A stretch of 64,000 nucleotides of DNA from Caldilineaceae bacterium (lineage in GTDB: Bacteria > Chloroflexota > Anaerolineae > Caldilineales > Caldilineaceae): contig JAPOVP010000096.1 of assembly GCA_026708085.1 (NCBI GenBank), forward strand, positions 1 to 64,000, written 5' to 3'. The notes below the pieces were generated by a model. That model was not told the origin of the DNA. It searched no databases and worked only from the letters and a program-made list of their open reading frames with translations. The stretch's first letter is position 1. Each line of letters begins with the position of its first letter. Shown in pieces: positions 1 through 64,000 of the stretch. Made by a program: the position numbers and the translations under genes.

Positions 1-1
1 T

Positions 2-22
2 TGCGGGGGCGGAGCCCCCGCA
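2..22. repeat. GC-rich perfect palindrome at window edge
   Basis: A 9-bp perfect inverted repeat (TGCGGGGGC / GCCCCCGCA) with a 3-base GGA loop. It has no T-run on either side, so it is not a clear intrinsic terminator. It may be a dispersed palindromic repeat or the transcription end of a gene outside the window. Confidence 0.5.
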
Positions 23-59
23 CAAGGGAGGGCCGAATAGGCCCGACCGCCCAAAACTG

Positions 60-96
60 CAGTAGTAAGTAGTCAGCAGTTAGTGGTTAGTGGTCG
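60..96. repeat. AGTAGT/AGTTAGT-type low-complexity tract
   Basis: A run of degenerate AGTAGT, AGTCAGCAGT and AGTTAGTGGTTAGTGG units, clearly non-coding in character. The rest of positions 97-353 shows no gene, RNA or promoter that I can support. Confidence 0.4.
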
Positions 97-353
97 GAGG
101 CGGCGCTTATTCTGGCGGAAACTGGAATAGGAACCGACCGTGGCCTGGCTTCTTCCAGAGGTATGCGACTGTTCACCCCCATTTTGGGATGCTCGCGAAA
201 GCGGAAGTCAATGCCAAGGGCGGGTAGAATCCTGAGACCTCTGACTAATCACACAGAATTCCAAGATTCGTCATCTTTCAGGTGGCAGCCAAGGTGAATT
301 CGGGCGGCCTTCGCTGCCAGTTGGCGGATCGACGAGGCAAGGCATCCGAGAGA

Positions 354-965
354 TTACCCACCTTCCGATATGTGCACCGGGAACTCTCTCACGCCGACGA
401 CCCGAAAGTCGTCAACAGTGCCAGCTTCGTCAGTGGCGAAAACAACGTAAAGAGGAAGAGCAGTCCCGGGCAGGAAGTCCCCCAGTTCCCGGGGCACGGG
501 GGCGGAGGGGGCCTGAAAGTAACCGAACAGACCGGGCCTCACCTCATCGAAAGGGATGGCATCTCGCGCCGCGCCCAGATCCGCATCGGGCCACTGCGGC
601 TCCATCCGAAAAGCCCGTATCACCGGCGCGTCATCGAATTCCAGCGAACAGATAAGGTAGTAGGTCTCCGGATAGTGTGCGTTCCAGGCATCGGTGGCCG
701 ACGGGTAGGCTACTGAGACCGGGTGCGAGTGGTAGATTGCCACCATTTCGTCTCCTGCCTCTTCAAACTCGAACTGTTTAAGGAGCGTCTGCGGGTCGAC
801 ATCGTAGTTGTCTATCCTGTCCTCAGCCAAGTTGCGGGCGCGGTAAAGCTGCGTCGCACGTCCCTCACGTCCTCGCAGAATGCCGCAGATCTCTTCGGGC
901 TTCCCTTCGCGGGCGTGGTCGATTATGCCGTCATAGACCGTACGGGCCAGATGAACGATGCTCAT
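354..965 (-). CDS. JAMM/Mov34 (MPN+, M67 family) metalloprotease
   Basis: A 203-residue single-domain JAMM protein. The zinc-binding signature is complete: Glu25 (EEICGIL), then His79-x-His81-x7-Ser89-x2-Asp92 in the segment HSHPVSVAYPSATD. Bacterial members of this family cleave isopeptide-like or C-terminal bonds, for instance releasing cysteine from ThiS/MoaD-like carrier proteins. No carrier protein gene is adjacent, so the substrate is unknown. The ATG at 965 is chosen because AGGAG lies six bases before it; a longer upstream extension has no such site. The gene diverges from a CHAT-domain gene across a 279-base gap. Family assignment is firm, physiological role open. Confidence 0.85.
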   Translation of the reverse strand: MSIVHLARTVYDGIIDHAREGKPEEICGILRGREGRATQLYRARNLAEDRIDNYDVDPQTLLKQFEFEEAGDEMVAIYHSHPVSVAYPSATDAWNAHYPETYYLICSLEFDDAPVIRAFRMEPQWPDADLGAARDAIPFDEVRPGLFGYFQAPSAPVPRELGDFLPGTALPLYVVFATDEAGTVDDFRVVGVREFPVHISEGG

Positions 966-1139
966 AGGATGCTCCTGAAGAGATAGGTGCGGTTGCCATT
1001 CATCGCCAGATTGGAGGGCCTGAAGATTGTACAATCGGATTGGGCAAAAGGGCTAAAGCAGGCGTACATGGCCAGAGATTCTCCGAGTGCACCGGGGGCG
1101 GTGGAGTCCGCGGCAGAGCATGCGAAAACAGGAAAGGAA

Positions 1140-1168
1140 TTGAAAAACCTAGGCCGCTATGATACGAT
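1140..1168 (+). promoter_or_regulatory. Predicted sigma-70 promoter of the CHAT gene
   Basis: TTGAAA (1140-1145), a 17-base spacer and TACGAT (1163-1168). It would start transcription near 1175, about 70 bases before the ATG at 1245. This supports the downstream start codon over a longer reading frame that begins at 987. Prediction by consensus match only. Confidence 0.45.
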
Positions 1169-1244
1169 CCTGCCCACCACTTCAATCAGCAAATGCCCGC
1201 AATTCGATACGGGCTCAACTGACTGCCGCTCAGAAAGGGGACGC

Positions 1245-3434
1245 ATGGCAGGGGTAGAAGGCAGACGACAGGAGTTTTCGTCCAGACACTGGGACGATCG
1301 CCAGCTCCTGCATATCGTGGACTCGGTCCTGCGCCGGTTCTTTCGCAGCTATTGGAGTCTCGACCCGCTGACGCGTAGCCAGGTAGACCGTCTGCGGACG
1401 GCGGCGGCGACGGCGGCAGGGGAGACTGACATTAGCGCGCTGGAAAGGCGCGGAGTGCTGACCGGCTTCCTGGACGACCTCGCATCTATCGACGCGACGC
1501 TGCCGCTCATCGAAGAAGCGTTACGCGGCGACATTGCGGGTGACAATCCCGGCTACGGGAGGGCCATGGGCATCAGCTACCTGCAGGCGCTCAACGTCCT
1601 GCGGACAATGCGTGATGATCCGTCCAACTACGTACCGCGTTCCTTTCAGATACCGCCCGCTCCGGCCCTTCGGGGCGCCGCACCCCCGACCAAAGGTTCA
1701 AGCGGAAATCGGCAAGCGGGCGCCCCGGCGCGACGCGGCGTATCCCCTGGACGCCAAGACGCAGCCGCACCCGCCGCAGGTGCTGCCGATAGCGGCGCGG
1801 TCATCCAGTTTCATACCTACGTCGACTTTCCGCCGACAATTTCCAACCGGAATGATGTCAAGTATCCCCTGGTCGTGCAGCTGGTTCGCGACCTTCCTCG
1901 CGAAAGCCGGGGCCAAACTGAAGTCGGCATCGCGTTTCAGAATGAAGTCGAGTATGTGGACGTTGTCGTGCGCGCGCCTGGCTTTGAAGAGGTCAGCGGC
2001 TATGGCGCAGGTTCGCGTGAAGGGCCCGCCTTACGGCGAACGATCGCGGTACCGCAGGACGGCGACTCGCAGCCGGCTGTTTTTCTCTTCCAACTGGTCG
2101 ACGATCGGACGGGCCCGCATTGGGTTACGGTCGATTTCTACCACCGGGGCAGGAACGCAGGTTCACTGACACTGGAGGTCGCGGTAAGGAGCTTTCCGTT
2201 CCTGCGCGCCGGTACTCGGCGAGGGGAGGGCGTCAGCGTCGAGGAAGGCGAGGAGCCGCCGGCTTTCGGCACGGCCTCAGTTGTCCGCGCCGTCGACGGC
2301 GTTACCATACCGCAAGGTACGCCAATTCCGGCGGCAGACGTCGAGTTGCGCATCACCCGAGACGCCGACGGCCGCACACTTCATTTCCATCTCCATTCGC
2401 AGAAGCTTTCTACTTTGGATGGGCGCAACGCGGGCTCGATCGTATTCAACGACCTCTCCAGGCCCGACCTGTTTTTCGACCGGCTTGCAGAGAGGCTTAG
2501 CGCCCTCGCGGCCCGGGCGGGCACCGACCTGACCGGAGACGAAGCCATCCGCATGGAGGACGAAGTCGCTGATCTCGGCATCGAGCTCTATGAGCAACTC
2601 TTCCCTGCTCCTCTGCGACAGCTCTACTGGGAGATCAAGGCGCGACGGGATGCCGGAGAGCTGGATAATCTGCTCGTAGTCAGTGACGAGCCGTGGATTC
2701 CGTGGGAGCTGGTTAAGCCCTATGACGTGGTGGACGGCCAGGATGTCGAGGACGACCATCTGGCGGGGGCCTGGCGTATGAGCCGCTGGCTGGCGGGCGC
2801 AGCCGTGCCATCCGACCTGAAAATCCGGGCCGCCTGCCTCGTTGCGCCGATGATTTCGCTGGATTTCGTGACCCAGGAGATTCAGTATTTCGACAGCCTC
2901 GCATCACGTCAGATCGAGATCGCGCCGCCGATCACTACGCGCGCCCAGTTCCTTGAGCTGGCGGAGCAGGGCGGCGCCCAGCTGTTTCACTTCGCCACCC
3001 ACGGCAACTACAACCAGGAATTTGTGGACGAGTCGCCGATTGTATTGGAAGGCGATCCTCTCTTCCCCAGTGACCTGACAAGGCGCCGTGCCAAGGGACT
3101 GCGTCGGGAAAAGCCGCTCATTTTCCTCAATACCTGTCACGGCGCCCGTGTCGGCTACAACCTGACCGGCCTGGGTGGCTGGGCACAGCGCCTGGTGGAC
3201 CATTTGGGCGTCACTGCATTCGTAGGCGCGCTGTGGGAAGTGCACGATGAGCTGGCCTCGAAGTTCGCACAGATCTTCTATGAGGAGCTTTGGGCGGGGA
3301 AGACGATGGGCGAAGCCTTCCACTCGGCACGGCAGCAGATCCGCGCCATGCAGGCCGCCAACCCCACCTGGCTCGCCTACACGCTTTACGGTGATCCCAA
3401 TAGCCGCGTCTCCTGGCAGTCGGAAGGTCGCTGA
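1245..3434 (+). CDS. CHAT-domain (caspase-like) protein
   Basis: A 729-residue protein. The C-terminal third is a CHAT domain, the caspase/separase-like cysteine protease fold. It carries the catalytic pair His586 (HFATHG) and Cys631 (NTCHG), followed by the usual tail ending in AYTLYGDPN. Residues about 1-125 form a helical region of unknown family. A low-complexity Pro/Ala/Gly linker (about 130-180) follows, then two beta-rich segments before the CHAT domain, which may bind partners. The frame stays open back to 987, but the ATG at 1245 has an AAGGGGA ribosome site and a plausible promoter upstream. CHAT proteins are often effectors of signalling or self-killing systems. Here the only neighbours are a divergent JAMM protease and mutS, which starts 23 bases downstream. 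Confidence 0.8.
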   Translation: MAGVEGRRQEFSSRHWDDRQLLHIVDSVLRRFFRSYWSLDPLTRSQVDRLRTAAATAAGETDISALERRGVLTGFLDDLASIDATLPLIEEALRGDIAGDNPGYGRAMGISYLQALNVLRTMRDDPSNYVPRSFQIPPAPALRGAAPPTKGSSGNRQAGAPARRGVSPGRQDAAAPAAGAADSGAVIQFHTYVDFPPTISNRNDVKYPLVVQLVRDLPRESRGQTEVGIAFQNEVEYVDVVVRAPGFEEVSGYGAGSREGPALRRTIAVPQDGDSQPAVFLFQLVDDRTGPHWVTVDFYHRGRNAGSLTLEVAVRSFPFLRAGTRRGEGVSVEEGEEPPAFGTASVVRAVDGVTIPQGTPIPAADVELRITRDADGRTLHFHLHSQKLSTLDGRNAGSIVFNDLSRPDLFFDRLAERLSALAARAGTDLTGDEAIRMEDEVADLGIELYEQLFPAPLRQLYWEIKARRDAGELDNLLVVSDEPWIPWELVKPYDVVDGQDVEDDHLAGAWRMSRWLAGAAVPSDLKIRAACLVAPMISLDFVTQEIQYFDSLASRQIEIAPPITTRAQFLELAEQGGAQLFHFATHGNYNQEFVDESPIVLEGDPLFPSDLTRRRAKGLRREKPLIFLNTCHGARVGYNLTGLGGWAQRLVDHLGVTAFVGALWEVHDELASKFAQIFYEELWAGKTMGEAFHSARQQIRAMQAANPTWLAYTLYGDPNSRVSWQSEGR

Positions 3435-3457
3435 AAGCATCCGGAACAAACATCGCC

Positions 3458-6124
3458 ATGACAACCCCGATGCGCCGTCAGTACCTGCAACTGAAAAGCC
3501 AGCATCCGGAATGCATTCTCCTGTTCCGCCTGGGGGACTTCTACGAAGCTTTCGATAGAGATGCCGAGATCGTTGCCGAGGTCTGCGATGTTGTGCTCAC
3601 CAGCCGGCCGGTCGGCAACAGTCAGCGCGTGCCGCTAGCCGGCGTTCCATATCACAGCGTCGAAGGTTACTTGGCGAAACTGGTTGAGGCCGGTCACAAA
3701 GTAGCTGTCGCGGAACAGGTCAGCGAGCCGGGGTCGGGTCTGGTGGACCGGGAGATCCAGCAGGTAATCACCAAGGGTACCATCGCGGAACCTTCGATGC
3801 TGGACGACGACCGCAACAACTATCTTGTCGCCGTTCTGTTCAACGCCCGCGGCGATGAGGCGGGCATTGCTTATTGTGACATTACCACTGGTGAGTTTGC
3901 GGCGACACAGATCGACAGCGGCGGCTTGGCTGAGACCGAGCAACGACTGGAAGAGGAGTTGGCCCGCTTGCGGCCAAGCGAGCTGATTACGTCCGATTGG
4001 AATGCCGAAGAGAGCAGGCTCGCGCCATTGATCGCCAGTTTGCAGGCGCTTGTTTCGCCAGTTGAAGCCTGGCAGGTGGAGATTGACACGGCCCGCGATG
4101 CGCTGCAACGGCATCTCGGAGTCCGCAGCCTGGACGGATTCGGCCTGCAGGAAAGGCCGCAGGCCGTGCGCGCGGCCGCCGCCATCCTTGCCTACTTGCA
4201 GGAGATGCAGCCCAGCGCTCTCTCCCAATTGGTCAGACTGCACAGCTACGCTGTGAGCGAGTTCATGGTGTTGGACGACTCCACACGGCGCAATCTTGAA
4301 TTGACGGAAACGATTCGCGGTGCCGACGTTCGCGGCAGCCTTCTTGGCGTGTTGGACGAGACACTGACTCCCATGGGAGGACGGCTGCTGCGGAGCTGGC
4401 TGGGACGTCCGCTGCTGGACGTTGCCCTCATCAACGAGAGGTTGGAGGCAGTCCAGACACTGGTGGACGAAACCGATTTGCGCGCGCAGATTCGCGACGT
4501 TCTGCGAGGGATGGGCGACTTGGAGCGTTGGATCAACCGCATCACGCAAACCAAAGCACTGCCGCGCGATCTGCTTGGTGTCCGGGAGGTCCTCGGCCAG
4601 GCACCGGGCCTTCGCGAACTGTTCAATTCGACCGTTCCGGGCTTAGGCCGAGGGCCGGGAAATGGGACTGTGCCTCGTGCCTCTGCCGACGCGTTTCCCG
4701 CCCAGATGATGGCCAGATTGCCGGACTGTTCGCCCTCTTTCGAACTTCTGCAGCGTGCGATCGACGAGGAGCCTTCAGCCACGCTGGCGAAACCGGGCAT
4801 AATCCGGCCCGGATACAGTGAAGAGCTGGATGCCATCGTAGAGAACAGCCGCCACGCAAAGGAGTGGGTTGCCGCGCTTGAGAATGTAGAACGCGATCGC
4901 CTAAATGTCCCAAGTCTGAAAGTCAGCTACAACAAGGTTTTCGGCTACTATATTGAAGTGAGAAACACGCATGCGGACAAGGTACCGACGGAATACATCC
5001 GCAAACAGACGCTTGCGAACGCGGAACGCTACATAACGCCGGAGCTTAAGGAGTTTGAGTCACAGATCCTCAACGCCGACGAGCGCCGCCTGGCGCTGGA
5101 GCAAGAGCTTTTCCGCTGCGTCTGCGCTGACCTGACCGCGCACGCCGACGAGATTCGCTGCCTGGCCGGAGGGCTGGCCCTGCTGGATGTGTACGCGTCG
5201 ATGGCCGAGGTTGCGGTCAAGCGTCGTTACTGCCGCCCTGAGATCGACGAAGGCGCCGGAATCACGATCACGGATGGGCGCCACCCGGTTGTGGAGTTGA
5301 CGAGCGACGAGCCCTTCGTCCCCAACGACGTGCATCTCTCTGCCGGCGAACTGATTCACATCCTTACCGGGCCGAACATGTCGGGCAAGTCCACGTATCT
5401 GCGGCAGACGGCCCTGATCACTCTCCTGGCCCAGATTGGCTCCTTTGTGCCTGCGACCGCCGCCCAAGTCGGTGTTGTCGATCGGATATTCACTCGCATT
5501 GGCGCCAGCGACGAGCTCCACCGCGGGCAGTCCACCTTCATGGTCGAAATGATCGAGACGGCCAACATCCTCAACCACGCTACCGAACGCAGTTTGCTGA
5601 TTCTGGACGAGATCGGTCGCGGCACCAGTACATACGACGGTCTGGCCATCGCCTGGGCCGTGGTGGAGCATATCCACAATAGCCCATCGCTGCGCGCCAA
5701 GACGCAGTTCGCAACCCACTACCATGAGCTGACCGACCTGGCTGAACGGCTGCCCCAGATCGTCAACTACAATGTGGCCGTCGACGACAGCGGCGACGAC
5801 GTTGTGTTTCTGCGCCGGATCCTGCCCGGCCGGGCCGACCGGTCCTATGGCGTGCACGTGGCGCAGATGGCTGGGTTACCGAGGGGGGTTGTGCGGCGGG
5901 CGGGGGAGATCCTGCTCGATCTGGAGGCCTCCGGCGCGGCTGGGCCATCGACTCTTTTGGATCAGACTCCCGGACGTAAGCAGAAAGACGCCATGCAGGT
6001 AGGTCTTTTTGCCGACGACCACCCGGTCGTGGAGTCGCTGCGCGCGCTGGACGTGGATGCCCTTTCCCCGCTGGATGCGCTCAACCGGCTTTACGAGCTC
6101 AGGCAGCTAGCTGAATCCAGTTGA
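3458..6124 (+). CDS. mutS: DNA mismatch repair protein MutS
   Basis: An 888-residue, full-length MutS1. It recognises mispaired and looped bases and recruits the downstream repair machinery in an ATP-dependent way. The N-terminal mismatch-recognition domain has the Phe-x-Glu motif in GDFYEAF. The C-terminal ABC-type ATPase has Walker A at residues 638-645 (GPNMSGKS), a Walker B segment LILDEIGRG and the conserved THYHEL element. The internal region has the expected lever and clamp helices. The gene starts 23 bases after the CHAT gene with no clear ribosome site and may be read from the same transcript. No mutL is present in the window. Confidence 0.97.
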   Translation: MTTPMRRQYLQLKSQHPECILLFRLGDFYEAFDRDAEIVAEVCDVVLTSRPVGNSQRVPLAGVPYHSVEGYLAKLVEAGHKVAVAEQVSEPGSGLVDREIQQVITKGTIAEPSMLDDDRNNYLVAVLFNARGDEAGIAYCDITTGEFAATQIDSGGLAETEQRLEEELARLRPSELITSDWNAEESRLAPLIASLQALVSPVEAWQVEIDTARDALQRHLGVRSLDGFGLQERPQAVRAAAAILAYLQEMQPSALSQLVRLHSYAVSEFMVLDDSTRRNLELTETIRGADVRGSLLGVLDETLTPMGGRLLRSWLGRPLLDVALINERLEAVQTLVDETDLRAQIRDVLRGMGDLERWINRITQTKALPRDLLGVREVLGQAPGLRELFNSTVPGLGRGPGNGTVPRASADAFPAQMMARLPDCSPSFELLQRAIDEEPSATLAKPGIIRPGYSEELDAIVENSRHAKEWVAALENVERDRLNVPSLKVSYNKVFGYYIEVRNTHADKVPTEYIRKQTLANAERYITPELKEFESQILNADERRLALEQELFRCVCADLTAHADEIRCLAGGLALLDVYASMAEVAVKRRYCRPEIDEGAGITITDGRHPVVELTSDEPFVPNDVHLSAGELIHILTGPNMSGKSTYLRQTALITLLAQIGSFVPATAAQVGVVDRIFTRIGASDELHRGQSTFMVEMIETANILNHATERSLLILDEIGRGTSTYDGLAIAWAVVEHIHNSPSLRAKTQFATHYHELTDLAERLPQIVNYNVAVDDSGDDVVFLRRILPGRADRSYGVHVAQMAGLPRGVVRRAGEILLDLEASGAAGPSTLLDQTPGRKQKDAMQVGLFADDHPVVESLRALDVDALSPLDALNRLYELRQLAESS

Positions 6125-6383
6125 GAAGCATTAGACCCAGATCTTACACGCTGAAAGAGCGGAAACATTGGGTCCTGTCGCTTGAGAGTGGCGAGGAAGG
6201 TGGAGTGCACTCGAGTCGGAGCGCTTCGCCGCGGCGTATAGCTACCTGATTTCAGTTCCGGTGGCTGCTTCATAAATTGTATGAGGAGAGAACCGTAGCG
6301 CGGAGAAGAACTGCGGTCCCCGCACTACCGTTTCCAGGTATAGAGGTCTTGCAAAGCAGGGTCGAGCTGCCTACTTGAAGGGA

Positions 6384-6821
6384 CTAACCCTCTGGCTGAG
6401 CCGTCTGATTCGGGTGAATCGTGGTGCCCGGCCACATCGTGGTGACCTCGCTCACGTCTATGGTGATGCCATCCGGATCTTCGACCTTAAAGGCGGGCTG
6501 CTCAAGGTTGTCGGGGTCAAGAGGCGTTTTGCCGCCCAGCCCGTCGGAGAAGATCGTGTATCCCATATCGCGCAGGCGGCGGGCTGCGGCCGCAACGTCC
6601 GGGACGCCCACGCCGATGTGCAGGTAGTCGAGCATGCCGCCTATGTGTTCTGGCCGGTCGTCGCCCTGGTGCTGAAATACGGCGAAATTGTGGTAGCCGT
6701 CGGTCAGGTCGTAGCGGATGCCCCTTTCGCCGGCGACACGCAACCCCAGGCCATCGCGCCAAAAGCGGATTGATTCAGAGAGATCGGACGCTCGTACCCC
6801 CACATGGATCAAGACACTCAT
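6384..6821 (-). CDS. VOC (glyoxalase/bleomycin-resistance) family protein
   Basis: A 145-residue vicinal-oxygen-chelate protein made of two beta-alpha-beta-beta-beta modules. Metal-ligand candidates include the His of the first strand (LIHVGVR), the His of LHIGVGV and the C-terminal acidic position in TIDVSE. The family includes glyoxalase I, epimerases and extradiol dioxygenases, and the reaction cannot be assigned. The ATG at 6821 is supported by AGGAG eight bases upstream; the longer frame to 6887 runs into the preceding gene and lacks a site. It is the last gene of a minus-strand run with the TPP enzyme and the Gfo/Idh/MocA oxidoreductase. Confidence 0.75.
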   Translation of the reverse strand: MSVLIHVGVRASDLSESIRFWRDGLGLRVAGERGIRYDLTDGYHNFAVFQHQGDDRPEHIGGMLDYLHIGVGVPDVAAAARRLRDMGYTIFSDGLGGKTPLDPDNLEQPAFKVEDPDGITIDVSEVTTMWPGTTIHPNQTAQPEG

Positions 6822-6883
6822 TCTTTTTCTCCTTACATCTGTTAAGCAAACATAGGATGTGCCGTCAGATACACCGGTTACCT

Positions 6884-8530
6884 TCAACGGTCCCAGCGCG
6901 AGCGGCGGGATTCAAGATTGGAATGGACATCGATAAGCACGGTCTCCCCTTCGGCATTGAGCCGTTGGGCCCTCTGCAAGGCCGGAGTCATCTCAGCGGT
7001 CTTCGTCACGGTAATCCCGACTGCACCGAGGCCTTCCGCGATCTTGGCGTAATCGCCGACCATATGGCTGACGCCGAATCGCTCGCGCGCGGTGGCAAAG
7101 TTTCCCGGCGCGTATGTCGCCATGCCGCCGTTATTGAGCAGCACCGTCGTAATCGGCGCCTTAGCCCGCACTGCCGTTTCAAGGTCCAGGCCGGACATGC
7201 CGAAGGCTCCGTCGCCCATGAGGTTAAGGCAGAACTTTTCGGGGTGCGCCAGTTTGGCCCCAATCATCAGTGGCAGGCCAAAGCCGAGGTGCGTCGTCTT
7301 GCCCCAGCCGATGTAACTGTTCGGTACGGTGGCAGTGTAGAAGGGAACGATTGAGTCGCGCGGTGCGCCGGCGTCGTGAGTGACGATGCTGTTTTCCCAG
7401 TCGAGGGTGCGGTCGATATCGTGGATCACGCGGTACGTATTGAGAGGCTCTTCGTCCGACGTCAGCAGAGGCATCCATTGGTCCAACCACGGCTTCCTGC
7501 AGGCGGCGATCTCGGCTGCGGTTTGGCGGCTCCTTTCGCCCCGGCCATCGCCAACCTGCCGTCTTAGCGATTCGATCATCGCCTCCAAGGTCAGCCTGGC
7601 ATCACCGACGAGGCCGATGTCAACAGACTCATCCTTGTTGATGTCATCGGCGTCGATCGAATTCTGAATGATCACCTTGCCCGGCAAGATTATCTGACAG
7701 TATGGGCCGCGCGTGAGGCTGGAGCCGATTGCGAGCAGGAGGTCGCACTCCTGTAGCCAGCGGTGGGCAGGCAGTGTCGTGGCGCGGCTGCCCGCGCCAA
7801 GGCAGAGAGGATGGCGCTCGTCAAGAGCCGACTTGCCCGGCATCGTGCAAAATACCGGAATGCCGGTAAGTTCAGCCAGTTCCCGCAGCGCCGCGCTGGC
7901 GCCTGCGAACAGGACACCGCCGCCTGCCCAGATGACCGGTTTCTCCGCCCGCAGCAACTCTTTTACCGCTTCGTCAATGGCGGCCTCGGCGGGAACCTGA
8001 CGCATCAGCGGAGGAGGTCGATAATCTAACGCGTTCTCGGGGACCTCCTGGTCGCACACATCCGTCAGCATTTCCACGACGACCGGCCCCGGCGGCCCAT
8101 TGCGCAGCGCATGGAAAGCCCTTCTCATCACCGCCGAAACCTGATCGGGCCGGTAGATCGCCTCAACACGTTTGACGATGCCCTGGTAGTTGCTCGCGGC
8201 CGAGAAATTGGGTTTCACAGCCAGCTGATCCAGATTGACACCGCCGGGCAGGACAAGAATCGGGACATTGTCGGCATAGGCCTGGGCAATCCCGCCCATC
8301 GCGTTCTCGGCGCCGGCCTGCGATTGGACGGCGACCACGCCAAAGCGCTGGCGGCCGCTGGTGCGGCTGTAGCCATCCGCGGCCATCACAGCGCCGCGTT
8401 CGTGGCGGAAATTGATCGGCCGGATGCCGACCTGGGCGGCTGCTTCGATCAACGGGTTGGACGGATAGCAGGCCAGCCAGTCGACCCCTTCCGCCTTTAA
8501 TATCGCTGCGATGGCTTCAATTCCATTCAT
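6884..8530 (-). CDS. Thiamine pyrophosphate-dependent enzyme, acetolactate-synthase-like
   Basis: A 548-residue protein of the pyruvate oxidase/acetolactate synthase superfamily. The N-terminal pyrimidine-binding domain carries the activating Glu in HERGAVMAADGYSR. The C-terminal TPP/Mg-binding domain shows GDGAFGMSGLDL about 25 residues before LLNNGG, the classical GDG-NN motif. Family members decarboxylate or ligate 2-oxoacids and acyl-CoAs. The specificity is unknown, and the surroundings argue for catabolism rather than branched-chain amino acid synthesis because no regulatory subunit (ilvN) is present. It lies between the oxidoreductase (68-base gap) and the VOC gene (62-base gap), all on one strand. 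Confidence 0.85.
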   Translation of the reverse strand: MNGIEAIAAILKAEGVDWLACYPSNPLIEAAAQVGIRPINFRHERGAVMAADGYSRTSGRQRFGVVAVQSQAGAENAMGGIAQAYADNVPILVLPGGVNLDQLAVKPNFSAASNYQGIVKRVEAIYRPDQVSAVMRRAFHALRNGPPGPVVVEMLTDVCDQEVPENALDYRPPPLMRQVPAEAAIDEAVKELLRAEKPVIWAGGGVLFAGASAALRELAELTGIPVFCTMPGKSALDERHPLCLGAGSRATTLPAHRWLQECDLLLAIGSSLTRGPYCQIILPGKVIIQNSIDADDINKDESVDIGLVGDARLTLEAMIESLRRQVGDGRGERSRQTAAEIAACRKPWLDQWMPLLTSDEEPLNTYRVIHDIDRTLDWENSIVTHDAGAPRDSIVPFYTATVPNSYIGWGKTTHLGFGLPLMIGAKLAHPEKFCLNLMGDGAFGMSGLDLETAVRAKAPITTVLLNNGGMATYAPGNFATARERFGVSHMVGDYAKIAEGLGAVGITVTKTAEMTPALQRAQRLNAEGETVLIDVHSNLESRRSRWDR

Positions 8531-8598
8531 ACTCGGATCCCAGAATGCCGCACTTCGCGGTGGCTGTTGAAGTCGGAAACCTGTCCCTCCAGTTTCCT

Positions 8599-9633
8599 CT
8601 ATCGTGTGAGAGGCTGAGGCAGGGCAGACAAATCTACCTTCTGCGGCTTGCCGGAGTGGATCGATGCGATGATCGTCTCAACCAGCAGTGTGGACAGGAT
8701 GCCCGCTTGCGGCGGCACATACGGTTCCGTGTCGTTGCGGATCGCCTCGACCAGCAGGGAAAGGCGTTCGATTGGCGGCGGGGTCAGGGTCTCATCCTTT
8801 TGTCCTTCCTTCGGGTCCGGGGTCGAAAAGCTGACTTTGCGGAAGTGTTCGTAGAGGACTGCCGTATCATCGCCGTCAAAGAATTCGAAGAACCACTTGG
8901 AAATAACGGAATTGAAGCCGGCGTCGCTCATCAGAAAGGTGCCGACGGATTCGTTGGCGAAGCGAATCGTGGCCGCCACCGAATCCACCATGTCGTCGCT
9001 GCCCAGTTCGCCGGGATGCGTAATCTGGCCGCCGGTTGCGTAGACCTCCACCGGCGCGCTGTCATGGATCCAGCACAGATAGTCGACCATGTGAACGCCA
9101 ACATCCCACAGCGGCCCGCCGCCTTCGACAGGATGCCAGCGCCAGCGGTTCAGGTCGGCGCGGCCCATCATGCACTGGCTGTGACTTACCTTGGGTGCGG
9201 TAATGCGCCGACGAATGGCGCGCGCGGCACCTGAAAAGCGAATGGAGAAGTTAAGCATCAGTTTCGTGCCTGCAGCCTGCATTGCTTGGTGGATGCGCAG
9301 GCAGTCGGCCGTGGTCATTGCCATCGGCTTTTCGAGGAAGAGATGTTTGCCGGCCTGCAGCGCTGCGACCGCCAGCTCGGCGTGGGAACTGTGGGAAGTG
9401 GCAATTGAAACGATGTCCACAGAAGGGTCGGCAAAGACGCGCTCCGGGTCGGTGGTGGCGAATTCTGCGCCGTGTTGCTGCTGCAGCTGTTCAGCCATTC
9501 CAGCTTGAATATCGCAAAAGCCGCGCACGGTTACGCCTTCAGTTGAGGCTGCCCAGCCGGCATGTGCCCGGCCCGCGCCACCACATCCAATTAGCGCCCA
9601 TCCCAAGGCCCCCTTCGCGCCGTTCACAGTCAT
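8599..9633 (-). CDS. Gfo/Idh/MocA family NAD(P)-dependent oxidoreductase
   Basis: A 344-residue protein. The N-terminal Rossmann domain has GCGGAGRAHAG for the dinucleotide, followed by the conserved EKPMAMT segment whose Lys is catalytic in the family. The C-terminal substrate domain has the GVHMVDYLCW helix with the typical Asp/His positions. Members oxidise or reduce sugars, inositols and related hydroxy compounds. The ATG at 9633 follows a GAGGTGA site. It is the first gene of a minus-strand catabolic run and diverges from the PhyH gene at 10043. The substrate is not inferable. Confidence 0.88.
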   Translation of the reverse strand: MTVNGAKGALGWALIGCGGAGRAHAGWAASTEGVTVRGFCDIQAGMAEQLQQQHGAEFATTDPERVFADPSVDIVSIATSHSSHAELAVAALQAGKHLFLEKPMAMTTADCLRIHQAMQAAGTKLMLNFSIRFSGAARAIRRRITAPKVSHSQCMMGRADLNRWRWHPVEGGGPLWDVGVHMVDYLCWIHDSAPVEVYATGGQITHPGELGSDDMVDSVAATIRFANESVGTFLMSDAGFNSVISKWFFEFFDGDDTAVLYEHFRKVSFSTPDPKEGQKDETLTPPPIERLSLLVEAIRNDTEPYVPPQAGILSTLLVETIIASIHSGKPQKVDLSALPQPLTR

Positions 9634-10042
9634 CAGTTCACCTCAAAGTCTCTTGACTCTATTCATTGCCGCCTGATTCCAGTTGAAAGGACATATACAG
9701 AGGACCTCGCGACCTACTCATTCGTTTCATTCTTGGACAATCACAGGTGCTCGCCAGTCCGCCGTCGCTGTATTGTACACGAAAGCCCCATTTGCCTGAA
9801 CTGTAGTCTGTGCGGTCGCGTGGAAGTCCCGAACTTCATGAGGAGATTCAAAGCGCTGAAACCAGAGAGAAATAGCTGTCGGCACATGGCCACTCAGTGG
9901 GTGACCCGGACACCGTGTAAATGCACTTCAAAGAGTAGCGTCGCCCTTCGATTTGGAATATACTTCAATCCCAATGACCCCGCACAACGAACTCAGGCGC
10001 AGATGCCAAGCCGTTTGCCTGCGCTAAGCACGGGAGGACTAC
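9634..10042. other. Intergenic region between divergent catabolic genes
   Basis: This 409-base gap must hold the promoters of the minus-strand oxidoreductase operon and the plus-strand PhyH run. A TATACT hexamer at 9959-9964 could be a -10 element for the plus-strand genes, but I find no good -35 at the right distance. No RNA structure or convincing small gene was seen; open frames here lack ribosome sites and family features. Confidence 0.4.
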
Positions 10043-10999
10043 ATGGCAGGAAACTCGGCAGCGCAGGAACAGAAGATCGAAAGCACATCATCGACGACTA
10101 CGGGGCTGACACCGGAACAGATCCGGCAGTTCAAAAAAGAGGGCTTTCTGATCGTGCGTCAGATGCTGCCCCTCGATGCGTTTCAGCCCCTGGTCGATGA
10201 GCTTGCCCGAAAAGTAGACGGTGCGATTGAAGAAGCTGTCCGGCAGGGTCAGCTAGACTCCAGAAAGACTTTTGAAGACGCGCCGTTTGCCAAGCGGCTG
10301 GCACTTGCCTCCGAAGCCTGTACCGACCGGAACTGGTTGTGGCAGAACTATTTTTCAAGGGGGAAGCCCATTTCTGCCGGTATGTTTACGCTCCGCACTG
10401 CTCCCGTACTTTTGGACGCGACCGAATCCTTGATCGGGCCCGAAATCCTCGCCCATCCGCAGTTCGCACTGCGTCCGAAAATGCCCGATCTTGACCTGAT
10501 GGACATTCCCTGGCATCAGGACCTTGCCTACCTGATCCCTGACGAGGCAGGTGAGACCCTTGTCGTCAATTATTGGATCCCGCTCGTCAGCGCCACCGAG
10601 CAAAACGGTTGCATGCAGGTGATTCCGGGCTCCCACCTTGAAGGGCTGATTGCGCATGACCTGTGGCTCGAGACACCGGGGCATAAAGGGGCCAGAGGCA
10701 TCGCTGACGCGGATCTGCCTGCCAGTGGCGTCGTCACCTGCGAGGTGGACCCGGGCGACGTCTTGATTACGATGGAGCGGCTGGTGCATCGCTCGATTCC
10801 CAACCGGTCGCAGACCGTGCGCTGGAGCGTCGACACGCGGTACAGCCGCATAGGACTGCCGACAGGCCGTTCTAAGGTGCCCGGTTTTGTCGCCCGCAGC
10901 CGTCAACATCCCGACCGGGTCGCCCGCTCGCACCACGATTGGATACAGAATCTGGCGGACGCGGGCCTGGACCGCTGGTTGCAGCCGCTGCAAAACTGA
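10043..10999 (+). CDS. Phytanoyl-CoA dioxygenase (PhyH) family oxygenase
   Basis: A 318-residue Fe(II)/2-oxoglutarate-dependent dioxygenase. The iron-binding triad is His158-x-Asp160 (WHQD) and His249 (LVHRS). The Arg of RWSVDTRY is placed to bind 2-oxoglutarate. Family members hydroxylate aliphatic carbons or initiate breakdown of small organic molecules. GGGAGGA five bases before the ATG fixes the start. It is the first gene of a plus-strand run containing a TIM-barrel isomerase, VOC, MBL-fold and SDR genes. A second, shorter PhyH gene heads a similar run at 15119. Confidence 0.88.
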   Translation: MAGNSAAQEQKIESTSSTTTGLTPEQIRQFKKEGFLIVRQMLPLDAFQPLVDELARKVDGAIEEAVRQGQLDSRKTFEDAPFAKRLALASEACTDRNWLWQNYFSRGKPISAGMFTLRTAPVLLDATESLIGPEILAHPQFALRPKMPDLDLMDIPWHQDLAYLIPDEAGETLVVNYWIPLVSATEQNGCMQVIPGSHLEGLIAHDLWLETPGHKGARGIADADLPASGVVTCEVDPGDVLITMERLVHRSIPNRSQTVRWSVDTRYSRIGLPTGRSKVPGFVARSRQHPDRVARSHHDWIQNLADAGLDRWLQPLQN

Positions 11000-11018
11000 G
11001 AGAGTACGAGGCCGAGAG

Positions 11019-11942
11019 ATGACCGAGCACAAATTCAGACTGGGCATGTACCTGCCGGAGCTGGCTCTCCCTTTCGACGAGTCGCTGGCAAAGGCCAAGG
11101 AGATCGGGGCCGACTGTGTCTGGTTCAACACACTTGGCACTGACGGCCCGCCAATGCGCGAGCTGGATGACGCCGCGGTGGACCGCATTGGAGAGCAGGT
11201 GGCAAGCCACGGGCTTGAGATTTTTTTGATCAACATCGGCAATCCTTTCAAGCAGATTCACCTCACCGATCTCGACCTGGACTGTATGGAAGAGCATCCG
11301 GAGTTTCGGCAGGACATGGACGACATGGTGCGCTCAATGCAGATTGCGGCGCGTCTGGGGGTCGGCTCTGTGGGCGTGTTCACGTTTGCGTGGCCGGGGG
11401 AGTATACGGCCGCCAAACCGACGTGGCCGATGAGGTGGTTGACGCGTGGCGGCCATATCGCCGACGTCGACATGGAGAAGCTGGTGCGGGCCTTTTCGCT
11501 TGCGCTAGAGGAGGCAGAAAAGTACGACGTCGACCTGGCGCTTTCGATGATGCCCTGGAACTATACCAACACGACAGGCAACTTTCGCCGGCTGGCGGAG
11601 GCGCTCAACTCGCCGCGCATCAAGGTGATGTGGGGGCCGTCCGACAACATGAACAGTGGCGAAGCGGACGTTGCGACGGCGGGATTCCTCAATATACACC
11701 CCTATCTCCACGGACTGCACCTGAAGGACCTGACCGTCAAGAATGGGTTGCAGTTGGACTTTTCCTACTGCCCGCTGGGTGAAGGCGACGTGAATTATTC
11801 CGCGATTTTGCGGAGTCTGCGAGACCGGCGCAGCGACGCGGTGCTGTCGGTGGCGACGCACTTTGTGCCGCCGAGCGGTTCCCGCGAGGAGGCGATGCAA
11901 ATTAACTACAGGAATTTGAATCGGATGCTTAGCAACCTCTGA
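11019..11942 (+). CDS. Sugar phosphate isomerase/epimerase-like TIM-barrel protein
   Basis: A 307-residue protein of the xylose-isomerase-like TIM barrel (AP endonuclease 2) superfamily. Recognisable elements are the early strand with GADCVWFNTLG, the central DLALSMMPWNYTNTTGNFRRL segment with its acidic and Asn positions, the HGLHLKDL strand and the final EGDVNYSAILRSL. Members isomerise or dehydrate sugars and polyols, usually with a divalent metal. The frame is open upstream into the PhyH gene, but the ATG at 11019, 19 bases after the PhyH stop and preceded by a GAGG site, is the sensible start. It is likely cotranscribed with its neighbours. Confidence 0.75.
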   Translation: MTEHKFRLGMYLPELALPFDESLAKAKEIGADCVWFNTLGTDGPPMRELDDAAVDRIGEQVASHGLEIFLINIGNPFKQIHLTDLDLDCMEEHPEFRQDMDDMVRSMQIAARLGVGSVGVFTFAWPGEYTAAKPTWPMRWLTRGGHIADVDMEKLVRAFSLALEEAEKYDVDLALSMMPWNYTNTTGNFRRLAEALNSPRIKVMWGPSDNMNSGEADVATAGFLNIHPYLHGLHLKDLTVKNGLQLDFSYCPLGEGDVNYSAILRSLRDRRSDAVLSVATHFVPPSGSREEAMQINYRNLNRMLSNL

Positions 11943-11997
11943 AGCCCCGTTCTCAAAGGGAACTATCCAGTCCATCGTACGTGGGAGGACGATCCAA

Positions 11998-12507
11998 ATG
12001 GGCAGAATTACAATTGATCACGTAGCAATTATGGTCAGTGATTTGGAAAGATCGCTGGAGTTCTACAGGGATATTCTGGGAATGGAGGTCGTCTCCCCCG
12101 AGGAGCACGATGGCGGTCCTATCGATAAGATGACTGCTATGTCGAATGTGCATATGCGCGAATATCGTCTACGCCCTCCCGGTGGCGTAAACGGTCACAC
12201 GCGCTCGTCGGAGCAGGGCTTTACATTCGACCTGATTCAGTGGATTAATCCAAAGAGTCCTAAGGGGCGGCAGCCGCTACACCACGTGCCCAGCGCGCAT
12301 TTCTGTTTCGGTGTTGAGGATGTGCCTGCCACCTATGAACGCTTGAAGGCGGCAGGTGTAGAGGTTGTTTCGCCGCCGGTACGTTTCGAAGGCGAGGGCG
12401 ATTGGCACGTACTCTTTTTCTACGACCCGGACGGAAATCTACTCGAACTGAACGAAATTGGCACCGGTGAACAGGTGCCGCATGACTTCAACTGGAGTAC
12501 GTCCTGA
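11998..12507 (+). CDS. VOC family protein (methylmalonyl-CoA epimerase/glyoxalase-like)
   Basis: A 169-residue two-module VOC protein. Candidate metal ligands are the His in TIDHVAIMVSD, the His in SAHFCFGVED and the Glu in NLLELNE. The opening segment ERSLEFYRDILGMEVV is typical of this family. It is one of four VOC genes in the island, and the ones at 14358 and 15914 resemble each other more than this one. GGGAGGA lies before the ATG. A role as isomerase, epimerase or ring-opening enzyme in the local pathway is possible but unproven. Confidence 0.82.
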   Translation: MGRITIDHVAIMVSDLERSLEFYRDILGMEVVSPEEHDGGPIDKMTAMSNVHMREYRLRPPGGVNGHTRSSEQGFTFDLIQWINPKSPKGRQPLHHVPSAHFCFGVEDVPATYERLKAAGVEVVSPPVRFEGEGDWHVLFFYDPDGNLLELNEIGTGEQVPHDFNWSTS

Positions 12508-12606
12508 ATAGTTTCTGTGAGATCGGCATGGCCCGGAACCTTTAATGAATCCTCGTAGTCGGGCGTTGGCATCTGCCGCGATGTAAACTCAGAAAAAGGA
12601 AGAATC

Positions 12607-13404
12607 ATGCGAGATGTTGCCTACTGGCCAAAAACATTTCTGGATGAAGTGGAGGGGCGAACTGTCGCCGATGGAATCCTGTTCTGGGCGTTAGGCGGGC
12701 CGAGTTTCGTTTACCGCACACCGGAGACGATGATCTGGATCGATCCCTACTCCTACGGAACGCCCGATGATGCCGTGCCAGGCGCCTACCGATCGACGGC
12801 CATCCCCGTCAAGCCAGACGAAGTAAGCGTAGCCGACATCATCATCTCCACCCATGACCACGTCGATCACTGCCACGACGGCACCCTCTTGCCCATCGTG
12901 GAAAACACCGATGCAGTCTGTGTTGCGCCGCGTTCCTCGGCGAAACTGATGCGGGAGTTTGGCATCGCCGACGACCGTATACGCGAGGTGGCGCCGGGCG
13001 ACTCGTTTCAGGTCAAAGACGTAGAGTTGCAAGTCTATCCTTCCTACGACCCGAATGAGCCACACGCGGTGACTTTCGTCTTGACGTCTGGAGGCACAAA
13101 ACTGTTTGTCTCCGGCGATACCTGGGACGGTCCGGCCATGGCAGAGATCGGTGCAGAGCACGACCTAGATATGGCGCTGCTGGCCTTTGGCAGAACGTGG
13201 TACATGGAGATTGAGGAGTTTCTTGCCGTGGCGCAGAAACTCGGGCCCAAGACGTTACTTCCCTTCCACTGGGAATTCTGGCGCAACCACACCGGCGACA
13301 TCGGCAAGCTCTTTGAACTTTACTACCAGCAGAAGCCGGAATTCGACTTGCGCATCCTGCTTGTCGGCGACTCGCTCGAGTTGCCGGCCAGAAAACGGGG
13401 CTGA
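12607..13404 (+). CDS. Metallo-beta-lactamase-fold hydrolase (UlaG-like)
   Basis: A 265-residue MBL-fold protein with the metal motif His83-x-His85-x-Asp87-His88 (HDHVDH), the metal-bridging region LFVSGDTWDG and a distal His in LLPFHWEFW. The overall pattern resembles L-ascorbate-6-phosphate lactonase UlaG and related lactone or cyclic ester hydrolases. A lactonase step next to SDR dehydrogenases would fit oxidative sugar catabolism, but that is inference. An AAAGGAAG ribosome site precedes the ATG, and an SDR gene follows after 42 bases. Confidence 0.82.
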   Translation: MRDVAYWPKTFLDEVEGRTVADGILFWALGGPSFVYRTPETMIWIDPYSYGTPDDAVPGAYRSTAIPVKPDEVSVADIIISTHDHVDHCHDGTLLPIVENTDAVCVAPRSSAKLMREFGIADDRIREVAPGDSFQVKDVELQVYPSYDPNEPHAVTFVLTSGGTKLFVSGDTWDGPAMAEIGAEHDLDMALLAFGRTWYMEIEEFLAVAQKLGPKTLLPFHWEFWRNHTGDIGKLFELYYQQKPEFDLRILLVGDSLELPARKRG

Positions 13405-13446
13405 CAGTTTCTGGGTGTTCGATTCCAAGCCTAAAGGAACAGCCAA

Positions 13447-14265
13447 ATGGGTCGATTGCAAGGAAAGGTCGCAATTGTCACGGGGGCGGGCCAGGGCCTC
13501 GGGCGGTCGACTGCGTTGCGGTTCGCGAGCGAAGGCGCCAAGGTCGTCGTCGCCGATATGAACCGGGAAACCGCTCACGACACAGTCAATGCGATCATCT
13601 CCTCTGGCGGGGAAGCAATGGCAGTCGTCGTCGACGTGAGCATTGCCCAAGATGCCGAGAAGATGGCGGCAGACACCTTGGCTGAGTTTGGCCGCATCGA
13701 CATTCTGGTGAACAACGCGGCTACGTTTGGAAGCGGCAGACGTATCGCCGAAATCGAAGAAGAAGACTGGGATCGGGTGATGCGCGTGAATCTCAAGGGC
13801 CCATTCCTCTGCTCGAAGTTCGTGATTCCCCCGATGTTGCGTCAGGGCGGAGGCAGCGTCGTATTTGTATCCTCGATGTCCGGCGTTGTGGCGAACGAAA
13901 TGCAGGCTGACTACAACACCTCGAAGCACGGTCTGATCGGCCTGGCCCGTTGCCTTGCTCAGGACTGTGGAGAGGGCGGCATTCGCGCCAATGTAGTCTG
14001 CCCAACCGGCATGAACACGCCGATGATGGCGCGCACGCCCGCGGAAAACGTCGCGTCCTACGCAGCCATGACCATGTTCTCCCGGTTCGCTGAACCCGAG
14101 GAGGTGGCCAATGCGATACTATTCCTGGCAAGCGATGAGGCTTCATACATAACAGCGGCCGTACTTATGGTAGACGGCGGCGCCACCGCGATCCAGCCTT
14201 CAGACCGGCAACTCAGGGAAGGCGCAGCCAGGTATCTGCGCCGCGCAGGAGGAAACTGGGCTTGA
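13447..14265 (+). CDS. Short-chain dehydrogenase/reductase (SDR)
   Basis: A 272-residue classical SDR with the NAD(P) motif TGAGQGLG near the N-terminus, the acidic residue in VVVADMN that suggests NAD preference, the NNAA element, a catalytic Ser in SSMSG and Tyr156-x3-Lys160 (YNTSK). The C-terminus has the usual GGAT tail plus about 20 extra residues. It lies between MBL-fold and VOC genes and closely resembles the SDR at 17238, for example in AEPxEVA and LFLASDEAS. It probably oxidises a hydroxy intermediate of the island's pathway. Confidence 0.88.
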   Translation: MGRLQGKVAIVTGAGQGLGRSTALRFASEGAKVVVADMNRETAHDTVNAIISSGGEAMAVVVDVSIAQDAEKMAADTLAEFGRIDILVNNAATFGSGRRIAEIEEEDWDRVMRVNLKGPFLCSKFVIPPMLRQGGGSVVFVSSMSGVVANEMQADYNTSKHGLIGLARCLAQDCGEGGIRANVVCPTGMNTPMMARTPAENVASYAAMTMFSRFAEPEEVANAILFLASDEASYITAAVLMVDGGATAIQPSDRQLREGAARYLRRAGGNWA

Positions 14266-14357
14266 GGCAGCCCCTCTTCGCCCCGGAATCGCCCTTCGCT
14301 CCGGGTTCCAGGAACAAGACTAGCTCTGGTTTTTAATTCAATAGGGAGAATACAGCT

Positions 14358-14807
14358 ATGAAGGTCAAAGCACTTGATCATATTGCAATTACTGTCAGCG
14401 ACACCGGGCGCGCCCTGGAGTTCTATGTCGGCAAGTTGGGCCTGAAGCAGGTCGAGCAGCACCAGTTGGAAGGAGAAAAGTCCGACATGGCCGGAGGACT
14501 GCAGGGTTCGCGTGCGCAATCAACCCGTCTGGCGGCAGATGGTACGCCCGGGATTCTCATTGACCTGCTCGAATTCTATACGGCCCACGGGAAAAAGCAC
14601 GTTACACCACTTGGCTCTGTCGGCTCCTGCCACTTCGCTCTGACCGTGGAGGACCTGCCGGCAACGGTGGACGCGCTGAGAGAATCCGGCGTAGAGTTCA
14701 TATCGGGGCCAGTGAATTTCGAGCTCACGGAAGGTTCAGTTAGTGTTTGCTTCTGTTACGACCCGGACGGCAATCTGGTCGAACTGATGGAGGAGTATGA
14801 ACATTGA
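14358..14807 (+). CDS. VOC family protein
   Basis: A 149-residue VOC protein. Likely metal-binding residues are the His in LDHIAITVSD, the His in CHFALTVED and the Glu in LVELMEE. It shares an unusual insertion, H-x-LEGE followed by MAG, with the VOC protein at 15914, so the two are paralogues within the cluster. It is the last gene of the first module. AGGGAGA before the ATG marks the start. Substrate unknown. Confidence 0.82.
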   Translation: MKVKALDHIAITVSDTGRALEFYVGKLGLKQVEQHQLEGEKSDMAGGLQGSRAQSTRLAADGTPGILIDLLEFYTAHGKKHVTPLGSVGSCHFALTVEDLPATVDALRESGVEFISGPVNFELTEGSVSVCFCYDPDGNLVELMEEYEH

Positions 14808-14932
14808 GATGAACCTTGCGAGCTTTCGGTTGGCAGAGCTATTCGGCGAATGGGCGACCAGAACCGGGCTAAGCAATTCAGAAAAGGTCGTTTGCCGTAG
14901 CGCCGTATTCGCAGGCTGAGGAAGAAAATTGG

Positions 14933-14962
14933 TTGACGCTGCGCGAATCTGAATGCTATACT
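14933..14962 (+). promoter_or_regulatory. Predicted sigma-70 promoter of the second PhyH module
   Basis: TTGACG (14933-14938), an 18-base spacer and TATACT (14957-14962), predicting a start near 14969. It sits in the 311-base gap between the VOC gene and the PhyH gene at 15119, so the second module is likely its own transcription unit. The rest of that gap shows no gene. Confidence 0.6.
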
Positions 14963-15118
14963 TCAGCGTGATGAAGCAGAGATTTTCTCTCCTCGCGACG
15001 GTTTTCCCTACTTCCGGACATAGGAACAGGCCGCCCCTGCACTGCTTGGAACCATACCTAAAGCCGGCACACCGGTTGAATAAGCGAATCTGACCACTAC
15101 CCCATCCGACCAATTCAC

Positions 15119-15895
15119 ATGAAACTGTCTAGTCAGCAACTTGACCATTTCAATGTTTTCGGATTCCTGGTCTTTCGCCAACTGCTTTCAAATGAGGAGA
15201 TGGCGAGATATGGCCGGGAGTTCAATGCTGGGCTAGACTCCTGGATAGAAAACGGCAAGCACGACGGCAAACTCCGCCATTACGCCACACTGATGGAGGA
15301 GAATTCCCCATTCATTGCTGGCTTGGCCCACGATCACCGGTTCGGCGAAGTCGCTGAACAGTTGCTGGGAAAGGAAGTGCTGGCGATCGCGGTCGACGGA
15401 AACTACCACGTCAACGACACGCTCTGGCACCCGGATACCAGATCGCTGGACTACGCTGCCGTCAAGTTTTGCATCTACCCGGACCCGCTGACCGGAAGCA
15501 ACGGGGCGTTACGTGTCATTCCCGGCTCACACCGAGATCCCTTTCACAGCCAGATCAGTCGCGAGCCAGAAATGGCATACGATTTGGCCCAGGCAGATGT
15601 GCCTTCGTACACGTTCGAATCGCAACCGGGAGATGTCATTGCTTTCAATGTCGCCCTCTGGCATGCGGCCTTCGGCGGAGACAGTTGCCGGCGACAAGGG
15701 GTGGTGGTCTACTATGAGGACCCGGATACACCTGAAGCTACCGCCGCCATTAAGGAACAGATGCGGAGCAACCACGGGAAAATCGCTCAGACTGGCCGCC
15801 CGTTGTACGGCCCCTACTGGCGTTCCATCGCGAATGTCCGCCACCAACGCTGGATTCAACGGTTGGCTGAGCTGGATTCATTGGAAACCTTTTGA
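15119..15895 (+). CDS. Phytanoyl-CoA dioxygenase (PhyH) family oxygenase, short form
   Basis: A 258-residue Fe(II)/2-oxoglutarate oxygenase. The iron triad is His104-x-Asp106 (WHPD) and His182 (LWHAAFGGD), with the family segment GALRVIPGSHRD before the distal His. It is shorter than the PhyH protein at 10043 and lacks its N-terminal extension. No good ribosome site precedes the ATG, but the frame and the conserved N-terminal FGFLVFRQLL support it. It heads the second PhyH-VOC-SDR module behind the promoter at 14933. Substrate unknown. Confidence 0.86.
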   Translation: MKLSSQQLDHFNVFGFLVFRQLLSNEEMARYGREFNAGLDSWIENGKHDGKLRHYATLMEENSPFIAGLAHDHRFGEVAEQLLGKEVLAIAVDGNYHVNDTLWHPDTRSLDYAAVKFCIYPDPLTGSNGALRVIPGSHRDPFHSQISREPEMAYDLAQADVPSYTFESQPGDVIAFNVALWHAAFGGDSCRRQGVVVYYEDPDTPEATAAIKEQMRSNHGKIAQTGRPLYGPYWRSIANVRHQRWIQRLAELDSLETF

Positions 15896-15913
15896 ACCGG
15901 GAGGCAACGAGTT

Positions 15914-16387
15914 GTGATCAGTTCAGTAAACGTGATGGATCATGTTTCGGTGACGGTGAGCGACATGGAACGCTCTCTTGCCTTTTACCGGGACCTGCTG
16001 GGAATGGAGGAGATTGAACGCCATCGGCTCGAAGGAGAGACGATCTCGAAGATGGCCGGCAAAGACCAAGTCGTCATGCAGGTCGTACGTTTGCAGGCGC
16101 CAGAGTCGCCAGGGATGCTTCTTGATTTGCAAGAGTACGTCCAGCCGCAAGGCAAAATCTCGGACGGAAAACTGGGGGACGTGGGCCATTCCCATATCTG
16201 TTTTGGTGTGCCCAACCTGGCAGACGCCTATCGCGAAATGAGAGAGGAAGGCGTCAACTTTGTTTCGGAGCCGGTCAGTTTCGACCTGGGTTGGGCAATC
16301 GTCCACGTGGTCTTTTTTGAGGACCCGGACGGCTACATCCTCGAACTGATGCAGGTGCCGTACGAGACCAAAGACGGCGAGCATTAG
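15914..16387 (+). CDS. VOC family protein
   Basis: A 157-residue VOC protein with likely metal ligands in MDHVSVTVSD (His), SHICFGVPN (His) and ILELMQ (Glu). It shares the H-x-LEGE...MAG insertion with the VOC protein at 14358. It begins with GTG at 15914, 18 bases after the PhyH stop and preceded by GGGAGG; an in-frame ATG lies seven codons later. Tight spacing on both sides places it in the second module's operon. Confidence 0.82.
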   Translation: MISSVNVMDHVSVTVSDMERSLAFYRDLLGMEEIERHRLEGETISKMAGKDQVVMQVVRLQAPESPGMLLDLQEYVQPQGKISDGKLGDVGHSHICFGVPNLADAYREMREEGVNFVSEPVSFDLGWAIVHVVFFEDPDGYILELMQVPYETKDGEH

Positions 16388-16423
16388 GTCGGACAATGGA
16401 AGGAAACGGGCAGGAGATAGCCG

Positions 16424-17221
16424 ATGCCGCGGTACAATCTTGAAGGCCAGGTTGCCATTGTCACCGGTGCCGGGCGAGGGATAGGACGGGCCATTGCGCT
16501 GCGCCTGGCCCGGGAAGGCTGTCCGGTCACCGTTGCGGATCTGGATGGCGAGACGGCCACGCAGGTCGCGGACGAGGTGAGGGACCTTGGCGGACAGGCC
16601 CTGCCGCTGCAGGTAGATGTAACCCGCAATGAAGAGGTCCAACATATGGTCCACCAGACCAGTGAGGAGTTGGGTAGCCTGCGAATCCTTGTGAACAACG
16701 CCGGAATCGGTGCAATAGCAACCTTGCTGGAAACCGACGAGGAAACCTGGGATGCTTTGATGAACGTTAACGCCAAGAGCGTTCTGCTCTGTTCACAGGC
16801 CGCAGCGCGTCAGATGATAAAACAGGGCGGCGGCGGTCGCATCATCAACAATGCTTCGGGAGCAGGCAAAATCGCCCCGGGCAAAGGTATGCCTTTGGGG
16901 GCATACGCGGCAAGCAAACATGCAGTCGTTGCCCTGACCAAGCAGATGGGGCTGGAACTCTCAGACCACGGTATCCTGGTAAACTGCGTTTGCGCCGGTA
17001 TCGTCGATACTCCCATGTGGGATCTGATCGACCGTGAGACAGCGGCACAACAAGGTGTGCCAGTTGGCTCGGTCAAGGCGCAAGCGGTGGCAGGCGTGCC
17101 CCTGGGCCGCATCCAGCAGCCCGAAGATGTCGCCAACCTGGTCGCGTTCCTGGCCTCCGATGATGCCAGCTATATGACCGGGCAAACCTACAATGTCAGC
17201 GGCGGCCTACTGCCTTATTGA
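16424..17221 (+). CDS. Short-chain dehydrogenase/reductase (SDR)
   Basis: A 265-residue classical SDR. TGAGRGIG binds the cofactor, the Asp in VADLDG suggests NAD, NNAG follows, and the active site is Tyr161-x3-Lys165 (YAASK). The C-terminal YMTGQTYNVSGG is typical. The sequence resembles acetoin and 3-oxoacyl reductases, but substrate cannot be assigned. CAGGAGA before the ATG gives the start. The next SDR starts 16 bases after its stop, so the pair is likely cotranscribed and may carry out successive oxidations. Confidence 0.88.
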   Translation: MPRYNLEGQVAIVTGAGRGIGRAIALRLAREGCPVTVADLDGETATQVADEVRDLGGQALPLQVDVTRNEEVQHMVHQTSEELGSLRILVNNAGIGAIATLLETDEETWDALMNVNAKSVLLCSQAAARQMIKQGGGGRIINNASGAGKIAPGKGMPLGAYAASKHAVVALTKQMGLELSDHGILVNCVCAGIVDTPMWDLIDRETAAQQGVPVGSVKAQAVAGVPLGRIQQPEDVANLVAFLASDDASYMTGQTYNVSGGLLPY

Positions 17222-17237
17222 ACAAGGTGCAATTCAG

Positions 17238-17987
17238 ATGGCGGATCGTCTGCGGGGAAGAGTAGCCGCGATCACGGGAGCGGGCATGGGCCTGGGGCAG
17301 GCAGTCGCCAAACTGTTCGCATCCGAGGGCGCCCGTGTGGTGGTCGGTGAAATCAACGTAGAAAAGGGCCAGGAGACAGTCAGCAGAATCAAAGAGCAGG
17401 GCGGAGTGGCTCTTTTTGTTCAGATGGATGTGCGGCTGCAAGTGGACGCAGAACGCCTGACGCAAGCAGCAGTAGAGGCATTCGGCCGGTTGGATGTCCT
17501 GGTCAACAACGTAGGCGTACAGATAAACAAGGATGTCGTCGATACCAGCGAAGCGGAGTGGGACTTCGTCGTCGATACCAACCTGAAGAGTATGTTTCTG
17601 TGTTCCAAGTACGCGGTCGCGCAGATGCGGCAACAGGGGGGTGGCAACATTATCTGCGTCTCGTCGCTATCGGGCCTGGTGGGAAACGGGCTGCAAGCCT
17701 CGTACAACGCCAGCAAGCACGGCGTAATCGGTCTCGTCCGCTCGATGGCGGTCGACCACGCAGCAGACAACATCCGCATCAACGCCGTCTGCCCCGGCTC
17801 GATGAACACGCCGCTAACGGAGACCATCCCAGAAGAAAAGCTGGCGCCTTACAGGAACGCGAATCTAATGAAAAGGTTCGCCGAACCGATCGAAGTTGCG
17901 CAGGCCCTCCTCTTTCTGGCAAGTGATGAAGCCTCTTTTGTGACTGGTTCGGTCCTTGTTGCCGATGGAGGCTTCACTACCCTGTAA
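17238..17987 (+). CDS. Short-chain dehydrogenase/reductase (SDR)
   Basis: A 249-residue SDR with TGAGMGLG, an acidic cofactor residue in VVVGEIN, NNVG in place of the common NNAG, and Tyr156-x3-Lys160 (YNASK). The frame is open upstream to 17193, overlapping the preceding gene, but the ATG at 17238 has AAGGTG eight bases before it and gives a standard N-terminus. It is clearly related to the SDR at 13447. A D-2-hydroxyacid dehydrogenase gene follows. Confidence 0.87.
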   Translation: MADRLRGRVAAITGAGMGLGQAVAKLFASEGARVVVGEINVEKGQETVSRIKEQGGVALFVQMDVRLQVDAERLTQAAVEAFGRLDVLVNNVGVQINKDVVDTSEAEWDFVVDTNLKSMFLCSKYAVAQMRQQGGGNIICVSSLSGLVGNGLQASYNASKHGVIGLVRSMAVDHAADNIRINAVCPGSMNTPLTETIPEEKLAPYRNANLMKRFAEPIEVAQALLFLASDEASFVTGSVLVADGGFTTL

Positions 17988-18052
17988 AAGATTCATCGCT
18001 CAGCTGTCATCTCTGCAACAACCGCCGCCCCACCTCACGCACAGGTAAACTA

Positions 18053-19042
18053 ATGTCCAAGCGATTAAACGTCCTCTTTCTGCCCCACCCGGTTAAAGTT
18101 TCCATGTTCGACCCGTGGGGAATGGACGTGGTAAAAGCTGTAAGCCGCAACCACAACATGCATGTACTGGACTACGACCAACCGCTGGCGCCGCAGTTCA
18201 AAGGTATGGACGCAGTGATCGACCACGGCGGCTCCGCCGGCACCCGCGAGATGGTGGACGCCGCAACCGATGCCCGGTTGTGGCAGATACTGGGGACAGG
18301 ATTTGATCACTTTGACCTTGACTACTGGAAATCCAAAGGAATGCCGGTAGCAAACTGTCCTGGTGCCTTCAGTGCCGTGTCTCTGGCAGAGGCGGCAATG
18401 ATGTTCATTCTGATGCTGACCCGGCGCTATCCGGAGTCCCGAGCGCTTCTGGACAAGGGTCAACTATACGAACCTGTCGGATTCGAATTGCAAGGGTTGC
18501 AGCTGGGGATTGTCGGTTTCGGCGCCAGCGGCATTGAATTGGCGCGCCGTGCGAGGCCGTTTGGCATGGAGATCGCGGCCATTGACATTCGGGAGGTAAG
18601 GCTCGCGGAACGACAGGAATTTGGACTGTCATTTGTGGGCAAGCCTGATGACCTCGAAAAGGTCGTAGCCGAATCGGACGTACTCTCGTTACACCTGCAC
18701 TTAAACAGTGAGACCCACCATATAATCGACGCTCGAATGTTGGGACTGATGAAGCCAACCGCATACATCATCAACGTCGCCCGCGGCGCGTTAATCGATG
18801 AGGAGGCGCTGACGCAGGCACTGCTCGAGGGTAAGCTGGGGGGTGCCGGCATCGATGCCTATAGCCAGGAGCCCCCGGACCTAAGTTCGCCATTCTTCAA
18901 TCTGCCGAACGTCATTGCCACGCCTCACACGGCCGGAGTAACTGACGGCACTTCTCGAAAACGAGCGCAGTGCGCCGCCGACAATGTGGACAGAATTGCC
19001 GCCGGTCTTGAGCCGCTCTACCGCATTGACTTAGAGCAATAG
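18053..19042 (+). CDS. D-2-hydroxyacid dehydrogenase (NAD-dependent)
   Basis: A 329-residue protein of the phosphoglycerate dehydrogenase/glyoxylate reductase family. The Rossmann motif is GIVGFGASGIE followed by an acidic residue (AIDIRE). The catalytic set Arg244 (NVARGAL), Glu273 (SQEPP) and His292 (TPHTAG) is intact. No C-terminal ACT domain is present, so it is unlikely to be the serine-pathway enzyme. As the last gene of the island it may interconvert a 2-oxoacid and a D-2-hydroxyacid made by the upstream enzymes. Confidence 0.88.
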   Translation: MSKRLNVLFLPHPVKVSMFDPWGMDVVKAVSRNHNMHVLDYDQPLAPQFKGMDAVIDHGGSAGTREMVDAATDARLWQILGTGFDHFDLDYWKSKGMPVANCPGAFSAVSLAEAAMMFILMLTRRYPESRALLDKGQLYEPVGFELQGLQLGIVGFGASGIELARRARPFGMEIAAIDIREVRLAERQEFGLSFVGKPDDLEKVVAESDVLSLHLHLNSETHHIIDARMLGLMKPTAYIINVARGALIDEEALTQALLEGKLGGAGIDAYSQEPPDLSSPFFNLPNVIATPHTAGVTDGTSRKRAQCAADNVDRIAAGLEPLYRIDLEQ

Positions 19043-19158
19043 TGCGAAGCCATTGAACCCGAGTTTCAGACCTACATACTCTCTGCCAGGATCCCGCGTC
19101 TGCCGGGCCTGAGGCATGTTCTGCTATTCTGCAGCCCTAAAGGTCCCTCCACAACGGT

Positions 19159-20016
19159 ATGTCAGGATTAATGTTGACCCGTCGCAGGTTCCTGCATTTG
19201 ATAGGGTCCGCGGCGTTAGCCGGGGCTGCGGGCCTTGGTTACGGAGGGCTGGTAGAACGAGCATGGGTCGACATTGAGCAGATAACTGCCAGACTGCCGG
19301 GCATGGCTGAAAGTCTATCCGGCTTTCGCATCGCTCAACTTTCTGACATTCATCTCAGCCGTTTCACTACGGTAGATCAGTTGATGGCTGCAGTCACCCG
19401 TGTCAACGAATTGCAGCCCGACATTGTCGTATTGACAGGCGACTACGTAGGGCACGAGTCCCGTTTTTCAGTTGGTCTGATCGAGCCTTTGCGCATACTG
19501 GATGCTCCCGCCTATGCGGTGTACGGCAATCACGATCTGTGGACCGATCGCGATGCTGTGGGAGCCGCTCTGGCCGAGACCCCGGTCACGCTCCTGGTCA
19601 ATCAGAGCAGGGAGGCCGCGCCTGGGCTCATCATCGCTGGTCTGGACGACGCCTGGTCGGGACATCCCCGTCCGAATCTTGCATTGGCCGGTACACCGTC
19701 CTACAACACAAATCTTCTCCTCTGTCACGAGCCCGACTACTTTGACACCATTCGTAGGGAGAAACTCCCGGTTGCCCTGCAACTGAGCGGGCACAGCCAC
19801 GGCGGGCAGGTTCGGTTGCCTAGTAACCGGCCCGACGGCAGCGGTTTGGCGACGCGTGCGCCGCTACTGCCGCATATGGCAACGAGATACCCCATCGGTC
19901 ACTATCGCGTTGGTAGTTACCAACTATATACCAACCGGGGATTGGGTGTCTGGCCTCTTCCCTTCCGTCTTAACTGCCGACCGGAGATCACGCTCCTTAC
20001 CCTGCGGCCGGCCTGA
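19159..20016 (+). CDS. Tat-exported metallophosphoesterase (YkuE-like)
   Basis: A 285-residue calcineurin-like phosphoesterase. The N-terminus has a twin-arginine signal (TRRRFLHLIGSAALAG), so the folded, metal-loaded enzyme should act outside the cytoplasmic membrane. Metal-binding motifs occur in order: SDIHLS, GDYVGH, GNHDLW, LCHEPDYF and GHSHGGQ. Substrates of this family range from phospholipid derivatives to cyclic nucleotides and cannot be predicted. Two close ATG codons (19159 and six codons later) are possible starts; the second has AGGA just before it. Confidence 0.87.
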   Translation: MSGLMLTRRRFLHLIGSAALAGAAGLGYGGLVERAWVDIEQITARLPGMAESLSGFRIAQLSDIHLSRFTTVDQLMAAVTRVNELQPDIVVLTGDYVGHESRFSVGLIEPLRILDAPAYAVYGNHDLWTDRDAVGAALAETPVTLLVNQSREAAPGLIIAGLDDAWSGHPRPNLALAGTPSYNTNLLLCHEPDYFDTIRREKLPVALQLSGHSHGGQVRLPSNRPDGSGLATRAPLLPHMATRYPIGHYRVGSYQLYTNRGLGVWPLPFRLNCRPEITLLTLRPA

Positions 20017-20126
20017 AAGGTGGATGCAGTCTTACTGCATGTAAAGCGCAGCTGCGGCACAATGTAATGTGCATTTCGGCTGCGTGTTTGCGTTTGAAAT
20101 GAGGGCATGGCTTGTATCCGAACTAT

Positions 20127-20155
20127 TTGACGCTGTGATTTCCCTATGCTAGACT
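20127..20155 (+). promoter_or_regulatory. Predicted sigma-70 promoter of ftsH
   Basis: TTGACG (20127-20132), a 17-base spacer and TAGACT (20150-20155), predicting a start near 20162, about 87 bases before the ftsH ATG. No CIRCE-type heat-shock inverted repeat was seen around it. Confidence 0.55.
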
Positions 20156-20248
20156 TCCCGCGGGGCAGTGGAGGGTCCAGATCGGACGTATAGGCCCAAG
20201 AAGTCGATTTGGCCGACTGTTCGGACCCCGCGGACCCTAAGAGGAGCT

Positions 20249-22213
20249 ATGGATTCCAAACGAGTTCGAAACGGCATGATCTACTTCCTCCTGGTTGTAG
20301 CTCTCGGCGCGTTTCTATATATCGTCCTGAGCAACCAGGGCAACAACATTTCGGCGACCGTTTCCATCGCTGAGATCGCGTCCCTGGTACGCGGCGGTAA
20401 CGTTCAAGAAATTCATGTTGACGGTGACGAAGTATTCGCCTATTCGGGCGGCAAGCTCATTGGTTCGCGTAAAGAGACCGGAATCGGACTGGTCGAAACA
20501 CTAGAGAACCTGGGCGTCACAGAAGACCAGCTGTCGGCTGTCAATGTGCAAATCGAAGCGCCGAGTGGATGGGAGGTATACGGAAGCATTCTGCTCGCAC
20601 TGTTGCCCATCTTGCTGATCGCCGTCTTTTTCATTTTCATTTTGCGCCAGGCCCAGGGCGCCGGCAATCAGGCTTTCAGTTTCAGCAAGAGCAAGGCGCG
20701 CATGTTCACGGGTGACAAACCCACCGTCAACTTCGGGGACGTGGCGGGCAATGAAGAGGCCAGACAGGACCTGGAGGAGGTGGTTGAATTCCTCAAAGAG
20801 CCGCAAAAGTTCGCGTCTCTTGGGGCCCGCATCCCCAAAGGCGTCCTGCTCGTCGGGCCACCTGGTACCGGCAAAACGCTGATGGCGAAGGCGGTCTCCG
20901 GTGAAGCCGGCGTTCCCTTCTTCAACATAAGCGGCTCCGAGTTCGTAGAAATGTTTGTTGGTGTCGGCGCCAGCCGCGTGCGGGACCTGTTTGAACAGGC
21001 GAAGAAGAATTCTCCCTGCATCATTTTCATCGACGAGATCGACGCTGTCGGCCGTCATCGGGGGGCAGGTCTGGGCGGCTCCCACGATGAACGCGAGCAG
21101 ACTCTCAACCAGATCCTGGTCGAGATGGACGGATTTGACACGGATGTAAACATAATCATCATCGCTGCAACCAACAGGCCGGATATCCTGGATCCGGCGC
21201 TCTTGCGGCCCGGCCGCTTCGACCGCCGGGTGATGATGGATTCGCCCGATGTAAAGGGCCGGCGGCAGATCCTGGACGTCCACGTCAAAGGCAAGCCCCT
21301 GGCAACCGACATCGATCTGGAGGTCGTCGCCAAGCAGACGCCAGGGTTCGTCGGCGCAGACATCGAAAACCTGGTGAATGAAGCGGCGATTCTGGCTGCC
21401 CGCCGCAATCGACGTTCGATTGGGCTGGCTGAATTCCAGGAAGCGATCGAGCGGGTCATAGCCGGCCCGGAACGGCGCAGCCGGGTTATGTCTCCAAAGG
21501 AGAAGGAGATCATCGCCTATCATGAGGCCGGACACGCCGTGGCGATGCACGTGCTTCCCAGACATGACCCTGTACATAAGGTGACGATCGTTCCCAGGGG
21601 CATGGCAGGCGGCTATACGATGCCCTTACCGGAGGAAGAGTCCAACCTGAGCACAAGAGACAAGTTCCGCGATGAACTTGCGGCGCTCCTGGGGGGACGG
21701 GTCGCAGAGGAGATTCGCTTCGAGGATATCACAACCGGGGCAAGCAACGACCTGGAACGCGTTACGAATATGGCGCGCTTGATGATTACCCAGTGGGGCA
21801 TGAGCGAGGCGCTTGGCCCGGTACAATACGGTGAACGCGAAGAGATGGTATTTCTGGGGCGGGGCATTGCCGAGACTCGCAATTACAGCGACAAGGTTGC
21901 GCAGGAGATCGATGAAGAGGTTCGCAACCTTGTGGACGAGGCGCACCGCCGCTGCCATGAGATCCTGACCTCCTATGAGGACCGCCTTGACGCTGTGGCG
22001 GCGGCTCTGCTGGAGCAGGAAACTTTGCATGCTCCGGAGTTCGAGGCCATCATGCGCGGCGAAGACCCATTCCAATCTCTTGACGACATCGAGTCAAGAC
22101 AGACCAGCGGCACGCCAACCTCCGAGAGGGACGACAGCGAACGGTCCCAAGAGGAGGATAGCCGTGACCAGGGTCTGGACTTGAGCGGAGGGACATTGCC
22201 CGCACCAGCCTGA
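20249..22213 (+). CDS. ftsH: ATP-dependent zinc metalloprotease FtsH
   Basis: A 654-residue membrane-anchored AAA+ protease that degrades misfolded and regulatory membrane and cytosolic proteins. Two transmembrane helices (about residues 10-30 and 110-132) flank a small external domain. The AAA module follows with Walker A at 203-210 (GPPGTGKT), Walker B IIFIDEID and the second region of homology [21 protein letters not shown]. The zinc protease motif HEAGH is at 425-429, with a third ligand in TTGASNDLE. The last 40 residues are an acidic, Ser-rich tail. The frame extends upstream to 20168, but the ATG at 20249 is preceded by AAGAGGAG. Confidence 0.97.
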
Positions 22214-22338
22214 CAAGGCCAACTCGCCCGCAACCAGACCAGCTTGTCCTAGCTGTAGCCTGGCCTCGTCCAATTGGGCGAGGTCTTCTCACATAGTCTT
22301 CTCCTCTGACCAATTAGATCGCAGGCACAGACTAAATC

Positions 22339-23100
22339 GTGTCCCGTCTGCTATATCACCTTGACCGAATGATGCTAGCCGGAACACCAGCCGTCCGCTG
22401 GATAGACGGCCTGCTTCTGGTCATCGGTGCTATGGCCGGTTTTGGGTTCGTACCCGGTCGATTCCTCACGACGGGGATATGCCTTGTCCTGTTCGTATCC
22501 TTCATCTGGCTTCGCCGCCTCTGGCGTAGCCGGGACTACGTACAGTTTCGCGAATTGGCGACACCTTCGGTCGCGCCGAAACCATTAGCCCCAAAGGACA
22601 GCGTGCCGATCCACGCCAGTGGCTACTTCACGGTCGAGGAGAAAAGCGAAAGATTTACGTGGTTACAAGGGTATTTCCGCACCTTTGCGACTCGGGAACA
22701 CGCTGTCATCTGTCTCGTACAGCCGAAACGTTTTCTGCTTGCGGAGTGGCCAGAAAAAGATGTTGGGATGTGGTACGTCTTCTTCTTCCCCAAGTCTGTC
22801 CGCAGCGTAAGCTATGGCATGGTCAGTTACGGAAGCACGACACATACCTGCCTTGCAATCGAACACGAGATTCTCATCCCCAAGCGCGGCCGCTTCAGTA
22901 GAGAAAGAACGGTTCAGGAAATTGTTCTACTGGCGTCGCCGACAGAAGAGGATACGCTCCGAATCCTGGCGGACCTTCTCCATGACAGGGAAGCCAATAG
23001 AGAAAAAGACATTGCGCCTAAGCGGCCCAATCCCCGGCCCGACCCGACCCACAACGGTCAGGTGAAGATCCCTATGGGAGAAACACGCCGTTTGGACTGA
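22339..23100 (+). CDS. Uncharacterised protein with two N-terminal membrane helices
   Basis: A 253-residue protein of no family I recognise. Two hydrophobic helices (about residues 22-40 and 43-58) are followed by a basic stop-transfer RRLWRSRDY, then a soluble, probably cytosolic domain of about 190 residues and a Pro/Arg-rich tail. The frame opens with GTG at 22339; an ATG ten codons later is an alternative. It lies between ftsH and the dCMP deaminase gene, 33 bases ahead of the latter, so cotranscription is possible. Confidence 0.6.
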   Translation: MSRLLYHLDRMMLAGTPAVRWIDGLLLVIGAMAGFGFVPGRFLTTGICLVLFVSFIWLRRLWRSRDYVQFRELATPSVAPKPLAPKDSVPIHASGYFTVEEKSERFTWLQGYFRTFATREHAVICLVQPKRFLLAEWPEKDVGMWYVFFFPKSVRSVSYGMVSYGSTTHTCLAIEHEILIPKRGRFSRERTVQEIVLLASPTEEDTLRILADLLHDREANREKDIAPKRPNPRPDPTHNGQVKIPMGETRRLD

Positions 23101-23133
23101 TGGAACAGAGGGCCAGCGAGCTCAACTCTGAGA

Positions 23134-23586
23134 ATGACCTCGTCGCAAGCCGACCGCCCATCGTGGGATGAATACTTTCTTCAAATCGCTTTCACCGTGG
23201 CCGCCCGCAGCACCTGTGATCGCGCCCACGTAGGCGCTGTAATTGTCCGCGACCGACGCATCCTGACGACCGGCTACAACGGTGCGCCTATCGGTTTGCC
23301 GCACTGTGACGATGTCGGGCACCTGATCATAGACGGCCACTGCCTGCGTCCGCTCCATGCCGAACAGAATGCCATCATACAGGCCGCGCTCCACGGCGTG
23401 GGCACAGCCGGCGGCATGATCTATGTGACCCACCAGCCTTGCATCACCTGTGCCAAGATGATTATCAATGCCGGTATAGAAAGGGTCGTTTACGTCGGCA
23501 CTTACCCGGACGAGAACAGTCGACTTTTTCTGAAGGAGGCGGGCGTTTCTCTTATCCAGATGCCCGCGCCGCAGCCTGCCGCATGA
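23134..23586 (+). CDS. Deoxycytidylate (dCMP) deaminase
   Basis: A 150-residue zinc-dependent deaminase of the dCMP/ComEB type, converting dCMP to dUMP for thymidylate synthesis. The active site is complete: His75-Ala-Glu77 (HAEQNAI) supplies one zinc ligand and the proton shuttle, and Cys103 and Cys106 (PCITC) the others. The nucleotide-recognition segment [13 protein letters not shown] is also typical. The length is standard. It follows the uncharacterised membrane protein gene after 33 bases. Confidence 0.92.
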
Positions 23587-23847
23587 GCGTTCATTCAGCT
23601 AAGCAGATAGTTGAAAGTGCTTACGGCGAACACGAAATGTATCTTCGGCTTGAACGCAGTCCTACTGAATGTTCGTTGCAAAAACCTTAAGGGTGCAAGT
23701 AGCTGAGACAATATCGATCGTCCCTCCCAATTTCTTCTCCTTCTCCCCATGGCACTACAAGGCCCGCTCTAATGGGCAATTGATTTGCGGAGCCTGAGAA
23801 TACGGCGTGCCACTGCTGGCTTCAGGGTCACCCAGTTGAAAGTGAAA

Positions 23848-26595
23848 ATGTCATTACGTCTTCCGGACGGCGTCCTAGTAGTTCTTTCCGTGCTTCTTTT
23901 GGTCGCCCTTCTGACCGGTCCCATTTGGAATCTGCCCGGGTTGCCACAAGGCACCAGTGATGGAACCGTGCACATTTACCGGAGCGCGGCTATGTATGAT
24001 TCCTTTCAGCAAAGAGTGTTTTGGCCGCGGTGGCTCATATCAGATTACAACGGACTTGGTACACCGGCATTCCATCACTACAGCCCTGGCATTTACTGGT
24101 TGGTAGCTGCAGTCTACGGGTTCGGGATCAGATTGGACTTTGTAATAAAGCTCGTCGTGACGGTGGCACTGTTCCTGTGTGGTGTGGGCGTCTACGGCTG
24201 GCTACGTCACACGTTTAGCCCGGCGGCGAGCCTAGCCGGATCTGCTATCTTCGTTGTCTATCCCCACCTTCTGATTCGGTCCTATTACTTCGCAGGAGAT
24301 TATCCGCGCCTTGTGGCGTTGCTGCTTTTGCCGGTCTGCCTGTGGGCATCGTGTGGGTTGCATGCCCAGTCACGCCTTCGCTATTGGCTGGCTACAATTG
24401 CCAGCTTAATTGCTCTGGTCTTTACCCACAGCCTGACAACCTTCATTGGGGGTTCGGTCCTGTTCCTAGTCTGGATCGCCCTGGCTGTTGGCTATCGCCG
24501 CCCGAGCGGGCTGGTTCGCTGCACGTTTGCAGCCTTGTTGGCTTCCCTGATGACTGCGGGATTCTGGCTTCCAGCGATAGTCGACCTTGCACAGGTGCAA
24601 GTTGACAATGCATTGATGAACAAATATGACTTCAGGACGAACTTTATCAGTTGGCAACAACTGTTTAGGTTGCATCCTCTCGTCTTGGAAACTCGTGCTG
24701 GCAACCCCACTTCGAGTCTCATATCGTCTGGAGTTGACGTGGCATCCTGGCTAGTATTGGGCGTCGGGATGGTGAGTCTGCGGTTTGCCAAGTCCGGTAG
24801 GCGCCAATGGTGGGGCTTCGGCGGTATCTTGTTTGTCTTGGCGACCCTCTTGCTCACACTTGACGTATCTGAACTGCTGTGGGAGAAGATCCCAGGTCTC
24901 AGCCTAGTCCAGTTTCCCTTTCGTTTCTTATCGCTTGTTCCTCTCGGGCTGGCGCCTGCTGCTGCAATGATCGTTGATGCGTGGCCAAATGGGCGGCGCG
25001 GGTGGGCGGCAATTGTCCTGATCGTGGTTGCAGTCATCCTCCACTTTCCATATTCGTTTCTTCCTGAAATCACCTCGGCGACCTTCGTGCCGGTGCAAAC
25101 AGAGCGAAATGCCAGCTCGCCTCTGTACAAGACTATCGGCGGGGACTGGGGAAGGACAGAGAGTGACGAATTCCTGATCCGTGGGGCCGACATTCGAGTT
25201 GCCTCAGGAAATCGTCCTGAACCCGAAGCGGTTGAATTGACTTGGCGTTCGCCCCATGAGGCGGTCGCCGATCTCTCCGGCTATGAGAACCCACAGCTTC
25301 TGCGAGTGCACTTCCATCCTGGCTGGAGCGCGGGGGAACACGCCATTCTGGGGAGAAGCTCTGATGGCTGGTTGCAAGTGACCGATTTGCAAGAGTCATC
25401 CAGGCCTCTCGAGATTCTCTGGAAGGGTACACAAGCCCAGCGCTGGGGAGAAGGCCTGAGTCTGGCTGGCCTGTTTGCATCATTTGTTGGGCTTCTCTAC
25501 CTTTTTGTGAGGGGGAGACTGCTTGGGAGCAGTTGCAGAGAAATTGCAGGCGACCCACGCTCGCTTGTTACTCGCTTTCGCTCATACTCTGGGTCCTCGT
25601 ATGTTGCGTTGAGATCGATAGCAGGCTGCCTCCTGATTCTTGTTGCGGCGCGCGTCGTTTTCGATCGCATAGGTGGAAGACCTTTTTTGGTAGACTCGCC
25701 GCCACTACCGGCTTTCACTGTTGAAGGACAACCTGCGACGCTGGGAAACGAAGGGGAAGCGCAAGTGACACTACTTGCTTGGAAATTACTGAGCAGTAGA
25801 GCGCCGAGACCCGGTGAAATGGTGAAGGTCCGTCTGTATTGGCAACCGAACGGGACTATCAGAGAAGATCTCCACAGTAACCTTCACATTTACACTCCGT
25901 CGCTGAAGCGGTCTTGGGCTGTGGTCCAAAACTACTATCCGGGCAACAAGAGTACCCAAATGTGGGAACTGGGAAAGTATTATGTGGACGAACTGCATCT
26001 CACCCTTCCCGTGGACCTGCCCCCCGTTACATTTTCTCTCGTCGCCAGTATCTCTTCTTCTCAGGGTGAACGACTGAGCGTAGAGGGTTCATCGGACAAC
26101 TTGGTAGAATTGACAACATTAGCAGTCGTGCCATTGCAGCCAAGTTACCTCCAAGAGACGCGGCCAACCTATGTGACGCCGGCAGGTACCGATGAAGGTC
26201 TAATTCTGCGAGGCTACGACTTCCACCAGGCTTCTAATGGGACGACGTTGCGCGTCTACTGGGAAACCGCTGATGATGTTTCCAGTGACTGGGTCAATTA
26301 CATTCACCTTCATGATGAAAAAGGAGAACGTATTTCCCAATTTGACGGGCCGGCGCTGGCCGGGGTGCAGCCGACCAGCCAGTGGCAAAAGAATGCGCTC
26401 TACATAGATCTGAGACGCCTAGACTTGCAGTCAGGATTGCAGCCAGGAAACTATCTCCTGCGGATGGGGCTGTATAATTTGGAGAGCGGAGAGAGACTGC
26501 CATTCCAGCCTCATGACGATGCACTGAGGCACTTTGAAAACGGTCAACTGTTGATTCCCTTTTCAGTCGCCTCATTACTTCGAGTGCCCTACTGA
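23848..26595 (+). CDS. Large polytopic membrane protein, GT-C/PTPS-related type
   Basis: About 915 residues. The N-terminal half has roughly ten or more hydrophobic helices. The first extracytoplasmic loop has the acidic motif SDGTVHIYRS and the segment YNGLGTPAFHHYSPG, as in membrane glycosyltransferase-like proteins of the PTPS-related (PF10131-type) group. A later helix near residue 590 separates two soluble regions; the C-terminal 280 residues are beta-rich and probably external. A function in cell-surface glycan or lipid modification is a guess. The start is uncertain: the frame opens at a TTG (23785), and the ATG at 23848 just before the first helix is preferred although its ribosome site is weak. 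Confidence 0.7.
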   Translation: MSLRLPDGVLVVLSVLLLVALLTGPIWNLPGLPQGTSDGTVHIYRSAAMYDSFQQRVFWPRWLISDYNGLGTPAFHHYSPGIYWLVAAVYGFGIRLDFVIKLVVTVALFLCGVGVYGWLRHTFSPAASLAGSAIFVVYPHLLIRSYYFAGDYPRLVALLLLPVCLWASCGLHAQSRLRYWLATIASLIALVFTHSLTTFIGGSVLFLVWIALAVGYRRPSGLVRCTFAALLASLMTAGFWLPAIVDLAQVQVDNALMNKYDFRTNFISWQQLFRLHPLVLETRAGNPTSSLISSGVDVASWLVLGVGMVSLRFAKSGRRQWWGFGGILFVLATLLLTLDVSELLWEKIPGLSLVQFPFRFLSLVPLGLAPAAAMIVDAWPNGRRGWAAIVLIVVAVILHFPYSFLPEITSATFVPVQTERNASSPLYKTIGGDWGRTESDEFLIRGADIRVASGNRPEPEAVELTWRSPHEAVADLSGYENPQLLRVHFHPGWSAGEHAILGRSSDGWLQVTDLQESSRPLEILWKGTQAQRWGEGLSLAGLFASFVGLLYLFVRGRLLGSSCREIAGDPRSLVTRFRSYSGSSYVALRSIAGCLLILVAARVVFDRIGGRPFLVDSPPLPAFTVEGQPATLGNEGEAQVTLLAWKLLSSRAPRPGEMVKVRLYWQPNGTIREDLHSNLHIYTPSLKRSWAVVQNYYPGNKSTQMWELGKYYVDELHLTLPVDLPPVTFSLVASISSSQGERLSVEGSSDNLVELTTLAVVPLQPSYLQETRPTYVTPAGTDEGLILRGYDFHQASNGTTLRVYWETADDVSSDWVNYIHLHDEKGERISQFDGPALAGVQPTSQWQKNALYIDLRRLDLQSGLQPGNYLLRMGLYNLESGERLPFQPHDDALRHFENGQLLIPFSVASLLRVPY

Positions 26596-26770
26596 TATTT
26601 GCCTCCCTCGCAGAACGAGAGAAGATACTTGTACGCTTCGTTACCGATAAACGAATTGTCCGTGCTTGCTGGGATGGCGATTAGTCGATACTCATTTTGC
26701 GAGTTCAGGGCGAAAACTCATACGCCCGAGCGTCTGAATTCGGCTTACAACAATACGAAGGCACGACAAT

Positions 26771-26799
26771 TTGACGAGTATTCACAGACGGCTTATACT
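26771..26799 (+). promoter_or_regulatory. Sigma-70 promoter of the trp-aro operon
   Basis: TTGACG (26771-26776), a 17-base spacer and TATACT (26794-26799), predicting a transcript start near 26806, just upstream of T-box stem I. The positions 26596-26770 before it contain no gene I can support. Confidence 0.72.
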
Positions 26800-26805
26800 T
26801 TGCTG

Positions 26806-27231
26806 CACAAGTCCAACAGATAAGACCATGAACCGGAGTAGTAGCGTTCGGAGCGGGTTCCAGAGAGTCCCGGAAGGGTGGAAACGGGATAGCAGCGCAG
26901 AGCGTGAATGGACCGGGGAGTCGGACGGCGAACAGTTGTGACCTAAAGATCGGAGGGCGACTATTCCTGCTTACTGATCTGAGTCACGCTTACTAGCCTC
27001 TCCCGGAGACGCCACCGTTATCAGGGCGCTGCAGTTCAGACAATTGCGCTGCCGAGCGAGATCGTCTGAATGCGTTGAGTGAGACTGGTGCGAGCATCCC
27101 TTGCGTTTCATGCAAGGGATTTTTGTTGTCCGTCATTTACCAGTCTAAACAGGGTGGCACCGCGGGCGTCATTATAGACCTCGTCCCTTTGAGCAGTTGC
27201 TATAGACTGCTATGGGAGACGAGGTTTTTTG
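26806..27231 (+). promoter_or_regulatory. Tryptophan-responsive T-box riboswitch
   Basis: The leader carries the main T-box elements in order. Stem I has AGAGAG at 26862-26867 and a GGGTGGAAAC segment. The specifier loop GAATGGACC has codon UGG (Trp) at 26909-26911, followed by the usual GGGGAGT. Stem III is formed by AGACTGGT (27082-27089) and ACCAGTCT (27139-27146), enclosing a 9-bp hairpin (27096-27104 with 27112-27120). The T-box proper, AGGGTGGCACCGCGGG, is at 27151-27166. The variable base of its UGGN bulge is C, which pairs with discriminator G73, the base in bacterial tRNA-Trp. Uncharged tRNA-Trp should stabilise the antiterminator and allow readthrough into trpE. Confidence 0.93.
27178..27230 (+). 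terminator. T-box intrinsic terminator
   Basis: ACCTCGTCCC (27178-27187) pairs with GGGAGACGAGGT (27214-27225) across one mismatch, with an inner AGCAGT/ACTGCT stem and a T6 tract at 27225-27230. It lies 12 bases after the T-box sequence and 48 bases before the trpE ATG, as expected for transcription attenuation. Confidence 0.88.
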
Positions 27232-27277
27232 TTGGGAGAGAAATTGGGCCAGAACTCGAGGGAAGAGGAGAGGGTAC

Positions 27278-28819
27278 ATGGCAACCTATAGTCCTTCACT
27301 GGAAGAGGTACGGAAGTTCGCGGCATCCGGCAATACGATCCCGGTATTCCGGGAGCTGCCAGCCGACTTGGAGACACCTGTCTCTGTTTACCTGAAATTG
27401 CGGAACGGCGGCCCTTCATTTCTGCTGGAATCGGTGGAGAAAGGGGAGCAAGTTGGCCGGTACAGCTTCCTCGGCGTCCGCCCGCCGTTGACACTGTGCG
27501 CACAAGGGGACCAACTGGTTATCGGCGGGGCCGATGGCGCCGAACTGGAACGTCGGCAAGGCGACCCCTTCGAGGCCGTGCGCAGTCTTCTGGCAGAACG
27601 CTGCCCGGTGGAGGTCCCAGGACTGCCTCGCTTTTCGGGAGGCGCAGTCGGCTATTTTGGTTACGACACCGTGCGTTTCGTCGAGCGTCTGCCTACCACA
27701 GCGGAGAGGAAACTGGCCATCCCGGACATGTTGTTGCTCTTCAGCGACAACCTCGTTGTCTTCGACCATGTGCAGCACAAATTGCTGGTCATCGCCAACA
27801 TGCAGACACCAGGTCAGGACCTGACAACCGACGAGCAGATTGAAGCGGCCTACGCCGATGCAGTTGCTCGCATCGATGAGATTGTCAGCGACGTGCGCCA
27901 ACCTCTAACTCCGCCGGTGAATTCCCCTGCTAAGGGTGATGCCGAGTGGCGCAGCAACTTTGCCAAAGAAGAGTACGAAGATATCGTGCGCGCGGCAAAG
28001 GAGTATATCGCTGCCGGCGACATTTTCCAGGTCGTACCCAGTCAGCGCCTCAGCCGCTCGACGGACGCGGAGCCGTTTGCGATTTACCGCGCCCTGCGCA
28101 TGTTGAACCCGTCGCCCTATATGTACTTCCTGGAATTCAACGGCGTAGCCGGCTTGGAAGAGGATTCCGGACCCGAAGAACCGTTGTGGATTATCGGGTC
28201 CAGCCCGGAAATGCACGTCAGGCTCGAAGACGGTCGCGCCTTCTTACACCCGATTGCGGGAACGCGCTGGCGGGGCGAAAGCGCTGCCGAAGACGACGCC
28301 CTGGCGGAAGGGCTGCTGAACGATCCCAAGGAGCGGGCCGAGCACGTAATGCTGGTCGATCTGGGGCGCAACGATCTGGGGCGCGTATGCGAGTATGGCA
28401 CTGTCAGTGTACCAGAAATGATGGTCATTGAACGCTACAGTCATGTCATGCACATCGTCAGCGATGTCCAAGGGGAACTGGCCGCAGGCCACGACGCCAT
28501 CAGTTTGCTAAAGGCAACCTTTCCTGCGGGCACGGTCAGCGGGGCCCCGAAGGTGCGGGCGATGGAAATCATCGAAGAGTTGGAAGGACTGCGGCGCGGA
28601 CTCTATGCGGGCGCCGTCGGCTACATCGACTACGACGGCACGATGGACACCTGCATCGCCATTCGCACGATCGTGATGCAGGGAAAGACCTGCTACCTGC
28701 AAGCGGGCGGCGGCGTTGTCGCAGACAGCGACCCCACCTATGAGTGGGAAGAGACGCTCAACAAAGCCAAGGCACTCTCCGCCGCGGTTCAGCGGGCCGA
28801 AGAGGGTTTAGACGTTTAA
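27278..28819 (+). CDS. trpE: Anthranilate synthase component I
   Basis: A 513-residue chorismate-utilising enzyme that makes anthranilate from chorismate with ammonia from TrpG. The N-terminal Trp-binding segment LLESVEKGEQVGRYSFLG is present, so feedback inhibition by tryptophan is likely. The catalytic half has DIFQVVPSQR, HPIAGTRWRG, HVMLVDLGRNDLGRV and the ATFPAGTVSGAPK signature. The frame is open upstream into the T-box terminator, but the ATG at 27278 after GGAGAGGG is the right start. First gene of the T-box-controlled operon. Confidence 0.97.
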   Translation: MATYSPSLEEVRKFAASGNTIPVFRELPADLETPVSVYLKLRNGGPSFLLESVEKGEQVGRYSFLGVRPPLTLCAQGDQLVIGGADGAELERRQGDPFEAVRSLLAERCPVEVPGLPRFSGGAVGYFGYDTVRFVERLPTTAERKLAIPDMLLLFSDNLVVFDHVQHKLLVIANMQTPGQDLTTDEQIEAAYADAVARIDEIVSDVRQPLTPPVNSPAKGDAEWRSNFAKEEYEDIVRAAKEYIAAGDIFQVVPSQRLSRSTDAEPFAIYRALRMLNPSPYMYFLEFNGVAGLEEDSGPEEPLWIIGSSPEMHVRLEDGRAFLHPIAGTRWRGESAAEDDALAEGLLNDPKERAEHVMLVDLGRNDLGRVCEYGTVSVPEMMVIERYSHVMHIVSDVQGELAAGHDAISLLKATFPAGTVSGAPKVRAMEIIEELEGLRRGLYAGAVGYIDYDGTMDTCIAIRTIVMQGKTCYLQAGGGVVADSDPTYEWEETLNKAKALSAAVQRAEEGLDV

Positions 28820-28875
28820 CACTGCGTTGAGGCCCATTTTCTTTAGACAGTCACACATAAATCCGGGAGGGGAAA

Positions 28876-29931
28876 ATGACACAAAAGAAGCGGATTCTCA
28901 CCGGCGACCGTCCAACGGGCAAACTACACGTGGGACACTATGTAGGCAGCTTACAACACCGGCTGGCTTTCCAGGAGGAGTATGAATGCTTTTTCATCAT
29001 CGCTGATCTCCACATGCTGACTACAAAGCCATCTAAAGAGGACATTGCGCAGATCGGGGAAAACGCTCGCGAGATCGTTCTTGATCACCTCGCCATTGGC
29101 ATCGACCCGACCAAGACATCGTTCTATCTGCAATCGGCCGTACATGAAATCTACGAGATGCACCTAATTCTCAGTGGCATGGTAACGGTTGAGCGCTTAC
29201 AGCAACTGCCCACGATTAAAGATATGGCGGCGGCGGCCGAAATGGAGCAGATGCCATACAACCTGCTCGGGTACCCTGTGCTGCAGGCAGCCGACATTCT
29301 GATGCCGCGTGCGCATATGGTGCCTGTGGGCAAGGATAACGAATCCCACATTGAGATCAGCCGGCAGATTGCGCGACGTTTCAACAACGCTTACTCCGAA
29401 GTATTTCCATTGCCGGACGCATATATCGTTGGCGGCACGCTTGTAGGCACCGACGGACAGGCCAAGATGAGCAAGAGCCTGGGCAATGCAATCCTGCTCA
29501 GCGACGACTCGGCCACGGTCAGGAAAGGGGTGATGAGCATGTATACGGACCCCAATCGCATTCGCGCCGATATTCCCGGCAATGTCGAAGGCAACCCGGT
29601 CTTCAGTTATCATGACACCTTCAATCCCAACAAGGAGGAGGTGGAGGATCTGAAAAGCCGGTACCGAGAGGGCGCAGTCGGTGATGTGGAGGTGAAGACG
29701 AAGCTGTACAACGCCCTGGAAAATTTCCTCAAACCGATCCGTGAACGGCGAGCTTACTACGCCGATCAGACCGGCTTCACCGACCAGCTAATCTACGAAG
29801 GCACGCAGCGGGCCCAGGCAGAGGCCCGACAGACGCTCATGGAAATGAAGAAGGCGATGGGATTGACGGGAGTGTGGAATCGCATCCGCCGCTCGAATGA
29901 GCGCCGCCAAAAGAGGCTCGCAAAAGCTTAG
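28876..29931 (+). CDS. trpS: Tryptophan-tRNA ligase
   Basis: A 351-residue class I aminoacyl-tRNA synthetase charging tRNA-Trp. The HIGH-type motif is HVGH at residues 18-21 and KMSKS is at 197-201. The length fits bacterial TrpRS. It stands between trpE and trpG, so the enzyme that sets tRNA-Trp charging is under the same tRNA-Trp-sensing T-box as the biosynthetic genes, giving a closed feedback loop. GAGGGGAAA precedes the ATG. Confidence 0.97.
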
Positions 29932-29960
29932 GCTGGGAAACAGGAGAAAGGAGCGGGGCA

Positions 29961-30557
29961 ATGATCGCCGTCATCGACAATTACGATAGCTTCACGTACA
30001 ATCTGGTACAGTTTCTGGGCGAGATCGTTAATGAGACTCCTCTGTCCGGTGGGGAGGAGGCCAACCGCATCCAGGTATGGCGCAACGATGCCATTTGTAT
30101 CGAGGAACTGCTCGAGAAACGGCCGAACCACATCATAATAAGCCCAGGCCCGGGGACACCACAGCAGGACAGCGGCGTCAGCAACGATGTAATTCGTCAC
30201 TTGGGCGATCGTACGCCCATCCTGGGTGTCTGTCTGGGCCAACAGTGCATCGGTCACGTTCATGGCGGCAGGGTTGAGCGGGCTCCGCGATTGATGCATG
30301 GCAAAGTCAGCCCTATTCATCACAAGGGAACAACTCTCTTTGAAGGGATTCCCAGCCCATTTACTGCCACCCGATACCATAGTCTGATTGTGGAGGAACC
30401 GCTCCCTTCAGAACTGGAATCCACAGCCCACACAGTTGAGGGCGAGCTGATGGGCGTGCAGCACAGGTCCAAGCCCATCTTTGGCGTACAGTTTCATCCT
30501 GAGAGTATTCTGACTGAGTACGGGCACGATCTCTTGCGAAACTTCCTTAATGTATGA
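29961..30557 (+). CDS. trpG: Anthranilate synthase component II (glutamine amidotransferase)
   Basis: A 198-residue class I glutamine amidotransferase that supplies ammonia to TrpE. The triad Cys91 (GVCLGQQ), His179 and Glu181 (HPES) is intact, and the oxyanion segment SPGPGTP is present. A dual role with PabB in folate synthesis is possible, but no pabB lies in the window. Its stop codon overlaps the next gene's start (ATGA), so the two are translationally coupled. Confidence 0.95.
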   Translation: MIAVIDNYDSFTYNLVQFLGEIVNETPLSGGEEANRIQVWRNDAICIEELLEKRPNHIIISPGPGTPQQDSGVSNDVIRHLGDRTPILGVCLGQQCIGHVHGGRVERAPRLMHGKVSPIHHKGTTLFEGIPSPFTATRYHSLIVEEPLPSELESTAHTVEGELMGVQHRSKPIFGVQFHPESILTEYGHDLLRNFLNV

Positions 30558-31621
30558 GCGGCGCAGCTGGAATGGGTACATGGACGCAGGCCGTTCACGG
30601 CTACTTAACCGGCGCCGCCTCCAGCCGCTTTCGCAATCAGAAAGTGGTCATCACGGATCATTGGCAAGGGCGAGACAATCTGCTCTGGCGAATTCACTGC
30701 GAAGACGGCAGTGATGCCGTCTTGAAGATGTTTACGGACGCCGGTCAGGCGCGCAGCCGGCGGCAGTTCAGCGGCCAAGAGCAGTTTGCACGTGCAGGTC
30801 TGGCTCCGGAGCCGCTTTGGTATGATCGCTATCCGCACGGACTGCCGCGTCAGATCCTGGTCTACCGCTGGGCAGACGGTGTGTCGCTGGCGCCGTCAGA
30901 CCGCCTCCATCGCATCGCTCATGCCGATGCAGTGGCCCGGGTCCACTGTGCCAGCAGGGACGAAATTCAGCGATTCAGCCCACACCCTTTCAATCTGCTA
31001 ACGTTCTGGCAGATTTGGCAGGCGGGGGAGGCCCCGCTGCGCGAGTGGACAACTGCCGCACCGGCGCCTTTGTTGACCGAGCATCTCTCGTCGCTTTGGG
31101 CAGCTGCGCACCGGCTGATGGACACGGTGCTGCCTCTACTTGGGGAGACGCCCCCGTCACCGATCCACGGTGACCTGAGGGCAGAAAACGCTCTGTTTCA
31201 AAGAGGCGGGGCCATTCTGGTGGACTGGGAATTCTTCGGATTGGGCGACCCGGCCCAGGAAATCGGCCGCTTTCTCTTTTTCGGGGGAGACGATTGGACA
31301 GATGAAAGCCATGACGACTGGCGGGACCTGTATTACTGTAGCAATACCGATCCCAGTTTGCCGGATAGAGTCGACATATACTTGCGGCTGTTCAGTTCTC
31401 AGGCAGTGACCTATTTGCTGGAAGGCATTCGACAAAAGGCTGTACCGCCAGTTTCCGCTTCGGTTCCAGATGCAGAGAGTTCCCAGTACCAGTCCTTTCT
31501 CATCAGCGCCTTAACGGCTGCCCTGCGCCGCTCGCTGACACAATGGGGCCTGTCCCCTATAGACAATGGCGAAAGCGACTTTCTGGCAGAAGAAATCGGC
31601 TACTTGACGAGCGATCGGTAG
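30554..31621 (+). CDS. Aminoglycoside phosphotransferase-family kinase
   Basis: A 355-residue kinase-fold protein of the APH/choline kinase superfamily. It has the catalytic loop IHGDLRAENALF and the metal-binding DWEFFGLGDP, but the N-terminal lysine and glycine loop are divergent. Members phosphorylate small hydroxyl compounds. Nothing suggests antibiotic resistance here. It begins inside the last codons of trpG with a 4-base overlap, which ties its expression to the trp operon. A link to tryptophan metabolism is not evident from the sequence. Confidence 0.75.
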   Translation: MSGAAGMGTWTQAVHGYLTGAASSRFRNQKVVITDHWQGRDNLLWRIHCEDGSDAVLKMFTDAGQARSRRQFSGQEQFARAGLAPEPLWYDRYPHGLPRQILVYRWADGVSLAPSDRLHRIAHADAVARVHCASRDEIQRFSPHPFNLLTFWQIWQAGEAPLREWTTAAPAPLLTEHLSSLWAAAHRLMDTVLPLLGETPPSPIHGDLRAENALFQRGGAILVDWEFFGLGDPAQEIGRFLFFGGDDWTDESHDDWRDLYYCSNTDPSLPDRVDIYLRLFSSQAVTYLLEGIRQKAVPPVSASVPDAESSQYQSFLISALTAALRRSLTQWGLSPIDNGESDFLAEEIGYLTSDR

Positions 31622-31715
31622 CCGGCAAAGTAAACCTCCGCGAATCCCGCCAAACGGTCTGTAGCGATTTGCTGAGGTAGTTTAGTAGCCGTTCGAATTG
31701 ACAGGAGAAATACTC

Positions 31716-32765
31716 ATGGCGTCACCTATACATAAAGCACTGGAATCCATTTTCGCCGGGCAAGATCTGGATGCCGACGCAGCCGACGCTGCGATGACAC
31801 AGATCATGAGCGGTCAGGCGACCGATACGCAGATCGGCGCGTTTCTCTCGGCGCTGCGAATGAAGGGAGAGCGCGTGCCCGAAATCACAGGCTGCGCGCG
31901 GGCGATGAAGCGTGTTGCCGTGCCGGTACGGCCCGCCCTTAACGGACAGCGCCTCCTTGACACCTGCGGAACGGGCGGTGATCAGACCGGCACATTCAAC
32001 ATAAGTACTACCGTTGCTTTCGTCGTCGCGGGGGCCGGCGAAAAAGTGGCAAAGCACGGCAATCGGTCCGCGAGTAGTCAGTGCGGCAGCGCTGATGTGC
32101 TCGAAGAGTTGGGCGTCCGATTGGACCTGGGCCCTGAGCAGGTCGCCGAGTGCATCGAGGACGTTGGTATCGGCTTTCTGTTCGCACCGCTGTACCACCC
32201 AGCAATGAAGTACGCCATCGGCCCGCGCAGGGAACTGGCGACGCGCACTATTTTTAACATCCTCGGTCCGCTGACAAATCCAGCCAATGCCACCCACCAG
32301 GTGATCGGCGTACCCAGCATTGATTTAACACATCAGATGGCGGAGGTTCTGGGACAAATGGGAAGCACTGCCGCATTTGTCGTACACGGAACCACCAGTG
32401 ATGGGGGAGGCGTGGACGAGCTCACAACCACCGGAGTCAATCGAGTCAGCCACCTGCTGAACGGCGAAGTCTGGGAAAGTGAGTTGTCGGCGACAGATCT
32501 TGGTCTTGCACATGCGTCGCTCGACGACCTGGTTGGGGGCGACGCCGGCACAAACGCCGCTATCACCCGGGGCATCCTCAGTGGTGAACTGCACGGCCCC
32601 AAGCGGGATGTGGTACTATTGAACGCGGCGGCGGCCTTGGCAACCGAGAATGGTGAATGGAGGGCGGGGCTGACCGCGGCAGCAGAATCGATCGACAGCG
32701 GCGCAGCACAGGAATCGCTAACCAGGTTTATCGAGAAGACGCAGAGCTTCAGCGGAAACCAATAG
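31716..32765 (+). CDS. trpD: Anthranilate phosphoribosyltransferase
   Basis: A 349-residue enzyme joining anthranilate to PRPP. The PRPP/Mg-binding glycine loop is CGTGGDQTGTFNIST, followed by the conserved KHGNRSASSQCGSADVLEELG region and the Arg-rich GPRRELATRTIFNILGPLTNP. The frame opens at a TTG 18 bases earlier, but the ATG at 31716 after ACAGGAGA is the clear start. Four bases separate it from trpC. Confidence 0.97.
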   Translation: MASPIHKALESIFAGQDLDADAADAAMTQIMSGQATDTQIGAFLSALRMKGERVPEITGCARAMKRVAVPVRPALNGQRLLDTCGTGGDQTGTFNISTTVAFVVAGAGEKVAKHGNRSASSQCGSADVLEELGVRLDLGPEQVAECIEDVGIGFLFAPLYHPAMKYAIGPRRELATRTIFNILGPLTNPANATHQVIGVPSIDLTHQMAEVLGQMGSTAAFVVHGTTSDGGGVDELTTTGVNRVSHLLNGEVWESELSATDLGLAHASLDDLVGGDAGTNAAITRGILSGELHGPKRDVVLLNAAAALATENGEWRAGLTAAAESIDSGAAQESLTRFIEKTQSFSGNQ

Positions 32766-32769
32766 GGAA

Positions 32770-33618
32770 ATGGCAAGATTTTCTCAGTTGGAAATCAGCA
32801 AACACAAGGGGCAAGTCCTCGACAGGATCATGGCTTGGAAGCGGCAGGAGGTGGCTCGACAGATAGAGGACGTGCCGCTGGCTGATCTCAAAGCCTTGAC
32901 GTCGCTGGCCGAGCCGCCTCTGGATTTCGCAGCCGCACTCACCGCAGAGGATGGTGCCAGCCTCATCGCCGAGGTCAAGCGTGCAAGCCCCTCGAAGGGG
33001 TTGATTGCCCAGGACTGGTCTCCCACCGCCATTGCTGAGACATACGCCACCGGTGGCGCGGCAGCGATTTCCTGCCTGACCGACGCACGCTTTTTCCAGG
33101 GCAAACTCGCTTACCTGGCGGAAATCGTCGAACATCTGCGCGCCAGGAACCTGGCCACGCCGCTGCTGCGCAAGGAGTTCATCTATCATCCATATCAGGT
33201 GTACGAGGCTCGCGCGGCCGGCGCCGATGCTCTGCTGCTAATCGTTGGAGTGTTGGGGGACGCCGACTTGCGGAAGTTGATCGACTTGACGAACAGATTG
33301 GGGATGGCCGCGCTGGTGGAAGTCCATGACGAGGAGGAGGTAGCACGCGCGTTGGCGGCGGAGGCCCGGATCATCGGCGTCAATAACCGTAACCTTAAGA
33401 CGTTCGACGTGGATATTGAAACTACAGCCCGGTTGAGGGAACTGATTCCTGCCGATGTTATCCTGGTCGGTGAAAGTGGAATCCGCAATGCGGTCGATGT
33501 GAAGCGCATGGCCGAGATGGGCTGCGACGCCATTCTCGTGGGCGAGAGCTTCTGCAAATTGCCCCAGGCAAAGCGGGACGCGCTTGTGCGCGAATTTGTG
33601 CTCGCGGGCCGGCACTGA
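32770..33618 (+). CDS. trpC: Indole-3-glycerol phosphate synthase
   Basis: A 282-residue (beta-alpha)8 barrel enzyme closing the indole ring. Hallmarks are AEVKRASPSKG, LRKEFIYHPYQVYEARAAGADALLLI (general acid Lys), LVEVHDEEE, IGVNNRNLKTF and VGESGI. It is monofunctional; trpF is a separate gene 835 bases downstream. Length is slightly longer than average because of an N-terminal extension. Confidence 0.97.
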   Translation: MARFSQLEISKHKGQVLDRIMAWKRQEVARQIEDVPLADLKALTSLAEPPLDFAAALTAEDGASLIAEVKRASPSKGLIAQDWSPTAIAETYATGGAAAISCLTDARFFQGKLAYLAEIVEHLRARNLATPLLRKEFIYHPYQVYEARAAGADALLLIVGVLGDADLRKLIDLTNRLGMAALVEVHDEEEVARALAAEARIIGVNNRNLKTFDVDIETTARLRELIPADVILVGESGIRNAVDVKRMAEMGCDAILVGESFCKLPQAKRDALVREFVLAGRH

Positions 33619-33666
33619 GTTTGGAATCCTTGGGAACAGACCTCCCATGCCCGGATTGCATCCCTC

Positions 33667-34395
33667 ATGACCGGCACAGTTCTCAACGTGATCGCCGTCT
33701 TGATTGGCGGTTCAGTCGGAACGATTTTGGGACATCGGCTGCCGGCCAGAATTCAGGAGACGGTGTTGCTTGGCTTAGGGCTGATGGTATTGGTCATCGG
33801 CGTCATCATGGCCAGCGGAACGGACAACGTTCTGATTCCTCTTTTCAGTGTGCTGGCAGGAGGCGTCCTGGGCGAGCTGCTCCGCATCGACGACGGTCTG
33901 AACTGGCTGGGCAAGCAGGCAGAAGCGCGCTGGGCTGGACCATTGGGACGGGGCAAAGTCGCGGGCTGGAGCGTCACGAGGGCCTTTGTCACGTCCAGCC
34001 TGATATTTTGTGTGGGCCCGATGACAATTCTGGGCAGCATACAGGATGGACTACTAGGGGATTACGAACTGCTAGCGATCAAGAGCGCTTTGGACGGGTT
34101 TGCCGCCATCCCTTTTGCCGCCAGCCTGGGGCCAGGCGTTTTGCTCAGTGTCGGGACGGTCGCGCTGGTCCAGGGAGGGCTGTCGGCACTGGCGATGGGA
34201 GTCGGCAGCGGACTCGGAGAAATCAGCCGGGAGACGCCGTGGGTGGTCGAATTGACGGCCACCGGCGGAATCCTCATTCTTGGAATCGGGCTGACACTGC
34301 TGGAACTGAAAAAGATCAGGATCGCCAATCTTTTGCCCAGCATCGCCATCGCCCACTTGCTGGTATGGCTCCCAGGCATCACGTGGTTTGGCTAA
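33667..34395 (+). CDS. DUF554-family membrane protein
   Basis: A 242-residue protein with six or seven hydrophobic helices matching the DUF554 (YdfK-like) family: GTVLNVIAVLIGGSVGTILGHRLP at the start, GLGLMVLVIGVIMAS, and VTSSLIFCVGPMTILGSIQDGLLGDY in the centre. The function is unknown, though transport of a small solute is often suspected. It lies between trpC and trpF on the same strand with gaps of 48 and 58 bases, so it is likely cotranscribed with the trp genes. Confidence 0.82.
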   Translation: MTGTVLNVIAVLIGGSVGTILGHRLPARIQETVLLGLGLMVLVIGVIMASGTDNVLIPLFSVLAGGVLGELLRIDDGLNWLGKQAEARWAGPLGRGKVAGWSVTRAFVTSSLIFCVGPMTILGSIQDGLLGDYELLAIKSALDGFAAIPFAASLGPGVLLSVGTVALVQGGLSALAMGVGSGLGEISRETPWVVELTATGGILILGIGLTLLELKKIRIANLLPSIAIAHLLVWLPGITWFG

Positions 34396-34453
34396 TGACT
34401 GGGAATGTCAATTCCCACCGAAGGAGATTCTATTAGGTTGAGAATATGGAACG

Positions 34454-35170
34454 ATGACGCACGTAAAGATCTGCGGTATCACCAGCTTTGAAGACGGACT
34501 GTGTGCCGCCAGCGCCGGTGCGGACTTTTTGGGTTTCATCTTTTTCAAAAAGTCTCCCCGCTACATCGCGCCAGAGGCGGCGGGAGAAATAACTTCAAGG
34601 TTAACCGAAAACCCGACTGAAGCGAAAACGCGCCCGGCTAGTGGGGCCGAAGCCGGTCAAACACCCCGCTTTATAGGTGTATTCGTCAACGAATCATTGG
34701 AAGTGGTGGAGAAGACGATTCGTCGCGCCAATCTGGACTTTGCCCAGTTGCATGGAGAGGAGACCCCTGCCATGCTTGAGGCCCTCAGTGGACGCGGCTT
34801 CAAGGCGTTGCGCCCAACCAGCGCCGCCGAAGCCGAGATTGAGGCCGAATGGTACGCAGGGCTGGGTCCAAGTAGCGGTCCTCAACTCCTGGTCGATGCC
34901 TTCGACCCCAAAGAGTACGGCGGCACGGGAAAGAGAGCTGACTGGAAGGCTGCAGCCGGTTTGGGACGAATCTACCCTCGTCTCGTCTTGGCGGGCGGCC
35001 TGAACCCGAACAATGTCGTCGCGGCCGTGAAGGCTGTTCGGCCTTGGGCGGTTGATGTTAGCAGCGGCGTCGAGTTCGAACCCGGACGCAAAGACCCGGA
35101 CAAAGTGCGCGAATTCATATTTTCGGCCAAGGGCCGGGGACGGCTGGCACGGGAATTGAACGCCGAATGA
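34454..35170 (+). CDS. trpF: Phosphoribosylanthranilate isomerase
   Basis: A 238-residue barrel enzyme performing the Amadori rearrangement before TrpC. The catalytic Cys is in VKICGIT and the general acid Asp in LLVDAF. FAQLHGEE, GGTGKRADW, LAGGLNPNNV and VDVSSGVE are the other standard elements. About 20 extra residues are inserted near residue 60 (an Ala/Thr/Glu-rich stretch). aroC starts 11 bases downstream. Confidence 0.94.
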   Translation: MTHVKICGITSFEDGLCAASAGADFLGFIFFKKSPRYIAPEAAGEITSRLTENPTEAKTRPASGAEAGQTPRFIGVFVNESLEVVEKTIRRANLDFAQLHGEETPAMLEALSGRGFKALRPTSAAEAEIEAEWYAGLGPSSGPQLLVDAFDPKEYGGTGKRADWKAAAGLGRIYPRLVLAGGLNPNNVVAAVKAVRPWAVDVSSGVEFEPGRKDPDKVREFIFSAKGRGRLARELNAE

Positions 35171-35181
35171 GAGATTGAAGC

Positions 35182-36432
35182 ATGGAGATTTTGGGTGGGC
35201 CTCTGTTCGCCGTTGCGGGGGCGGGTGAATCGCACGGGCCGGGTGTAACGACAATCGTTTTCGGTTGCCCTGCCGGTCTTCGCATTCGCCGGGAGGAAGT
35301 TCAGCAGTACCTGGACCGGCGCCGCCCAGGCAGCAACCGCCACGGGACGCCCCGGCAAGAGGCCGACAGGGTTGTATTGCTCTCCGGGCTGTACGAAGAA
35401 GGCGAGGTCGACAGCTTGTTGTCGGGGCCTGCGGTTTCGATAGGCGGCGGAGCGGAATCTGCAACCGAGAGCTATGAGGTTGGCTACTCGACGGGTGAGC
35501 CGATCGCAGCGCTGGTACTCTCCACTTCTCAGCGGTCGCGTCACTATGATCAGTTCGCCGGGCCCAAGGGCGAAGTGCGGCCGGGACACACCGACCTTGT
35601 AAAGTATCACAAATCGAAGGGCTACGTGGACATCCGCGGCGGCGGTCGTTCCAGCTACCGGTCCACAATCTCGGATGTAATCGGTGGGGCCATCGCCCGT
35701 ATCTTTCTGAATAAGCAGTTCGGAACTGTGATTCTGTCCTCGATTTCACAGGTTGGACCGCTTCGAACTGATCTGAGCCTAGCGCAGCACTTTGCCAGCG
35801 TGGCGCAACAGCAGGGCTCGCAGACAGCCACACCAGGACAGGTCGCCGCGGTCGAGGACAAGCTGGACGAAGCCGAAATTCGCTCGCTGGATGCCGAATT
35901 TGCGCAAGAGGCGGGCGAACTGATCAAGCGCACCCGCATCGAGGGCGATTCGTTGGGCGCTGCAGTAGAGGTCGTGGCGGTCAACCCGCCGCCGCTGGTC
36001 GGCGAGCCTCTCTATCAGAGTCTCAAAGTGCGACTGATGGGGGCGCTGGGCGGTCTGAATGCCGTGCAGTCCTGTGAAGTTGGCGACGGGGTACAGGTAA
36101 TCGCCCGCAAGGGCAGCGAGAACAACGACCCAATCCGCCGCAGCGGTTACCAGGCCAACAGTCACGGCGGACTCATTGGTGGCATGACGACCGGTTCGCC
36201 GTTGGTCTGCCGGGTCGGATTCAAGCCCACGTCAACGATTCTCAAGACACAGCATTCGGTTCGAAAGAATCTGGAGGAGATCGACTTTGCATTGGAAAGG
36301 GGACGCCACGACCCCTGCGTGGGCGTGCGCGCCGGCGTAACGCTGGAATCCCGATTGGCTATTGAGCTGATGAACGCCGTCTTGATGCACCAGTCCGGCC
36401 GCGTGGACCCGCAAAACTTCAATCTGTTCTGA
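35182..36432 (+). CDS. aroC: Chorismate synthase
   Basis: A 416-residue FMN-dependent chorismate synthase, final step of the shikimate pathway. The two conserved His residues are present in GESHGPG and RPGHTD, and the C-terminal GRHDPCVGVRAGV segment is intact. The signature usually read as GGRSSARET is here GGRSSYRST, and the protein is about 50 residues longer than typical, with insertions in the middle. It is flanked by trpF (11-base gap) and aroKB (15-base gap). Function is nearly certain from the context and from the otherwise complete active site. Confidence 0.92.
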   Translation: MEILGGPLFAVAGAGESHGPGVTTIVFGCPAGLRIRREEVQQYLDRRRPGSNRHGTPRQEADRVVLLSGLYEEGEVDSLLSGPAVSIGGGAESATESYEVGYSTGEPIAALVLSTSQRSRHYDQFAGPKGEVRPGHTDLVKYHKSKGYVDIRGGGRSSYRSTISDVIGGAIARIFLNKQFGTVILSSISQVGPLRTDLSLAQHFASVAQQQGSQTATPGQVAAVEDKLDEAEIRSLDAEFAQEAGELIKRTRIEGDSLGAAVEVVAVNPPPLVGEPLYQSLKVRLMGALGGLNAVQSCEVGDGVQVIARKGSENNDPIRRSGYQANSHGGLIGGMTTGSPLVCRVGFKPTSTILKTQHSVRKNLEEIDFALERGRHDPCVGVRAGVTLESRLAIELMNAVLMHQSGRVDPQNFNLF

Positions 36433-36447
36433 TTCGGAGTCAATAGA

Positions 36448-38094
36448 GTGGACAATTCTCTCGCTACGCCAGCGGTGCAGATGATGAAAAACCCCATGGA
36501 CGACGGCTGCAACCTGACACTTACCGGCTTTATGGGCACGGGCAAGACGACCGTGGGTCGCATTCTGGCGGAGCGCATGGGCCGACGTCTCGTCGATATG
36601 GATGAGCAGATCGAGGCCGAGTTCGGGAAACCGATAGCCCAGATATTTGCAGACGACGGCGAGGAGTTGTTCCGTCAGGCCGAGGCGCGGCTCTGTCAGT
36701 CGCTCGCCGCAGAATCCGACTTGATCATTGCAACCGGGGGAGGCGCCCTGGTCAGTGATGAGAATCGGCAGACCATGGAAGCCAGCGGTCCTGTCGTCTG
36801 CCTCGCCGCCGGCGCCGACACGATCCTTGAGCGTGTCGAGACCTTCGAAGACCGCCCGTTGCTGCCAGGTGACCGAGACGAAAAGAGACGGAACATCGAG
36901 AGGCTGCTCCAGGACCGCCGCGCCGCGTACGGGCGGATTCCCTTGCGCGTGCCGACCGACGGCATCGACCCGGAAACTGTTGCCGAGCGGGTGCTCGACA
37001 CACTGGCAGGCAACAGTGAGATCGCTGGAATGACCCGAATCACCGTGCCCACGCCGGAGGGGCACTACCATATCTGCATTGGCGAAGGCACCCTGGCGCA
37101 TGCTGGCCGTCTGCTTTCCAATCGAGAGGTGGCAAAGGGAAAGGCGGCGGTCGTTACGAATGCAGACATCGCAAGACACTTTGCCGATGTCCTGAGTGAG
37201 AGTCTGCACCAGGAGGGCTATACGCCGGTCCTGTGCCTCGTTCCCGAAGGGGAAGCTCACAAGACGCTGGCGACGGTTCAAGATTTGTACGATCAGTTTG
37301 TGGCCGCGGAGCTGGATAGGAAGAGCCCAATTGTCGGGCTGGGCGGCGGCGTTATCGGCGACATGGCCGGATTTGCGGCGGCCACATATTTGCGGGGGGC
37401 GCCTTTCGTACAGGTCCCGACTTCGCTGCTGGCGATGGTCGACGCCTCGGTCGGGGGCAAGACAGCCGTAGATTTGCCACAGGGCAAGAATCTTGTGGGC
37501 GCGTTCAAGCAGCCCGAGATAGTGATAATCGATCCCGAAGTGCTCGCAAAACTTCCGGCAGCTGAGTTTCGTTCAGGGTTGGCCGAGATCGTGAAACACG
37601 GCATTCTGGGCGCGCCTGAACTTTTCCGCCAGTTGGAAGATGAAGGGCCTGCAAACCTGACACAGATGGTCGCCGACGCCGTGCGGGTGAAAGTGGACGT
37701 GGTCATAGAGGATCCGTTTGAGAAGGGGCGGCGAGCGACGCTCAACCTTGGACACACATTTGGCCACGCTATCGAACAGGTAAGCGGCTATTCCCTGCGG
37801 CACGGGGAGGCTGTAGCAATCGGGACTATTGCCGCCGCCCGCATGGCAGTGGCGCTGAACAGCTGCGACGCCCAGACCGCGGGCCGCATCGAGAAATGCC
37901 TGGACAGACTGGAACTGCCGACGAAGACCAGCGGCCTCGATCTGGAAAATGTTTACGCAATGATGTTCAAAGACAAGAAGCGGAGCGGCAGACTGTTGAG
38001 ATTTATCATTCCCCAGGCAATTGGTGATGTGGTTATCATTGACGATCCGGGCGAGCAGATTGTGCTCGATGCCCTGGCCTCTGTATTGACGTAG
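36448..38094 (+). CDS. aroKB: Bifunctional shikimate kinase / 3-dehydroquinate synthase
   Basis: A 548-residue fusion. Residues about 20-190 are shikimate kinase, with the P-loop GFMGTGKTT (Gly27-Thr34), the substrate-binding GGGA element and the lid RPLLPG. Residues 195-548 are 3-dehydroquinate synthase, with GGGVIGDMAGFAAATYLRG, QVPTSLLAMVDASVGGKT, EIVKHG and NLGHTFGHAIE (zinc and NAD sites). It therefore catalyses two non-consecutive steps, 2 and 5. The start is a GTG at 36448 with GGAG eight bases before; an ATG eleven codons in is possible. A Met at residue 195 opens the AroB half, but no strong ribosome site was seen there. Confidence 0.95.
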   Translation: MDNSLATPAVQMMKNPMDDGCNLTLTGFMGTGKTTVGRILAERMGRRLVDMDEQIEAEFGKPIAQIFADDGEELFRQAEARLCQSLAAESDLIIATGGGALVSDENRQTMEASGPVVCLAAGADTILERVETFEDRPLLPGDRDEKRRNIERLLQDRRAAYGRIPLRVPTDGIDPETVAERVLDTLAGNSEIAGMTRITVPTPEGHYHICIGEGTLAHAGRLLSNREVAKGKAAVVTNADIARHFADVLSESLHQEGYTPVLCLVPEGEAHKTLATVQDLYDQFVAAELDRKSPIVGLGGGVIGDMAGFAAATYLRGAPFVQVPTSLLAMVDASVGGKTAVDLPQGKNLVGAFKQPEIVIIDPEVLAKLPAAEFRSGLAEIVKHGILGAPELFRQLEDEGPANLTQMVADAVRVKVDVVIEDPFEKGRRATLNLGHTFGHAIEQVSGYSLRHGEAVAIGTIAAARMAVALNSCDAQTAGRIEKCLDRLELPTKTSGLDLENVYAMMFKDKKRSGRLLRFIIPQAIGDVVIIDDPGEQIVLDALASVLT

Positions 38095-38177
38095 GGATCT
38101 TATCCTGATGTCGCCGCGGCATGGCGTTCACCATAGTGCGGCGACTCGAAATTCGCGCGGCAACAAGATGACTTATC

Positions 38178-38624
38178 ATGACTAAAATCCTGGTACTCCA
38201 TGGCCCCAATTTGAATCTTCTGGGCACGCGCGAACGGTCGATCTACGGCAACGTAACCCTGGAAACGATCGACAAGGAGCTGATCGCTGCTGCCGGAAAG
38301 GAAAACGTAGTTCGCACCTTTCAGAGCAACTCCGAAGGCTCGCTGATCGACGAAATTCACGCTGCGCGGTCCTGGGCCGACGGACTGTTGATGAATCCCG
38401 GTGCGTTCACCCATTACTCCTACGCCATTCGCGACGCGGTGGCCGGCGTAGCCCTGCCCACAGTCGAAGTCCATCTGAGCAACGTCCACAGCCGCGAGGA
38501 GTTCCGTCATCGTTCCGTACTCGCCCCGGTCTGCGTTGGACAGATCAGCGGATTCGGCTGGCGAAGTTATTTGCTTGGACTGCAGGGGCTCTTGTCATTC
38601 ATTTCCGAGAATCAGACCGAGTAA
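38178..38624 (+). CDS. aroQ: 3-dehydroquinate dehydratase, type II
   Basis: A 148-residue type II dehydroquinase, the small dodecameric class that works through an enolate. [18 protein letters not shown] contains the catalytic Tyr23. [31 protein letters not shown] and the substrate-clamping [15 protein letters not shown] with the His-containing RHRS follow. It is separated from aroKB by 83 bases and is the last aromatic gene of the plus-strand operon. Confidence 0.96.
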
Positions 38625-38732
38625 GTCTGGAGCGCAGTTCAACTGCCCTGAGTTGACGCAGTTTCTACCGTGAATCAATCCGGCCGGACCTTTGCCGGCG
38701 ACGCTAGTACAGCCTATTCTCTTGTCTTGCAG

Positions 38733-40073
38733 ATGACTCAGTTTCGTTGGCGCCTATTCTGGACGCTCTCTATCCTCATGGTGCTGATGCTGATGGCCGT
38801 GCTGGCAATGGCATCGGGCCAGACAGGTGCCTCGTCAGCGTTGCTTTCCTCGTCCATCCACACCGACCTTGATCCGCAGGTTGAAACTCTTCCGGCAGCA
38901 GCCCCAACTGCTGTAGCTTTCGCCGACACACGGGCAAATTCGCAGTCATCCCCGGTAGCCCTCGTTGGCACGGTCAAGCTTTGGCACAGCTGGACGGGCA
39001 AGGACGATGACGCCCTGGCAGCTATAGTAGAGCGTTTCCACCAGACCAGTCCAAATATACAGGTGGAGACAGAATTTGTGGAGTACGGCGAATTGGCCGG
39101 AGCTTATACGGTCGCCGTCAAGAACGGAGGGGGGCCTGACCTGATTCTGGCGCCGAATTGGTGGATCCGTGAACTGGCGGCTTCGAAGGTGCTCTTGCCG
39201 ATCGAGAATCAGATAAATGCGCAGGAGCGAGCGCAGTTCATCCCGGCATCCCTAGACAACCTTGTCTGGGGAGGCATATTGTACGGACTGCCGACAGATT
39301 ACGAGCTTGTGGCGCTCTATTTCAACCGCCGGTTGCTGGATGAGACCGACTTGCCAAGCACGGCGGAGGATTTGATCCAAATGGCCGAGGAGTCGCCTTC
39401 GCAGGGCGCTGGCATATACGCGAGTTTCTATCACTTGGCGTGGGGCATCGCGGCTTTCGGTGGGACTCTGTTTGAAGAGGACGGCCGTGTTGTTCTCGAA
39501 CAGTCTGAAGGGACGGCGGAGTTTCTGTCCTGGTTGCAGCGGGCCGACAGCACACCGGGAATATTTGTATCTCTCGACTATGGAATGCTGATGGACCGCT
39601 TCAAAAAGGAAGAGTACGCTCTGTTCATTGACGGACCGTGGAGCATAGGCGAATTGCGCCAGCGATTTGGCGATGACCTTGGCGTTTCCACTTTGCCAGC
39701 CGGCCATTCAGGGCCCGCCAGACCATGGTTGAGCGCAGACGGTGTGTTTCTGAACCCGGCCGCGACCAGCAAGCAGCAGGACCTCGCCCTGACGTTTGCC
39801 CGGTATTTGACAAACGTGGAGAGCGCCTCAACCCTTGCCCGCATCGCAGGGCGCCTGCCCGCGCACAAGGACGCGGGCCTGAATGGAGATGCGCTACTCG
39901 CTGGCTTTGCAGAACAGGCAGTCAGTGCAGTTTCTCAGCCTCACTACCCTGAATTGGACGAGGTTTGGGGCTATGCCAACGACATGATCACTCAGGTTTT
40001 GCGCGGATCGAGGACCCCGGATGAGGCTGTACTTGAGGCTTCGACGCTCATCAATGAAGCAAACGGAAAGTAG
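38733..40073 (+). CDS. Extracellular solute-binding protein (ABC sugar type), orphan
   Basis: About 446 residues. A hydrophobic signal segment (MVLMLMAVLAMASG) has no lipobox cysteine, followed by a Ser/Ala/Thr-rich linker and a type-1 substrate-binding domain. GTVKLWHSWTG, VKNGGGPDLILAPNWWIRELA, YGLPTDYELVALYFN and LFIDGPWSIGELRQRFG match maltose/glycerol-3-phosphate-type binding proteins. No permease or ATPase gene is adjacent, so it may serve a transporter encoded elsewhere. The frame opens with GTG at 38670; the ATG at 38733 gives a normal signal peptide and is preferred, but neither has a good ribosome site. Confidence 0.8.
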   Translation: MTQFRWRLFWTLSILMVLMLMAVLAMASGQTGASSALLSSSIHTDLDPQVETLPAAAPTAVAFADTRANSQSSPVALVGTVKLWHSWTGKDDDALAAIVERFHQTSPNIQVETEFVEYGELAGAYTVAVKNGGGPDLILAPNWWIRELAASKVLLPIENQINAQERAQFIPASLDNLVWGGILYGLPTDYELVALYFNRRLLDETDLPSTAEDLIQMAEESPSQGAGIYASFYHLAWGIAAFGGTLFEEDGRVVLEQSEGTAEFLSWLQRADSTPGIFVSLDYGMLMDRFKKEEYALFIDGPWSIGELRQRFGDDLGVSTLPAGHSGPARPWLSADGVFLNPAATSKQQDLALTFARYLTNVESASTLARIAGRLPAHKDAGLNGDALLAGFAEQAVSAVSQPHYPELDEVWGYANDMITQVLRGSRTPDEAVLEASTLINEANGK

Positions 40074-40292
40074 GCTGGTCTGTCAGGCGTGCAGACGAGT
40101 AGTTTATTCTTACCAAACGAAACAACTCACACGCGACAGGATGATCCCCGGAAGGCGGACTGCGACTGCATGGGTTTCCTCTTGCCTAACAGATGGCCTC
40201 CTGCCGGTGGACCGGTGATTTCCCTTTCCCGTTTGGCCCAACCCGAGCTGGCAGTTGGCAAACGTGTTTTTGCAAACGCCCAAGGATAACAG

Positions 40293-41318
40293 ATGGGCCG
40301 ACTTTCTTTGGAGACCCGCCCACAAAGTATTGTTGCAGGACTATACGACAGGCTTCCTTTTCCCAACATTGGACCACTGCAGGAAGTTGCGCTTGACCTG
40401 GGAATCACCGCGCACGATGGCGATGTCCAGCTGCAGGGGCTGGTCTTTCAGGGCTACTGCGGGCACCAGTTGCTTTTTGAACAGCGATGGTCTGCAAGCA
40501 TAATCCGTCAGCGCACGGGCGAAGAAGATCTGACCATCTCTGCAACCACCGGTTTGGCCGTCCGAAGCTTACACTTTCTTCTGCATGCCTATGAGCGCCT
40601 CACCCACGTCGATATCACTGCAGTCGGCAGAAAGCCGGTAGCGGATGAAGCGGCTCCTGCTGGACAGCAAGTTCAAGCACACTGTCAGGCCCCAGTTACT
40701 TATCATGAGCAACAGACCGACTTCTACTTCCCGTTGGCTGGAGCGTGGTGGGCAGTGCAGGCCGGTGATTGGAGTGACTTCCACAAGACGGAAGTCTACA
40801 GTCAGACTTTCGCATTGGACTTCGTGAAACTGGGATCCGAAGGGCGCACACACCAAGGGGAGGGACGCGATCTTTCCGACCATTACAGCTGGCGTCAGCC
40901 GGTCTATGCGGCAGCAGGGGGCAAGGTAGCCTACGTCTGCTTCGATATGCCGGATATGGCCCCCGGCGCGATTCCTGACCAGGCTGTCATGCGGGGAGAT
41001 TTGCGGCGGCTGTTGGGTAACGCAGTCGCGATCAGTCACGCCAACGGGGAGTTCAGCTACTACGCTCACCTGCAACAGGCCAGCTTGCAGGTCAACGAGG
41101 GGGAGCTGATCCGAAGGGGAGCGCTCCTGGGCAGAGTGGGAAACAGCGGTAATTCGCCCGGGCCGCACTTGCACTTTCATGTGATGAACGGACCCAACCT
41201 TTTCATCGACCAGGGGTTGCCAGTCCAGTTCAGTCACTTTGAGGCCGGCGGCCAATATTTTCACGATCCGATGACGATTCCCACTCGAATGATAGTTGTC
41301 GGGCCGGAAAGGGTATGA
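40293..41318 (+). CDS. M23-family (LytM/peptidase M23B) metallopeptidase
   Basis: A 341-residue protein. The C-terminal half has a LytM-like zinc peptidase fold: an H/D pair in [15 protein letters not shown], the [13 protein letters not shown] strand, YYAHLQQA and the HLHFHV zinc motif within [16 protein letters not shown]. The N-terminal half is a beta-rich domain of unknown family. No signal peptide is visible, which is unusual because most M23 enzymes act on peptidoglycan outside the cell. AAGGA precedes the ATG. The role is therefore uncertain. Confidence 0.8.
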
Positions 41319-41388
41319 ATGAAGTGACATCGCACCAGAGAGCTTTTTGCAGCCAGTCGCCTGGCGACTACAGTGGAACACATGTGAA

Positions 41389-41850
41389 ATGAGTGAAATT
41401 TCAGCGAATGGAGAAGGACCTGGTGAAGCCCCGCTCTATTACCGCCTGGACGACGAACAGTACGAGGAACTGGTTGACGCCGTTGCCGGGGAAAGAGTTA
41501 TGAGCTTGGCTCTATGGGAGGAATCGGTTAGCGATGAAGGCGGAGTGCGACCACCGCCGGACCAACGCTTACTGTTTGATCTGGACCTCTATCTGGAAAA
41601 TAGGATGCTGCTGGCGTTGTACGGTGCGGCAATTTACAGTGATCCCGAAAGCAGTCCTTTGCGCGGCTGGCAACGGACTGGTAAAATAGTGCAAACTTTG
41701 ATCAGCACCGGCATCTGGTTGGACGAAATCGCGGCGACTGATGAGGACGAGTTGGTACTTATCCTTAGCCGAAACCATGTACCGCAGCTGTATCTGAATG
41801 TGAGTGGCTGGACTGTCGAGGATTGGGAGAACCTGCCCGGCGAGCAGTAA
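41389..41850 (+). CDS. Uncharacterised acidic protein
   Basis: A 153-residue strongly acidic soluble protein with no membrane segment and no family I recognise. A helical central part (LLFDLDLYLENRMLLALYGAAIY) is followed by a C-terminal strand-rich half ending in SGWTVEDWENLPGEQ. The frame opens upstream at a TTG (41347), but the ATG at 41389 is the more natural start; a ribosome site is not evident. It lies 70 bases after the M23 peptidase gene. Confidence 0.5.
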   Translation: MSEISANGEGPGEAPLYYRLDDEQYEELVDAVAGERVMSLALWEESVSDEGGVRPPPDQRLLFDLDLYLENRMLLALYGAAIYSDPESSPLRGWQRTGKIVQTLISTGIWLDEIAATDEDELVLILSRNHVPQLYLNVSGWTVEDWENLPGEQ

Positions 41851-41993
41851 CTCCTCCTTGGGGCAAAACTACCAATAGGACTCCGTCATAGGCGGAATCT
41901 GACGATTCGCACATGAGTCAGCGCCCTTCCTCCTTGACTGGTAGAGGCGTTGTAAAGTATCAGCCGTTACGACCCGACCGGGGAGGGTTCACG

Positions 41994-42539
41994 ATGACAA
42001 TTCTAACTGCTACAAGCGTCGCCCAGACAGGCACGGAACGCTGGAAGGCGTCGCTCTACGCTGCCCTGGCCGCGGCGGTAGTGTCGCTCCTTATGGTTCT
42101 GCTTAAGGGCGTACCCGTCCTTGGGGCCCTACTGGGTATCGTGATCGGAGCCGCTCCCATTGCCGGCTACGACTTTGCACGGGGTGCGCTTGGCCAGAAC
42201 TGGCGCCCCATAATTGGCGGGCTGATAGGCAACATAGCCTTTGTAATTGGCGTCGCCCTCCCTGCGGTATTCACAGATAACTTTGGCTATGTCGTTGTCG
42301 GTCTCCCCATCAGTATTATCACTGTGATCCTGTGGCCCATTGTCGTTGGCGCGATGAGCCCGAACCAGTCGATCTGGAAGCTTCTTCTTGCCAGTGTCAT
42401 TGGGCTGATTCTTGCCTGGATCGTATCCTTTTTCGCTGCCGGGCAGGATCCGACCAGCTGGCCTAGCCTCACGTCGATTCTGTTCTGGGCAGTATGGGGC
42501 GGTACGGTTGGCGCGGCCTTGAGCGCTTGGAGCAAGTAA
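41994..42539 (+). CDS. Uncharacterised integral membrane protein
   Basis: A 181-residue protein with about five hydrophobic helices and very short loops (AALAAAVVSLLMVLLKGVPVL; LLGIVIGAAPIAGYDFARG; IGNIAFVIGVALPAVF; and two more). No known family is recognised. GGGAGGG seven bases before the ATG at 41994 fixes the start, although the frame is open to 41913. It may be monocistronic, lying between an acidic hypothetical protein and a PucR-type regulator. Confidence 0.68.
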   Translation: MTILTATSVAQTGTERWKASLYAALAAAVVSLLMVLLKGVPVLGALLGIVIGAAPIAGYDFARGALGQNWRPIIGGLIGNIAFVIGVALPAVFTDNFGYVVVGLPISIITVILWPIVVGAMSPNQSIWKLLLASVIGLILAWIVSFFAAGQDPTSWPSLTSILFWAVWGGTVGAALSAWSK

Positions 42540-42706
42540 CGAGCGATACGAATCACAGAACGTGCTGTACGATTTTTGAAATGATAGACTTGGCTCAGCG
42601 GGCGGATCACAGCGCCCGCTGATTCAATTCTGGACGGTTTGACGGAGGCAACTTACATCAGCCCATGCGCTGAAAGCAGCGTGAGACGTTCAGCCTGGCT
42701 CGGCCT

Positions 42707-44362
42707 ATGTATCGCGACGCGACTACGCTTGAAGAAATCTATCGGCTGGCACTGCCGCAAGGATCGCGGCTACTGTTTGGGGAAGAGTTGCTTAATCGGC
42801 CCGTAAGTTGGGCATGCAGCCTGCGCCCCAGTCCCCCGGCATTCCCCAATCTTGAAGGCGAAGAGTTGGCTCTGATCGACGCCAACCAACTGCGCCAGTT
42901 CAACCCTCAAATGCGCTTGGATCGGGTCGTGAACAGCTTGCACCAGGCGAGCATCTCCGCAATTGGCGTGATGGGTAACGTTTCGCTGGAAGCCGTCGTC
43001 GCCGCCGAGCAGAACCAGATTCCACTCATTGCCCTCCCGGATTCCGAACCCCTCCTCTCAGTCGAACGGACCGTGATCCGCCTCATCGTAGACCGCGGCG
43101 GATATCTTGCCGCCAAAGCCGCCGACTTGCAGCGGGAGCTGACGCAAATCGAATTGGATGGCGGCGGGATGGAGATGATGGCGGAGCTTCTGGCTAGCTT
43201 CTCCGAACAGCCGGTACTCTTCCTGAAAGATGAAGGAACGCCGATTGCGGTCGCCGGTCTCGAAGAGTTGACCGAACAACACAAACGGCGCGTGTTGGCG
43301 TCCTTACCGAGTCGTACAACATTGCGAAGTTGGCTGGCCGCCAAGTTCGGTACAGAGCCATCAGAAAACACAGAGCTGACCGGCATTCTTTCGATCGATA
43401 GCAAGAACCACTACCGCGAGATGGTAGTCAGTCCGGTAATCGTCGCTGAACGTGTCGAAGGGTATTGCCTCCTTCTGAGGTCGGATTCCGGCAATTCAAA
43501 GGAAATCTCCACAATAGAGAGACTCGCTGTACTCCAGGGAGCAGGCGCGGCAGCCCTGGCATGGAGCCGTGAGCAGGCTGTAGGGGCAGTCGAAGAGAAG
43601 ATGAGGGCCGTCTTTTTGGACGAGTTGCTGGCAACCGAAATCGCTGACGAGGAGGCGTGGATTCAGCGCGGGCACTCGCTTGGCTTCGACCTGACACGGC
43701 CTCACACGGCCTGGCTGATTCAGGCAGAAGGCATCCAAGATTGGCCGAATGCACTGCGCCAGTATCTTGCCGCGAAGCAGGATCCCATTCTGCTGTCTGT
43801 CCGTGCTGAAGTGGCGCTTCTATTCTGGCCGTGCGACAACCCCAAGAGCGGGCGGGATTTCAAGACAGTTGCCAACGGCCTGGTAGAACACTTCACCTCG
43901 ACTTTTCAGAGGGCTTCACTTGTGATCGGTATCGGTCGCCCGGCAGCCTCCGTAAGGGAGTGGCTGCGCAGCCTGGAGCAGGCGCGTGAGAGCTGGCGAA
44001 TGGGCAGTTCATGGCAGGCCTCGCCGGTGACCTACTTCGGAGACCTGGGACTATATCAATTGTTAACCGGACTAGGTGGAAGCGGTGAGGCGAATCGATT
44101 CTTTCGTAAGACTGTGGAACCACTGGTCTCGCATGATGAAGAACACAACGCCGAACTGGTTGAGACGCTTGAGGCCTTTTTTGCCTGCCACGGCAATCTC
44201 AGCCAGACCGCAGCCTCATTGCACATCCATCGCAACACACTGACGTACCGCTTGCAGCGCATCGCCGGCATCACCAGGATGGACCTGAACGATGCCGACG
44301 CGCGTTTTTCGCTGCAACTTGGTCTCAAACTGCGCCCTGTAATGCAGAACCGAATGCATTAG
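42707..44362 (+). CDS. PucR/CdaR-family transcriptional regulator
   Basis: A 551-residue regulator. The N-terminal PucR domain (about residues 1-130) is followed by a central GGDEF-like/GAF-like region and a C-terminal PucR-type helix-turn-helix (GNLSQTAASLHIHRNTLTYRLQRI), which binds DNA. Such proteins usually activate purine, amino acid or sugar-acid catabolic genes in response to a ligand. It ends 29 bases before the convergent end of trpA. No obvious target operon adjoins it, and the upstream region lacks a strong ribosome site. Confidence 0.83.
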   Translation: MYRDATTLEEIYRLALPQGSRLLFGEELLNRPVSWACSLRPSPPAFPNLEGEELALIDANQLRQFNPQMRLDRVVNSLHQASISAIGVMGNVSLEAVVAAEQNQIPLIALPDSEPLLSVERTVIRLIVDRGGYLAAKAADLQRELTQIELDGGGMEMMAELLASFSEQPVLFLKDEGTPIAVAGLEELTEQHKRRVLASLPSRTTLRSWLAAKFGTEPSENTELTGILSIDSKNHYREMVVSPVIVAERVEGYCLLLRSDSGNSKEISTIERLAVLQGAGAAALAWSREQAVGAVEEKMRAVFLDELLATEIADEEAWIQRGHSLGFDLTRPHTAWLIQAEGIQDWPNALRQYLAAKQDPILLSVRAEVALLFWPCDNPKSGRDFKTVANGLVEHFTSTFQRASLVIGIGRPAASVREWLRSLEQARESWRMGSSWQASPVTYFGDLGLYQLLTGLGGSGEANRFFRKTVEPLVSHDEEHNAELVETLEAFFACHGNLSQTAASLHIHRNTLTYRLQRIAGITRMDLNDADARFSLQLGLKLRPVMQNRMH

Positions 44363-44391
44363 GCGGGGGGCGGGACTGCTCTTCCCTTCTC

Positions 44392-45201
44392 TTACCCGTC
44401 CACCCCTCCGTGGCTGCCGGCCGCCAACTCCTCCGCCAACGTAGATACGGCGTCGACGCCCGCCTCCGCGCCGGCGGCTTTCACCAGCGCCGAACCGACG
44501 ACGACTCCCTCGACGATCTCGGACACCCTTGCGGCCTGCGGGCCGGTACTGATCCCGAAGCCGACCGCCAAGGGCAAGTCGGTGTGACGACGCACGCGTT
44601 CAACGAAGGCGGGCAGATAAGTCGGCAGCTCATCGCGAGCGCCGGTGATTCCGGTTACGCTCACGAGATAGATGAAACCTGTGGAATGCCGGGCAACCGA
44701 CTTTATGCGCTCTTCGGTGCTGGTGGGGGCAAGCATGTAGATAGTGGCCAATCCGGCAGCACGACAGGCAGGCTCCAGTAGCTCCGACTCTCCTGGCGGC
44801 AGATCGGGGACGATCAGCCCGTCGATTCCGGCACTGGCCGCGGCTTTTGCAAAGCGCTCTTCCCCGAAGGCAAGAATTGGATTGTAGTAGCTCATGGCGC
44901 AAAAGGGCGTGTCAACGCCCTGGTCACGCAGCTCGCGCGCCATCTTGAGGCAGTCGGCAACGGAAGTGCCGCCAACGAGCGCCGCATAGGTGGCCGTCTG
45001 AATTGTCGGCCCGTCGGCCAGGGGGTCGCTGTGAGGTATGCCAAATTCGACGATGTCCGCGCCGGCTCTCGCCAGGGCAGCGACTACCTCCAGAGACTGC
45101 TGCCGGGTGGGATAGCCCATGGCATGGTAGGGCATGAAGGCAGCGGCGCCAGTCGTTTTCAGTTGGCGAAAGACCTGCTCGATCCGTTCGACGCCCTTCA
45201 T
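44392..45201 (-). CDS. trpA: Tryptophan synthase alpha subunit
   Basis: A 269-residue barrel subunit that cleaves indole-3-glycerol phosphate to indole. The signature [18 protein letters not shown] (usual form has F for H) and the catalytic Glu/Asp positions are present, along with [15 protein letters not shown] and the GFGISTG phosphate site. It is the last gene of the minus-strand aromatic operon, 29 bases after trpB, so the Trp pathway is split: trpE-G-D-C-F on one strand, trpB-A on the other. Confidence 0.96.
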
Positions 45202-45230
45202 CTTTCACCTCTCGCCCGAAGCTTGCCCAT

Positions 45231-46481
45231 CTATCTGTCTCCTCCGATTGTCTGCATGACCGTACCCAGATCCTTGTCGCCGCGTCCGCTGAGATTGACC
45301 AAAATCACCTGGTCCCGGGCCATCTGCGGGGCCAACTCCAACACGTAGCCGATGGCATGTGCACTTTCCAATGCAGGGATAATCCCTTCCAGTTCGCACA
45401 GTGCACTGAATCCCTTGAGAGTCTGTGAATCCGTGCAGTAGGTGTATTCCGAGCGTCCCACATCTCGAAGCCACGCGTGCTCCGGGCCCACGCTGGCGTA
45501 ATCCAAGCCAGCAGAAATCGAATGGGTCAGTGCAATTTGTCCGTCACTATCTTGAAGCACGTAGCTCTTGGTACCCTGAAGTACGCCGAGCCGGCCCCGC
45601 TCAGGGTCTGCGAAACGAGCGGCATGGGCCCCGTCTTCGATTCCGTGTCCGCCTGCCTCAACGCCGATTAGTCGAACACTTTCCTCCTCAAGAAATGGAT
45701 GGAAGATGCCTATGGCGTTACTGCCTCCGCCAACGCAGGCTACGATCGCATCGGGCAGCCGGCCCGGGCCGCCTTCAGCGGGATCCTGCATTTGGCTGTG
45801 GGCCTCTGTGCCGATGATGGACTGGAAATCCCGGACCATGGCAGGGTAGGGATGGGGGCCAAGTGCGCTGCCCAGCAGGTAGTGGGTGGTTTCTACGTTT
45901 GTAACCCAGTCTCGGATGGCTTCATTGATGGCGTCCTTAAGCGTCTGCGAGCCGCTGTCGACCGCTCGCACCTCGGTACCGAGGAGCTGCATGCGAAAGA
46001 CATTGGGCTTCTGACGTTCCATGTCCACCGTGCCCATATAGACAATGCATTCGATTCCCAACAGCGCAGCCGCTGTGGCGGTGGCGACGCCGTGCTGGCC
46101 GGCGCCAGTTTCGGCCACGATGCGCGTTTTGCCCATCTTGCGCTTCATCAGCAGGGCCTGACCCAAAGCATTGTTGATCTTGTGGGCGCCGGAGTGGGCG
46201 AGGTCTTCCCGCTTCAGGTAGATCTGGGCTCCGCCTAACTCTTCACTCAGGCGGCGGGCATAGGTCAGTGGGGTCGGACGTCCAACGTACGTGTGCTGCA
46301 GATGGGCCAGCTCAGCCATGAACTCCTGGTCAATGCGGGCGTTCAGGTATGCTTCTTCCAGTTCGTCCAGAGCCGGCATGAGCGTCTCCGGCACGTACTT
46401 GCCGCCGTACGGGCCGAAACGCCCCGTCTCATCCGGAACAGCGCTGAAGTTAACAGGTGTCGATGTTGTCGAAAGAGTCAT
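45231..46481 (-). CDS. trpB: Tryptophan synthase beta subunit
   Basis: A 416-residue PLP enzyme condensing indole and serine. The PLP lysine lies in [15 protein letters not shown], the glycine-rich phosphate loop is GGGSNAIG, and [19 protein letters not shown] is the substrate region. [21 protein letters not shown] at the N-terminus identifies the TrpB1 class that pairs with TrpA. The frame is open upstream to 46613, inside aroE, but the ATG at 46481 with AGGAA before it gives the standard length. Confidence 0.97.
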
Positions 46482-46524
46482 CAGTTCCTCGCATTCGGTC
46501 TTGTGACGGGTACCCATTGGACCG

Positions 46525-47460
46525 TCATCTGCGCTCGAAAATGATATTTGTAGCCTGCTGCATGACAGCCACAGGCGCGGTTTCGCCGGTCCACTTTTCC
46601 CAGGCGATAGCACCCTGGTAAACGAGCATTCCCAGGCCTCCTATGGCTGTGGCCCCATCGGTAGAGGCCAGCTGTAGCAGTCTGGTCATGGCCGGATTGT
46701 AGACCAGGTCGTAGACGATCTGATCTTCGCGGAATTCAACATTTTCCTCCCAAGGGAGCCCTTCGATGCGCGGCTCCATACCCAGCGATGTGCAGTTGAC
46801 GATCAGGTCCGCGCCCTGGGAACTGGCTGTCACATCATCAGGGAAGGAGGCGCCGTTAATACTTATCTCAGGGAAGTACGATTGCATAGTCGCCGCCAGA
46901 TCGACAGCCTTGGTCACGGTGCGGTTGAGAATCTTGACACTTTCCACCCCGGCGTCTGCCAGTCCGTATACGACTGCCCTCGAGGAGCCGCCCGCCCCTA
47001 TCACCAGCGCCCGCTTGCCTTCAGGCTCAACGCTGTGAGCTTGAAGATCGGCAATAAAACCTGCGCCGTCTGTATTGTCCCCAGTGAGTTGACCATCTTT
47101 TTCAACGACAATTGTATTGACAGCGCCAATGGCTTCGGCCGCGGGCGTCCAGTGCTGCAAGTGGGGCATGACCGCCTGCTTGTGGGGTACGGTCACGTTG
47201 ACCCCTCTCAGTCCCAGTGCGGGCAAGGCGGCGACAGCCGCGGGTACCCTGTCTGGCGGCACTGCGAAGGCCAGGTAACGCCAGTTCATCTGGCGTGCCA
47301 CGAACGCGGCGTTGTGCATTTGCGGGCTGATAGAATGAGTGACCGGCCAGCCGAAGAGCCCAACAAGCGTTGTCGCGGCATTGATGTCGGTAGGAAATAT
47401 TTCTGAATCAGCCTCATTTGAAGGGAGGGAGACCGATTCATTCTGCAGGAGTTCACTCAT
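46525..47460 (-). CDS. aroE: Shikimate dehydrogenase
   Basis: A 311-residue NADP-dependent enzyme reducing 3-dehydroshikimate (step 4). The substrate site has [11 protein letters not shown], the catalytic Lys is in [14 protein letters not shown] with NTIV and NTDGAGF, and the cofactor loop is GAGGSSRAV followed by LNRT. An N-terminal tail of about 30 residues precedes the usual start. The ATG at 47460 lies 8 bases inside the end of aroA, so the genes are coupled; a GTG two codons earlier is an alternative. Confidence 0.95.
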
Positions 47461-48784
47461 CGTCACTTGCCCAATCCAGCTCTTGCACGTTTACGTTGAG
47501 CGCGCGCAAGGTAGATTCGAAACCGGGAAAACTGTCGGCGGTAACGTGCGCTTTATGAATGGTGGTCTCCCCGCCGGCAATCACGGCGGCCACGGCCAGT
47601 GCCATCGCCAGCCTGTGATCGCCGTGGCTGTCTACGGTGGTGCCCTTAAGCGGCGTCGGCCCGTCCACGATGAAACCGTCGGCAGTCTCCTGAATCCGTG
47701 CACCCATCTTCTTGAGTTCTGAGACGGTCGTGGCGATTCGATCGGTCTCTTTTACGCGCAATTCCTGGGCGTCGCGCACAACAGTGCGCCCTTCGGCCTG
47801 TGTCGCCGCTACGGCCAGTACGGGCAACTCGTCGATCATTGTGACGATTTGCGATCCGCCGAACTCCAAGCCCCGCAATCCGCCGCCGCTGACGATCAGG
47901 TCTGAAACGGGCTCACCGCCCTGAAGCGGCCGTTCTCTGCGCCGAATCCTGGCCCCCATCTCTGAGAGAGCATCAACAATCCCGGTCCGGGTCGCATTGA
48001 CACCCACATCTACGATCGTCAGATTACTGTCCGGCAACGCAGACGCCCCAACCAACAGGAAGGCAGCCGAGGAGATATCGCCGGGAACCAGAATGTTGAG
48101 AGGATTGAGCGGGGAGTGGGGGCGCTCGCTATGGGTCGTGTTGCCCAGTGCTGTAACTGGGGCGCCCATCGATTTCAACATGCGTTCGGTATGGTCGCGT
48201 GCAGGTCCGGGCTGGTGAACGACCGTCAGTCCGTGGGCGTAGAGGCCTGCCAATAGGAGACAGCTCTTAACCTGGGCGCTGGCGACCGGCATCTCGTATT
48301 CGATAGCGGAGAGGCGGGAGGGAATGATCGTGAGGGGCGCGTACCGGCCATTTTGGCGTCCGAAAATCTGGGCCCCCATCGTGCGCAAAGGGTCGACAAT
48401 CCGCGCCATAGGACGCCCGCGAATCTGGGCCGTCCCGCTGAGTATGCTTACAAACTCCTGTCCAGCCAGCAGACCTGATAGAAGCCGCATCGTCGTACCG
48501 CTGTTGTCGCAGTCGAGCACATCGTTCGGCTCCTTCAAGCCGTCGAGGCCGACGCCGTGAACCTCGAGGCGCGTGCTGCTGATCTCGTCGATGCGCACGC
48601 CCATCGCCCGCATGATGTTCATCGTGGCCCGACAGTCGTGGCCGTCGAGAAAGTTACGAATGTGACTGGATCCTTCGGCAATAGAACCGAAGATCACTGC
48701 CCGATGGCTGATGGACTTATCCCCAGGGACCCCGCACCGACCGACGAGAGGACCTTCACTGCTGATTTTGAGTATGTCTGCCAT
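47453..48784 (-). CDS. aroA: 3-phosphoshikimate 1-carboxyvinyltransferase (EPSP synthase)
   Basis: A 443-residue two-domain enzyme joining shikimate-3-phosphate to phosphoenolpyruvate (step 6). PGDKSISHRA is the N-terminal substrate loop, NSGTTMRLL the PEP-binding signature, GDISSAAF and KETDRIATT the C-terminal domain motifs. The residue just before NSGT is Asp (LDCDNSGT) where Gly is common. No ribosome site is visible before the ATG at 48784, and a 121-base gap separates it from tyrA. Confidence 0.96.
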   Translation of the reverse strand: MADILKISSEGPLVGRCGVPGDKSISHRAVIFGSIAEGSSHIRNFLDGHDCRATMNIMRAMGVRIDEISSTRLEVHGVGLDGLKEPNDVLDCDNSGTTMRLLSGLLAGQEFVSILSGTAQIRGRPMARIVDPLRTMGAQIFGRQNGRYAPLTIIPSRLSAIEYEMPVASAQVKSCLLLAGLYAHGLTVVHQPGPARDHTERMLKSMGAPVTALGNTTHSERPHSPLNPLNILVPGDISSAAFLLVGASALPDSNLTIVDVGVNATRTGIVDALSEMGARIRRRERPLQGGEPVSDLIVSGGGLRGLEFGGSQIVTMIDELPVLAVAATQAEGRTVVRDAQELRVKETDRIATTVSELKKMGARIQETADGFIVDGPTPLKGTTVDSHGDHRLAMALAVAAVIAGGETTIHKAHVTADSFPGFESTLRALNVNVQELDWASDDE

Positions 48785-48905
48785 AGGAGGTTTCGGTTGA
48801 ATTGGTACGGACTTTCTTGAGTTTGTTCAATATGGGTCTCTCTGGCGCGCTCTGTCGCGTGCCTTGAATTGTGTAGCCTAACCGCGACGACTGGTGAGGC
48901 CTCAT

Positions 48906-49805
48906 TCAGCCCTGCGCCGAAGTGGTGAACGCACCTTTCTTTTGCTGCCATGCAGCACGCGTAGCCTGAGAACAGGAGAGCATACGCCATAGAGAGTCTT
49001 CATCGTTCTCTGCGAGCAGTCTTCGCAGTTCCTGAAAATGCGCGCTTACTGTGTCCATCTGTGCCAGAACAGCCTCTCGATTGGTCACCAGAATGTCCAG
49101 GAACATCTGTGTATCGCTAGCTGCCACCCGGCTGGTGTCGCGAAACCCGCCTGCTGCCAGATCCCAGACGGCGGGGTCTTCGTCCCCGCAATCGCTGACG
49201 GCATGCACCAAGGCACTCGCCATTAGAAAGGGCAGATGGCTGATGGCAGCAACAAGCTGGTCGTGGCGGGCTGGCTGCATAGTGGTTGGGAAGGCCCCGA
49301 TTGCCTCCGCCAATTCGGATGCCAGCTCGACTGTTTCGTTCGAGGTGCGCGGCAGGGGCGTCAGCACCCATGGAGCCCCCTCGTAGAGACCGCTTTCTGC
49401 GGAAGCGTAGCCCGCGGTCTCTTTGCCGGTCATGGGATGGCCGCCAATCGGCTGAACTCGTGGAGGCAGCCGTTCCATGGCCGCACAGATCTCGGCTTTG
49501 GTGCTTCCCATATCCATTACTACCGTGCCCGGCCACAGTATGGGGCCTAGCGTCTCCAGCATCTGGACGACCGCGCGTACAGGTGTGGACAAGATGACAA
49601 TGTCGGCTCCGGCGACTCCAGAACTGAGATCGGTAGTCGCCAAGTCGACTGAATTTTCATGAAAGGCGCGCAGGATCGTGCCGAAGTTGCGGGTAACGCC
49701 CCTCACTTCGCGGCACAGGTTGCGTTGTTTCAGGTCTATGCAGAGGCTTGCACCCATCAGGCCAAGCCCGATGACTGTAACACTGCACTCGGAAAGAGAT
49801 TTCAT
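48906..49805 (-). CDS. tyrA: Prephenate dehydrogenase
   Basis: A 299-residue NAD(P)-dependent enzyme making 4-hydroxyphenylpyruvate for tyrosine. The Rossmann motif is GLGLMGAS. The substrate-binding [22 protein letters not shown] and [12 protein letters not shown] segments are typical. No ACT or chorismate mutase domain is fused, consistent with a separate aroH gene in the operon. It could use arogenate instead; sequence alone does not decide. Confidence 0.94.
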
Positions 49806-49892
49806 GTATAGATTGCCGTTGCCTGGTTGCTGCCCCTGTTTAGCCAGTCAAGACGGTCAAATGAATGCTGCCTCGTGACCAAGTTCCAGGAA

Positions 49893-50909
49893 TCAGAGTT
49901 GACGTCCAACGGCACTGGCTATAGATTTCAGCTCCTGCATCAATGAGCCGAAGTGCTCAAAAGTCAGACTTTGGGCGCCGTCGCTCCAAGCCTTTGACGG
50001 GTCCGGATGTACTTCGATCATCAGTGCATCTGCCCCTGCGGCAACCGCGGCCTTCGCAATGGGGGCTACGTATTCCCACTGGCCCGTTCCGTGTGCCGGG
50101 TCGGCCACGACGGGTAGGTGAGTCAACTGCTTCAAGACGGGGATGGCATTGATGTCAAAGGTGTTGCGGGTGGCTGTCTCGTAAGTCCGGATGCCGCGCT
50201 CACAGACCATCACCTGCATGTTTCCGTTGCTCAGAATGTACTCGGCCCCCATCAGCAGCTCTTGAATCGTGCCGCTGATGCCCCGCTTCAGGAAGACTGG
50301 TTTGGTCGTTTTGCCCACGGCCTTCAGGAGGGGATAGTTCTGATTGTTGCGGGCGCCAATCTGAAAGATGTCAGTGTAGTCGCCAACCAGTTCGATATCC
50401 TCGGAACTCATCACTTCAGTTATGATTGGGAGGCCTGTCTGCTCTCTGGCCTCAGCCAGGTACTTGAGGCCTTCTTCACCCAGGCCCTGGAAGCTGTATG
50501 GGCTACTGCGCGGTTTGAACGCACCGCCGCGGAGAACTGAGCCGCCGGCTTCTTTGACAGCGTGCGCCGTCTCCAAAATCTGCTCGCGGCTTTCCACACT
50601 GCAAGGACCGGCCATAACTACGACTTTCTCACCGCCGATGTCTGTGCCATTGACGGGGATTGTGGTCGACGATTGGACGAAGTCGCGGCTGGCGTACTTG
50701 TAGGGCTGCATTATGCGGACTGTTTTTTCCACTCCTTCAAGGACTTCGAATGTGTCCTGTTGGATGAGATAGTCGTCGGCGCCGATGATGCCCACAATGG
50801 TACGGGCTTCTCCGCGGCTCAGATGAACTTTGTATCCGAGCTCTTCAACGCGCTTGACGACTTCCTCTACTTGATCCTGCGAGGCTCCTTGCCTCATTAC
50901 AACAATCAT
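49893..50909 (-). CDS. aroF: 3-deoxy-7-phosphoheptulonate (DAHP) synthase, type I-beta, copy 1
   Basis: A 338-residue DAHP synthase catalysing the first step of aromatic synthesis. Residues about 1-70 form a ferredoxin-like domain that in related enzymes binds Tyr or Phe for feedback control. The catalytic barrel starts near [16 protein letters not shown] and has [17 protein letters not shown], metal-binding Cys, and VADPAHGTG plus [15 protein letters not shown]. It is a tandem paralogue of the gene 104 bases upstream, with long identical stretches. Confidence 0.95.
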
Positions 50910-51012
50910 TGACAGATCCTTTCTTGGTTAAGTTGCGCGGCTCAGATATCGATGTAGATTGCGCCCTGCGATAGATCGGGCCTATGCCTCTCGAAAGACT
51001 GTTCGGGGCTGC

Positions 51013-52116
51013 TCAGGCCAACACGGCACCCGTCTCCACTTGAACTTTATTTGTCACTTCACTATCCGAGGATTGAGCCTGTTCAACTGTTGCCGGTGGC
51101 GCGGCGATCGAGCGGCCTACGGCCTCTGCGACTTTGCGCAGCGAGCACATCAGCTCGGCAAACCGTTCCGGCTTGAGACTCTGATCTCCGTCACTTAAGG
51201 CTGACTCCGGGTCGGGGTGGACCTCCAAAATGAGGGCATCTGCTCCGGCCGCGACCGCCGCCAGAGACATCGGCGGCACGAGTTCCCAGTCGCCCGTGCC
51301 ATGGGCCGGGTCGGCGACTACGGGAAGATGTGAGGCCCGCTTCAGGACAGGAATGGCGTTGAGATCAAATGTATTGCGGGTTGCTGTTTCGTAGGTACGG
51401 ATGCCGCGTTCGCACAGCATCACCTGCATGTTCCCGTTGCTCAGAATATACTCGGCGCACATCAGTAGTTCCTGGATTTCGCCGCTAAGGCCGCGCTTGA
51501 GCATGACCGGTTTTCGAGTCTTGCCGACTGCTTGGAGCAGTGCGTAATTCTGCATATTGCGGGCACCTATTTGGAGGATATCCACGTACTCGGCCACCAG
51601 TTCGATCGTCTCGACAGTCATCACTTCGGAGATGACCGGCAGGCCTGTGACCTCTCTGGCCTCGGCCAAGTACTTCAGCCCCTCTTCGCCAAGCCCCTGG
51701 AAGCTGTACGGGCTGGTACGAGGCTTGAAAGCACCGCCTCTCAGTACGCTGGCGCCGGCCTCTCTGACAGCGATGGCGGTCTGGATAATCTGCTCCCTGC
51801 TCTCGACACTGCACGGCCCGGCCATTACAACAACGCGGTCGCCCCCGAAGTGGACGCCGTTCACGTCAATGAAAGTACCTTCGGGACGCGTTTCTCTGCT
51901 TGCAAGCTTGTACGGGTCCTGGATCCGCACTGTCTTTTGCACACCCGACATTGCATCAAAGGTCGCCCTTTGCACTTGGGTCAAGTCGCCGAGAAGGGCG
52001 ATAACGGTATGACTTTCGCCACTGATTGGTTGAGTTTGAGCGCCCATTGAGGCAGCGCGCTTGACTACGTTTTCTATCTCGATTACAGATGCCTGAGGCT
52101 TCATTACGACAACCAT
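51013..52116 (-). CDS. aroF: 3-deoxy-7-phosphoheptulonate (DAHP) synthase, type I-beta, copy 2
   Basis: A 367-residue DAHP synthase with the same domain order as its neighbour: regulatory ferredoxin-like domain (about residues 1-70), then the barrel with [33 protein letters not shown] and [14 protein letters not shown]. The N-terminal regulatory domain has diverged far more than the barrel, and there is an extra 30-residue Gln/Ser/Val-rich C-terminal tail. This suggests that the two copies respond to different amino acids. Confidence 0.95.
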
Positions 52117-52215
52117 TTATCTCTCCTCTATCGTGAACTCTTATTCAAAGGATTAGACATTCATTGTCAAAGGCGCATTGGCTATCCTCTACCAGAGATT
52201 GATATCCTCGGCATT

Positions 52216-53073
52216 CTATATCTGCAACATAGCTTCTTGTGCAAACTCTTCAGGGGTAGGTTGCACGGCTGCGGGGTAACTGCCCAGCATTTTGACAAAC
52301 GCTGCCCTGTTGAGCAGTCCCAGGACAGCAGCACTGCAGTCAGGTTCCTGCCAATGACCCTCGAAGTCCAGATAGAAAACGTATTGCCAGGGCCGGTTGC
52401 GGCGCGGGCGGCTCTCCAGTTTGACGAGGTTAATGTTGCGTTCGGCGAACTCGCCGAGACAGGCGTAGAGTGCGCCCGGGCTGTGCGGTGTGGCAAAGAC
52501 GAGGGATGTCTTGGAGTTCGGCGACTGTTGGGCATCGCCTTTGCCGATGACAAAGAAGCGCGTGAAATTGAAGTGCAGGTCTTCGATGCCCTGTTGGACA
52601 ATCTCCAAGTCATAGATTTCGGCTGCCAGCGCACTTGCTATCACCCCCACCTTCGGCTCCGGATGCTCTGCAAGTTCCTTTGCGCTGCCGGCCGTGTCAT
52701 ACCAGGGTATGGCTGTGTAGCCGTGGCGGTTGAGAAAGCTTTCGCACTGTGCCAGGGCCTGGGGATGGCTGCGCACCTGTTCAATGTTGTCGCCATTGCC
52801 CGGCAGAGTCAGCAGGTTGTGCCGCACACGCAACAGGATTTCTCCTTGGACCCGAAAATCATGATCCAGTAAGAGGTCATAGGCTTTATTAATGCTACCG
52901 GCGAGCGAGTTTTCCACAGGCACAACGCCCACAGTAGAGCGGTCATCATCCAACGAAGCAAATATATCCTCAAATGTTCTGATGGGCAGGGTATCGACCT
53001 CTGCGCCGAACTGTTGCCGGATAGCCTCTTCGGAGTATGCGCCGTGCTCTCCCTGAAAAGCTACTACAGTCAT
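52216..53073 (-). CDS. pheA: Prephenate dehydratase
   Basis: A 285-residue enzyme making phenylpyruvate. The catalytic domain (about 1-180) has [32 protein letters not shown] and the FTRFFVIGK motif (usually TRF). An ACT domain follows with [26 protein letters not shown], where ESRP is the phenylalanine-binding signature, so feedback by Phe is expected. The frame opens to 53148, but the ATG at 53073 gives the standard N-terminus. It is monofunctional; the mutase is the separate aroH. Confidence 0.95.
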
Positions 53074-53144
53074 CGGATTACTCCATGGTTGTCTGACGTC
53101 GAAACTGATCGATATCCCAGTCCCAAGTGTCCAATTCGGCGCCG

Positions 53145-53582
53145 TCAAGACCAGTTCTTCAACTGCTCATCAATCCATTGATTCAGCTCGTCCAAGTCGA
53201 TTTCGGATGCCAGTCTCTTGTCGGGGCGCAGAGCCTCAGCCTCTTTCAAATAGACATGCTGGATTTCCTTCTGCGGTGTATCGGTATTCCAGTTGATCAG
53301 GATGCGAATACAAAGTGGCACAGTGTCCGCAACACGCATTTCATGGCCACACAGCATCGGCACATCCATCCAACCCAACTGCCGGGCGGCCAGCGCGGGG
53401 AATTGACTGACCACATCGATAGTTGTCGTAAAGATTGCACTGGCCACGTCTTCAGATTGGATATTGTTAAGACGAATCATTAATGCCAACAGTTCTCTGG
53501 TTGCCCGTAGAATTGATTCGGGCGTGTCCTCTTCAATGGTTGTTGCGCCCCGCACACCTCGACAGATCACAGTTTTCTCCAT
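53145..53582 (-). CDS. aroH: Chorismate mutase, AroH type
   Basis: A 145-residue protein of the Bacillus AroH class (trimeric, barrel-like). [19 protein letters not shown] holds the active-site Arg, and [29 protein letters not shown] and the VPLCIRILI strand follow. About 25 residues extend past the usual end. It is the first structural gene after the attenuator and converts chorismate to prephenate for both Phe and Tyr. The ATG at 53582 is preferred; GGAGGA lies some 12 bases upstream, and a GTG seven codons earlier is possible. Confidence 0.92.
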
Positions 53583-53704
53583 TTTTATCGCTGCGTCCTC
53601 CACACTCTTGAAGATACGGTCCCTTGCGACTCAGTTCTTTGTGAATCCTCGTTGCGCGTGGCAAGTATGCGCACGTGCTGCGGGCATAATTGCGTTCGGG
53701 CCAA

Positions 53705-53736
53705 CAAAAAAAGCGTGGAGTTCGTCTCCACGCTTT
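53705..53736 (-). terminator. Attenuator terminator of the aromatic operon
   Basis: Read on the minus strand, an 11-bp perfect stem (AAAGCGTGGAG / CTCCACGCTTT) with a 5-base loop, running directly into a T7 tract. It sits 24 bases after the leader ORF stop and about 120 bases before aroH, where a read-or-stop decision would be made. Confidence 0.9.
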
Positions 53737-53799
53737 GAGTGTCTTTACGTTGACTGCCCTTACACAGCCCAACGCTCCTCAACCAGCGGAGACGGTTGG
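53723..53799 (-). promoter_or_regulatory. Competing antiterminator and protector pairings of the attenuator
   Basis: On the transcript, CGUCUCCGC (53794-53786) can pair with GCGUGGAGACG (53733-53723), the 5' arm of the terminator, with a 2-base bulge; this would be the antiterminator. The same CUCC is also locked in an alternative hairpin CCAAC-CGU-CUCC / GGAG-C-GUUGG (53799-53769). The first arm, CCAAC, lies four codons after the aromatic codon run, within reach of a ribosome stalled there. The order (codon run, arm 1, arm 2, arm 3, arm 4) matches the classical trp attenuator. Pairings were found by eye, not by energy calculation. Confidence 0.68.
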
Positions 53800-53990
53800 T
53801 TCACGCCAAAATAATAACCAAACCAAAAGTTGCCAAAAGAAAACCCGCGCCACTCATGGCGCAGGTTGCTAGACAACAGGATCTCAGCGGCCGACGGGCC
53901 ATCCAACAGGTTGATCGGCAGAAGAGAGTCGTCTTCGCTACGAATCAGATCGGCGATTGTAACGGGTGCTTCGCTTCGTTCGGTAGTCAC
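53760..53990 (-). CDS. Aromatic-rich leader peptide of the aro/phe/tyr/trp operon
   Basis: A 76-codon ORF between the operon promoter and its attenuator terminator. Residues 1-46 contain no Phe, Tyr or Trp; Trp47 follows, then residues 50-61 read FSFGNFWFGYYF, eight aromatic residues in twelve (five Phe, two Tyr, one Trp). The C-terminus is VNQPSPLVEERWAV. I infer a leader peptide whose translation stalls when any of the three charged tRNAs runs short. The start is a GTG (53990) with only GGA about 12 bases upstream, and no ATG is in frame, so initiation is the weak point. It is longer than classical leaders (14-35 codons). A 6-bp hairpin (53847-53862) sits just before the run. Confidence 0.68.
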   Translation of the reverse strand: MTTERSEAPVTIADLIRSEDDSLLPINLLDGPSAAEILLSSNLRHEWRGFSFGNFWFGYYFGVNQPSPLVEERWAV

Positions 53991-54047
53991 TCTGTCGAAT
54001 CGTCCTATTGGCAGGGCGGCTAGCGTTTCTTCAGGACATTGAGGGAG

Positions 54048-54076
54048 AGATTACCACAAGGAAAAACAGATGTCAA
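54048..54076 (-). promoter_or_regulatory. Sigma-70 promoter of the minus-strand aromatic operon
   Basis: TTGACA (54076-54071 on the minus strand), a 17-base spacer and TAATCT (54053-54048), the best promoter match in the window. The transcript would start near 54041, giving a leader of about 460 bases before aroH that contains the aromatic ORF and the terminator. Confidence 0.78.
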
Positions 54077-54540
54077 TTCCGTCGCATTGGAATTCAGACT
54101 AAGAAAACCATGTCCCGGCCCGCCCTATTTTTGAGGAGTGGTTGGGCAAGGTTTCATGACGGTAGGAATAATCCATCAGGACGGCACATTGCCCCGCCAA
54201 AAGAACGGCCAGACTGGTCCCAGCAGGACTGTCGTCGCGTCGATTGGCCATCTGTCATTGTTCGAAAACAGAGGGAAGGCGAGAAGCGTCCACAAAGGCA
54301 TTCTCAGATCCCCGCCGAAGAATTCCCTTCATAGCTGGGAAATCTGAGGAGCGCATCCCCGGGCCAGATTCCAGAGCCGGTCCCCATCTTGCACATCGCA
54401 TACTGTTCCCCGACAATTGATAGTCAGGCTGTTTACAAGCTGTCAAGACGAAGTGCCGCGGTCAGCAGGGCCCCAAAGCGTTTCATTGTCGAAACGCAGA
54501 GCAGCGGTTCGCATTTCAACTAAAGCCATGGAGGATTCGA
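54077..54540. other. Intergenic region between aromatic operon promoter and SDR gene
   Basis: This stretch separates two divergent units. I see no gene, RNA structure or convincing promoter for the plus-strand SDR, and open frames in it lack ribosome sites and protein-like composition. Confidence 0.4.
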
Positions 54541-55311
54541 ATGCAAGACTCATTTGCTTTACTCGGCAAAGTTTCACTGGTTACCGGAGCGAACGGAGGT
54601 ATAGGGCGTTCAATTGCATTGGGATACAAAGCAATGGGCGCAACAGTGGTTGCCAGCGGGCGCAACCCGCAGAAGAACGCGGCAGTTGCAAAGGAATTGG
54701 GCGAAGGCCACGAAGTAATCTCCCTGGATGTGCGGGACGAAGAGGCGGTCAATCAGGCGGTGGCGGCTATTGTCGAGAAACATGGGCGACTCGACATCCT
54801 GGTCAACAATGCCGGTATCGCCCGCCGCACAAACATACTGGACATGGATACAGAGGACTGGCATTCGGTCATCGACACGCATCTTAACGGCGGCTTCTAC
54901 TGCGCTAAGGCGGCGGCCAAGGCGATGGTTAACGCCGGAAACGGGGGCAAAATCATCAACATTGGGTCAATGTACTCGCTGCTAGGGCCGCCCAACGTCA
55001 CCAACTATGCGGCGGCCAAGACCGGCATCATAGGTTTGACGCGCGGGCTGGCGGTCGAGTTGGCTGTACACAATATCCAGGTGAATGCACTGTTGCCCGG
55101 CTGGCACAAAACCGACATGAACCGGGAACTGCTTGACGGCCCTCTGGGTGAGGAGATCCGGCACAAGACGCCGGCGCGGCGGCTGGGGACGGCCGATGAC
55201 CTGGCCGGGGCAGCCGTTTTCCTGGCTTCTGACGCGGCCGAGTTCGTCACGGGTACGACCCTGGTTGTGGATGGCGGGTACTCGATCATGGACAGGCAGT
55301 GGGCGGATTGA
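54541..55311 (+). CDS. Short-chain dehydrogenase/reductase, gluconate 5-dehydrogenase-like
   Basis: A 256-residue SDR with TGANGGIG, the NNAG motif, SMYS as the catalytic Ser region and Tyr156-x3-Lys160 (YAAAK). FALLGKVSLVTGANGGIGRSIA and LLPGWHKTDMN resemble sugar-acid dehydrogenases such as gluconate 5-dehydrogenase and KduD. The Ser in ASGRN after the second strand suggests NADP. ATGGAGG six bases before the ATG fixes the start. It differs clearly from the three SDRs of the catabolic island. Confidence 0.86.
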   Translation: MQDSFALLGKVSLVTGANGGIGRSIALGYKAMGATVVASGRNPQKNAAVAKELGEGHEVISLDVRDEEAVNQAVAAIVEKHGRLDILVNNAGIARRTNILDMDTEDWHSVIDTHLNGGFYCAKAAAKAMVNAGNGGKIINIGSMYSLLGPPNVTNYAAAKTGIIGLTRGLAVELAVHNIQVNALLPGWHKTDMNRELLDGPLGEEIRHKTPARRLGTADDLAGAAVFLASDAAEFVTGTTLVVDGGYSIMDRQWAD

Positions 55312-55381
55312 AACCGGCCACTTTGATCGGGTATAATTCCGTTGACGCTACGCACTGCTAAGAAGGGCAAGGAGGACTGCA

Positions 55382-56113
55382 ATGGCTGTATCGACAGTCG
55401 AGCGCTCGAAGAAATCTCTTGCGATAGAAAATGAGACGCCTGTTCCGCCATTGAACAACGGCGACCGGCTTACGCGTGCCGAGTTCGAACGCATCTATGC
55501 GGTCCATCCTGAGATAAAGAAGGCGGAACTCATTGAAGGAGTCGTCTATACGCCATCCCCGGCACGCTTTCGCGAACATGGCAAACCACTCTTTGACGCA
55601 ATTGGCTGGCTCAGCATGTACAAAGTTGCTACACCGGGAGTGACAGGCGGTGACAATGCAACGCTGCGCCTTGACTTCGAGAATGAACCTCAACCGGACG
55701 TTCTGTTGCGACTGCCGCCGGAACTCGGGGGCAACTCCAGAATTGGCGAAGACGGCTACTTGGAGGGTGCACCGGAATTGATCCTCGAAGTCTCCGCGAG
55801 TAGCGCAAGCTATGATCTGAACCAGAAACGACGGGCCTATGCCCGAAACGGCGTGCCGGAGTACGTCGTGTATCTGGCCTATGAGCAACGCGTTATCTGG
55901 CATGTCCTGCGTACCGGCGTCTATGAAGAGCAGCAGCCCGACGAAGACGGCGTCCTCAAGAGCGAGACATTCCCGGGTCTGTGGTTGCTGCCGAATGCGC
56001 TGTTGGCTGGCGATCTTTCCCGTGTATTGGAGACCTTGCAGCGAGGGCTTGAAACGGAAGAACACGAGACATATTGCGCTGCTCTTGCTCGGCGCCTCGA
56101 GGAGAAAAAATGA
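55382..56113 (+). CDS. Uma2-family (DUF820) putative nuclease
   Basis: A 243-residue protein of the Uma2 family, which has a PD-(D/E)xK nuclease-like fold. The candidate active site is the Asp in EPQPDVLLRLP, the Glu in PELILEVSASS and the Lys in LNQKRRAYARNGVPEYVV. Cellular function is unknown; the family is widespread and often multicopy in filamentous and photosynthetic bacteria. AAGGAGG before the ATG fixes the start. Its stop overlaps the nitroreductase start by 4 bases (ATGA). Confidence 0.85.
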   Translation: MAVSTVERSKKSLAIENETPVPPLNNGDRLTRAEFERIYAVHPEIKKAELIEGVVYTPSPARFREHGKPLFDAIGWLSMYKVATPGVTGGDNATLRLDFENEPQPDVLLRLPPELGGNSRIGEDGYLEGAPELILEVSASSASYDLNQKRRAYARNGVPEYVVYLAYEQRVIWHVLRTGVYEEQQPDEDGVLKSETFPGLWLLPNALLAGDLSRVLETLQRGLETEEHETYCAALARRLEEKK

Positions 56114-56775
56114 AACTCTCAACGTCAGAAAACCTTGCCGTCGTTGACCACCTGCTTACGACCACCCGCTCGGTACGTAAGCGGCTGGACCTGAACCGAC
56201 CGGTTGAACGCGAGGTCATTGAAGAGTGTCTGGAGATCGCGGCCCAGGCCCCCAGCGGCAGCAATCGTCAGGGCTGGCACTTCGTGGTGGTAACCGATGC
56301 GGAGAAGAAACGCTTTATCGCCGAGCGGTACCGGAAGGCATGGTACGGATACAATGCCACCCGCAACGTGGGTGAAGGGCCGAATCTGACAACAGAGGAG
56401 AAACAGCTGCTGCGCGTGATCAGCTCCGCTCAGTATCTGGCCGACAACATGCAGGATGTTCCCGTCCTGGTGATTCCCTGCATCGAAGGCCGCCCGGAAG
56501 ATGCTGCGCCGGCTTCGCAGGCTGGTGTATATGGCTCGATTCTGCCGGCGGCATGGTCGTTGATGTTGGCGCTGCGCGCCAGAGGACTAGGCTCTGCCTG
56601 GACCACTTTGCACCTGCAGAGCGAGGGGGAAATCGCTGAGAAGTTGGGCATCCCCGACGGTATCTCACAGGCCGCGCTACTGCCGGTCGCCTACTTCAAG
56701 GGAGACGACTTTCGCCCGGCCAGACGGAAGCCGATGCGTGACAGGACCTATTGGGATAGCTGGCAGACAGCATGA
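56110..56775 (+). CDS. Nitroreductase-family protein
   Basis: A 222-residue FMN-dependent NAD(P)H oxidoreductase-like protein. RSVRKRLDLNRPVEREVIEECLEIAAQAPSGSNRQGW contains the phosphate-binding Arg/Ser pattern, and LALRARGLGSAWTTLHL is the second flavin segment. Physiological substrates of the family are diverse, and no specific reaction is implied. It is translationally coupled at both ends, by 4-base overlaps with the Uma2 gene and with the EndoQ-UvrD gene. Confidence 0.86.
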   Translation: MKLSTSENLAVVDHLLTTTRSVRKRLDLNRPVEREVIEECLEIAAQAPSGSNRQGWHFVVVTDAEKKRFIAERYRKAWYGYNATRNVGEGPNLTTEEKQLLRVISSAQYLADNMQDVPVLVIPCIEGRPEDAAPASQAGVYGSILPAAWSLMLALRARGLGSAWTTLHLQSEGEIAEKLGIPDGISQAALLPVAYFKGDDFRPARRKPMRDRTYWDSWQTA

Positions 56776-59700
56776 AACTTGTCGCCGATATTCATCTGCA
56801 CTCCCACTATTCGCGAGCAACCAGCAAGAATCTGACCCTAGAGCATCTGTGGAAATGGGCACAGCTCAAAGGGGTACAGGTGGTGGCCACGGGCGACATC
56901 GCCCACCCGGGCTGGCTGGCAGAGTTACAGATGAAACTGGATCCGGCCGAGGAAGGGTTATTTCAGCTCAAGCCGGAGTACCAAGCTACAGTCGCCGATG
57001 AAGTGCCTCCGGCCTGCAGGGGGACGGTACGTTTTTTGATCGGCGGCGAAATCAGCAACATCTACAAGAAATATGACCGCACGCGCAAGGTACACAACAT
57101 CGTCTTTGCGCCGTCCTTCGAGGCGACCACAATACTGCAGGGCGAACTGGAAAAGATCGGCAACATTCGCGCGGACGGTCGCCCTATTCTGGGACTGGAC
57201 AGTCGCGACCTGTTGGAAATCGTCCTGGAGGTGGACGACCGCTGCCATCTGATTCCTGCCCACATATGGACTCCCTGGTTTTCGATTCTCGGTTCAAAGT
57301 CCGGTTTCGATTCGGTTGAAGAGTGCTTCACCGACCTTACTCCCCACATCTTTGCTGTCGAGACGGGTCTCTCATCGGACCCACCAATGAACTGGCGTGT
57401 TTCCTGGCTGGACAGGTACACTCTCGTCTCCAATTCCGACGCTCACTCGCCGCCAAAGCTAGCTCGAGAATCCACCCTGTTTGACACAGATCTGAGCTAC
57501 GACTCAATGTTCAGTGCCCTGCAGAGCGGGGACCCCGCTGCGTTTCTAGGCACCATCGAGTTCTTCCCGGAGGAGGGCAAATATCACCTGGACGGCCATC
57601 GCAAGTGCGGGGTCTGCTGGGAGCCGGTCACAACGATCGCAAATGAGGGACTTTGTTCCAACTGCGGCAAGCCGGTGACTGTCGGCGTCTATCACAGGGT
57701 AGAAGAACTGGCCGACCGAGACCCCGGCGCACGTCCGAACTCTGCGGCGCCTTTCACGAGCCTCATTCCATTGCCCGAGGCGCTGAGTGAAGTTCTCGGC
57801 GTTGGCCCCAACTCCAAACGTGTACAGACTGAATATCTGCGACTTTTGGGGAGATTGGGACCGGAGCTTGAGATCCTGCGGGCTATACCTCTCGAAGATA
57901 TCTCTACAGCTGGCGGCCCCGTTTTGGCCGAGGGGATCCGCCGAATGCGTGAAGGCAAGGTGGTTGCGCAGAGCGGTTACGACGGCGAATACGGTGTTAT
58001 CCGCATGTTCGATGGGGAAGCCGACCAGCTTTCTTCGTTCCAACTCGGGATGTTTGCGGGCCAGCCGGCGTCTGCGAAGGAGGAACGCGGCGCGACGTCG
58101 GAGGTACTGAAGCCTGCCACCGAGAATGAGCCGAGTCTGCTGCCGAAAGAAGCCGAGGCACCCGCAGAGAACGCTCTGGCAGATGGGGAAGTCCAGTACA
58201 GTTTGCCGCTTGAGGTAGCACCCAGTGAAGTTGAACTCCCGCGCCCTCCTTTAAGCCAGGGGGCAAACGGCCAAGGCGAGGCCGACTGGTTCGGTCAGTT
58301 GAATGCCGAACAGCAGGCAGCCGCAGCCCATACAAATACGCCATTGGCGATCGTGGCCGGACCAGGTACCGGCAAGACTCGCACATTGACCGTGCGTATT
58401 GCGCGTCTGATCGAGAAGGTGGGCGTGGCGCCGTCTTCAATTCTGGCAGTTACGTTTACGAACAGGGCTGCAGAAGAGATGCGGGAGCGGCTGGACGAAC
58501 TCCTGGGCACAGAAAGCTCGGCACACATCACAGTTGGGACGTTTCATCAGTTGGGCGCCAGCTTGCTCAGGGAATTCGGGGCGGCGATCGGAGTTTCCCA
58601 GAACTTTACGATTCTCGCAGATGCGGAGCGGCAGACAGTTCTGAGACGGGCCTGCCCGCTGTTGGGAGCAAGGGAGTCTCGGGATGCCTTGGAGGCGATT
58701 TCTGCGCGCAAGAGCGGTGCAACTGCGGTGAACGCATACGGTGAAGTCCAGGGGAGCGAGAGCGACATATGGGCGAGCTATCAGGCCGCCCTAAAGGAGG
58801 CCAACGCGCTCGATTTCGACGACCTGATTCTACGCGCCGTACAGCTGCTGGAGACGGATGCTTCCGTCCTGAATACGGTCCAAGCTCGCTTTCGCTGGAT
58901 CTCGGTGGATGAGTTTCAGGATGTGAACGCGGCACAACACCGCCTGTTGTCTTTGCTGGTCGCGGGGGGCGCCAACCTGTGCGTCATAGGTGACCCGGAT
59001 CAGGCAATCTACGCCTTTCGAGGGGCGGATCACCGCTACTTTCTCTCCTTTGAGGACGACTACCCTGGGGGCAAGCGACTTCATCTGGAGAGAAACTACC
59101 GTTCGGCCCAGACCATTCTGGACGCTGCCATGCAGGTGATTTCGCGCAATCCCGACCATCAGGCAACCAACCTGATTGCCGACTTTGCCGAGCAGGTAAA
59201 GTTAGACGTATATCGCGCCCCCACAGACAGAGCTGAAGCAGAGTACCTCGTCCACCAAGTGGAACAGATGGTGGGCGGGGTCAGCTACTTTTCTTTGGAC
59301 TCCGGGCGCGTAGACGAAGGCGGCCTGCCTGAGGACTTTACATTTGGCGATTTCGCCGTCCTCTACCGTCTCAACACGCAGGGCAGACTGATAGAAGAGG
59401 CCTTTGAGCGCTCAGGCATTCCCTACTCGACTCTAGGGGGCCCGGCTCTGACAGAGCAGAGCCCCGTACGGGAGATTCGGGCGCTTCTGTGGCTCACGCA
59501 GACGCCGGAATGTTACGTCCATTGGGGACAGATCCTGACGGAAGGGAAGCGGGCGCTAAGCGGTGAAGCAGTGGCAGAACTGTTGGCGTCGAAGAACTCT
59601 GAGACTGAGGAGAGACCTGCGTCACCGTCTTGGCTCGAGCTTTTGGCAGTTGCGTCCAGAACCGGCACCCTGCGGCAGCCTCAGCGAGAGAGGCTGACAG

Positions 59701-60269
59701 AGACGATCGAGCTTGTGAAGATTCTGGAGGGCGATCCCTCGGCGCCCCTGTCATCGCAGATTCAGACTGCGGCTTCCGGATGGGAAGCGCTGCGCGGCAC
59801 CGAATACGGCGACGCCGAAAAAGAACGAATCGAGCGCTTTCAGCGCAGGGCGGCGCCCTTCAGAAGCAGGCTACAAGAGTTCCTTACGACTTTGGCATTG
59901 CAGAGCGAAGCAGACCAGTACGACAGGCGGGCGGACCGGGTGACGCTAATGAGTCTCCACGCAGCCAAAGGACTGGAGTTCCCTGTCGTGTTCATTGCAG
60001 GTTGTGAAGAGGGACTTCTGCCTTATACGCCCGCCAACCGTGACGTGGACTTGGACGAGGAGCGGCGGCTGTTTTATGTAGGCATGACACGTGCCCAGCG
60101 GCGGTTGATCCTGACGCATGCCGGGCGGCGTTTCTTGTTTGGGCAGGCGATGGAAAACCCGCTCTCTGGCTTTGTCACCGACATTGAAGCGGCCTTGCAG
60201 GAGGTGCGGCAGGCCCAACCGCGCCGGTCCAGCAAGAGAGATGAAGACCGGCAGTTGCGACTGTTCTAG
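56772..60269 (+). CDS. EndoQ-like PHP endonuclease fused to UvrD-type DNA helicase
   Basis: A 1165-residue fusion. Residues about 1-430 resemble endonuclease Q, which cuts DNA 5' of deaminated bases: a PHP domain with DIHLHSHYS, GGEIS, PAHIW and SNSDAHS metal motifs, then a zinc finger with Cys279, Cys282, Cys295 and Cys298, and a helix-hairpin-like part. A Glu/Pro-rich linker (about 430-510) leads to a superfamily 1A helicase with Walker A at 530-536 (GPGTGKT), VDEFQD at 712-717, GDPDQAIYAFRGA, SLHAAKGLEFP and YVGMTRAQRR. A coupled incision and unwinding machine for damaged DNA is a reasonable inference. It is coupled to the nitroreductase gene by an ATGA overlap. Confidence 0.88.
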   Translation: MKLVADIHLHSHYSRATSKNLTLEHLWKWAQLKGVQVVATGDIAHPGWLAELQMKLDPAEEGLFQLKPEYQATVADEVPPACRGTVRFLIGGEISNIYKKYDRTRKVHNIVFAPSFEATTILQGELEKIGNIRADGRPILGLDSRDLLEIVLEVDDRCHLIPAHIWTPWFSILGSKSGFDSVEECFTDLTPHIFAVETGLSSDPPMNWRVSWLDRYTLVSNSDAHSPPKLARESTLFDTDLSYDSMFSALQSGDPAAFLGTIEFFPEEGKYHLDGHRKCGVCWEPVTTIANEGLCSNCGKPVTVGVYHRVEELADRDPGARPNSAAPFTSLIPLPEALSEVLGVGPNSKRVQTEYLRLLGRLGPELEILRAIPLEDISTAGGPVLAEGIRRMREGKVVAQSGYDGEYGVIRMFDGEADQLSSFQLGMFAGQPASAKEERGATSEVLKPATENEPSLLPKEAEAPAENALADGEVQYSLPLEVAPSEVELPRPPLSQGANGQGEADWFGQLNAEQQAAAAHTNTPLAIVAGPGTGKTRTLTVRIARLIEKVGVAPSSILAVTFTNRAAEEMRERLDELLGTESSAHITVGTFHQLGASLLREFGAAIGVSQNFTILADAERQTVLRRACPLLGARESRDALEAISARKSGATAVNAYGEVQGSESDIWASYQAALKEANALDFDDLILRAVQLLETDASVLNTVQARFRWISVDEFQDVNAAQHRLLSLLVAGGANLCVIGDPDQAIYAFRGADHRYFLSFEDDYPGGKRLHLERNYRSAQTILDAAMQVISRNPDHQATNLIADFAEQVKLDVYRAPTDRAEAEYLVHQVEQMVGGVSYFSLDSGRVDEGGLPEDFTFGDFAVLYRLNTQGRLIEEAFERSGIPYSTLGGPALTEQSPVREIRALLWLTQTPECYVHWGQILTEGKRALSGEAVAELLASKNSETEERPASPSWLELLAVASRTGTLRQPQRERLTETIELVKILEGDPSAPLSSQIQTAASGWEALRGTEYGDAEKERIERFQRRAAPFRSRLQEFLTTLALQSEADQYDRRADRVTLMSLHAAKGLEFPVVFIAGCEEGLLPYTPANRDVDLDEERRLFYVGMTRAQRRLILTHAGRRFLFGQAMENPLSGFVTDIEAALQEVRQAQPRRSSKRDEDRQLRLF

Positions 60270-60340
60270 AGATTCTTGGAGGGCACGCGCAGCGCCCTGC
60301 TGCGAGAAGTGCCTGTATTGGCCGCCTCCTCTGGCGGATT

Positions 60341-61306
60341 TCACCAGGCAGACGCGTTTTCCAATCTTTCCAGATGTTCGCTGGTGAGCTCCAACTGCAG
60401 TGAAGCCAGGCTGCCCTGCAGTTGCTCAACCGTGTTTGCGCCGATGATAGGGGCGGTCATGCCCGGTTGGGCCAGTAGCCAGGCGAGCGAGACGGAAGTC
60501 GGAGTGGCCCTAAGTTCAGCAGCAACGCCCTGTACCGCTTCAAGAACCTTCCAGCCGGCATCGTTGAAGTAGCGTTGGCGTACACTCTCTGCGCGGACGC
60601 TGTTTGTGTCGTGTTTGCGGCTGTATTTGCCGGTGAGGAAGCCGCCGGCCAGGGGGCTGTAAGGGATTATGCCGATTCCGTATGCCCGGCAGACCTCTCC
60701 CAGTTCAAGCTCGAACTCGGCCCTGTGCACAAGGCTGTAGTGGGGCTGGATGGAATCGTAGCGGGCCAGACCGTACTTGTCGCTGGTCCAGAGCGCCTCC
60801 ATAAGGCGCCAGGCGGGATAGTTGCTACAGCCGATGTAGCGAACTTTGCCCTGCTGCACAAAGCGATCAAATGCCTCCAACGTCTCATGGATGGGTACAT
60901 CGGCGTCGAAAAAATGGGCCTGATAGAGATCGATCGTATCTGTTTGCAGGCGGCGAAGAGAGGCTTCGCAGGCTTCCAGGATGTGCTTGCGACTGAGGCC
61001 CTCGTCGTTTGGGCCAGGCCCCATCTGCCCGCGCACCTTGGTGGCGATGATCATCTGTCTGCGTTTGCCGCGGGCCTTCAACCAGCGTCCGATCACTTCC
61101 TCGCTAACGCCACCGTTGTTTCCTTGCACCCAGCGGCTGTAGACGTCGGCGGTATCGATGAAATTACCGCCGGCCTCGGAAAAGGCGTCCATCACCGCGA
61201 AACTCGTCTTTTCGTCGGCAGTCCAGCCGAACTGCATCGAACCCAAACAGAGTTGTGAAACTTTGAGCCCTGACCGGCCCAGGCGGCGATATTGGATGCC
61301 GCTCAT
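60341..61306 (-). CDS. Aldo/keto reductase
   Basis: A 321-residue NADPH-dependent barrel enzyme. The catalytic set is Asp51 and Tyr56 (FIDTADVYS), Lys90 (ATKVRG) and His131 (YQAHFFD). The C-terminal cofactor region [12 protein letters not shown] is standard for AKR families related to YghZ and general stress aldo/keto reductases. It begins inside the end of selB with a 4-base overlap on the minus strand, so the two are translationally coupled; why is unclear. Confidence 0.9.
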
Positions 61307-63234
61307 AATTCGACTCCTGTTAGCGTCCTTTCATCGCCCACGCGGCGGGTGACGCGACGTGCGTCGAGTTCTTCCAGGAGCGCTTGGGCGTATTTGCGGC
61401 TGGTGTCAAGCAGATCGCGCACGTCGGCCAGCGTAATTGCTCCTTTGGCTTGGGCCAGGGCAATCGTTTTCTGTGTGGCGACTTCGAAATCCTCCTGGCG
61501 GAAATATACAGCGCCGGGAAGCCGGACGATGATCTCCCGCTCTACCAGTGATTCCAACAGGTTCTCATCACCGTTCAATAGACTGAGAGTGTCGATTTCA
61601 TTGGGCGGGCTGAACGGCGCGCCGGCATAGGACTGAAGCGCCCGGTCAACCGCCCGTTGTTGTGCGGGCGAGTAGCGGACGTTGTGGGAAAGCAACCGAA
61701 CTGTGTTTTCCTCATCAGCTACCATACCGTCTTCATTTGCCTGTAGGGTCAAGTCGTTGAAAGCACGATGGGGCAGCTCCTTGCGCACGCCGCCTGCTCC
61801 GACCACCCGCAGCCGGCTGCGCACTTCGCTGCGGGGCATTCCCTGCCGTAAAGGGAAGCGGAGATGGAACTCGCCAAGGAGTAGCTGCATATCGGCGACA
61901 GTTTGCTGGTAGGCAGACTCACTGATGAGAAGTCGCCGGTCGTCCAGCCCTCGCATGGGACCGTTTTCGATAAGTTGCCGGATAGCCTCGGCCGCAATCC
62001 CTTTGTCGAGTCCGGAAGCGGCGATCAGCTCTTGTTCCGAGAGCAGCGGTTCCCGCTCCAGACTCTGCAGCACGACCTCATCGGGGCTTCCTTGGGCCAG
62101 CGTTTCCAGCCTGTCGATGGCTGTTGCGTCGTTTCGCCGGTAGCGCCGGCGCGGGTGGGGGTCCAGGATTTCGCCGCCACCGAGGGTAAGGCTGGGAGAT
62201 GGTTGGCGGAGAATGAATCGGTCCCCGGCGGCGACTAAAATGGGGCGGTCCAGTCTCAACTGCAGCCAGCCCTCGCCGCCGGGAAGCAGCTCGTCGGCAG
62301 CAAGGAGACGTATATAGGCTGGCGTCTCTGACGCTCCACTGAACAGGTCTACCGCTGTGTTGTGTCGAAGTGGTTTGGGCGCGTCGGGCAGCAGATGGAA
62401 GGAAACATCGAGCAGTCGCGTTGCCCGCAGCGTACCCGGGGTCACCGCAACCTGTCCGCGGCGGATTTCATCGGTAGCGATGCCGCTTAGGTTGACGGCG
62501 ACACGGCTGCCCGGCAAAGCGCGTTCGATTTCCTGCTTGTGCGTTTGCAGGGCGCGCACGCGTCCTGAAGGCCCGTCGGGAAGAATGTCCACCGGCTCGC
62601 CTACGGCAAGATGTCCGTCGCTCAGCGTGCCGGTTACAATTGTGCCAAAACCGGGCAAGCTGAAAATACGGTCGATGGGCAACCGCGGACGGCCTCGATC
62701 GCGGCGGGGAGGCAGCGCTGTTAAGACGCTTGCCAAGGCCGAACGCAGTTGGTCCAGGCCTTCGCCGTCCTGCGCACTCACAGGAACAATGGGGGCGCCT
62801 TCCAGTCGTGTCCCGGCCAGAATCTCCTGAATGTCGAGTTCGATCAGCGCCAGCCACTCAGAGTCGTCGATCAAGTCTGTCTTTGTAAGGGCAACCAAGC
62901 CCTCGGGAAGGGCGAGCAGGTCCAGAATGGCGAGGTGTTCACGGGTCTGGGGCATGACCCCCTCGTCCGCGGCGATGACGAGAACTGCGGCGTCGATGCT
63001 GCCGACTCCGGCAAGCATATTCTTGATGAAATCGATATGGCCGGGGACGTCTACAATGCTGACAGGCTCAAGAGTGCCGTCGGGCATTGCCAAGTCCATC
63101 CAGGCGAAGCCGAGCACGATGGTGAGCCCGCGACGTTGTTCTTCCTCTAGACGGTCGGGGTCAGTTCCCGTAAGCGCCTGGACCAGGGTCGACTTGCCGT
63201 GGTCCACATGTCCTGCAGTGGCGACTACCCGCAT
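61303..63234 (-). CDS. selB: Selenocysteine-specific translation elongation factor
   Basis: A 643-residue EF-Tu-like GTPase with GHVDHGKST (residues 8-16), DVPGH and TKTD for GTP, then EF-Tu-like barrel domains (including [14 protein letters not shown]) and a C-terminal series of winged helices (about residues 370-640) that bind the SECIS hairpin in mRNA. The presence of SelB implies that the organism decodes some UGA codons as selenocysteine; no selA, selD, selC or selenoprotein is visible here. It overlaps the upstream coiled-coil gene by one base and the downstream aldo/keto reductase by four. Confidence 0.93.
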
Positions 63235-64000
63235 CAGGTGCGGTTCTGTGACGGCTCACCAGAGACGATTCCGGCCGTGCGCGGCGTGCTGTTGTTTTGT
63301 CGGGCGTAGAGTTCGGCGGTGCGGCGCTGCTTCTGCCATTCCTCTTCCAGGTCTTTCATCGTATCGTCCCTTTCTTCAAGGGCCGTCTGCAGACCGTCGA
63401 GCCAGAGCTGGGCCGCGCTGATATACCGGCCGCCGTATTGCTCCTGCAGCTTCCAGAGGAGTCGCAGCATCTCTTCATGCACGCGCAGGTCGTGCAGAAT
63501 CGGTGGGAGATGATCCAGCAACTCCTTGTTGTTCTTCTCCTGCTCCCTCCACAGGTGTTCCTGACGGAGCCCGTCGCGACGGCTTCTCTTTTCGTACTCT
63601 TCCTGAAAATCCTCCATTTCGCGCCGCATGCGTTCTTCGGCCAACCGTTGCAGTTCTTGCACTTGCGTCTGGTCGCGGCGAATGTTTTCCTGGAACTCAG
63701 GGATCGTATTTGCAGTTCGGCGGGCAGTTTCGACGGTCTGGGAGAAGGACTGCAGCCGTTCTTCATTCTTGTCAACTACTGACTGTTGATCGTCTATAAT
63801 CTCTTGCCAGCGGGTCAGAACCTGTAAGCGCTCGACGACCTCAACACGCAGCCGCTCCATGAACTGCTGCTGCTCTTCGCGGATCTCGGAAAAGACCGGC
63901 CTCCAGCGCTCGATTTCTCCGCTCATGCGACGGTCGGCGTCCTCCAGGATGGAAAAGCGCCCGGTAAAGGCCTCAGTTCGCTTGAAGAGTTCGACGGTTT
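63234..64000 (-). CDS. Coiled-coil protein, 5' end outside window
   Basis: At least 254 codons of a frame still open at the window edge. The visible part is almost entirely charged heptad-like helix rich in Glu, Gln, Arg and Leu, with one break near GGRYISAAQLWLDG and a disordered Ser/Asn/Pro/Thr tail. No signal peptide or enzymatic motif is visible. A Met at 63926 could be a start, but the codons before it (ELFKRTEAFTGRFSILEDAD) look protein-like, so the gene probably begins further upstream. Its TGA overlaps the selB ATG by one base. Confidence 0.65.
   Translation of the reverse strand, partial: TVELFKRTEAFTGRFSILEDADRRMSGEIERWRPVFSEIREEQQQFMERLRVEVVERLQVLTRWQEIIDDQQSVVDKNEERLQSFSQTVETARRTANTIPEFQENIRRDQTQVQELQRLAEERMRREMEDFQEEYEKRSRRDGLRQEHLWREQEKNNKELLDHLPPILHDLRVHEEMLRLLWKLQEQYGGRYISAAQLWLDGLQTALEERDDTMKDLEEEWQKQRRTAELYARQNNSTPRTAGIVSGEPSQNRT

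Follow-up and report, generated by a model that had tools for sequence, protein, structure and literature searches.

In the trp, pheA and his attenuators of E. coli, a leader ORF that includes a stretch of regulatory codons is followed by mutually exclusive antiterminator and terminator structures, the downstream operon serves the same amino acids, and a hairpin with pause geometry is present. In ilvGMEDA-type attenuators, which belong to branched-chain amino acid operons of gamma-proteobacteria, a single leader monitors several end products of a branched pathway. T-box leaders (RF00230) also sense uncharged tRNA and act by antitermination in amino-acid operons, but they read the tRNA directly and without translation. 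The hairpin-stabilized pause sites of hisL, trpL, and pheL have their hairpin about 10-11 nt upstream of the pause consensus (PMC9291695); in the known leaders the pause comes after the regulatory codons, and ribosome-polymerase synchrony is held by theory to be required for sharp attenuation (PMC1183508). Leader-peptide attenuation has been described mainly from Proteobacteria and Actinobacteria: according to a 2010 survey, no leader-peptide system was known outside these two groups before its own Firmicutes cases (PMC2965389), and a 2013 survey considered a gamma-proteobacterial origin of such attenuators possible (PMC3766115).

Here we describe a leader located upstream of aroH in a Caldilineaceae bacterium (Chloroflexota), within a 64-kb window that comprises the whole stretch of DNA analyzed. 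It shares with the E. coli trp, pheA and his attenuators the leader ORF with a regulatory codon run, the mutually exclusive antiterminator and terminator, the operon for the same amino acids and the hairpin with pause geometry; however, its run mixes Phe, Tyr and Trp codons, the leader is long (64-86 codons in the long leaders of this kind), the pause-like hairpin lies before the regulatory codons with a U-tract that encodes the first of them, the antiterminator encloses the stop codon, and there is neither a sequence relation nor an Rfam match. The locus likewise resembles ilvGMEDA-type attenuators in that one leader would serve several end products of a branched pathway, but no sequence is shared with them. 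The preliminary description of this locus had read it as a ribosome-mediated attenuator. That reading has held up, since relatives retain the reading frame, the aromatic codons and the terminator, selection for translation is evident, and folding favors the alternative structures. We consider it very probable that the leader is a ribosome-mediated transcription attenuator of the trp/phe/ilv type.

The sigma-70-type promoter (54048..54076, minus strand) can be read directly as TTGACA at 54076-54071, a 17-nt spacer, and TAATCT at 54053-54048. Almost every relative with upstream DNA has TTGACA, a 17-18 nt spacer and a TAnnnT box at a similar distance, about 120-220 nt 5' of the internal hairpin P1 discussed below. 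The leader ORF (53760..53990, minus strand) begins with GTG at 53990, its codon 76 ends at 53763, and the TAA stop occupies 53762-53760. Promoter and 76-codon ORF are present where the preliminary description had placed them, and two weak points that it had named are real: the ribosome site of the GTG start is poor, an AGGA lying distant, about 12 nt upstream, and the leader is longer than the classical ones. The nine-gene aromatic operon aroH-pheA-aroF-aroF-tyrA-aroA-aroE-trpB-trpA (44392..53582, minus strand) was likewise named correctly, as NCBIfam and Pfam matches identify chorismate mutase AroH, prephenate dehydratase, two DAHP synthases, prephenate dehydrogenase, EPSP synthase AroA, shikimate dehydrogenase AroE, TrpB, and TrpA. 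The gene order behind the leader is the same in the relatives examined. The two tandem DAHP synthase genes (51013-52116 and 49893-50909, minus strand) belong to the same subfamily; a single copy was seen in genome G004 and in genus g16, and genome G036 carries two adjoining trpA-like matches at the operon end (L142, 7286-9144). Elsewhere in the window, an ORF of 1165 aa (56772-60269, plus strand) resembles, by eye, a PHP-type phosphoesterase fused to a UvrD/PcrA-type helicase.

Direct reading of the leader peptide gives no aromatic residue among residues 1-46, W47 being the first, and 8 aromatic residues out of 12 in the predicted regulatory codons FSFGNFWFGYYF (residues 50-61; 53808..53843, minus strand), which agrees with the earlier count of two-thirds and none. 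This is the sole place in the six frames of the window with at least seven F/W/Y in 12 codons, and thus the run is not a product of chance. An exact motif scan of genome contigs retrieved 29 Caldilineaceae contigs and six scattered chance matches, while a profile of 14 leaders found one copy each in 38 of the 46 Caldilineaceae genomes, covering 14 of 17 genera; the genome collections used are species samples with many metagenome-assembled members. Three genera escaped the profile: g16 and g6 have aromatic-rich leaders before aroH too, and in the genome of g4 aroH was not found. In all Caldilineaceae genomes with enough downstream sequence, the leader precedes aroH or pheA of the same operon.

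The order of the aromatic run and the identity of its F, Y and W residues drift between genera and families, variants among lineages including FSFGNFWFGYYF, FSFGGYWFSYYFF, FSFGYYYFSFS, and FSFAFYFYFFSF; such drift is expected if it is the codons that are read rather than a fixed peptide. Every leader seen has Phe and Tyr codons, and Trp codons occur in the run of most Caldilineaceae genera. The proposal that one leader reads all three aromatic tRNAs suits the mixed run of the window, but does not extend to genera g11, g16, and g6 or to family f15, in which Trp is absent from the run. By this comparison, the constant core predicted to be sensed is Phe and Tyr, and sensing of Trp would not be shared by all lineages. 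Nor do Trp codons strictly accompany trpBA: a link of this kind was considered and rejected, since the run of g16 lacks Trp and its operon keeps trpBA.

Codon-level purifying selection indicates that the leader frame is read. Among 16 same-genus genomes, pN/pS is 0.18 for the whole ORF and, by segment, 0.57 for codons 1-10, 0.11 for codons 11-42, 0.06 for codons 43-49, 0.00 for codons 50-61 (where pN is 0), and 0.17 for codons 62-76. Frame, aromatic codons and terminator have also been retained in relatives. This sequence comparison shows the ORF to be translated.

The segment of codons 11-42 (TIADLIRSEDDSLLPINLLDGPSAAEILLSSN; 53865..53960, minus strand), which has no aromatic codons, calls for separate consideration. 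Its pN of 0.048 and pS of 0.44, with four-fold sites that vary while the amino acids stay, indicate that residues 11-42 are selected as a peptide, which is unusual for a leader and is not explained by codon reading. The conservation of this N-terminal peptide (LLPIxLLDGPTAxE...) is limited to five genera, across which WRGFSFGxFWFGYYF is invariant. In E. coli tnaCAB, nascent-peptide arrest switches a catabolic operon on when Trp is high. Conservation of residues 11-42 at the amino-acid level and the invariant segment in the five genera would also suit a TnaC-like arrest, in which the peptide (conserved over residues 11-61) stalls the ribosome on a free aromatic amino acid and the downstream RNA switch reads this out. 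We regard this explanation as improbable: the N-terminal part is unrelated outside the five genera, the biosynthetic operon would need a response opposite to that of tnaCAB, and the run is also found in short leaders of about 27 codons. Moreover, no strict peptide near the peptidyl-transferase center is kept across lineages, as the run drifts among F, Y and W and loses Trp in some of them.

The same purifying selection could be taken to mean that the product of the ORF is a small protein with a function in trans and that the terminator is incidental, for which the trans-acting leader peptide peTrpL offers a precedent (PMC7298713). However, the leader peptide has no match in Pfam or NCBIfam, its AlphaFold model from a shallow alignment shows no confident fold (pLDDT 57.6, pTM 0.23), the tail and P1 are constrained as RNA, and lineages sharing the RNA switch do not share the peptide, all of which makes such a protein a highly improbable explanation of the locus.

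The RNA switch of the proposed attenuator lies at the 3' end of the ORF and beyond it. A terminator scan identified an intrinsic terminator (53707..53736, minus strand) with a stem of 11 pairs (53736-53710) and a T run ending about 125 nt 5' of the likely aroH ATG (53582), close to the distance of about 120 bases given in the preliminary description for its 11-bp terminator with T tract; each of the 34 Caldilineaceae leaders folded has a terminator hairpin. When the transcript is folded up to the terminator loop, 53794-53786 pairs with 53731-53723. The predicted antiterminator thus consists of a 5' arm CGTCTCCGC (codons 66-69; 53786..53794, minus strand) and a 3' arm GTGGAGACG (53723..53731, minus strand) that overlaps the 5' arm and loop of the terminator, and it encloses a stop-codon hairpin, P3 (CGTTGgGCTG...CAGTCAACG; 53748..53774, minus strand), observed in folds of L001 and relatives. 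Because a bulge distinguishes the two main arm types, the pairing was assessed by the energies of cognate and non-cognate combinations in place of all-lineage covariation counts. Cognate arm-terminator pairs average -25.7 kcal/mol vs. -20.9 kcal/mol for non-cognate pairs (24 lineages, permutation p < 1e-4); as comparison of the lineages shows, arm and terminator differ between them and stay matched. The preliminary description had given weight to a CCAAC/GGTTG hairpin as a competing element; the conserved arm is instead CGTCTCCGC at 53794-53786, downstream of CCAAC. The CCAAC/GGTTG hairpin was also rejected as the main anti-antiterminator, being without conservation in other genera.

The dependence of this switch on ribosome position was modeled by footprint-masked folding, a thermodynamic model only, in which the ribosome masks the RNA up to 12 nt beyond where the A-site codon starts. 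In the leader of the window, the predicted probability of the antiterminator is about 1 with the ribosome at any codon as far as the last one of the aromatic run, and drops sharply at codon 63-64. Of the 34 leaders, nearly all show a fall below 0.5 within about 1-5 codons past the last aromatic codon, secondary peaks further downstream being seen in L045, L047, and L065. At the last aromatic codon, the natural sequences give 0.98 vs. a mean of 0.63 for synonymous recodings of the tail; recoding weakens the antiterminator strongly in type A leaders and weakly in several type B leaders. The expectation that alternative structures are favored at the predicted ribosome positions is thereby supported. 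With the ribosome at the stop codon, free-energy folding still allows the antiterminator if the RNA pairs across the ribosome, and thus the model needs steric exclusion or timing.

A covarying internal hairpin, P1, is an element missed in the first reading of the locus, as was the selection on residues 11-42 described above. It lies inside the ORF, from the end of codon 42 to codon 49 (CCTGCGCCA-TGAG-TGGCGCGGG; 53844..53865, minus strand), directly 5' of the aromatic run, and its 9-bp stem has a terminator-like or pause-like appearance. In 28 distinct sequences, 97.2% of the cells are paired and five pairs have changes on both sides, whereas slid controls reach 23-51%. Directly 3' of P1, TTTTCTTTTG serves both as the U-tract and as codons F50-S51-F52; this U-tract (TTTTCTTTT; 53835..53843, minus strand) is nearly invariant, and the pause spacing with the G-10, Y-1, G+1 signature is found in 25 of the 28 sequences. 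Like the hairpins at the hisL, trpL and pheL pause sites, P1 is about 10-11 nt upstream of the consensus site; unlike them, it precedes the regulatory codons, and a pause here is a prediction from its sequence signature. The terminator scan flagged P1 with its U-tract as terminator-like, with a score near that of the real terminator under a re-implemented terminator score. Across lineages, aromatic residues are depleted 5' of P1 (12 observed vs. 27.5 expected, p 6e-4); a total absence before P1 was rejected, since outside the genus there is depletion only.

The attenuator could be real and P1 a by-product of the coding sequence without any role in pausing or termination, given that P1 lies within a coding region under amino-acid selection and that relatives with short leaders (about 25-30 codons, f28 and f71) do not have it. 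Several of the compensatory changes, however, fall at synonymous sites, for instance CTG/CGC to CTA/CGT in L088, and therefore point to selection on P1 as RNA; none of 500 shuffles reaches its pairing, the U-tract is conserved, and P1 is present in f1, f15, f24, and f33, the U-tract of the latter two being TTTTATTTT, i.e., Phe-Tyr-Phe. On balance, a by-product is unlikely. Since folding predicts that an untranslated leader adopts the antiterminator, P1 as a pause or terminator could stop untranslated RNA from reading through, or could bring the ribosome into step.

The distribution of aromatic leaders extends beyond the Caldilineaceae. In other Chloroflexota families, an aromatic run, defined as at least six aromatic residues in 12 codons, lies 5' of aroH in 32 of 58 loci, while the same criterion is satisfied by 0 of 58 antisense, 2 of 56 downstream, and 1 of 290 shuffled controls. 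The mixed aromatic leader, thought unusual in the preliminary description, is hence the common state before aroH in many Chloroflexota families. A downstream terminator was detected in 26 of these 32 loci, and the cognate arm-terminator energy is -19.7 vs. -16.6 kcal/mol for non-cognate pairs (p < 1e-4) across the 26 loci, one of which, L175, looks like a false positive. At the same threshold, aromatic leaders were found outside the class in f107, f110, and some members of f71, and were absent in f76, f102, and f109. The loci L159-L217 (f4, f7, f8, f24, f28, f29, f34, f71, f107, and others) show aromatic-rich leader ORFs, both short and long, with a terminator whose core, AGCGTGGAGC, is strikingly alike from family to family.

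A second amino-acid leader is found in the same window. The trpE cluster, ordered trpE-trpS-trpG-...-trpD-trpC-...-trpF-aroC, spans 27.2-36.4 kb on the plus strand and is preceded by a T-box leader (RF00230; 26819-27191, plus strand; 89.1 bits, E 5e-20). Its score is 4 bits below the Rfam gathering score, and it is therefore missed by a default scan. By eye, the specifier position in the alignment is UGG (Trp); an extra hairpin with a T run, at about 27097-27127, separates Stem I from the T-box sequence. The presence of this T-box might suggest that the aroH leader is also a T-box or another known riboswitch rather than a ribosome-read leader. That is extremely improbable, as the aroH leader matched no Rfam family at curated thresholds or even at a permissive E-value, in the same search that found the trpE T-box. 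The Trp-specific genes thus appear to use direct tRNA sensing, and the common operon the ribosome.

Regulatory codons, a translated ORF, a terminator, a matched antiterminator and a switch governed by ribosome position have all been found in silico; translation, the covarying P1, the alternative pairing and a switch point matching the end of the aromatic run are features that sequence comparison shows. In the proposed attenuator, the ribosome would translate the leader ORF behind RNA polymerase, which would pause at P1, or terminate there if no ribosome comes; the pause would presumably last until the ribosome reaches and melts P1, after which both would move in step. With uncharged tRNA for Phe, Tyr or Trp, the ribosome would stall in FSFGNFWFGYYF and leave the arm 53794-53786 free to pair with the 5' half of the terminator, so that the operon is transcribed. 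When the tRNAs are charged, the ribosome would pass codon ~63 and cover the arm, the terminator would form, and transcription would stop. We tentatively propose, as a plausible reading short of a probable one, a two-checkpoint attenuator in which P1 pauses or terminates the polymerase in the absence of a ribosome and the downstream switch then responds to the charging of Phe, Tyr and Trp tRNAs, the whole being an old Chloroflexota system whose N-terminal peptide gained a function of its own in one branch.

A literature search with partial journal coverage retrieved no description of an aromatic attenuator from Chloroflexota; an earlier one is possible, and the novelty is provisional. Within these bounds, what is new in the predicted system is the mixed aromatic codons, the long leader, the internal hairpin sharing its U-tract with the first regulatory codons and the wide spread among Chloroflexota. 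The internal hairpin offers a testable idea for ribosome-polymerase synchrony in long leaders. The aromatic amino acids would be sensed jointly, for the common pathway, and since such leaders recur 5' of aroH in many Chloroflexota families and match no known leader family, the attenuation principle seems to have been put to use in these bacteria independently, and possibly long ago.
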